DNA from: Bacteroidota bacterium
Lineage (GTDB): Bacteria > Bacteroidota > Bacteroidia > Bacteroidales > JACABE01
NCBI GenBank assembly: GCA_026391675.1
Contig: JAPLDQ010000002.1
Location: 1 to 32,696 of the forward strand
DNA: 32,696 nt
Direction: 5' to 3'
A program made the translations under genes and the position numbers. Every line of letters begins with the position of its first letter. The stretch's first letter is position 1. The notes under the pieces are model-generated. The model did not search any database. It was not told the origin of the DNA and saw only the letters and a list, made by a program, of their open reading frames with translations. Below, one piece after another: positions 1-32,696 of this stretch.

Positions 1-1
1 C

Positions 2-3000
2 AGCAATAAAAATTTCTTAAAATATGATTTTATTATCAAGCCAAATTCAAAACCTGAAGATATACAGTTAGCCTACAAATATATTGATAATATAAAAATA
101 AGCAAAGGACATTTATTGGTTGAAACGTCTGTAAATCAATCCTTAGAATTTCGTCCTTATTGCTATCAGCTTATTGATGGAATTGAAAAGGAAATTGAAT
201 GCAGTTATGTTTTAAATAAAAATGTGCTGAGTTTTAAAGTTGGCAAATACGATACATCCAAAGAATTAATAATTGACCCGTCTTTAATCTTTTCAACCTA
301 TACAGGTTCTATAGCCGATAACTGGGGATTTATAGCAACTTATGATCTAGAAGGTAATGCATATTCGGGAGGCATAGTAAGTGGTATTGGGTATCCTGTT
401 AGTTTGGGTGCTTATCAGGTATCACCGGGTGGTAATTGGGATATAGCCATTATCAAATATGATTCTTTAGGTATTAACAGGTTATATGCAACTTACCTTG
501 GAGGAATAAACGCGGACTTGCCACATAGCCTCATTGTCAACTCATCCAATCAATTGCTAATTTTTGGTACTACAGGTTCACCCAACTTCCCTGTAACTCC
601 TAATGCTTATGATACAAGTTTTAACGGAGGACAAGCCATTACTTATGACGGGGTATTGGCATATCCTAATGGTGTTGACATCTATGTATGCAAATTAAGT
701 TCTGATGGATCACAATTACTGGCTTCTACTTATGTTGGCGGCAGTGGTAATGATGGATTGAATTATCGCCAGTACTACGACCCGGTTTTAATGTTTGGTA
801 ACGATTCTTTGTATTCAAATTATGGAGATGGTGCAAGAGGTGAAATCATTACCGATAATTTAAGCAATGTTTATGTTGGGACCTGTACTTTTTCCACTGA
901 TTTCCCTGGAACACTAAATGGATTTCAGCCTTTAAATCATGGTAAACAAGAAGGTATTGTTTTTAAACTTGATAATAGTCTGACAAATCTTATTTGGAGT
1001 TCCTATTTGGGAGGTAATGATGATGATGCGATATATTCTATCGATATTGATATTAACAATAATATTTATGTAACTGGTGGAACAAACTCCCTAAACTTCC
1101 CAACGACTACAAATGCTTATAAAACAAGCTATCAGGGAGGGAGTGCCGATGCTTTTGTTTCCAGAATATCTCAAAATGGCACCACATTAGTTGCCTCAAC
1201 TTATTACGGAAGTAACAAATATGATCAGGGTTATATTTTAAAATGCGGAAGCGACAATAATGTTTATATATGTGGCCAAACCAAAGCTGACAGTAATACA
1301 TTAATTTTTAATGCCCTTTATAATGTCCCAAATAGTGGGCAATTTATAGCTAAATTCATACCGACTTTGGATACTTTGTCATGGTCAACTGTTTTTGGTA
1401 CCGGTGATGGGAAACCTAATATATCTATAACTGCCTTTGCAGTTGATATCTGTAACAGAATATACCTGGCAGGTTGGGGAAAATACTGGGGTGGTTATAC
1501 ATTTAATGGGACAAGTTATAACTGGGGTACTGTATTTGGCACAAAAAATATGCAGACAACATCGAATGCTTATCAATCAACAACTGATGGTCAGGATTTC
1601 TATATTATGGTTTTAGGTAATAATGCTTCTTTTCTTGATTATGCAACTTTTTTCGGAGAACAACATGTTGGTAATGATTATAGCGGACACGATCATGTTG
1701 ATGGAGGTATAAGCAGGTTTGATAAAAAAGGTAATGTTTATCAGTCGGTATGTGCAAGTTGTGGTGGCTATAGCTTATTCCCAACTTATCCTGCTAATGT
1801 ATGGTCTGATTCTAATCACTCCTATAATTGTAATAATGCAATTTTTAAATTTAATATTCACAAAGATTTTGCATTAGCTGATTTTACATTATCTGATACA
1901 ATTGGAAAATGTGCTCCAGATACATTACATTTTATTAATACTAGTGTCGGAACTTCTTATTTCTGGGATTTTGGAGATGGATCTCCTATAAATTCACAAT
2001 CAAATCCAATTCATATTTACACACAAAGTGGTATTTATATTGTAAGACTGATTTCTTTATTATTAAATGGATGTAACTTGGCAGACACTATTTCTAAACA
2101 GATAATTATATTTAAAGATACTTCTTATTCAATACCAAATGCTCATGCCTGTTTTGGTTTTAATGTTCAAATCGGGGTTCCCCCAAATAGTAATCCAAAT
2201 TATACTTATCACTGGACCCCTGCAACAAATCTGAGTAATCCAAATATTCCAAATCCTTATGCAAACCCATCAGTTAATACAACTTATAAATTATTAATCT
2301 CAAATGGAATCTGTACTGACACTGTTAATCAATTGGTAGTAGTACATAAAATGATAGTTGATGCAGGAAATGACACAACTGTTTGCTCTGACTCTGTTAA
2401 ATTAACTGCATTTACATCAGAAAGTCCTGTACAATATATATGGTCATCCAATAATAGCTTTACAGATACACTAAATTCAAATCTGAATAGTAATTCAGTA
2501 ACGGTTCACCTAACTTCAAGTTCTTCAAATTTTTGGGTAAAAATTAAAAACCAATGGTGCGAAGGCATTGATCATATTCATATCACAACAAATTTATTAT
2601 CAACCCCATCTATTGCCAGAAATCCAAGTTGTCATGACAGCTGCGATGGAATGGCTTATGTTGTAACATCAGGCGGTACACCTCCCTATGCATATTTGTG
2701 GAATACAACATCAACCAATGATACTATCTTTAATCTGTGTGCCGGGACCTATACAGTTCAGATTACTGATGCACTGAACTGTAAATCTTCTGCCTCAGTT
2801 ACATTGACCAATCCTCCAATATTAATTACAAACCCGACAGTTACAAATATTCCATGTGCAGAAGCCTGTGTTGGAAGTATTAATGTAAATGCAAGCGGTG
2901 GATTTCCGCCATATACCTATTTATGGAGCAATTCACAAAACACGAATCCTATCAATAATTTATGTGCAGGAACTTATTTTGTACAAGTAACTGATAAAAA

Positions 3001-3571
3001 TAACTGCAAAACCAAAGACACAGCAAATGTTGTTATTAACTATTTCTTTATTAATGCCCATGTATGGTCTGATAAAGATACTATTTATAAAGATTTAAGC
3101 ACTGTATTACATGCAACACATTTCAGTGGATCAACCTATTCGTGGGTGCCGCCTTATAATTTAAATAATCCATACAACCCCGATCCTACTGCTTCGCCTC
3201 AGGTTACTACAACATATTATCTTACAATTACCGAACAACATGGATGCAAGTATAATGATTCCTTAAAAATAATGGTTATTGATTTATTATGCGGTGAACC
3301 TTATATTTTCATACCCAATGGATTCTCGCCCAATAACGATAGTAAAAATGATGTATTTTATGTTAGAAGCGAAATATTAGTTGAAATGGATTTACAAATT
3401 TTCGACCGCTGGGGAGAAAAAGTGTTTGAAACCAATTCCACAACAGTTGGATGGGATGGTAAATTCAAAGGAAAATATTGCCTGCCAGGTGTTTATTTAT
3501 ATATTTTTAATGGTAAATGCCTGAATCATAAAACTTTTGATAAAAGAGGAAACATAACCCTAATCCGATAA
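2..3571 (+). CDS. T9SS type B cargo: SBBP beta-propeller/PKD/SprB-repeat surface protein (5' partial)
   Basis: Large secreted surface protein, probably an adhesin or a gliding/biofilm component. The reading frame stays open to base 2, and the residues before the TTG at 116 fit the N-terminal domain that precedes SBBP repeats, so the true start lies outside the window. Numbering from 116: the run into LIIDPSLIFSTY (~50-63) is the usual junction to SBBP-type propeller repeats (~60-560, recurring STYxGG motifs). A PKD domain with WDFGDGSP follows (~590-670), then Ig-like stretches and two SprB-type repeats (~835-900 and ~911-980, each with GGxPPYxYLW and LCAGTY). The final ~90 residues (IPNGFSPNNDSKNDVF, DRWGEKVFE, GVYLYIF) are the gliding-motility-associated type B sorting domain. 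Known for the family: type B cargo is exported by T9SS and often encoded beside a PorP/SprF protein, as here, 3 bp downstream. The ligand is unknown. Confidence 0.9.
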   Translation, partial: SNKNFLKYDFIIKPNSKPEDIQLAYKYIDNIKISKGHLLVETSVNQSLEFRPYCYQLIDGIEKEIECSYVLNKNVLSFKVGKYDTSKELIIDPSLIFSTYTGSIADNWGFIATYDLEGNAYSGGIVSGIGYPVSLGAYQVSPGGNWDIAIIKYDSLGINRLYATYLGGINADLPHSLIVNSSNQLLIFGTTGSPNFPVTPNAYDTSFNGGQAITYDGVLAYPNGVDIYVCKLSSDGSQLLASTYVGGSGNDGLNYRQYYDPVLMFGNDSLYSNYGDGARGEIITDNLSNVYVGTCTFSTDFPGTLNGFQPLNHGKQEGIVFKLDNSLTNLIWSSYLGGNDDDAIYSIDIDINNNIYVTGGTNSLNFPTTTNAYKTSYQGGSADAFVSRISQNGTTLVASTYYGSNKYDQGYILKCGSDNNVYICGQTKADSNTLIFNALYNVPNSGQFIAKFIPTLDTLSWSTVFGTGDGKPNISITAFAVDICNRIYLAGWGKYWGGYTFNGTSYNWGTVFGTKNMQTTSNAYQSTTDGQDFYIMVLGNNASFLDYATFFGEQHVGNDYSGHDHVDGGISRFDKKGNVYQSVCASCGGYSLFPTYPANVWSDSNHSYNCNNAIFKFNIHKDFALADFTLSDTIGKCAPDTLHFINTSVGTSYFWDFGDGSPINSQSNPIHIYTQSGIYIVRLISLLLNGCNLADTISKQIIIFKDTSYSIPNAHACFGFNVQIGVPPNSNPNYTYHWTPATNLSNPNIPNPYANPSVNTTYKLLISNGICTDTVNQLVVVHKMIVDAGNDTTVCSDSVKLTAFTSESPVQYIWSSNNSFTDTLNSNLNSNSVTVHLTSSSSNFWVKIKNQWCEGIDHIHITTNLLSTPSIARNPSCHDSCDGMAYVVTSGGTPPYAYLWNTTSTNDTIFNLCAGTYTVQITDALNCKSSASVTLTNPPILITNPTVTNIPCAEACVGSINVNASGGFPPYTYLWSNSQNTNPINNLCAGTYFVQVTDKNNCKTKDTANVVINYFFINAHVWSDKDTIYKDLSTVLHATHFSGSTYSWVPPYNLNNPYNPDPTASPQVTTTYYLTITEQHGCKYNDSLKIMVIDLLCGEPYIFIPNGFSPNNDSKNDVFYVRSEILVEMDLQIFDRWGEKVFETNSTTVGWDGKFKGKYCLPGVYLYIFNGKCLNHKTFDKRGNITLIR

Positions 3572-3574
3572 ATT

Positions 3575-4603
3575 GTGAAAAGTCGAAAATATTACTCAAA
3601 TATACTAACTCTGCTATTATTCATGTTTCCGTCACTGTTAACAGGACAAGATATTCATTTTTCGCAATACATGAATTCTCCGCTGAATCTGAATCCTGCA
3701 CAAACTGGATTTTTCAGGGGTAGCAGCCGATTTGTATTAAATCATCGAAATCAGTGGGCTTCAGTTACCATACCTTATTCAACCTTTTCCGGCTCTTTCG
3801 ACATGCAATTGCTCAAAAGAAAATTCAAACAGGATATCATAGGCCTTGGAATCGTATTCAGCAATGATAAAGCTGGTGATGCAGCAATGGGAACTACACA
3901 GGGAAGTCTATCATTGTCATACACCAAGGGATTAAACAGAAGAAACAGTCATTTTTTATCCGTTGGTATTCAAGGTGGTGCTGCCCAGCATAGAGTTGAC
4001 TATACCAAGTTAAGTTTCGATAATCAATACAATGGAGATCATTATGATCCCAGCCTTTATAATGGTGAAAACTTTTCAAAAAGTAATTTCTTTTATTTTG
4101 ATATTTCATCAGGCGTTCATTGGTACCTGCAGTTACAGGACCAGCTTATATTTAATGCAGGTTTCTCAGCATTTCATCTTAATCAGCCTCAGCTTTCTTT
4201 TTTCAATAATAGCGATGTAATATTATATACCCGCTATGTTTTTTATGGAAATGCAGCTATTGGCCTGGGTGTAAATACCGATATGATCCCTTCCTTACTG
4301 ATTATGAAACAGGGACCTTATACAGAATTTTGTATAGGGACTGATTTTAAATTCATAAGCAACAGCAATTTATATTACTATTCGGCTATTACTACCGGTA
4401 TCTTTCTCAGGAATAAAGATGCTGTAATTATAAAAGCCGGATTGGAACAACAAAAATGGACGTTTGGTATCAGTTATGATTTTAATTTTTCTGACCTGAC
4501 ACCGGCCAGTAAATACCTGGGTGGTTACGAAATATCCATCAGTTATATCGTCAATCAAACACGTCCAAAGAAAGCTAAAGATATACCTTGCCCTATATTT
4601 TAA
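3575..4603 (+). CDS. PorP/SprF family outer-membrane protein
   Basis: Predicted outer-membrane beta-barrel of the PorP/SprF family, which is linked to secretion or surface attachment of type B T9SS cargo. A GTG start lies 3 bp after the adhesin stop, and no better start is near. The N-terminus has a signal peptide ending at LLTGQ, then the family hallmark QDIHFSQYMNSPLNLNPAQTG, with the following NHRNQW. The rest alternates aromatic and glycine-rich strands, as expected of a ~14-strand barrel. The length of 342 residues is within the usual 300-350. The tight spacing to the cargo gene and to the OmpA-like gene 9 bp downstream suggests one transcript. Inference: this paralogue is dedicated to the preceding cargo rather than being the core machine component, because the core genes porK-N are not nearby. 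Confidence 0.92.
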   Translation: MKSRKYYSNILTLLLFMFPSLLTGQDIHFSQYMNSPLNLNPAQTGFFRGSSRFVLNHRNQWASVTIPYSTFSGSFDMQLLKRKFKQDIIGLGIVFSNDKAGDAAMGTTQGSLSLSYTKGLNRRNSHFLSVGIQGGAAQHRVDYTKLSFDNQYNGDHYDPSLYNGENFSKSNFFYFDISSGVHWYLQLQDQLIFNAGFSAFHLNQPQLSFFNNSDVILYTRYVFYGNAAIGLGVNTDMIPSLLIMKQGPYTEFCIGTDFKFISNSNLYYYSAITTGIFLRNKDAVIIKAGLEQQKWTFGISYDFNFSDLTPASKYLGGYEISISYIVNQTRPKKAKDIPCPIF

Positions 4604-4612
4604 ATAAAAAAA

Positions 4613-6940
4613 GTGAATACAAATAAAAATACATATCATTCATCATCCATTCAAAATAAAATTTTTGAATGTTTTGTGTATTTTACCAAATTCACGATTT
4701 GTATAGTTTTTTTATTGTTTAGTATTTCCTTATTTGCTCAAACGGATGAGAATTATAAGAAAACTGCCGATGATGCATTGCAAAACGGTGACTATTATAC
4801 TGCTGCATATTTTTACAAAATTTTGCTGGATAAAGACAATATGAATCTGGATTTTGCCTATCGATATGCCAATGCCAACAGGCTATATAACAACTATAAA
4901 GAAGCAGAATACTGGTTTGAATTCATTGTATCAAAAGATAATGCTGATAAATATCCTTTATCAGGCTTTTACCTGGCAGAAATGAATAAATACAATGCTA
5001 AATATGGATTTGCCATAAGTAATTACACAAACTATTATAACAAGAACAGGGAGAAGAAAGATTATTATACTCAAAAAGCCTTGCAGGAAATAAATTCCTG
5101 CAAATGGGCAGCAAAACATATCACTGATACACATAAAGTCGAAATTACGCATTTAGGTAAAACCATAAACACTCCTTTCTCAGAATTCGGAGCACAACAA
5201 TACGGCGATAGTCTGCTGATTTATTCCTCTTTAAGGGAAATTGCATCCAATGAATTTGAAAGTTTTTTACCTGAAGCCTACCTTTCGAAAGTTTATAGTT
5301 CATATATTTCTGTTGCAGGTTATTCTTCGGGACGCGAACTTAAAGGAAAAATCAACAGCGATGAAATAAATACAGCCAATTTAAGTATTGATAATAAAAC
5401 GATGCAGGCTTATTTTACCCGTTGCAGCAAAAACGAAGGAGCTGAAATGGTTTGTGCCATTTATCAAAGTGAATTTAAAGCCGGTAAATGGGAAAAAGCA
5501 AAGAAATTAAACAATAAAATAAATCTTGAAGGCTTTACTTCCACACAACCGTCAGTTGTAAATAGTAATGATAAGGAAATACTTTATTTTGCGAGTAACC
5601 GGCCCGGTGGATTCGGACAAATGGACATCTGGTATTCGATTAAAAATAACGGTGAATTCCAGCAGGCTGTAAACTTAGGCAGCAATATCAATACACCGGG
5701 TAATGAAATAACACCTTTTTATGATACAAAATCACTGGAACTATATTTTGCTTCTGACTGGCATTTTGGCTTTGGCGGTTATGATAATTTCCATTCCAAA
5801 GGCGAATTAAACCAGTGGACAACAGTTGAAAATGCAGGTTTTCCGATTAATACAAGCTATAACGATTTATATTTTACAGTAAATGAAACAGAAAATGAAG
5901 GTTATTTAACCTCTAACCGGCTTGGCTCCTATTTTATTAAAGGAGAAACCTGCTGCAATGATATTTATGCCTATAAAATATTCAAAAAAGAAAAACCTGT
6001 AGAAGTAAAGAAAGATACAATTACCATTGAAGAAAGCATTAAAAAGCTGCTTCCTTTAACTTTGTATTTTCATAATGATGAACCGGATCCCAGTTGCATG
6101 AATACAACTACGGACAAAAACTACAAACAGACACTGGCTGACTATTATGCCATGAAGGACAAATATAAAGCTGAGTATTCAAAAGGCCTGAAACGTGAAG
6201 AATACCAGAAAGCCATCAATGATATTGATACATTTTTCATTAAAGAAGTAGGTGCCGGTTTTAAATCCTTAGAATTGTTTACCAGCCTTCTTTTGCGCGA
6301 TTTACAAAGAGGTAATGAAATCCGTATAACGGTTAAAGGTTATGCAAGTCCGTTAAATACCGATGAATACAATACCAACCTTAGTAAAAGACGTATTTCC
6401 AGCTTGATTAATTTCATGAAAGAATTCAATAACGGCATTTTAAAGCCTTATATGGAAGACAGCAATACCAAAGCAAAACTGATAGTGTATGAAGAACCTC
6501 TTGGGAAATCCATGGCCAGCAAAACCGTAAGTGATAATCCCAACGATCTGCGTAACTCTGTTTACAGCAAAGCCGCAGCACTGGAACGCAAGATTCAGAT
6601 ATTGTATTATGATTATACCAAAGAGGTGGATTCAACACCGTTGCTTAAATTCTTGATCGATTCCATTAATTTGGGGAAATTAAACCCAACAACAACCAAT
6701 GCATTTAGTATCCGCTTTAAAAATGCGGGCAAATATCCGTTTAGCATCAGTGATGTTAGTACAGATTGCAGCTGCATTAAATATTATTTCGATGAAACAG
6801 CCATATCTGCAGGAAAAGAAGGCGTAATAAGGATACTGATAGTGCCCGATGAAAGAAAAGGGCTGAAAAAGCAAATCATCACGTTGACTTTATCTCCTTT
6901 TAATAAAAAAGTTACCTTGCCTGTTAGATTTGAGGAATGA
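4613..6940 (+). CDS. PorE-like OmpA-family protein with TPR, PD40 propeller and C-terminal DUF1573-like domain
   Basis: Envelope protein resembling the T9SS-associated PorE architecture. A signal peptide (hydrophobic FLLFSISLFAQ) is followed by TPR-like helices (~47-165), WD40/PD40-type propeller blades (~185-470; e.g. ILYFASNRPGGFGQMDIWYS and ELYFASDWHFGFGGYDNF), and an OmpA-like domain (~490-665) with GYASP and NLSKRRISSLINFM. The last ~85 residues (from about residue 690; FRFKNAG-type strand, DCSCIKYYF, IRILIVPDERKG) resemble DUF1573, an Ig-like domain. OmpA-like domains usually bind peptidoglycan, so it may anchor the cargo/PorP pair to the cell wall (inference). The GTG at 4613 gives a long 43-residue leader. 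An in-frame GTG at 4676 would give a more normal 22-residue signal peptide and may be the true start. It is the last gene of the unit; no U-tract terminator follows, only the repeat beginning at 6965. Confidence 0.85.
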   Translation: MNTNKNTYHSSSIQNKIFECFVYFTKFTICIVFLLFSISLFAQTDENYKKTADDALQNGDYYTAAYFYKILLDKDNMNLDFAYRYANANRLYNNYKEAEYWFEFIVSKDNADKYPLSGFYLAEMNKYNAKYGFAISNYTNYYNKNREKKDYYTQKALQEINSCKWAAKHITDTHKVEITHLGKTINTPFSEFGAQQYGDSLLIYSSLREIASNEFESFLPEAYLSKVYSSYISVAGYSSGRELKGKINSDEINTANLSIDNKTMQAYFTRCSKNEGAEMVCAIYQSEFKAGKWEKAKKLNNKINLEGFTSTQPSVVNSNDKEILYFASNRPGGFGQMDIWYSIKNNGEFQQAVNLGSNINTPGNEITPFYDTKSLELYFASDWHFGFGGYDNFHSKGELNQWTTVENAGFPINTSYNDLYFTVNETENEGYLTSNRLGSYFIKGETCCNDIYAYKIFKKEKPVEVKKDTITIEESIKKLLPLTLYFHNDEPDPSCMNTTTDKNYKQTLADYYAMKDKYKAEYSKGLKREEYQKAINDIDTFFIKEVGAGFKSLELFTSLLLRDLQRGNEIRITVKGYASPLNTDEYNTNLSKRRISSLINFMKEFNNGILKPYMEDSNTKAKLIVYEEPLGKSMASKTVSDNPNDLRNSVYSKAAALERKIQILYYDYTKEVDSTPLLKFLIDSINLGKLNPTTTNAFSIRFKNAGKYPFSISDVSTDCSCIKYYFDETAISAGKEGVIRILIVPDERKGLKKQIITLTLSPFNKKVTLPVRFEE

Positions 6941-6964
6941 TTAATTTTTTTATCTCCCCACAAA

Positions 6965-7121
6965 TTTTGTTACAAGCACAATATTAGTAATTTCCTTACA
7001 AAAAATATCAAAAAATTATCGAGTAACTCCGCTTAGCGGATATGATATTTATTTTATCCGATAAATGGGAGGAAAAACATGTGTTCTTATCTGCTAATCG
7101 GCTGAAGAAGCCGATAAGTGG
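6965..7121. repeat. Composite palindromic repeat, copy 1 (REP/BIME-like), left of RAYT
   Basis: This 157-bp element is a diverged direct repeat of 7889-8045. Shared blocks run in the same order: TTTTGTTAyAAGCACAATAT at the left, a short perfect palindrome TCCGCTTAGCGGA (7028-7040) followed by TATGATATT, then ATAAATGG, and finally a long imperfect palindrome (7091-7121). In this copy the long hairpin extends outward with TTCTTATC/GATAAGAA, giving a stem spanning 7084-7128. It lies between the end of the OmpA-like gene and the stop codon of the RAYT gene. Confidence 0.85.
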
Positions 7122-7128
7122 ATAAGAA
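7084..7128. repeat. REP-like long palindrome A (extended stem)
   Basis: The arms CTGCTAATCGGC (7091-7102) and GCCGATAAGTGG (7110-7121) flank a TGAAGAA loop region. The outer arms TTCTTATC and GATAAGAA lengthen the stem. There is one A/A mismatch in the stem, as in the other two copies. Relative to those copies, the C-to-T changes in both arms make T/G and G/T pairs, which an RNA or single-stranded hairpin can tolerate. A TTAT tetranucleotide precedes the core. Confidence 0.85.
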
Positions 7129-7190
7129 TAAAGCAATACATCTTCCTAACTTAATAAATTTAAATTATATATATTCTGTAAAATGAATTT

Positions 7191-7784
7191 TTATTCATTT
7201 TCATATAAATCAGAAATCTTTTTATCTTCTAAATGAGTATATGACTGATTGTAAAAATCTTTTTTATCAATATTAATAAATTGATAAGCTAATTCTTTAT
7301 TTAATAATGTTCCATTTCTAAATCCAATATAATCAGGAAATGAAGAAAATTCCCAATCTTCAATTTTATCAACTAATTGAGCAACTTTAGGATTTTGATG
7401 AATATAAAAAACACAATTTCTTAAATATTCTTCTTTGTTAAAATTCAATCGCTTAGCTTTTGTTTGATGAGAAAATAACGAACCTTTTCTGTTTTGTTGT
7501 CTATTAATAGCTTGAGTGTAAGAACTTAACATAATACCTATTGATTTTGCCAATTCTTGAGTATAAATATTATCTTTTGAATTTATTAATTTTTCAGCTT
7601 CCTTTTTTACATTAATAAGCAAATGAAAATGATTGGGCATCAAACAATAAGCTATAATATCAGAATAAGGTAAAATATGTATTCTTAGTTTCTTTATAAA
7701 AAATAGATAGTTTTCTCTTGTGTAAAAAACTTGCTCATTACTTCTGTTATAAACATGATATGTAAAATCTTCTTTAAAATTCAT
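7191..7784 (-). CDS. REP-associated tyrosine transposase (RAYT, Y1_Tnp/IS200-like HUH family)
   Basis: Single-domain Y1 HUH endonuclease of 197 residues. These enzymes nick and join single-stranded DNA at REP hairpins. Visible features are the N-terminal YHVYNRSNEQVFY motif (~9-21), typical of this group, the HUH motif in CLMPNHFHLLIN (His52, His54), a likely catalytic Tyr89 in SSYTQAIN, the downstream RKGSLFSHQTKAKRL block, and IHQNPKVAQLV near the C-terminus. Unlike an IS200 element it has no obvious terminal inverted repeats. It lies between two ~157-bp palindromic direct repeats and beside a third palindrome, which fits a domesticated RAYT with its own REP family. The start is the ATG at 7784; no clear ribosome site is seen. 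It is very AT-rich compared with its neighbours, consistent with acquisition by transfer (inference). Confidence 0.9.
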   Translation of the reverse strand: MNFKEDFTYHVYNRSNEQVFYTRENYLFFIKKLRIHILPYSDIIAYCLMPNHFHLLINVKKEAEKLINSKDNIYTQELAKSIGIMLSSYTQAINRQQNRKGSLFSHQTKAKRLNFNKEEYLRNCVFYIHQNPKVAQLVDKIEDWEFSSFPDYIGFRNGTLLNKELAYQFINIDKKDFYNQSYTHLEDKKISDLYENE

Positions 7785-7833
7785 ATCTATTTAGTTTTAT
7801 TATTAGCACTTTAGTCTATATATTTATTTTTAT

Positions 7834-7864
7834 CCGCTAATCGGCAGAAGAAGCCGATAAGCGG
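7834..7864. repeat. REP-like long palindrome B
   Basis: 31-bp imperfect palindrome: CCGCTAATCGGC, loop AGAAGAA, GCCGATAAGCGG. There is a single A/A mismatch in an otherwise complementary 12-bp stem, and TTAT sits immediately 5'. It lies 50 bp upstream of the RAYT start codon and has the same orientation as copies A and C. Confidence 0.88.
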
Positions 7865-7885
7865 AAGGAAGTTCCAGCTTCCTTC
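7864..7885. repeat. Short perfect hairpin adjoining palindrome B
   Basis: GAAGGAAG and CTTCCTTC are complementary around a 6-base loop (TTCCAG). It abuts the right arm of palindrome B and ends 3 bp before copy 2 of the composite repeat. Its role is unknown. Confidence 0.6.
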
Positions 7886-7888
7886 ATA

Positions 7889-8045
7889 TTTTGTTATAAG
7901 CACAATATTAGCAATTTTTTGAGTAAAAATATTAAAAAAGAAAAATATCTCAGTACCTCCGCTTAGCGGATATGATATTATCTTATAAATGGAACAAAAT
8001 GCATCTTTTTTTATCCGCTAATCGGCTGAAAAAGCCGATAAGCGG
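7889..8045. repeat. Composite palindromic repeat, copy 2 (REP/BIME-like), right of RAYT
   Basis: Diverged direct repeat of 6965-7121 with the same 157-bp length and block order: TTTTGTTATAAGCACAATAT, short palindrome TCCGCTTAGCGGA (7958-7970), TATGATATT, ATAAATGG, and the long palindrome at 8015-8045. It ends 8 bp before the stop codon of the AddB-like gene, which reads towards it. Confidence 0.85.
8015..8045. repeat. REP-like long palindrome C
   Basis: CCGCTAATCGGC and GCCGATAAGCGG flank TGAAAAA, with TTAT immediately 5' (8011-8014). The stem and single A/A mismatch are identical to palindrome B. On the minus strand it follows the AddB-like stop codon but is not followed by a U-tract, so it is not a standard intrinsic terminator. 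Confidence 0.88.
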
Positions 8046-8053
8046 GAGAAGAG

Positions 8054-10882
8054 CTACCTACCGCAAATTTCTTTATATGCACAGTATTCGCAGTTTTCTA
8101 CTTTTTCGGTTTGTTCAAAAGGAATTGAAACATTGTATATTTCGTGGAATAAATCAGTTAAAATCTTTTCAAATTCATTCAGATCATGCAAGCTTAAATT
8201 ATCATTTCCTTTGTAATTCATATTCATATATCCTTTTGCCTGATTACGCAAAGAAATAATACCAGTCTGAAGCACTTTATCATTCTCAGGATGTTCTTTG
8301 CTGAACAGCAAAGCATAAATTAATAACTGCAAACTTTTGCCAAATTTTGAATCAGTCAGCAACAAATCAGGTTCTGTGAGATTCAGTTCTTTTTGATCTG
8401 TATTTCCTGTTTTGTAATCAATTATACGAACTGAAACAGCAGTGCTGTCAATCCTGTCTACAAAACCTTTGAGTTTTACAAAAGGCACTTTATCATTTAT
8501 AAAGCAATCCAGGATACATTCCAGTTTCTGCTCCAGCATGGAAATGCTTAAAAATGTATTTTCCTTTTCCAGTTTTGCAATATGAGCTGCTTCTGCTTTT
8601 AAATAATTTTCAATAAAAACATTGGCCATTTTTGCTGTAAGCAAATTAATACCAAAACTGATATCCCCATCCTTATATCTTTCTTTAAAATATTTGGTGG
8701 TCAGGGCTTCCACTTTTGGCAACATTGCTATTATATCAGCTTCATGTATAATTTTGCCGATAAAGGGCTGATACAACTCAGCCAGGGTATCATGTATGGT
8801 TGAACCCAGGGTATTGGCTGCAATGGTTTCCTCGGTTTCTTCCACTTCATCAAGTCCTGCAACATATCTGAAATAAAACTGCAGCGAGCAATTTACATAG
8901 GTATTCAAAGCACTTGCCGAAAAGCCTTTCATTGCCATTTCGTTCAGACGCTGCTGGATATTTGCGTGTTTATTAATCCGGATTGGCTTGTTTTGCAGAC
9001 TTTCTGAAGCTGTGATATTCAGTAATTGCTCTTTAAATATGATATTGTGATTATATTTAGGCAATTCATTTACAATCTGATAAATAAACCTGCTTTTGTC
9101 ACCACCTGAAAACTCATCCGCTTCGGTATTGTATAAAATAAATATCTTTTTCGCCCTCTGCAGCAATCGATAAAAATGATAGGCAAAAATGGCATCTTTA
9201 TCGGCATAATCAGGTAAGCCAAACTGACGCTTAATATCCAGAGGTATAAAAGAATTAAAACTGCGGGAAGCCGGTAAAACGCCTTCATTTACAGATAACA
9301 TCACTACATTTTCAAAATCAAGTGTACGGGTTTCAAGCATACCCATTACCTGCAATCCTTCCAATGGTTCGCCATAAAAAGGAATACTTGTAAGTGAAGC
9401 CAGCTTGGAAAATATTCTACGGAAAGTTTTTACTGTGATAAATGACTGTTGCAGTTCAGGCAGATTCTCCAACTGAAACATTAATTTTGCAAAATGATAC
9501 AGGTATTCATCTTCAAGTATTCTGTTTTCTTCTGCCTTAAAATGGCTGTGCAAACGCTCTGTTAAACCTTTCAGATGTGCAATGGCATCTTTAGGATTTT
9601 CCCATATCAGGAAAATATTGGCTATCATATAATCATCAGCAGTGATAAGGTTTTCAATCCATTTAATCAATTCAGAAGAATCATAAAAAATACGATTGGA
9701 AGTAGTTATGCTTTTTACTATAGCATCAAAATTATATTCGCTAAGGAGATAAGGATGACTCAATACCTTGATAATGTCTTTAAAATAAAAACCATTCTTC
9801 TTTTTCTCAGGATTGGATAAACGTATCCTGTTTTCGTGCATTAAAAGTATGGAATCTATTAAATTAAACAGGACTGCATGTTTGAAAGGTAAACCCATGG
9901 TAACATTAAATGCTTTGGCTTCTTCAGGAATTGAATGCAGGGCAGGAATCAGGAGGTTTTCATCATTTAAAACCAATGCAGTATGTTCAAGATTACCTTT
10001 TTCATTATATAATTGTTTTAAAATACTTCCCGCATACTTAACCTGACCAATTTTCATGGGAATACCAATAATATTGATTTCCTTAACATCTGTTTTAAGA
10101 TTATTATCCGTCCACTCAAAACCGGCATTTAGCCACAATTCAGCATATTCCCTCAAAAAATGACCTGCTTCCTGCTGTTTGTTGTTTACATAATAGGCAT
10201 CAGCATCCCAGAGGCATTTAGCTATACCTTCTTTTGTAAGGTATTTAATGATAGTTTCTTCTGATTTGGTTAATGCATTAAATCCTGCAAAAACCAATTG
10301 TTTCCATTTATTATCAGTAAAAACAGTTGATAAATTTTCAGCAACATAACGGTATAAATTCCCCTGATAAGCCTGATTGCGGGTTTGTAAATGCTCGTTT
10401 AACTTCTGATAATATGTAAAAAGGGATTGGTAAAACTTTAAATATTTTTTTTGAAAAGCTGTAAGGTCTTTACCATCCAGATTCCAAAGGCTTATTGCTT
10501 TTAATTCGCTCAAATAGCTGAATAGTTCATGTGCATCAGCAAGGTATAAATCAATTTCATTAAAATCATGCAGCATCATTTCGCCCATGCTGATAAACTC
10601 ATCGAAACTTCGTTTATCTTCTTTTTCCAGTTCGCAATGTATGCTGTATAATTCGAAAAGCAAAGCTGTATTATCGGCAATTGCTTTATCAGCTACCAAC
10701 GCTATAAAATCTTCAATGGCAAAAATCTGTGGGGAAAATATATTCTTCTTTAGTTTTCCTGAAATAAAGTTTTTTAAATACAGACTGGCCCTGCGATTGG
10801 GTAAGACTATACAAACATTTTCCAAATCAGCCGGATAATGTGCTAAAATATAGTCAGCTGTTTTTTGTAAAAATGTTTCCAT
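8054..10882 (-). CDS. AddB-like PD-(D/E)XK nuclease with Fe-S cysteines and inactive helicase-like N-terminus
   Basis: 942-residue protein of the AddB/RexB type, likely the nuclease-bearing partner in double-strand-break end processing. The N-terminus (VLPNRRASLYLKNF) lacks a Walker A GxxGxGKT, so the helicase fold is probably inactive as an ATPase. The middle region keeps helicase-like motifs (ENVVMLSVNEGVLPASR). The C-terminal nuclease has Asp809 (GFVDRID), Asp822 and Lys824 (IIDYKTG). Four cysteines, Cys665 (YVNCSLQFYF) and Cys931/934/940 (CEYCAYKEIC), match the iron-sulphur staple of AddB nucleases. No AddA/UvrD-like helicase is adjacent on either side, so any partner must be encoded elsewhere. 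A palindromic repeat lies directly after the stop. Confidence 0.88.
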   Translation of the reverse strand: METFLQKTADYILAHYPADLENVCIVLPNRRASLYLKNFISGKLKKNIFSPQIFAIEDFIALVADKAIADNTALLFELYSIHCELEKEDKRSFDEFISMGEMMLHDFNEIDLYLADAHELFSYLSELKAISLWNLDGKDLTAFQKKYLKFYQSLFTYYQKLNEHLQTRNQAYQGNLYRYVAENLSTVFTDNKWKQLVFAGFNALTKSEETIIKYLTKEGIAKCLWDADAYYVNNKQQEAGHFLREYAELWLNAGFEWTDNNLKTDVKEINIIGIPMKIGQVKYAGSILKQLYNEKGNLEHTALVLNDENLLIPALHSIPEEAKAFNVTMGLPFKHAVLFNLIDSILLMHENRIRLSNPEKKKNGFYFKDIIKVLSHPYLLSEYNFDAIVKSITTSNRIFYDSSELIKWIENLITADDYMIANIFLIWENPKDAIAHLKGLTERLHSHFKAEENRILEDEYLYHFAKLMFQLENLPELQQSFITVKTFRRIFSKLASLTSIPFYGEPLEGLQVMGMLETRTLDFENVVMLSVNEGVLPASRSFNSFIPLDIKRQFGLPDYADKDAIFAYHFYRLLQRAKKIFILYNTEADEFSGGDKSRFIYQIVNELPKYNHNIIFKEQLLNITASESLQNKPIRINKHANIQQRLNEMAMKGFSASALNTYVNCSLQFYFRYVAGLDEVEETEETIAANTLGSTIHDTLAELYQPFIGKIIHEADIIAMLPKVEALTTKYFKERYKDGDISFGINLLTAKMANVFIENYLKAEAAHIAKLEKENTFLSISMLEQKLECILDCFINDKVPFVKLKGFVDRIDSTAVSVRIIDYKTGNTDQKELNLTEPDLLLTDSKFGKSLQLLIYALLFSKEHPENDKVLQTGIISLRNQAKGYMNMNYKGNDNLSLHDLNEFEKILTDLFHEIYNVSIPFEQTEKVENCEYCAYKEICGR

Positions 10883-10895
10883 GGTTTTGTAATTT

Positions 10896-10928
10896 AAACC
10901 TGCCAGATTTTTAAAATCTGGCAGGTTT
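10896..10928. repeat. 33-bp near-perfect palindrome
   Basis: AAACCTGCCAGATTTT, one T, then the exact reverse complement. The 16-bp arms have no mismatch. It lies between the nucleotidyltransferase stop and the AddB-like start, both on the minus strand. It could form a strong hairpin at the end of the upstream gene, but only a short T-run follows. It resembles dispersed intergenic palindromes seen in Bacteroidota genomes (recollection, not checked). Confidence 0.85.
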
Positions 10929-10944
10929 TAGGATAAAATAAATT

Positions 10945-11661
10945 TTATTTCAAAAATGCTTCTGCTTCCTGTAATTGCTTTACTGTTCCCAAATCGAACC
11001 AATAATCGTCATTGTGAATATAAGCCATTACTTTCTCCGATTTGGACAAGCGAAGATAAGCATCTATTATGGAAAACTTTCCTTCTTCGGTTAATAAACT
11101 GAAAATTTTTGGATCAACAACCTGAACACCGCTAAAAGCAAGGGCCTCTAAATCTGTTCTGCTTCCTTTAACCAGTTTCAATTCATTGGTGCTAATGTTT
11201 TCCCAGCCACAGAGCTCCTTATTATTATCAAACAAAAGGTAACGTGAGGTTTTTCTGTTTCTGACAGCCAGTGTAGCAAGTGATTTATTTTCAATATGCT
11301 GATTGTAAAGTTTTAAAAGGTCAATATCTGATAAAATATCCACATTGCAAACCAGGAAAGGCTGATTGTCATTAAAATATTTAGCTGCTTTCTTTAAACC
11401 GCCACCTGTATCGAGCAAGAACTCAGTTTCGTCAGAATATTGAATTTTAACATTAAAATCCTGTTGCATCAGATAATCCCTTAATTTATCAGCAAAATGA
11501 TGGAGGTTAACTACAATTTCAGTAACACCGGCAGATGTAAGCTTTCGGATAACGCCATTAATCAGCGGTTCACCTTTAAATTCAACCAGAGCTTTGGGTC
11601 TGTGATCCGTAAGTGGCTTTAATCGCGAGCCAATACCCGCGGCAAAGAGCATTGCTTTCAT
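10945..11661 (-). CDS. Sugar-phosphate nucleotidyltransferase (MurU/mannose-1-P guanylyltransferase-like)
   Basis: 238-residue Rossmann-like NTP transferase that would join an NTP to a sugar 1-phosphate. The N-terminus carries the family signature AAGIGSRLKPLTDHRPKAL (residues 7-25; Gly11, Arg13 and Lys23 are the expected NTP/phosphate contacts). NVDILSD supplies the metal-binding Asp. The C-terminus has WFDLGTVKQLQEAE, typical of the short family members. The small size and lack of a left-handed beta-helix tail fit MurU (N-acetylmuramate-1-phosphate uridylyltransferase) or short guanylyltransferases. The sugar and base cannot be decided from sequence. No phosphatase or AmgK-like kinase gene is adjacent, so a cell-wall-recycling role is only a possibility. 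Confidence 0.85.
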   Translation of the reverse strand: MKAMLFAAGIGSRLKPLTDHRPKALVEFKGEPLINGVIRKLTSAGVTEIVVNLHHFADKLRDYLMQQDFNVKIQYSDETEFLLDTGGGLKKAAKYFNDNQPFLVCNVDILSDIDLLKLYNQHIENKSLATLAVRNRKTSRYLLFDNNKELCGWENISTNELKLVKGSRTDLEALAFSGVQVVDPKIFSLLTEEGKFSIIDAYLRLSKSEKVMAYIHNDDYWFDLGTVKQLQEAEAFLK

Positions 11662-11663
11662 TT

Positions 11664-11713
11664 TGGTTATTGGTTATTGGTTATTAAGTTATTAAGTTAT
11701 TAAGTTATTGGTG
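11664..11713. repeat. Short-period tandem repeat (TGGTTAT / TAAGTTAT units)
   Basis: Three copies of a 7-bp TGGTTAT-like unit are followed by three 8-bp TAAGTTAT units. The tract sits immediately upstream of the nucleotidyltransferase start. Its reverse complement recurs at 12216-12250, on the other side of the DUF1493-like gene. Confidence 0.8.
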
Positions 11714-11754
11714 GTTCGGTTTTGTCAATTTATACTCATTTCAAAAATAATATT

Positions 11755-12180
11755 TCATGATAATTTAATAATAAGCCAAATTATTATAGCTATAAAAAAA
11801 AGTCCGGCAATTAAACCATTAATTAAAAGATCAAACCTTTTCTTAGGCAAACTGTGAACAGGATATTTTAAGCCCCATTTTCCTTTATTAGCAAAATTAC
11901 ATAGCATAAAAGGTGTCACAGGAATCCTTTTTACTTTCTCATAAGGAGGTGTGTAAAATGCGCTACCAATACTATGTCCTTCTTCATTTGTATGAAAGTA
12001 CCATAAATAACCACTCATGTCTACTGAGAATTTTTTCTGGTATTTCTCAATCATTTCATGAAAATCATCTCCAACTATTCCGATTTCACCAAATAAGTCT
12101 GAATTATACATTATTTTGTCGTTTCCTGACAAATCTTCTATAAAGTCAATAATATTTTCTGTAGTGACCTTAATTTTCAT
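11755..12180 (-). CDS. DUF1493-like small membrane-anchored protein
   Basis: 141-residue protein of unknown function. Residues ~26-60 (LFGEIGIVGDDFHEMIEKY, then KKFSVDMSGYLWYF) match the pattern of DUF1493 proteins, which have an acyl-carrier-like helical fold. The position where a carrier protein has the phosphopantetheine serine (DSL) reads GDDF, so it should not carry a prosthetic group. A C-terminal hydrophobic segment (~118-138, INGLIAGLFFIAIIIWL) predicts one membrane helix. The gene is monocistronic in appearance and is flanked by inverted short-period repeats (11664-11713 and 12216-12250), which may mean it was inserted between the nucleotidyltransferase and metF genes. An inverted repeat TTATCA/TGATAA (12181-12199) directly precedes the start. 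Confidence 0.65.
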   Translation of the reverse strand: MKIKVTTENIIDFIEDLSGNDKIMYNSDLFGEIGIVGDDFHEMIEKYQKKFSVDMSGYLWYFHTNEEGHSIGSAFYTPPYEKVKRIPVTPFMLCNFANKGKWGLKYPVHSLPKKRFDLLINGLIAGLFFIAIIIWLIIKLS

Positions 12181-12199
12181 TTATCAAAAATTGTGATAA
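12181..12199. promoter_or_regulatory. Inverted repeat abutting the DUF1493-like start codon
   Basis: TTATCA and TGATAA flank a 7-base AT-rich spacer, immediately before the minus-strand ATG. It could be an operator or a weak translation-start hairpin. There is no independent evidence of function. Confidence 0.3.
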
Positions 12200-12215
12200 A
12201 GATTAACTATCCCCT

Positions 12216-12250
12216 CAATAACCAATAACTTAATAACCTAATAACTAATA
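12216..12250. repeat. Short-period tandem repeat, inverted relative to 11664-11713
   Basis: Units of the type AATAACC/AATAACT run into the last codons and stop of metF (stop at 12245-12247). Read on the minus strand the tract matches the TTATTGGTTATTAAG-type repeat on the far side of the DUF1493-like gene. Confidence 0.7.
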
Positions 12251-13198
12251 CACCGCTTTTGCAATAGTAGCAATATTATCCGATTTTCCCATGGTGTAAA
12301 AATGGATAATGGGAACATTGTGTGCTACCAAATCCTTACATTGTTTTATACTCCATTCAACACCTACCCTTCTGACTTCAGCGTCAGTTTTGCATTTGAT
12401 GACTTCTTTGGTCAGTTCTTCTGGTAAATCAATATAAAAAGTCTGGGGCAATATGCTTAAATGCGATCTCAGCGAAATGGGCTTGATACCGGGTACAATG
12501 GGAACATTGATACCTTTTTTGCGGCAGAGTTCAACAAAACTGAAATATTTATCGTTGTCGTAAAACATCTGGGTAACGATATATTTGGCACCGGCATCAA
12601 TTTTAGCCTTTAAATATTCCAGGTCGAGTTCCATATTGGGTGCTTCGCAGTGTTTTTCGGGATAACCGGCAACACCACAAACAAAATTAGTTGGTGTAGA
12701 GTTTTCAATTTCGTTATCCATGTATTTACCATGATTCATATCCATGATTTGTTTCAATAAATCAATGGCATGGGCATGACCACCCTTTTCCTTTTCGAAA
12801 CGGCGGGTTGATTTATCGGCATCGCCACGCAATACGAGAATATTATCTATCCCAAGGAAATCAAGGTCGATCAGGGCATTTTCTGTTTCTTCCTTATTAA
12901 AACCTGCACAAATCATATGGGGAACCACAGGTGTCTTGTATCTGTTCATAACAGCGGCTGCAATACCGACAGTACCTGGTCTTTTCCTGACAATACGGGG
13001 TTCCAGCAAACCATTTTCATGCTTTTTGTAAACCACTTCCTCGCGATGATAGGTTACATTAATATATTGCGGTTCAAATTCTATCAGCGGATCAATGATA
13101 TCATAAATCAGTTGAATACTCGAACCTTTTAATGGCGGAAGCAATTCAAATGAAAACAGGGTTTTCTTAGTTTTCGCAAGTATCTCGTCAATCTTCAT
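12245..13198 (-). CDS. metF: Methylenetetrahydrofolate reductase
   Basis: FAD enzyme that reduces 5,10-methylene-THF to 5-methyl-THF, the methyl donor for MetH encoded directly upstream. The 317-residue TIM barrel shows FSFELLPP with the catalytic-position Glu18, INVTYH, PHMICAGF, LRGDAD (FAD/folate region), GVAGYPEKH and VTQMFYDNDKYF, all family landmarks. Its ATG immediately follows the metH stop with no spacer, so the two are almost certainly co-transcribed and possibly translationally coupled. The length is close to the usual ~300 of bacterial MetF, without a C-terminal regulatory domain. The last codons fall in a short-period repeat tract that may have replaced the original 3' end. Confidence 0.96.
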   Translation of the reverse strand: MKIDEILAKTKKTLFSFELLPPLKGSSIQLIYDIIDPLIEFEPQYINVTYHREEVVYKKHENGLLEPRIVRKRPGTVGIAAAVMNRYKTPVVPHMICAGFNKEETENALIDLDFLGIDNILVLRGDADKSTRRFEKEKGGHAHAIDLLKQIMDMNHGKYMDNEIENSTPTNFVCGVAGYPEKHCEAPNMELDLEYLKAKIDAGAKYIVTQMFYDNDKYFSFVELCRKKGINVPIVPGIKPISLRSHLSILPQTFYIDLPEELTKEVIKCKTDAEVRRVGVEWSIKQCKDLVAHNVPIIHFYTMGKSDNIATIAKAVY

Positions 13199-16100
13199 TT
13201 ACATATAATTTAAATTTGGCAATAATAAAATTTCTGCCTGTTCAAAGGTAATATTTTTTCTTTTAGCATAATCAGCCAGCTGCACTTCATCGATTTTCCC
13301 GACATTAAAATACTGGGATTGCGGATGGGCAAACATATAACCGCTTACAGCAGCCACCGGATACATGGCAAAACTTTCTGTAAGCATCACTCCTACCTTA
13401 TTTTCGACATCCATCAGATTAAAAATGGTAACTTTTTCGGAGTGTTCAGGACAGGCAGGATAACCCGGTGCCGGACGTATGCCATGGTAATGCTCCCTGT
13501 GAATATCATCCATCGATAAATCTTCGTGACTGATATATCCCCAGTATTCGGTTCTGATTTTCCGGTGCAATAATTCGGTGAAAGCTTCTGCCAGCCTGTC
13601 GGCCAGTATTTTTATCATGATGGAATTGTAATCATCTCCATTGGCTTTGTATTGTTCCACATGCTTTTCAATTCCCAAACCGGCAGTAACGGCAAACAAA
13701 CCCATATAATCGGTTCTGTTTTTATCAGCTGGTACTATAAAATCGGCCAGACAAAGATTGGGAATGCCTGTTTCCTTTATTTCCTGGTTTCTCAGAAAAT
13801 GAAAATCAGCCAGTTTGGAAGATTTTTCATCATCATTGAATATTACCACATCATCACCAATGGCATGGGCAGGAAATATACCGAATGCAGCATTGGCCGT
13901 CAGCATTTTTTCGTTGATGATCTGATCCAGTAAAACTAAAGCATCATCATATAATTTTTTAGCTTCCACACCTTTTATGGGGTCTGAAAATATGGCTGGG
14001 AATTTGCCCGGCAACTGCCATTCATGGAAAAAGAATGTCCAGTCGATGTATTCGGCAATTTCCTTTAAGGGATAATCCATCAGATATTGAATACCGCATT
14101 GTTTTGGCTTAATTATATCTATGTTTTCCCAGTCGATTTTGAGTTTATTATTACGGGCAGCTTCCAGTGAAATAAAACCATCGCGTTTTAATTTGGAGGT
14201 TTCATATTTATCCCTGATTTCCTGATAATCCTTATTTACTGCATCTACCAATGCCTGTTTTGCTGTTGGAGAAAGCAAATTTGCACTTACTGCAATGCTT
14301 AAGGAAGCGTCTTTTATATGAATCACCGGTGAACTGTAACTGGGTGCAATCTTGACCGCAGTATGAATTTTAGAAGTCGTGGCACCGCCAATCAAAATAG
14401 GGAAATTCAGTTTCAGGCGTTCAAACTCTTTTGCAATATGCACCATTTCTTCGAGTGAAGGCGTAATCAATCCGCTGAGTCCGACAATATCCACTTTTTC
14501 GTCAATGGCAGTCTGTATGATTTTATCTGCAGGAACCATAACACCCAAATCTATTACCTCAAAATTATTGCAGGCCATTACCACGCCGACAATATTCTTG
14601 CCGATATCGTGTACATCGCCCTTAACGGTAGCCAGCAACACCTTACCTGCCGAAGTACTAACCTTGCCTTCGTTTTCTTTTTCTATATAAGGCAAGAGCA
14701 CGGCAACCGCTTTTTTCATCACACGGGCACTTTTGACCACCTGAGGCAGAAACATTTTTCCTTTGCCAAACAAGTCGCCAACAATGTTCATGCCATCCAT
14801 CAGCGGACCTTCTATTACTTTCAGGGCTTTGTCGTATTGCAGCCTGGCTTCTTCCACATCCACATCAATAAATTCCGTTAAGCCTTTTACCAGCGAATGC
14901 GAAAGGCGTTCATTGACGGAATAATTTCTCCATTCCTGGATTTCCTCTTCTTTTTCATCCTTATGTTTATTGTTTTCGGCAAAAGCTATCAGTCTTTCCG
15001 TAGCATCCTTTCGGCGGTTAAGGATAACATCTTCCACCAGCTGCAATAAATCCTTGGGAATATCATCATAAATGGGCAACATGCCGGCATTTACAATGCC
15101 CATATCCATACCTGCGCTGATGGCATGGTATAAAAAGGCGGAATGCATGGCTTCGCGCACATAATCATTCCCACGGAATGAAAATGAAAGATTGCTGATA
15201 CCACCGCTCACTTTAGCATGCGGCAGATTGGCCTTAATCCATTTAATGGCTTTTAAAAAATCATTGGCATAATTATTATGCTCATCCATGCCGGTGGCTA
15301 TGGTAAGTATATTAGGGTCGAAGAAGATATCTTCGGGCAGAAAATCCACTTTTTGGCATAAGATATCATAGGCACGCTGGCAAATATCAATTTTTTCCTG
15401 ATAGCTGGCGGCCTGTCCTTTTTCATCAAAAGCCATTACGATAACGGCTGCTCCATATTGTTTGATTTTCCTTGCCTTAGCGATAAAATCCTCTTCGCCT
15501 TCCTTTAAACTGATGGAATTTACAATGGATTTCCCTTGTAAACATTTTAAACCTGCTTCTAAAACCTCCCATTTGGATGAATCTATCATCACAGGTATGC
15601 GGGCAATGTCAGGGTCGGCAGCCAGCATATTGAGAAATAGATGCATTTCCTTTTTGGCATCCAGCATGGCATCGTCCAGGTTAACGTCCAGTACCTGGGC
15701 ACCGGCTTCCACCTGCTGGCGGGCAACAGAAAGGGCTTCTTCGTATTTGCCATCACTAATCAGGCGGGCAAATTTCTTTGAACCCGAAACATTGGTCCGT
15801 TCACCAATATTGATAAAATTTGATGCTTTTTCTATGCTTAAAGATTCCAGTCCGCTTAATTTGGTGATATGCGTAGGAATAACCGGAATACGTGGTTTGG
15901 CTTTTGTAGCAATATCAGCAAACTGTTTTATATGTTCAGGTGTTGTACCACAACATCCGCCGATAATATTGGCGAAGCTGTTATCCAGAAAATCCTGCAT
16001 AAAAGACTTCATTACTTCGGGTGATTCGTCGTATTCACCGAACTGATTGGGTAAACCGGCATTGGGATAAGCAGAGGTGTAAAACCTTGTCTTGTGGGCT

Positions 16101-16873
16101 ATTTCCTCAATATGGGGACGCATATCCTTAGCACCAAGGGCACAGTTAAGGCCTATACTCAGCAAATCAATATGTGACAATGAATTGATAAAAGCTTCCA
16201 CGGTCTGACCGGATAAGGTTCTGCCACTGGCATCTGTAATAGTACCTGAAACCATCACCGGCAGACGGATATCTTTTGCTGCAAGCACTTCTTCTATAGC
16301 AAATAAGGCTGCTTTAGCATTGAGGGTATCGAAAATGGTTTCCACCAACAATAAATCTACATTGCCTGCAAGCAAACCTTCAACCTGTTCTTTATAAGCT
16401 AATACTAAATCATCAAACAAAACGGCACGGTAGCCGGGATTGTTAACATCAGGAGATAATGATGCTGTTTTATTGGTAGGACCTATAGAACCGGCCACAA
16501 AACGTGGTTTATCAGGATTTAAAGCCGTATATTTATCGGCAGCATTACGTGCCAGTTTAGCGGCTTCTACGTTTAGTTCAAAAGCCAGACTTTCCATGTG
16601 GTAATCGGCCAGCGATATGCGGTTGGAATTAAAGGTATTGGTTTCGATGATATCAGCACCGGCTTCCAGGTACTGTTCATGTATTTCCTGAATAATATGA
16701 GGCTGGGTAATGCTGAGTAAATCGTTATTCCCTTTCAGATCAGAAGGATAATCTGCAAAGCGGCTTCCCCTGTAATCGCTTTCCTGCAGGCGGTGACGCT
16801 GTATCATAGTACCCATGGCACCGTCAATAACCAAAACCCTCTGCTTTAATTCCTGAGCAATATCTTTATTCAT
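13199..16873 (-). CDS. metH: Cobalamin-dependent methionine synthase, full length
   Basis: Transfers the methyl group of 5-methyl-THF to homocysteine through methylcobalamin. At 1224 residues it is complete, close to the E. coli enzyme. Domain order: homocysteine-binding barrel with zinc ligands Cys244 (GLNCALG) and Cys307/Cys308 ([10 protein letters not shown]); pterin-binding barrel (~350-630, [23 protein letters not shown]); cobalamin cap and Rossmann domain with [10 protein letters not shown], where His755 is the lower-axial cobalt ligand, and [10 protein letters not shown]; and the C-terminal reactivation domain with Arg1133 in [12 protein letters not shown], the AdoMet-binding motif. 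Its stop abuts the metF start. Only 73 bp separate it from the gene upstream, so a cobalamin or SAM riboswitch does not fit in the leader. It implies that the cell makes or imports B12. Confidence 0.98.
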
Positions 16874-16946
16874 AGTATAAACTTAAATTTCTTTGTGTTT
16901 AAACACTTTTTCTAATAAAAAGTTGGTTAATAAAATAGTTTATTTT

Positions 16947-17402
16947 TTATTTGATAATAATATTATAGTCAGGAACTTCTTCCAAAAAATTATATGCTGC
17001 TTTTACGTGATCAATTTTACAGCAGAAATGCCTTAATCCATTGGTAACGAATAAATAATCAACCTTAAGCGTCATATTGTAGCGGGCAATCTGGTCGAAT
17101 ACATCGTTGGTAATTTCAATATGCGGTGCCTTGCATTCAACAATCAGTTTTGGACTTCCGTCCTTTGCAAAAACAACAATATCAGTTCTTTTCTTTAATC
17201 CGTTAACCAGCAGCGCCTTTTCCACAGCAATTAAAGAAGCAGGACAATGCTTTTCGGCTATCAGATAAGCAATACAATGCTGGCGAACCCATTCCTCATC
17301 CGTTAAAACTACATACTTTTTACGTATAACATCAAATATCTCATGCGTTCTTTCTTTGGCTCTGATGTTGAAATTAAAGGCAGGAAAATCTAATGGAATC
17401 AT
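16947..17402 (-). CDS. Small HsdR N-terminal-domain (PD-(D/E)XK) protein
   Basis: 151-residue stand-alone protein resembling the nuclease domain at the N-terminus of type I restriction R subunits. The catalytic pattern is visible: Asp74 in KKRTDIVVF, and Glu89-x-Lys91 in LIVECKAP. The N-terminal NFNIRAKERTHEIFDVIRK and EEWVRQHCIAYLI blocks are typical of the conserved Bacteroidota version. There is no helicase, methylase or specificity gene nearby, so it is not part of a restriction system here. It is divergent from the BamA-like gene, and near it are AMP nucleosidase and holA, a neighbourhood I associate with this family (recollection). Its real substrate is unknown. A TAGATTTG element lies 25-32 bp upstream of the ATG. 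Confidence 0.8.
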   Translation of the reverse strand: MIPLDFPAFNFNIRAKERTHEIFDVIRKKYVVLTDEEWVRQHCIAYLIAEKHCPASLIAVEKALLVNGLKKRTDIVVFAKDGSPKLIVECKAPHIEITNDVFDQIARYNMTLKVDYLFVTNGLRHFCCKIDHVKAAYNFLEEVPDYNIIIK

Positions 17403-17426
17403 GCTAAGATTGCTGTTTATAATTTA

Positions 17427-17434
17427 CAAATCTA
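17427..17434 (-). promoter_or_regulatory. Putative -7 element for the HsdR-N-like gene
   Basis: Reads TAGATTTG on the minus strand, an exact match to the Bacteroidota -7 consensus TAnnTTTG, ~25 bp before the ATG. No convincing TTTG -33 element was found at normal spacing. Confidence 0.45.
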
Positions 17435-17453
17435 CAATAATATTCAGAAATTA

Positions 17454-17484
17454 TTTGAAATATATAAAAGGAATATTAATTTTA
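17454..17484 (+). promoter_or_regulatory. Putative Bacteroidota promoter for the BamA-like gene
   Basis: TTTG (17454-17457), a 19-bp spacer, then TAATTTTA (17477-17484), a 7/8 match to TAnnTTTG. Together with the minus-strand element at 17427-17434 it forms a compact divergent promoter region. Confidence 0.5.
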
Positions 17485-17525
17485 CTCCGCAATTAATCAA
17501 ATATTTTAATTAACGCTTAAACCTA

Positions 17526-18875
17526 TTGAAAAGAACTTTATTTTTTATCCTGTTTTTATATCTTGCTATTTTTGAAGGAATGAGTCAGCCTCTGCCCGAT
17601 TCCGTCAATCAAACAAAATCCAAGGAAAAGAAAATAAAAGGCTGGAGTTTCGGTGCTATACCGGCCATAGCCTTCGATTCGGATATCGGCTTTAAATACG
17701 GTGCAGTATTAAATTTGTTTGATTATGGTGATGGCAGCCTTTACCCGGATTACAAACATTCCATTTACCTTGAATGGTCCAGAACCACCAAAGGAAGCGG
17801 TATCAACCAGATTACCTATGATTCAAAATATCTGATAAAAGGTATACGTTTTACAGGCGATGTAAGTTATTTTCAGGAACAGGCCCTCGATTTTTACGGT
17901 TTTAACGGCTATAAAGCCAACTATGACCATAGCCTGGAAAATGATAATACGAACAATCCCAACTATATTTCACGCATGTATTACCGCATCGACAGGCAAT
18001 TATTAAGATTGACCTTCGATTTCGTTAGTATGCAAAAAGATAAAAAAATCCAGTGGGTACTGGGATATGGACTGTATGATAACAACATCGGCAAAGTGGA
18101 CATCAAAAGATTGAACGATGGCAGGGATGCGGATAAACTTTTTCCTGTAGTCAGCGATTCAACCAGTCTGTATGAGAAATACAAGAAATGGGGTATTATC
18201 CAAAAAAGACAGGAAAACGGAGGAACAACGCAGATTCTTAAATTAGGTTTGGTTTATGACAACAGGGATAATGAATCCAATCCCATGAAGGGAATATGGT
18301 CGGAAGCCTTGTTGTTACTTTCGCCTTCCATTATCGGCAACAAATACAATTATGCTCAGTTTGCCATCAGTCACCGACAGTATTTTACGCTGAAAAAAGA
18401 AGTTTTAAATCTGGCTTGCCGGCTGGCTTATCAGGGAAAAATAGCAGGTGAAATGCCTTTTTATATGCTGCCTTTCCTATTTGCTTCCAACAAACCCACC
18501 CGCGATGGACTGGGAGGCGCTAAAACTGTCAGGGGCATATTACGCGACAGGGTTGTTGGCGAAGGTATGCTGTATGGTAATTTTGAGTTGCGCTGGAAGT
18601 TTATCAAAACCTTGCTTTTTAAACAGAATTTCTATATCGCACTGAGTGCATTTACTGATTTTGGTGAGGTTTTGCAACCTTATAAATTCGACAAAACCAA
18701 TGTTCCTGTAACTTATAATATTGATTCCAATACCGAAAAGTTACACCTTGGTTATGGTGGAAGTCTGCATTTTGTATTGAATTCAAATTTTGTGCTGAAT
18801 TTCACCTATGGTAAGGCAGCTAATCCTCAGGATGGGAATTCGGCTTTTTATATCAATCTGAATTATTTGTTTTAA
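17526..18875 (+). CDS. BamA/TamA-like (Omp85) outer-membrane barrel without POTRA domains
   Basis: 449-residue outer-membrane protein. A signal peptide (LFLYLAIFEGMSQ) is followed almost at once by barrel sequence (WSFGAIPAIAFDSDIGFKYG), leaving no room for POTRA repeats. The C-terminal part has the Omp85 surface signature GGAKTVRGILRDR, corresponding to the VRGF/Y motif in loop 6, followed by NFELRWKF, and ends in a strand with terminal Phe (NLNYLF). Similar short Omp85 proteins occur in Bacteroidota with unknown cargo, so assigning it a BamA or TamA function would go beyond the data. The start is TTG, as an in-frame stop lies 15 bp upstream and the next ATG falls at the end of the signal peptide. 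It is probably driven by the promoter at 17454-17484. Confidence 0.85.
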   Translation: MKRTLFFILFLYLAIFEGMSQPLPDSVNQTKSKEKKIKGWSFGAIPAIAFDSDIGFKYGAVLNLFDYGDGSLYPDYKHSIYLEWSRTTKGSGINQITYDSKYLIKGIRFTGDVSYFQEQALDFYGFNGYKANYDHSLENDNTNNPNYISRMYYRIDRQLLRLTFDFVSMQKDKKIQWVLGYGLYDNNIGKVDIKRLNDGRDADKLFPVVSDSTSLYEKYKKWGIIQKRQENGGTTQILKLGLVYDNRDNESNPMKGIWSEALLLLSPSIIGNKYNYAQFAISHRQYFTLKKEVLNLACRLAYQGKIAGEMPFYMLPFLFASNKPTRDGLGGAKTVRGILRDRVVGEGMLYGNFELRWKFIKTLLFKQNFYIALSAFTDFGEVLQPYKFDKTNVPVTYNIDSNTEKLHLGYGGSLHFVLNSNFVLNFTYGKAANPQDGNSAFYINLNYLF

Positions 18876-18879
18876 GGCA

Positions 18880-18970
18880 TTAGGGATTAGGCAATAGGCA
18901 ATAGAATAATGGATTTTCGTAGCTTCGTGTCTTTGTGCTGAAAATCTAAGTGTCTTCGTGCCATTGTGGC
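18880..18970. repeat. Degenerate short-period intergenic repeat (CTTCGTG/CTTTGTG type)
   Basis: After a GGCAATAG doublet, units CTTCGTG, CTTTGTG, CTTCGTG and CATTGTG recur from 18923 to 18967. This sequence style is familiar from scattered intergenic repeats in Bacteroidota and other phyla (recollection). It ends ~10 bp before the putative -7 element of the AMP nucleosidase gene. Confidence 0.6.
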
Positions 18971-18980
18971 AAAAAAAATG

Positions 18981-18988
18981 TAATTTTG
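18981..18988 (+). promoter_or_regulatory. Putative -7 element for the AMP nucleosidase gene
   Basis: TAATTTTG is an exact match to TAnnTTTG, 29 bp before the ATG at 19018. The -33 region falls inside the degenerate repeat; the nearest TTG is at 14 bp, shorter than ideal. Confidence 0.45.
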
Positions 18989-19017
18989 TCAAAAATTTAA
19001 CTACAATAATTTTACAC

Positions 19018-19806
19018 ATGAAAACAAAAGAAGAAATAGTTGAAAACTGGCTGCCACGCTATACAGGAACCGAATTAAAAGATTTTGGAAGATATATTTT
19101 ATTGGTTAATTTTTCGAAATACCTTGAGTTATTTGCTGAAAAATTCAATGTACCGATAATGGGAAATGAAAAAGCCATGCAAAGTGCTACTGCCAATAAT
19201 ATTACCATTATCAATTTCGGTATGGGAAGTGCCAATGCAGCAACGATTATGGACTTGTTAAGTGCCATACATCCCAAAGCTGTTTTATTTCTGGGTAAAT
19301 GCGGTGGTTTAAAAAAGAAAAACAATCTGGGAGATCTTATTCTTCCCATTGCAGCTATAAGAGGTGAAGGTACATCAAGGGATTATTTCCCAAAGGAAGT
19401 TCCTGCTTTACCGGCATTTAACCTGCAAAAGGCTATTTCTACTACCATTCGTGATCATGATAAGGATTACTGGACAGGAACTGTTTACACCACCAACCGC
19501 AGGGTGTGGGAACATGATGAAGATTTTAAAGCCTATCTGCGTACTACCCGATCTATGGCTATTGATATGGAAACAGCAACTATTTTTATCGTCGGGTTTG
19601 CCAATCATATTCCATCCGGCGCATTGTTACTGGTTTCTGACCAGCCTATGATTTCCGAAGGTGTTAAAACAGAAGCACTGGATAAAAAAGTTTCTGAAAA
19701 TTATGTGGAAGAACACCTGAATATAGGTATAGATTCCTTAAAACAACTGATCAATAAGGGTGAAACTGTAAAACATCTTTATTTTGATTACAACAATCAG
19801 TATTAG
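19018..19806 (+). CDS. amn: AMP nucleosidase
   Basis: Hydrolyses AMP to adenine and ribose 5-phosphate, contributing to purine salvage and adenylate control. The 262-residue protein has the nucleoside-phosphorylase fold: NFGMGSANAATIMD and FLGKCGGLKKKNNLGDLILP in the phosphate/ribose region, then SMAIDMETATIF, whose Glu in the MET motif contacts the ribose, and LLVSDQPM with the base-binding Asp. This short form, lacking the long N-terminal domain of the E. coli enzyme, is usual in Bacteroidota. I chose the ATG at 19018 over the in-frame upstream codon at 18958, because family proteins begin at KTKEEIVENWLPRYTG and a promoter element lies between the two. holA follows after 44 bp and is likely co-transcribed. 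Confidence 0.93.
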   Translation: MKTKEEIVENWLPRYTGTELKDFGRYILLVNFSKYLELFAEKFNVPIMGNEKAMQSATANNITIINFGMGSANAATIMDLLSAIHPKAVLFLGKCGGLKKKNNLGDLILPIAAIRGEGTSRDYFPKEVPALPAFNLQKAISTTIRDHDKDYWTGTVYTTNRRVWEHDEDFKAYLRTTRSMAIDMETATIFIVGFANHIPSGALLLVSDQPMISEGVKTEALDKKVSENYVEEHLNIGIDSLKQLINKGETVKHLYFDYNNQY

Positions 19807-19850
19807 AACCTGAGTAAATTTCTTATATCTTTCTTAAAATTCCATTTTCA

Positions 19851-20870
19851 ATGACATTTGAAGCTATTATTAGTGATTTAAAAAATAAAATATATCATCC
19901 TATATACGTTTTAAGCGGAGAAGAGCCCTTTTATATCGATGAAATTGCTGATTATATTGAAGCCCATACCTTAACGGAAGATGAAAAAGAGTTTAATCAG
20001 ACTATTTTATATGGCAAGGATGTAAGTATTCCTCTTATTATTGATTATGCCAAGCGTTTCCCTATGATGGCCAACTATCAGGTTGTTATTATTAAGGAAG
20101 CACAGGATATGGATAAAAATGAAAAACTTGAAAAAGATGAAGTTTTAAATGCCTATTTAGACCATCTTCAGGAGTCAACCATATTGGTTATCTGCTACAA
20201 ATACAAAAAGATAGACGGACGATCAAGTTTCAAGAAAAATGTTGAGAAAAAAGGTGTTTTTTTTGAATCTAAGAAATTATATGAAAATGAAATCCCAAAG
20301 TGGATCAGTGATTATTTATTAAAGAAACAATATCAGATTACACCCAATGCCTGTAAATTACTGTCAGATTTTTTAGGTAATGATTTACAGAAAATTGTTA
20401 ATGAAATCAACAAACTTATTATCAATGTTCCATTAGGAACCAGTATTACACCTGAAATTATTGAAGAAAATATTGGAATCAGCAAGGATTTTAATATTTT
20501 TGAGCTGCAGAAAGCTATCGGAAATAAAGACATTTTAAAAGCCATGCAAATCGTCAATTATTTTGCGGCTAATCCAAAAGATAATCCAAACATTAAAAAT
20601 TTAACTATTTTAAATGGTTTCTTTACAAAACTGCTGATGCTTACTGATTTGTCTGATAAATCCAATAAGAATCTGGTTGCTTCTACTTTGGGTATTAGTC
20701 CATTTTTCGTCAATGATTTCCTCACAGCTTCCAGGCATTATTCCAAAGATAAGTTAATACATATTTTTTCCTTGCTGAGAGAATATGATGTAAAATCAAA
20801 AGGTGTTGATAACCTTTCGGCAAACGATGGGGAATTAATGAAGGAATTGGTATATAAAATTTTACATTAA
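19851..20870 (+). CDS. holA: DNA polymerase III delta subunit (clamp loader)
   Basis: Delta opens the beta sliding clamp within the clamp-loader complex. The 339-residue protein begins PIYVLSGEEPFYIDEIADYIE, the delta N-terminal landmark. It continues with the AAA+-like core without Walker A (VVIIKEAQDMDKNEKLE, STILVICYKYKKIDGRSSF), a helical lid (CKLLSDFLGNDLQKIVNEINKL) and a C-terminal collar (FNIFELQKAIGNKDILKAM). It starts at the ATG at 19851. It follows the AMP nucleosidase gene in the same direction, and a strong hairpin at 20872-20899 ends the unit. Confidence 0.93.
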   Translation: MTFEAIISDLKNKIYHPIYVLSGEEPFYIDEIADYIEAHTLTEDEKEFNQTILYGKDVSIPLIIDYAKRFPMMANYQVVIIKEAQDMDKNEKLEKDEVLNAYLDHLQESTILVICYKYKKIDGRSSFKKNVEKKGVFFESKKLYENEIPKWISDYLLKKQYQITPNACKLLSDFLGNDLQKIVNEINKLIINVPLGTSITPEIIEENIGISKDFNIFELQKAIGNKDILKAMQIVNYFAANPKDNPNIKNLTILNGFFTKLLMLTDLSDKSNKNLVASTLGISPFFVNDFLTASRHYSKDKLIHIFSLLREYDVKSKGVDNLSANDGELMKELVYKILH

Positions 20871-20871
20871 A

Positions 20872-20899
20872 AAAGAGGCTTGTAAAAACAAGCCTCTTT
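20872..20899. terminator. Bidirectional intrinsic terminator between holA and the lipoprotein gene
   Basis: The perfect 12-bp stem AAAGAGGCTTGT / ACAAGCCTCTTT has a 4-base A loop. T-rich sequence follows on the plus strand and an A-run precedes it, giving a U-tract for minus-strand transcripts too. It lies 2 bp after the holA stop and 21 bp beyond the lipoprotein stop. Confidence 0.88.
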
Positions 20900-20919
20900 C
20901 ATTTATTTTTTCAATCAAT

Positions 20920-21678
20920 TTATTGAATGGTAGCTGCAATAGTTGCTACATTCTGGTTAATAAGCCAATAAGTTTTGGAACTGTTTGTGATTGGTTTATA
21001 CCTTAAAGCTGAAACCTGAATAAAACCTGCACCTTTTCCAACAGTAGCCAAATCAGCAGCAGTAAAAGTATATGAACTTAAGCTTGCACCTCTGGTTACA
21101 ATTAAAGATTTTGAAGGTCCGTGAATAGCAAAAATTAAACTATCTGCACCAGTAATAGCAGTTGCTGTAAGAGAATAAGCATCAGCAGTATTTACCGTTG
21201 TTGAACTGGTAATATCCACATCGCTCGGGAAAGAATTGGCTGAAGCTGTAAATGCAGTAATATTTGTACTTCCACTAACATTCCAGCTTGGAACTCCGGT
21301 TGAATAATCAATTCCGGTTGGATTTGCAGTTCCTGGTGTATACAGATATAAATTAGTTGTCTGCTTTGTTAAAGCTAAAGTATTACAGCTGACATTACCT
21401 GCATCAACATAAGTTCCTGCTGTTGCACCCGGAAAAACGGCAACTGCTGTACCAATATTTAATATAGTAGCTGGGAAACCCGGAATAGTAACAACTTTTG
21501 ATTGTGTTTTAACTGCAATCAATGCACCTGTAATATTACTGCCTAAAGTTGGCATTGGAGCAGCAGGTGGAGTTGCTGCTGGTGTTGGAGTTGGTGTGGT
21601 TGTACTGTCTTTTTTGCAAGATGAAATAGTAATACTGACGATTAAAATTGCAGTAAAAATGGTAGAAAATTTTTTCAT
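20920..21678 (-). CDS. Lipoprotein of unknown function
   Basis: 252-residue exported protein. The leader MKKFSTIFTAILIVSITISS ends in a lipobox (ITISSC, Cys21), followed by KKDSTT and a Thr/Pro/Ala-rich linker (~24-45), a typical stalk for a surface or periplasmic lipoprotein. The rest is rich in Thr, Ser, Ala and Gly with beta-strand-like alternation and no enzyme motif that I recognise. A single Cys occurs in the mature domain (GNVSCNTLAL). It is flanked by a terminator on one side and divergent from the TonB-dependent receptor on the other, so a functional link to that receptor is possible but unproven. I do not recognise a family. Confidence 0.75.
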   Translation of the reverse strand: MKKFSTIFTAILIVSITISSCKKDSTTTPTPTPAATPPAAPMPTLGSNITGALIAVKTQSKVVTIPGFPATILNIGTAVAVFPGATAGTYVDAGNVSCNTLALTKQTTNLYLYTPGTANPTGIDYSTGVPSWNVSGSTNITAFTASANSFPSDVDITSSTTVNTADAYSLTATAITGADSLIFAIHGPSKSLIVTRGASLSSYTFTAADLATVGKGAGFIQVSALRYKPITNSSKTYWLINQNVATIAATIQ

Positions 21679-21844
21679 AGTTTTTTTAAATTTAATTAAT
21701 AAATTGAGTTTTATTTGTTAAATAATTTATTTTATTATGTTTTTATTAACAATGAAACAATAAAATTGTTTAAAATAGAGTATATCAATCCATGTTTTAA
21801 CATATTTTTTTGCTACTTCTAAGATGAAATATTATAAAAAAAAT

Positions 21845-21852
21845 TAACTTTG
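21845..21852 (+). promoter_or_regulatory. Putative -7 element for the TonB-dependent receptor
   Basis: TAACTTTG matches TAnnTTTG exactly, ~41 bp before the ATG. A TTTG lies too far upstream (about 32 bp spacer) to be a normal -33 element. The surrounding 215-bp divergent region is extremely AT-rich. Confidence 0.45.
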
Positions 21853-21893
21853 CTAAATAATTCAATTATAAATAGCTTAAAAGATTCATCTAT

Positions 21894-24233
21894 ATGCCTT
21901 TAATAAAAAAAGCCCTTAAAATTTTTATACTAACTGCCCTCCTGCTTTTTGTTGCATTCAATTCTGCAAGATCGCAATATGGTACAATTAAAGGCTTTGT
22001 TTATGAAAAAGAATCAGGCGAACCAGTTATTTATACTACCCTCTATTTAAAAAAGACTTCTCTTGGAGCAACTACTGATGACAATGGGTTTTTTGTTATT
22101 TCAAAAATACCACCCGGAAATTATACGCTTATGATTACTTTTTTAGGCTACGATTCTTTGGCCATACCAGTAACAGTAAGAGCTGACGAAATAATCAATA
22201 AAAAACTTATTTTACATAAAAATGCTATTGATCTGGATGTAATTAAAATTACCGCAGAAAGAGAAGAAGCAAGACAGGAAACAAAAATTTCAATTACAAA
22301 AATAACACCAAAACAATTAAAACAAATACCAACTATTGGTGGACAGGCTGATTTGGCTCAATATTTACAGGTAATTCCCGGTGTTATTTTTACCGGCGAT
22401 CAGGGCGGACAATTATATATAAGAGGAGGATCTCCCATACAAAACAAAGTGTTGTTGGATGGAATGGTTATTTATAACCCCTTTCATTCCATCGGATTAT
22501 TTTCAGTATTTGAAACAGATATCATCAGAAATGCTGACGTATATACCGGTGGCTTTGGTGCTGAATATGGTGACAGGATATCTTCAGTAATGGATATTAC
22601 CACGCGTGATGGTAACAAAAAGAAATTTACCGGAAAATTCAGCAGCAGTACATTTGGTGCCGGCTTACTTCTTGAAGGACCTTTATCTAAAGAAATTGAA
22701 AACAACTCAAATTCAACATCTTTTATCGTTTCATTTAAGAATTCCTATCTGGCTCAAAGTTCAAAAATTTTCTACAAATACATCGATTCTGCCGGATTGC
22801 CTTTTAACTTTACTGATTTGTATGCAAAGCTTACTTTTAATGGTATTAATGGAAGTAAATTAAATATTTTTGGATTTCACTATGATGATAATGTAAATAA
22901 TTATCAGGCATTGGCAGATTTCAACTGGAAAACAACCGGAATTGGTGCAAATTTTGTTGTAGTACCGGGCAACTCAGCTGCAATAATGGAAGGTGTTGCA
23001 GCATATTCTGATTATATGATTACGATGGTTGACAAAGATCTTCTGCCAAAACAAAGTGAAATCAATGGATTTAATTTAGGATTAAATTTTACATATTTTT
23101 TCGGAAAGGATCAATTCAGATATGGAATAGAAATGCAGGGTTTTAAAACAAACTATACATTTTACAATTCAGCCAAACGTGAACTGAGTCAATCAGAAAG
23201 TACTACTGAAATTGCAGGTTATTTTAAATATAAATCAACCGTTGGTAAATTCTTATTAGAACCAAGCGTTAGAATTCAGTATTATGCTTCCCTTTCAGAA
23301 ATGTCATTGGAACCTCGCTTTGCTATGAAATTTTTAGCAACTGACTTTTTACGTTTTAAATTTGCCGGAGGTTTCTATAGCCAGAATTTAATTGATGCTA
23401 AATCTGACAGGGATGTTGTAAATCTGTTTTACGGATTCTTATCAGGACCGGATAATCTTCCTGAAACATTTAAAGGGCAGGAAGTTACCAGCAAATTGCA
23501 GAAAGCTCAGCATGCTATATTTGGTATTGAATGTGATATCATGAAATATGTTACTGCTAACCTTGAATTTTATTATAAAAACTTTTCACAACTCTCAAAT
23601 ATAAACAGAAATAAAATATTTGATGATGTGGAACCCTATAATAACAAGACAAGTCCAGATTACAAACCTGATTATATGCGTAAAGATTTCATTATTGAAA
23701 CAGGTAATGCCTATGGTTTTGATTACAGTATGAAATACGATTTTAAGAGATTATATATCTGGGCTGTTTATTCATTGGGATATGTTAACAGAACTGACGA
23801 ATTTCAGGACTATGTTCCTCATTTTGACAGAAGACATAATGTAAACCTATTACTTTCTTATGTATTGGGTGGAAAATTAGACTGGGAATTGAGTTTCAGA
23901 TGGAATTACGGTTCAGGTTTCCCATTTACCGAAACTACCGGTTATTATGAAAAACTCTCTTTTAATGATATCAACCAGAGTATTCCTAATTCTAATGGTC
24001 AGCTGGGAGTCCTGTATGGCGATATTAACACCAGAAGATTACCGGATTACCACCGGCTTGACGTATCTTTAAAAAAGAAATTCTTTGTTGCCAGAAATTC
24101 TGTTTTGGAAACTACCCTTAGTATAACTAATGTTTATAACCGTGAGAACCTGTTTTATTTCAACACCATCAGAAATGAAAGGGTTAACCAGCTTCCGTTT
24201 ATGCCAAGTTTTGGATTAAGCTTAACTTTTTAG
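21894..24233 (+). CDS. TonB-dependent receptor with carboxypeptidase-regulatory-like N-terminal domain
   Basis: 779-residue outer-membrane active transporter. A signal peptide (LTALLLFVAFNSARSQ) is followed by a CarboxypepD_reg-like beta-sandwich (~30-115, GTIKGFVYEKESGEPVIYTT through PPGNYTLMITFLGYDSL). The plug domain (~135-245) has QYLQVIPGVIFTGDQGGQL, YIRGGSPIQNKVLLDGMVIY and GGFGAEYGDRISSVMDI. A 22-strand-type barrel ends in FGLSLTF with terminal Phe. The substrate is unknown; there is no SusD-like partner, which argues against a standard glycan-uptake locus. Its stop is only 36 bp from moeA, so it could be co-transcribed with molybdenum-cofactor genes, and a TonB-C-domain protein lies at the far end of the same cluster. 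Confidence 0.93.
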   Translation: MPLIKKALKIFILTALLLFVAFNSARSQYGTIKGFVYEKESGEPVIYTTLYLKKTSLGATTDDNGFFVISKIPPGNYTLMITFLGYDSLAIPVTVRADEIINKKLILHKNAIDLDVIKITAEREEARQETKISITKITPKQLKQIPTIGGQADLAQYLQVIPGVIFTGDQGGQLYIRGGSPIQNKVLLDGMVIYNPFHSIGLFSVFETDIIRNADVYTGGFGAEYGDRISSVMDITTRDGNKKKFTGKFSSSTFGAGLLLEGPLSKEIENNSNSTSFIVSFKNSYLAQSSKIFYKYIDSAGLPFNFTDLYAKLTFNGINGSKLNIFGFHYDDNVNNYQALADFNWKTTGIGANFVVVPGNSAAIMEGVAAYSDYMITMVDKDLLPKQSEINGFNLGLNFTYFFGKDQFRYGIEMQGFKTNYTFYNSAKRELSQSESTTEIAGYFKYKSTVGKFLLEPSVRIQYYASLSEMSLEPRFAMKFLATDFLRFKFAGGFYSQNLIDAKSDRDVVNLFYGFLSGPDNLPETFKGQEVTSKLQKAQHAIFGIECDIMKYVTANLEFYYKNFSQLSNINRNKIFDDVEPYNNKTSPDYKPDYMRKDFIIETGNAYGFDYSMKYDFKRLYIWAVYSLGYVNRTDEFQDYVPHFDRRHNVNLLLSYVLGGKLDWELSFRWNYGSGFPFTETTGYYEKLSFNDINQSIPNSNGQLGVLYGDINTRRLPDYHRLDVSLKKKFFVARNSVLETTLSITNVYNRENLFYFNTIRNERVNQLPFMPSFGLSLTF

Positions 24234-24269
24234 TTGCCGATTTTGTTTAATAAAATTCTATTCTTAAAA

Positions 24270-25445
24270 ATGATTTCTTTTGAAGAAGCATTACATATTG
24301 TATTAAATGCAGCTGTACCAATGCCGCAAACAGAGATAGAAATGCTTAAAGCATTGAATTTTGTGCTGGCTGAGGATATATTTTCTGACGTAAACATGCC
24401 GCCTTTTAATAAATCGGCAGTGGATGGTTATGCTTGCAGGAAATTAGATTTTGATAAGAAACTCGAACCGGAGATTATTGAAATAATTCCTGCCGGTAAA
24501 TGCCCTGAATTTAAAATTTCAGAAGCTAAATGTGCTAAAATCATGACCGGTGCCATGCTTCCCGAAGGGGCTGATTGCATAGTTATGGTTGAAGATACCA
24601 TTGAAACGGATAATAAAATTAAATTTCTTAAAGATTATACTGCTTTAAACATCTGTTATACTGCAGAAGATGTTAAAATAAATGAAAAGGTAGTTGCAAA
24701 AGGCAGTCTGATTAAACCCCAGCATATCGCTGTATTAGCATCTGTTGGGAAAACTAAAGTTAAAGTATACAGCAAACCGGAAGTTGGAATAATCTCTACA
24801 GGAGATGAACTTGTAGAACCGGATGTTATACCGGGCATTTCCCAGATCAGAAATTCAAATGCATGGCAATTGATGGCTCAGGTTGAAAGAGCCGGTGCAA
24901 TAGCTAATTATCATGGAATAGCTGCCGATAATAAAAAATCCACCTACGATAAAATAGCAGAAGCTTTAGAGCACAATAATATTGTCTTACTTACGGGAGG
25001 TGTTTCCATGGGCGATTTTGATTATGTTCCGGAAATTATGCAGGAACTCAACATAGATATATTATTTAAAAGTATTGCTGTTCAGCCGGGCCGGCCAACA
25101 GTTTTTGGGGTTAAAGGGAGTAAATATATTTTCGGTTTACCCGGAAATCCTGTTTCTTCCTTTGTACAGTTCGAAATGCTCGTCAGTCCCTTAATTAAAA
25201 AATTATATGGAAATGAAACGAATCTGAATGAGTTGCAAATGAAGATGGGTTGTGATATTATGCGGAAAAAGACAGAACGTAAATCTTTCCTGCCGGTTAA
25301 CATCCGCGATGGAGAAGTATTTCCTGTTGAATATCATGGTTCAGCGCATATTCATTCCTATATATTTGCAGATGGAATAATTGCCATGGAAAAAGGTATT
25401 TTAGTTTTGAAAAAAGGAGAAAAAGTGAATGTTAGACAATTATAA
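24270..25445 (+). CDS. moeA: Molybdopterin molybdotransferase MoeA
   Basis: Inserts molybdate into adenylated molybdopterin. The 391-residue protein shows DVNMPPFNKSAVDGYACR (the MPxFDxSxxDGYA-type signature), MTGAMLPEGADCIVMVED, GIISTGDELVEP, the MoCF/MogA-like domain with LLTGGVSMGDFDYV, and FGLPGNPVSSFVQFE, all landmark motifs. I prefer the ATG at 24270 over the TTG at 24234, which touches the receptor stop, because the family begins at ISFEEALHIV. The end overlaps moaA by 17 bp, so translation is likely coupled. No mobA, moaD/moaE or molybdate ABC transporter gene is in the window. Confidence 0.95.
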   Translation: MISFEEALHIVLNAAVPMPQTEIEMLKALNFVLAEDIFSDVNMPPFNKSAVDGYACRKLDFDKKLEPEIIEIIPAGKCPEFKISEAKCAKIMTGAMLPEGADCIVMVEDTIETDNKIKFLKDYTALNICYTAEDVKINEKVVAKGSLIKPQHIAVLASVGKTKVKVYSKPEVGIISTGDELVEPDVIPGISQIRNSNAWQLMAQVERAGAIANYHGIAADNKKSTYDKIAEALEHNNIVLLTGGVSMGDFDYVPEIMQELNIDILFKSIAVQPGRPTVFGVKGSKYIFGLPGNPVSSFVQFEMLVSPLIKKLYGNETNLNELQMKMGCDIMRKKTERKSFLPVNIRDGEVFPVEYHGSAHIHSYIFADGIIAMEKGILVLKKGEKVNVRQL

Positions 25446-26229
25446 CCGCCGTTTAAATTATTTACGTATTTCTGTCACCGACAGATGCAACCTTCGCTGT
25501 TCTTACTGTATGCCTGAGGAAGGTATAAAAATGCTTTCACACAGCGATATTCTTACATTCGAGGAAATCATTGATGTAGTTATGGAAGCGGTAAATCTAG
25601 GTGTGGATAAAGTCAGGATTACCGGTGGTGAACCATTGGTAAGAAAAGGCATACTTAACCTGGTTGAAATGCTTGCAGCTGTTGATGGAATAAAAGATCT
25701 AAGCATGACTACCAATGGCATTTTATTAAGTGAATTTGCCAATGATTTGAAAGCTAAAGGCATTAACCGCATCAATATCAGCCTGGATACCCTTGATCCT
25801 GAAAAATTCAGTACTATGACCCGTGGCGGTGATATTGAAATGGTAAAAAAAGGAATTCTTGCTGCCAGGGAAGCCGGAATTCATCCCATTAAAATAAACT
25901 GTGTAATCGATAAATCAAAGGAAGAAACTGATGCCCTTCAGGTAAAGGATTATTGCGATGCAAACGGTTTAAATATCCGGTATATTCATAAAATGGACTT
26001 AAAAACCGGTCATTTTGCGATAGTAGAAGGTGGTGATGGCGGCGACTGCAAAAACTGCAACCGTTTACGCTTAACCGCTGACGGCAAAATAAAACCCTGC
26101 CTTTTCAATAACCTCGAATTTGATATAAGAAACATGGGTATTAAAGAAGCATTGCTTGCTGCTGCCTCATTAAAACCCGAATGCGGTTCGTTTAATGGGA
26201 ATAACCATTTTCATAATATAGGCGGGTGA
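25429..26229 (+). CDS. moaA: GTP 3',8-cyclase MoaA, compact form
   Basis: Radical-SAM enzyme for the first step of molybdopterin synthesis, working with MoaC. The first 4Fe-4S site is Cys20-x3-Cys24-x2-Cys27 (DRCNLRCSYCMPEEG), followed by RITGGEPLV and SMTTNGILL. The second cluster is Cys207-x2-Cys210-x13-Cys224 (DCKNCNRLRLTADG...CLF). The protein ends in the family's Gly-Gly tail (HNIGG). At 266 residues it is ~60 shorter than typical MoaA (~320-340). The missing segment falls between RYIHKMDL and the second cluster, where the usual protein has a longer substrate-side region. I believe that a shortened form like this occurs elsewhere in Bacteroidota (recollection). It overlaps moeA by 17 bp. 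Confidence 0.92.
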   Translation: MLDNYNRRLNYLRISVTDRCNLRCSYCMPEEGIKMLSHSDILTFEEIIDVVMEAVNLGVDKVRITGGEPLVRKGILNLVEMLAAVDGIKDLSMTTNGILLSEFANDLKAKGINRINISLDTLDPEKFSTMTRGGDIEMVKKGILAAREAGIHPIKINCVIDKSKEETDALQVKDYCDANGLNIRYIHKMDLKTGHFAIVEGGDGGDCKNCNRLRLTADGKIKPCLFNNLEFDIRNMGIKEALLAAASLKPECGSFNGNNHFHNIGG

Positions 26230-26266
26230 GTTATAAATTATAAATTATGAGTTATGAATTATGAAT
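26229..26266. repeat. Short-period AT-rich repeat between moaA and moaC
   Basis: Tandem 7-10 bp units of the ATAAATT / AGTTATGA / AATTATGA type follow directly after the moaA stop. It resembles the intergenic tracts near 11664, 12216 and 32492 in character, not in exact unit. Confidence 0.55.
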
Positions 26267-26321
26267 TGGTATTGGAAATTATATTCGAATTTTTATAAAA
26301 TAATTAACAAAATCTAAAATA

Positions 26322-26774
26322 ATGACAACTTTCAGTCATACAGATGAAACGGGCAAAGCCAGCATGGTAGATGTAAGTACCAAACCCAATCAGGTCAGAA
26401 CGGCCATAGCCTGTGGACATATTCGGCTGCAGCCAGCAACAATCCAGCTTATCAGGGATAATCAGATAAAAAAGGGAGAAGTTTTGAGTATTGCTGAATT
26501 TGCCGGCATCATAGGCGGGAAAAAATGCAGTGAACTCATCCCCCTTTGCCATCCTTTGATGATTAGTAAAATTGATGTAAAAGCAAGCCTGACCGACAAT
26601 GGTGTTTATGTAGAAAGCTTTGCCAAATGTACAGGACAAACCGGCATTGAAATGGAAGCCCTTACTGCTGTGAGCATTGCCTTACTCACCATTTACGATA
26701 TGTGTAAAGCGGTTGACAAAGAGATGTGTATTGAAAACATAGTATTAATTGAAAAGAACAAGTCTGAAATATAA
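26322..26774 (+). CDS. moaC: Cyclic pyranopterin monophosphate synthase MoaC
   Basis: Converts 3',8-cyclo-7,8-dihydro-GTP, the MoaA product, to cyclic pyranopterin monophosphate. The 150-residue protein carries MVDVSTKPNQVRTAIA, Lys51 in IKKGEV, GKKCSELIPLCHPL (His77), KCTGQTGIEMEALTAVS, and YDMCKAVDKEM with Asp126 and Lys129, equivalent to the E. coli catalytic pair Asp128/Lys131. It starts at the ATG at 26322, 92 bp after moaA across a short repeat. The usual C-terminal GGKSG segment is absent; the protein ends IEKNKSEI. With moeA and moaA it forms an incomplete cofactor set, the remainder presumably lying elsewhere. Confidence 0.95.
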   Translation: MTTFSHTDETGKASMVDVSTKPNQVRTAIACGHIRLQPATIQLIRDNQIKKGEVLSIAEFAGIIGGKKCSELIPLCHPLMISKIDVKASLTDNGVYVESFAKCTGQTGIEMEALTAVSIALLTIYDMCKAVDKEMCIENIVLIEKNKSEI

Positions 26775-26811
26775 TTTCATTTTTGATTTTTTAATTCCCA
26801 TATTGAGAATT

Positions 26812-27435
26812 ATGAGGACTCTTCTGATATTATTATTTTTTTGCTCTTGTTTGATTGCTTCAGGGCAAGAAAAGCGATTTAAAAATCCTTATTTTGGCGA
26901 ACATGATTATGATATGTATAATTTTATGCATGAGAATATCAAATATCCTGTTATAGCCAGGGAAAACGGTATCGGCGGAGTTGTTGTAACTACTTTTATA
27001 ATTGACACAAGCGGGAATGTTGACAGTATAATGGTTCTGAACAATATTGATCCTTCGCTGAACAAAGAAGCCATCAGGATAATTAAACTGAGCAGTGGCC
27101 TTTGGAAACCTGCAAAAATAAACGATAGTCTTGTAAGAATAAAATTCAGATGGGATATAACATTTAAACTGGAAGCTGAAGATGTTGAATTCAGAAATGC
27201 AACATACTTTTATAATCTGGGTGTTAAATATGCCGGATTGAATGATTATCAAAAAGCGCTGTACAATTTCGAACAAGCACTGATCATAAATACTGAGGAT
27301 ATTGATGCTTTATACAATGCAGCCATGATGAAATTTAAAATGAGTGACAGAAACGGTGCCTGTGAATACCTTCGTAAAATCAAAGAATTAAATAAACCCG
27401 ACGCTGATGATTTAATGCTGAAATATTGTAAATAA
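26812..27435 (+). CDS. Exported TonB-C-domain protein with TPR-like tail
   Basis: 207-residue protein. A signal peptide (LLILLFFCSCLIASGQ) leads into a TonB C-terminal-type domain (~35-120: YPVIARENGIGGVVVTTFIIDTSGNVDSI, then LSSGLWKPAKIND) and TPR-like helices (~130-200: FYNLGVKYAGLNDYQKALYNFEQALIIN). Classical TonB has an inner-membrane anchor and a Pro-rich spanner before this domain; both are missing, so it may act in the periplasm as a partner rather than as an energy transducer. A lipobox-like Cys lies in the leader (FCSC), so lipidation is an alternative. I chose the ATG at 26812, because the upstream TTG at 26749 overlaps moaC and adds a non-signal leader. It is the last gene of the plus-strand group that began with the TonB-dependent receptor. 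Confidence 0.78.
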   Translation: MRTLLILLFFCSCLIASGQEKRFKNPYFGEHDYDMYNFMHENIKYPVIARENGIGGVVVTTFIIDTSGNVDSIMVLNNIDPSLNKEAIRIIKLSSGLWKPAKINDSLVRIKFRWDITFKLEAEDVEFRNATYFYNLGVKYAGLNDYQKALYNFEQALIINTEDIDALYNAAMMKFKMSDRNGACEYLRKIKELNKPDADDLMLKYCK

Positions 27436-27523
27436 GCTCTACTCCATTTTAACAAGTCTGAAAGTCATAATCGAATCTTAATTAAGCGAAATTTCAAAAA
27501 CAGAACCCGTTTAATATAAAAAA

Positions 27524-27547
27524 CCCGTAAATCAATGAATTTACGGG
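27524..27547 (-). terminator. Intrinsic terminator of the T9SS type A cargo gene
   Basis: A 9-bp stem CCCGTAAAT/ATTTACGGG with a 6-base loop is followed on the minus strand by a run of six Ts. It lies ~38 bp beyond the stop codon of the gene at 27585. Confidence 0.8.
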
Positions 27548-27584
27548 CGAAAAAAAACAAAAAAAAGTAAATCAACCGATTACT

Positions 27585-29348
27585 TTATTTCTTTATTATT
27601 TTATATACAAAAGCTTCTGTACCTGATTGTAATTTAACAAAATATATTCCTGATTTTAAATCATTTACTGATATTTTTGATGAATTACTTTCAATTCTCC
27701 CTGATTTAACAATCTGTCCGACTAAATTAAAAATACTATATACTGTTTTATTGTTTCCAATTCCTTCAATTATTACATATTCTGTTGCAGGATTAGGATA
27801 GATATTAATTTTTAAATCATTCTTTATTATATTTACACCAACATTATCCTGAAAAACCCCTGGATTATGAAGATAAAAATTTCTTATGGAATCTATCCGT
27901 TGTTTAAGAATATCTACTGAAGTTAATGATGATTTAAACCCATAGCTTGCAGCTGTTGTATAAACTACATCTACATATTTTGTTGCTCCTGCATTAAAGG
28001 TAAATGGGCCCATAGAGCCTAATCCTCGCCTGTCACCGGGGGCATTACTTAAGTCAACTTCTGACCAGTCATTAGGTGTTGGCCTTAATCCACAGCCAGT
28101 GCCCCAGTTTAAAGTATCAGATAAACCGGGAAACATAAATCTTGCATTTTTTGTTGATAAAGTATCCCAACCATTTCCTCCCCATTTCAATGCTGTTCCG
28201 TCTTTCCAGTTCCCTTTTAAATAGCCATAAAATTCCATACTATTACGAGGATCTCCATTTATAGAATTGGCAGCATTGTTATAATATATAAAACGGCACA
28301 TTCCCAATCTTTCGTTATCAACGATACCATCACCAAAATTTATTCCGTTAACACTATAGTTACATCCACCAACAGGATTATCAAGAGCATCAGCATCCAT
28401 AGCCGGACCACCCAATATGGTCACACCCTGAGCGGGAGGAACAGAATCATAGGCATAATACACGCCCCCTCCATCAACAGCTCTCCCGTTATATCCATAA
28501 TAAGTGCTTCTTTCAACATCACAGGCAACATAATCATCAAAAGCATAACCAATATCTATATCAGTGTATAAACCAAGATAAAAATTATAATAGGGATTGG
28601 AGGAGCGGTTAATTATTTTATATTTGTAAAATATGGCATTATTTAAGGCTGAATCACTTGGTGCATCAAATGCATATGCAAAAACATGAATTTCAAAACC
28701 CAAAGGCAATCCTGCAGATTCATAATGAGTCTTTTTGTCGTTAATAATAAAGAAGATACACTGGTCCCCATAAATTTTAGGATAATCACCTGCATAGGGT
28801 TCATATTTACCATTATTATTTATATCAATAAAAGGTGCAAGTTGATAACTCTGGCCCAAAGAGGTATCCCCATGCGCTGGCCAATTGATTACAAAAGAAG
28901 GTGGATTATTGGGATATAAAGTGCTGCTAATATAATTCAATAAATCCAATTTGTTGATTTTCCATACTTTATTCCAGACAATGGCAACTGTAGTATCTGT
29001 ATAGGCTGTTCCATTGATTTTTAAAGGACCGGTCCAGAAATCAGTACCATTTTCACAATATCTTTCTCCTGCAAAATGGATTTGGTTACTACCATCTATT
29101 CCGCCATACCATAAACAGCTGTTGAAAATTGTAGTTTTTAAACTTCCGTTGGGATAGTTATAAATTGGGCGTGTAGTATCTTGCATATAAGGAGGAATAC
29201 TTAAATTTTTATCCCAAAATTGCATACCGTTTGCCTTTACCAGGGCTCTGATATTATTAATTGAAAGTGTATCAGCATGGGGTGATTGAGAAAAGGATTG
29301 AATAGATATTCCACTAATAAAAAAGATAAAAAATATAAATTTTTTCAT
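27585..29348 (-). CDS. T9SS type A sorting-domain protein, secreted, function unknown
   Basis: 587-residue exported protein. The signal peptide (FIFFIFFISGISIQSFSQ) is followed by a large Gly/Asn/Tyr-rich body. This has one Ca-loop-like segment (PFIDINNNGKYEPYAGDYP, ~172-190) of the kind found in secreted Bacteroidota proteins, and repeated aromatic motifs (e.g. SCLWYGGIDG, GERYCENGTDFWTGP). The last ~75 residues (INIYPNPATEYVIIEG, YSIFNLVGQIVKSG, LKSGIYFVKLQSG) are a type A T9SS C-terminal sorting signal, normally cleaved and used to attach cargo to surface lipopolysaccharide. No catalytic motif is recognised; an adhesin or structural role is a guess. A copy of the ~30-bp terminator-linked repeat (29434-29463) lies ~85 bp upstream. 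Confidence 0.88.
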   Translation of the reverse strand: MKKFIFFIFFISGISIQSFSQSPHADTLSINNIRALVKANGMQFWDKNLSIPPYMQDTTRPIYNYPNGSLKTTIFNSCLWYGGIDGSNQIHFAGERYCENGTDFWTGPLKINGTAYTDTTVAIVWNKVWKINKLDLLNYISSTLYPNNPPSFVINWPAHGDTSLGQSYQLAPFIDINNNGKYEPYAGDYPKIYGDQCIFFIINDKKTHYESAGLPLGFEIHVFAYAFDAPSDSALNNAIFYKYKIINRSSNPYYNFYLGLYTDIDIGYAFDDYVACDVERSTYYGYNGRAVDGGGVYYAYDSVPPAQGVTILGGPAMDADALDNPVGGCNYSVNGINFGDGIVDNERLGMCRFIYYNNAANSINGDPRNSMEFYGYLKGNWKDGTALKWGGNGWDTLSTKNARFMFPGLSDTLNWGTGCGLRPTPNDWSEVDLSNAPGDRRGLGSMGPFTFNAGATKYVDVVYTTAASYGFKSSLTSVDILKQRIDSIRNFYLHNPGVFQDNVGVNIIKNDLKINIYPNPATEYVIIEGIGNNKTVYSIFNLVGQIVKSGRIESNSSKISVNDLKSGIYFVKLQSGTEAFVYKIIKK

Positions 29349-29433
29349 AGCCTGTGTTTTTAAATTTATAATGTTATAAAGTTAACAAATAAATGTATGT
29401 TAAACATTTTTAAAACAGTTATCGGTGTAAATA

Positions 29434-29463
29434 AATCAGTTAAAGGCAAAAAAGAGGCTGAAT
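29434..29463. repeat. Twin terminator-linked repeat, copy 1
   Basis: 30 bp starting AATCAGTTAAAGGC and ending GAGGCTGAAT. It matches 30213-30243 except for one A in the A-run. Weaker similarity extends ~20 bp to the left. It forms the 3' half of the terminator at 29452-29481. Confidence 0.85.
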
Positions 29464-29481
29464 AAAATCATACAACCTCTT
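29452..29481 (-). terminator. Intrinsic terminator of the exported-protein gene at 29514
   Basis: The 9-bp stem AAGAGGCTG / CAACCTCTT includes one G/T pair. It is followed on the minus strand by a T-run and lies ~33 bp beyond the stop codon. Confidence 0.75.
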
Positions 29482-29513
29482 GAAAAATGAAAAAAACAAA
29501 AATTAAAGTATCT

Positions 29514-30131
29514 TTAGTTATGAGAAATTTGGAATGCCAAATCATGTATTGGTTTCCCGTTAATTTTTAATTTAATATCATCGAACCAGGCTCTGTCCTT
29601 TGTTACAAAAAGGCCTATATAAATTGCTGAAGGGTCTTTATCAATTTTAAGTTCATAACTATAGGAAGTCCATGAAAATGGCATTACCGGAATATATCTG
29701 GTGCTTGTTGTATAGAACATTGATAATGTCGGAGACAATCTGGATTTATTGGTTGAAGCCGAACAAAAATACTTATTGTCAATATCTGCTGAACTCCAGA
29801 AACAGGCATTGGGTTTTTCAAAAGGCATTTTAATATTTACTGATATTTCAACAGAACGTAATCCCTTATAATACACTTTTGGCAGCAGTATATAGTATTT
29901 TGCTCCTTCATTAGGATGATTTATTCTTACAAATAGAGAATTTTTACCTGATAATGAATTTGATGTGTCGATATTTATGATTGACTGATCCCCTTTATAT
30001 TCCCAGCTTACAATTTGTTTTCCATCCGGATTGATAGTTTCAAAATTTAAATCCAGATATTCATTGGGTGCAATAATGATAATAGAGGAGAATAAAATAA
30101 ATAATCCAATTGAAGCAATCAGGGTTTTCAT
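29514..30131 (-). CDS. Exported protein of unknown function (possible jelly-roll fold)
   Basis: 205-residue protein with an N-terminal hydrophobic leader (LIASIGLFILFSSIIIIAP). The body reads LDLNFETINPDGKQIVSWEYKG, LSGKNSLFVRINHP, then GLRSVEISVNIKMPF, WTSYSYELKIDKDPSAIYIG and DRAWFDDIKLKING. This order of strands, ending in the aromatic-Asp-Asp-Ile motif, is typical of beta-sandwich (CBM-like) ligand-binding modules, so sugar or surface binding is possible. No T9SS sorting domain or lipobox is present. It is bounded by its own terminator and by that of the GGDEF gene, so it is monocistronic. I do not recognise a specific family. Confidence 0.7.
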   Translation of the reverse strand: MKTLIASIGLFILFSSIIIIAPNEYLDLNFETINPDGKQIVSWEYKGDQSIINIDTSNSLSGKNSLFVRINHPNEGAKYYILLPKVYYKGLRSVEISVNIKMPFEKPNACFWSSADIDNKYFCSASTNKSRLSPTLSMFYTTSTRYIPVMPFSWTSYSYELKIDKDPSAIYIGLFVTKDRAWFDDIKLKINGKPIHDLAFQISHN

Positions 30132-30212
30132 GTTTTTATCTTTTAAATTAACGCAATAAAAGTAATTTCTAAAAAGCTTAAATATATGATTAAAAAGTTA
30201 ACGGCTGCTATT

Positions 30213-30243
30213 AATCAGTTAAAGGCAAAAAAAGAGGCTGAAT
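30213..30243. repeat. Twin terminator-linked repeat, copy 2
   Basis: 31 bp nearly identical to 29434-29463. It starts ~82 bp upstream of the exported-protein start and forms the 3' half of the terminator at 30234-30260. Confidence 0.85.
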
Positions 30244-30260
30244 GTTATGCATTCAGCCTC
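30234..30260 (-). terminator. Strong intrinsic terminator of the GGDEF gene
   Basis: A perfect 11-bp stem GAGGCTGAATG/CATTCAGCCTC with a 5-base loop is followed on the minus strand by seven Ts. It is 31 bp past the stop. Confidence 0.9.
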
Positions 30261-30290
30261 ATGATATATGTTATTTTTAATCAGTAAATA

Positions 30291-30839
30291 TTAATCCTTT
30301 TTCTCCTTTTTAGCCATTGCCAGTTCAGTTTCTGCAGCTTTAAAAAGCAAATCAGCATCAGTATTTCCTGCATCTAAAACACTTGTACCATAACAAAAAC
30401 TTAATCTGTAATCCTTCATTTCGGCTAAGCATTTAAATTCGTATTCACTCAAATTATGCTGAAGCTTTTTAACAGTTAATTCAATTTCTGATATATTTTT
30501 ATTCTGAAAAACGAAGGCAAATTCATCTCCAAAGCGGTATCTGCAGATAAATACATCTTTATCCAGCATTTTCTTCAGCACATCAGAGAATTCCCTGAGC
30601 ACATCATCTCCCTTTTGAATGGTAATACTGTTAAATTCTTTAAAATTATTGATATCCAGCAATACAAAACTTAAGTGTTTTGTCTTTGAAGAGTATGTTA
30701 TAAAATTTCGTAAGCTCCTGTAATTAGGCAAATCCGTCAGTTCATCTTTAAGGGAAAGTCCTCTGAAATACTGAACTTTTATCAATAAAAATATAATTGT
30801 GATTACTGATATCAATAATAACAAAATCAATAGCGCCAT
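30291..30839 (-). CDS. Membrane-anchored GGDEF-domain protein with abnormal signature
   Basis: 182-residue protein. One N-terminal membrane helix (ALLILLLLISVITIIFLLI, ~2-20) leads directly into a GGDEF (diguanylate cyclase-like) domain: DELTDLPNYRSLRNFI (~32-47), FVLLDINNFKEFN with metal-site Asp62, and the signature region around residues 100-107, which reads YRFGDEF instead of the usual RYGGDEF. One glycine of the GTP-binding turn is missing or replaced by Phe103. The inhibitory RxxD site is also absent, and the second Asp of the DxD motif is Asn64. It may be a weak or non-catalytic GTP-binding sensor. Its start lies 10 bp after the stop of the phosphatase-fold gene, so the two share a transcript. 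There is no EAL, HD-GYP or PilZ gene in the window. Confidence 0.85.
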   Translation of the reverse strand: MALLILLLLISVITIIFLLIKVQYFRGLSLKDELTDLPNYRSLRNFITYSSKTKHLSFVLLDINNFKEFNSITIQKGDDVLREFSDVLKKMLDKDVFICRYRFGDEFAFVFQNKNISEIELTVKKLQHNLSEYEFKCLAEMKDYRLSFCYGTSVLDAGNTDADLLFKAAETELAMAKKEKKD

Positions 30840-30849
30840 CAGCTGTTAT

Positions 30850-32283
30850 TTATTTTTTTTCGCGTTTACGCAGTAAAAATTCCTTTTTCTGGAGATAATC
30901 GTAACGTAAATTACGACCGGGTTGATAGCAAAGGGCTATGATAGAATCCTGAGCTTCTTTGATTGTACTGTATTCAGCAAAATCGAGGGTTCTGATAATG
31001 GCTTCAAAAACCCTGATGGCTCCTGAATGGTCTACCAGCATTAATCTTTTGCCCAGATTTTTATTCAAAAGATCAACAAAACTGAAGGCAATACGCCAGT
31101 CAGCTTCTATCAGGGTTTCACCTTCAGGATAGTGATAAAAACGGTTTTTAAACATCTTGCTCACTTTGGCTTTTACTTCAGGACTTGGTTCTTCGCCATG
31201 ACTGTAGATTTTTAAAGCCGCATCCATGATTTCATTTTTATGCATGAAAGTTAATGCACCGTATTTCTGTGAATTTAATCCAAACAAGGCATTGAATGAC
31301 AGATTGGTATAACCGGCTTCCTGCAGAAAATACCTTGCAGTTTGTTCAGTATTTTCAGATTCACTTCCATAAACAGGAACAGGAGTATCTTTAGACCATG
31401 ACCATAGCGGGAAACCGCTTTTATCTAAGATATCAACAGCAATTTTAAAGTCTTTTCCTAATTCGCGGGCAGTAGTAACGCCTTCTTCTTTCAGGAAATT
31501 ACTTTGAGCACCTGAAATCCTTCTGTTTTTATCCCATATATCCCAATATCCTGAACCAACAAATTCCGGATTTTCGCCACCTGATTCATGGGTTGATTTA
31601 CCATGACGGATCAATATAACCTGGGTTTGATTTAAAGGAACATAACCCTGAGGGAACAAAGGAATTGCCTTTTCATTGGGAAGCCATACGATGCCTTCTT
31701 TCATATTTAATCCGCTGCCATCGTCCAGTAATCTGCCTGTGGTCCTTTTACTGCCATCTTCATTGGTTGCCATATCATTGGCAAGCACCAGCTTTGTTCT
31801 GTAGCGTGTCATGTGTGAACCAACAACAGGTATATTCTGTGGACACAACATATCGTTGAATTTATTCAGACTGAATGTCTGCAATAGTAAACGACGGAAA
31901 CTGTCGTTTTTTATAAGGCCATTCCATGCCAGATAAAACATATTGGGATCACCATTGGGTATTCTGTGACGGATAAATTCATATTTGCTTTTAATGTAGT
32001 TCTGCGGCGTAAGGTCAGATTCAAGGGTTTTAAGGAAAAAGTAGATATCTTTACTTAAGACTTTTAAATTATTGATTAAATCAATCGTAACATCATCTTC
32101 AGACAAACTGATTTTATCTTTATAAACCAGCTTAAGGAAAGCAATGTCATCCTTAACACTTTCTTCGGTATGACAGTTATGAAATTCAGCATGTTCACGT
32201 TTTTTATCGGAATAAACATTCAGTGTATTTATTTCATTAACGTCTATGTTTTGTAGGGGTTTTTTAGTTTTTACCTTTTCCAT
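30850..32283 (-). CDS. Histidine phosphatase (phosphoglycerate mutase-like) protein with long N-terminal extension
   Basis: 477-residue protein. The C-terminal ~260 residues are a histidine-phosphatase domain: VILIRHGKSTHESGG with nucleophile His227 after Arg226, SESENTEQTARYF in place of the usual SxxxRAxQTA, YHYPEGETLIEADWRIAF, and MLVDHSGAIRVFEA with the second His419. The N-terminal ~215 residues (e.g. DDIAFLKLVYKDKISL, YIKSKYEFIRHRIPNGD) are not recognised and have no signal peptide, so the protein should be cytoplasmic. The substrate may be a phosphorylated metabolite or protein. It heads a two-gene unit with the GGDEF protein. A good promoter (CAAAATTA on the plus strand at 32302, i.e. 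TAATTTTG) lies ~19 bp before the ATG. Confidence 0.82.
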   Translation of the reverse strand: MEKVKTKKPLQNIDVNEINTLNVYSDKKREHAEFHNCHTEESVKDDIAFLKLVYKDKISLSEDDVTIDLINNLKVLSKDIYFFLKTLESDLTPQNYIKSKYEFIRHRIPNGDPNMFYLAWNGLIKNDSFRRLLLQTFSLNKFNDMLCPQNIPVVGSHMTRYRTKLVLANDMATNEDGSKRTTGRLLDDGSGLNMKEGIVWLPNEKAIPLFPQGYVPLNQTQVILIRHGKSTHESGGENPEFVGSGYWDIWDKNRRISGAQSNFLKEEGVTTARELGKDFKIAVDILDKSGFPLWSWSKDTPVPVYGSESENTEQTARYFLQEAGYTNLSFNALFGLNSQKYGALTFMHKNEIMDAALKIYSHGEEPSPEVKAKVSKMFKNRFYHYPEGETLIEADWRIAFSFVDLLNKNLGKRLMLVDHSGAIRVFEAIIRTLDFAEYSTIKEAQDSIIALCYQPGRNLRYDYLQKKEFLLRKREKK

Positions 32284-32301
32284 TTTTAAATAATTTTAGG
32301 A

Positions 32302-32334
32302 CAAAATTACTATTTAATTCTGAAACAAAACAAA
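32302..32334 (-). promoter_or_regulatory. Putative Bacteroidota promoter for the phosphatase/GGDEF pair
   Basis: On the minus strand TTTG (32334-32331), a 21-bp spacer, then TAATTTTG (32309-32302), an exact -7 match. A second TTTG at 16-bp spacing (32329-32326) is less likely. It ends ~18 bp before the ATG at 32283. Confidence 0.55.
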
Positions 32335-32491
32335 TAATTGCTTAAAATAAAAGCCTGAAAATGAAATTTATTTTCAATATAACAAATTACTATATTTGAT
32401 TTAATTTTCATTTTAAGAAAATCTTAATCGGTTTAGTTGAATCGGGTAGAAATTCTGAGTAAAATATTTTGTGATTTGACGATTTTAAAAG

Positions 32492-32528
32492 ATGCGGTAA
32501 TGAGGTAATGTGATAATGCGGTAATTGG
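32492..32528. repeat. Short-period tandem repeat (GGTAATG-type units)
   Basis: Four 8-9 bp units of the form GCGGTAAT, GAGGTAAT, GTGATAAT and GCGGTAAT. The tract is intergenic, with no role evident. Confidence 0.7.
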
Positions 32529-32696
32529 AAGCTGCAGAATTTAAACTGTAAGGTAAAATAACTTAATAATGTGAATCAAGGGTTAAAAGATTAAGTTTAT
32601 AAAAGCAGCAGAGATTTTTCCAAAAACATGAACAAAAAGGCCTTTAGTTGATCTCACCTTACTCGCTCTCTGAATATCAGTATGTTCAATTATCCA

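Follow-up and report, generated by a model that had tools for sequence, protein, structure and literature searches.

A RAYT with its own REP-like hairpins between composite direct repeats in a Bacteroidota genome

The gap between two convergent genes of a Bacteroidota bacterium very probably holds a REPtron-type locus—one RAYT together with its own REP-like hairpins, for which we propose a mechanism and a local duplication of the repeat unit. The locus is a RAYT/REP system without a GT[AG]G foot; the arrangement is of a recognised kind, and the repeat is its own. It represents a REP family that is new but of a known kind, and such a layout is the usual one in its clade. RAYTs are a standard case of domesticated transposases; most studies have dealt with those of Proteobacteria and their GTAG REPs.

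The locus and its composite repeats

The window refers to the whole stretch of DNA analysed here, a contig of 32,696 nucleotides (C2) from a genome of 4.04 Mb in 48 contigs (G000). The RAYT and its repeats occupy the gap between two convergent genes (Table 1): repeat A starts 14-25 positions past the stop of the left gene, and repeat B ends 9 positions before the end of the right one. At gathering thresholds, the window has no match in Rfam.

An earlier note, made from the sequence alone, had placed the RAYT between two direct repeats of equal length, and this description holds. A and B each comprise 157 bp, are 77.8% identical over 167 alignment columns (E 9e-34) and are truly related. The block order, which the earlier note called identical, is the same in both—the blocks themselves differ by small indels. 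Identities amount to 44/58 for the left non-palindromic part, 29/33 for the short palindrome with its flank, 21/36 for the spacer, and 32/36 for the long hairpin. For the left part, the identity of 0.76 compares with at most 0.62 in 500 shuffles; the spacer alone is not above chance, since its 0.58 is reached by shuffles going up to 0.59. Every unit of the window pairs one short perfect palindrome—TCCGCTTAGCGGA, exact in both repeats—with one long imperfect hairpin, as the earlier note had it, and the third long palindrome that it reported upstream of the RAYT start is likewise present.

Folded as single-stranded DNA, the three long hairpins are matched in stability by none of 200 shuffles, and the two short palindromes (13 bp, core CCGCTTAGCGG) by 2 of 200. 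All three long hairpins of the window share one orientation. Read on the minus strand, the one in repeat A has T.T as its central mismatch, in addition to two further changed bases. A GT[AG]G foot directly 5′ of the three long hairpins is absent on both strands.

Table 1 Coordinates of the features in the window and of the duplicated gene ends at related RAYT loci.
Feature	Sequence	Positions	Strand	Remarks
Left neighbour gene	window	4613-6940	plus	convergent with right neighbour
Composite direct repeat A	window	6965-7121		157 bp; similarity begins at 6954
Short palindrome in A	window	7028-7040		TCCGCTTAGCGGA, exact; ssDNA fold z -3.4
Long REP-like hairpin in A	window	7086-7121		z -6.0
RAYT (TnpA-REP-like HUH-Y1 single-strand transposase)	window	7191-7784	minus	ORF of 197 aa, ATG start
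Third long REP-like hairpin	window	7830-7865		z -6.5; upstream of the RAYT, 45 bases from its start codon
Separate small hairpin	window	7864-7885		GAAGGAAG..CTTCCTTC; T-rich tail, terminator-like on the plus strand
Composite direct repeat B	window	7889-8045		157 bp; similarity begins at 7878
Short palindrome in B	window	7958-7970		TCCGCTTAGCGGA, exact; ssDNA fold z -3.2
Long REP-like hairpin in B	window	8010-8045		z -5.8
Right neighbour gene, PD-(D/E)XK nuclease	window	8054-10882	minus
Gene-end duplication, Lnb_N gene	L090	2655-2848 / 3831-4026		196 bp, 90%
Gene-end duplication, MFS gene	L106	2781-2912 / 3584-3715
Gene-end duplication, AIR synthase related gene	L124	2867-2938 / 3690-3761
Gene-end duplication, methyltransferase gene	L146	2778-2818 / 3764-3804
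Gene-end duplication, ABC transporter gene	L093	2568-2696 / 3810-3937		129 bp, 99%

The RAYT protein

The protein matches the NCBIfam model REP_Tyr_transpos (NF047646) at E 5.6e-13 with 49 bits, below the curated cut-off of 80, and Pfam Y1_Tnp with 18.5 bits, below the cut-off of 23. It was aligned with 77 of 80 named loci, i.e., those without stops or frame breaks. All 78 aligned sequences match the NCBIfam model at E up to 0.01, and the HFH pair (H51, H53), Y126, N130, and P131 are invariant in 78/78. The HUH motif and the single catalytic tyrosine of a Y1 core are hence in place, and flanking hairpin (REP) copies accompany the gene—three long hairpins and two short palindromes. The AlphaFold model (pLDDT 93.1) finds its best fold match in 4er8, a complex of the E. 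coli RAYT with a REP hairpin (149 residues aligned, 15% of them identical; Z 14.8), followed by the IS608 transposase with Z 8.5. Foldseek likewise puts 4er8 on top. As judged with this predicted structure, the window gene is an intact RAYT. Four other RAYT-like loci exist in its own genome, matched at 35-53%.

A covarying stem with a central mismatch

For the hairpin stem, 17 hairpins were aligned over 39 columns: three from the window, one each from the congeners G002 and G001, and 12 from the sister genus G004. Pairing is found in 97.1% of the 204 stem cells and falls to 25-48% if the partner is slid along the stem. Changes on both sides affect five stem pairs, which 34/500 shuffles reach, and 22 stem cells, which 0/500 reach; further pair types are not above the shuffles (426/500 reach their number). 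These counts do not represent independent events, as the G004 rows are akin to one another. One site in G001 (C1:317209) fits the long pattern without the central mismatch and was excluded from the alignment, and the downstream hairpin of the G002 locus was missed by the regular expression and stands outside it.

This regular expression demanded TTA..TTAG and thereby fixed the mismatch letters, so the T.T in 17/17 rows is not evidence for a conserved mismatch. Independent evidence comes from pairs of an exact 11-mer, CCGCTWAGCGG: its middle letter W is the same in both arms of 13/13 close exact pairs (five in G000, one in G001, and seven in G004, the latter again related to one another). Since both arms carry the same middle base, a hairpin formed from them is interrupted at mid-stem by a mismatch of two like bases. 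Going by these sequence comparisons, the stem covaries and retains a central same-base mismatch.

Distribution of the palindromes

A BLAST search of its own genome finds the composite unit at the window only. The long hairpin was sought with up to 3 mismatches in 80 genomes—five family members, 50 with a listed RAYT match, and 25 not listed with one. It occurs three times in G000, always at the window locus, twice each in G001 and G002, once in G028, and in none of the other 76; controls gave 0. The G028 match has 3 mismatches, lies inside a gene, and was taken as chance. Among these 80 genomes, the long form is restricted to one genus, bar this one likely chance match.

A search for the exact 11-mer, limited to the five family genomes, gave 13 sites in G000 (control 1), and 5, 3, 1, and 14 sites in G001, G002, G003, and G004, respectively (controls 0). 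The G000 sites divide into two within the window repeats, ten forming five pairs elsewhere, and one inside a gene. Pairs are spaced by 48-51 bp in G000, which corresponds to loops of approximately 37-40 nt, by 51 bp for the one pair in G001, and by 17-18 bp for the seven pairs in G004, which make up short hairpins. The dispersed pairs may stem from another or an older system.

According to the earlier note, palindromes that occur in the genome at this locus only and also in relatives that lack the RAYT, or repeats that prove unrelated on alignment, would refute a new REP family. Half of this is seen here: in its own genome the long hairpin is confined to the locus, and the short palindrome is dispersed (13 sites against 1 for the control). 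Both occur in the congener G001, which carries no close RAYT, and the hairpin also stands at other intergenic sites there. The best matches to the window RAYT reach 51% in G001 (short pieces only), 41% in G003, and 32% in G004.

A related hairpin form exists in the sister genus G004. Its dispersed paired hairpins (L190, L196, and L209-L213) read ACCACTAAGCGG..CCGCTAAGTGGT and TCCGCTTAGCGG..CCGCTTAGCGGA. At 5/7 places a second hairpin of opposite orientation is matched, a REPIN-like layout; in REPINs and BIMEs, the dispersed unit consists of two inverted REPs, and in the window it consists of a short and a long palindrome. The family has the same stem and central mismatch as the window hairpins, which bears out their reading as REP-like. 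In G004, a RAYT matching these paired hairpins was not found; the only RAYT matched there has CCTGACAGG palindromes in its flanks. In G000 itself, two palindrome families adjoin at L063 (C22, 3850-4130), where two CCGCTTAGCGG-type pairs cluster with one CCTGACAGG palindrome.

RAYT loci and their flanking repeats

Nearly all taxon-named relatives among the 80 named loci belong to Bacteroidota. The best relative found outside its own genome lies in the congener G002, an uncultured Bacteroidales (L090, which includes the G002 stretch L175), and is 74% identical. Its neighbour genes are unlike those of the window, and the same long hairpin stands on both sides of it—inverted, accompanied by short palindromes, and with 3 mismatches to the pattern in the downstream copy. 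That the same hairpin flanks a RAYT in another species supports the earlier note in calling the gene a RAYT and the palindromes REP-like. The GC content of this relative is 29.6% compared with approximately 39% in its flanks.

Shared flanks are widespread. Comparing the 72 named loci with 300 bp on each side, 52 share a segment between both flanks at a score of at least 14, or 51 without L168, whose match is an artefact of an N run; mismatched flank pairs reach this in 8/354 and same-locus controls in 2/336 cases. An enlarged set of 152 loci, 144 of them distinct, combined the window and the 80 named loci with eleven loci of the family and 60 listed places taken in rank order, one stop-ridden match being skipped. 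Here, 75/128 RAYT loci with 300 bp on each side bear direct repeats of at least 30 bp on both sides, and 62/75 of these repeats contain a perfect stem of at least 7 bp. In this clade, it is hence common for a RAYT to be bracketed by directly repeated units that bear a hairpin, and the arrangement is not the distinctive one that the earlier note took it for.

Flanking palindromes also reach into some of the genes. A segment inside the gene matches the locus's own flanks at a score of at least 20 in 19/122 RAYT loci and in 1/487 mismatched comparisons. At L069 and L070 (G000 C42 and C40), the flanking palindrome is copied in frame between HUH and Y, a feature unique to subclass 2.4 (RAYT group 4) in the accessible sections of PMC6006769. 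The same holds for L071 (C47) by eye only, as its in-gene score is just 11 because the upstream palindrome falls within the extended ORF. The window RAYT bears no such insert (score 13). L069 and L070 are paralogous RAYTs at unrelated loci of one genome; they are 67% identical and carry related but different palindromes (CCTGACAGG.. and CCTTCCAGG..), a pattern that suggests joint divergence of gene and repeat. Two further loci show repeated RAYT sequences: L304 (G216 C1:1211091-1212190) holds two RAYT matches in tandem, and at L149 the hairpin and the start of the RAYT gene are repeated several times.

Comparison with known systems

By its features, and without placement in a tree, the system resembles subclass 2.6, i.e., RAYT group 5 (Quentin et al. 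2018, PMC6006769). The accessible sections of that work describe this subclass as mostly Bacteroidetes, with atypical flanking hairpins that lack GT[AG]G and have copies elsewhere in the genome, and with a GTAG-reading region that is not conserved. The window RAYT likewise resides in Bacteroidota, has atypical hairpins without GT[AG]G, and contains no W between HFH and Y126. Two features set the window apart from subclass 2.6 as described in those sections: the T.T/A.A mismatch in mid-stem and the bracketing composite repeats. For lack of the foot, the window hairpins do not belong to the canonical REPs of the GTAG class.

With the E. coli TnpA-REP and its REP/BIME sequences (4er8), the window shares the fold, the HUH motif with its tyrosine, and a mispaired bulge in mid-stem; for the E. 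coli protein, mispairing rather than sequence seems important according to the available portion of PMC8266576. Unlike that system, the window has no GTAG foot, a RAYT of low identity, and just three long hairpins instead of a large REP population. TIRYTs and TIRtrons, as far as the accessible text of PMC3733652 describes them, likewise have a RAYT-like gene whose bounding repeats are not GTAG REPs. Their repeats are long, terminal, and inverted, whereas A and B are direct and hairpin-bearing; the inverted long hairpins of the G002 relative come closer to this layout.

Mobility and alternative readings

Conservation of the surroundings is mixed. For 33 nearest RAYT pairs (at least 60% identity, 1-kb flanks; 19 more were skipped for too short flanks), neighbours are common on both sides in 12 cases, on one side in two, and on none in 19. 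Among the 19 pairs without common neighbours, seven share a flank segment at a score of at least 16, compared with 15/600 random pairs. At five loci, the end of a neighbouring gene is duplicated on both sides of the RAYT, with one copy within the intact gene and the other as a loose end (Table 1). A test for host-like repeats was passed by eight loci: L090, L106, L124, L146, L072, L304, L308, and L155. The hit at L072 is palindrome-bearing, that at L304 is a duplicated RAYT start, and L308 and L155 are weak at 72-74% identity; these four were set aside. L093 fails this test on its hairpin score. A scan for repeats of at least 22 bp without strong stems returned repeats of at least 40 bp at 7/128 RAYT loci (L090, L091, L106, L124, L146, L154, and L265) and at 0/233 control intervals, which gave four matches of 23-24 bp; those at L091 and L154 look like REPs. 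L093, at first the best candidate for a target duplication, was rejected: its relative L100 has the RAYT next to the same right-hand gene, which makes a local rearrangement, beside a RAYT that had not moved, a better reading of the L093 duplication than an insertion. The other gene-end duplications are compatible with insertion and a long duplication, although no empty site was obtained for them. For the G002 relative, a search for an empty site found the neighbouring Lnb_N gene in just 1/5 family genomes; a binning error of its contig is possible, as its GC content is 39% compared with 33-35% in five other G002 stretches.

These duplications bring up the possibility that the RAYT and its hairpins form an inserted mobile cassette that moves between genomes, with A and B as a long target duplication of intergenic DNA; we consider this unlikely. 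In its favor, A and B bound the whole insert, judging by the distances to the neighbour genes, and the RAYT gene has a GC content of 22.6% compared with 34.7% for the window. The nearest RAYT elsewhere, in G002, lies between duplicated host DNA, and both the five gene-end duplications and the excess of long low-stem repeats fit in. Moreover, G001 and G002 have an S41 peptidase gene, and not a RAYT, behind their orthologues of the right-hand gene, and G003 and G004 have other genes there. However, A and B hold REPs and differ at 22% of positions, and an empty site holding both window neighbours was not found in the family genomes G001-G004—where such a site is undefined, given the genes behind the right-gene orthologues and the unlike DNA behind the left-gene orthologues in G001, G002, and G003. 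The gene shared by L093 and L100 points to local rearrangement, 12 of the 33 nearest pairs keep their neighbours on both sides and two on one side, and RAYTs do not copy themselves according to the accessible part of PMC8049555. The suggestion of the earlier note that the A/B pair is the mobile unit itself thus finds neither a second copy of the unit in the genome nor an empty site. More generally, Bacteroidota RAYTs with their hairpins might relocate as units and leave direct duplications of 40-200 bp, A/B being one case, which appears doubtful to us; the duplicated neighbouring DNA would then often be a gene end. In the open-licence literature, no paper combining RAYT, REP, and target site duplication was found.

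Two further readings concern the function of the hairpins and the kind of element. Lying between two convergent genes, the hairpins might mainly serve as transcription terminators or stabilisers of mRNA 3′ ends, with the RAYT as a bystander. Two terminator-like sites are indeed found where shuffles let expect 0.4, namely the separate small hairpin and the short palindrome of repeat A. The three long hairpins, however, have no T-run behind them and are absent from the sites detected, and the same hairpin recurs beside a RAYT relative in another context and at the intergenic sites of G001, which makes this reading quite improbable. An ordinary insertion sequence of the IS200/IS605 type whose ends have decayed would share the HUH-Y1 superfamily fold, but is hardly credible: the best fold match is a RAYT and not IS608, and the Y1_Tnp score stays below the cut-off, while the five IS200-type genes of this genome—one with two internal stops—reach 94-101 bits. 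Nor does the window RAYT have the several near-identical copies of such elements; its own genome contains no near-identical copy of the full protein, the next best being 38% identical, and shorter pieces of another RAYT reach 53%. With these readings weighed, duplicated REP units are a better description of A and B than ends of a mobile element. For their origin, local duplication of the REP unit is the simplest explanation and a long target duplication the bolder one.

A proposed mechanism

For cleavage, strand choice, and the origin of the duplication in the REPtron-type locus, we infer a course of events with E. coli TnpA-REP and IS608 as models, as the available portion of PMC8266576 presents them. 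When the region becomes single-stranded, as in the lagging-strand template, the RAYT would recognise the hairpin fold of just one of the two strands. It might distinguish them by the unpaired like bases in mid-stem, which are T.T in one strand and A.A in the other. The RAYT could then nick beside the hairpin by means of Y126 and the metal site of the HFH pair, and rejoin the ends. REP copies or pairs would be moved or duplicated at a low rate in this way, with the RAYT itself kept single-copy. In A and B, a composite REP unit would be present twice, locally duplicated around the gene and made up of the short palindrome, the spacer, the long hairpin, and adjoining non-palindromic DNA. Several points speak against this explanation: the long hairpin has not spread in its own genome, G001 and G004 have their hairpins without a close RAYT, the GT[AG]G foot is absent, and the protein scores below the curated cut-offs of both NCBIfam and Pfam.

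Implications

The locus and its relatives constitute a small, well-bounded REP family without a GTAG foot, in a phylum whose REPs the accessible sections of PMC6006769 describe just as atypical for one large subclass. The conserved mismatch could distinguish the strands, which is open to in vitro testing. The gene-end duplications at five loci are a more interesting side lead than the bracketing by A and B: if they truly reflect insertion, this would call for a revision of the notion of RAYTs as genes that do not copy themselves.
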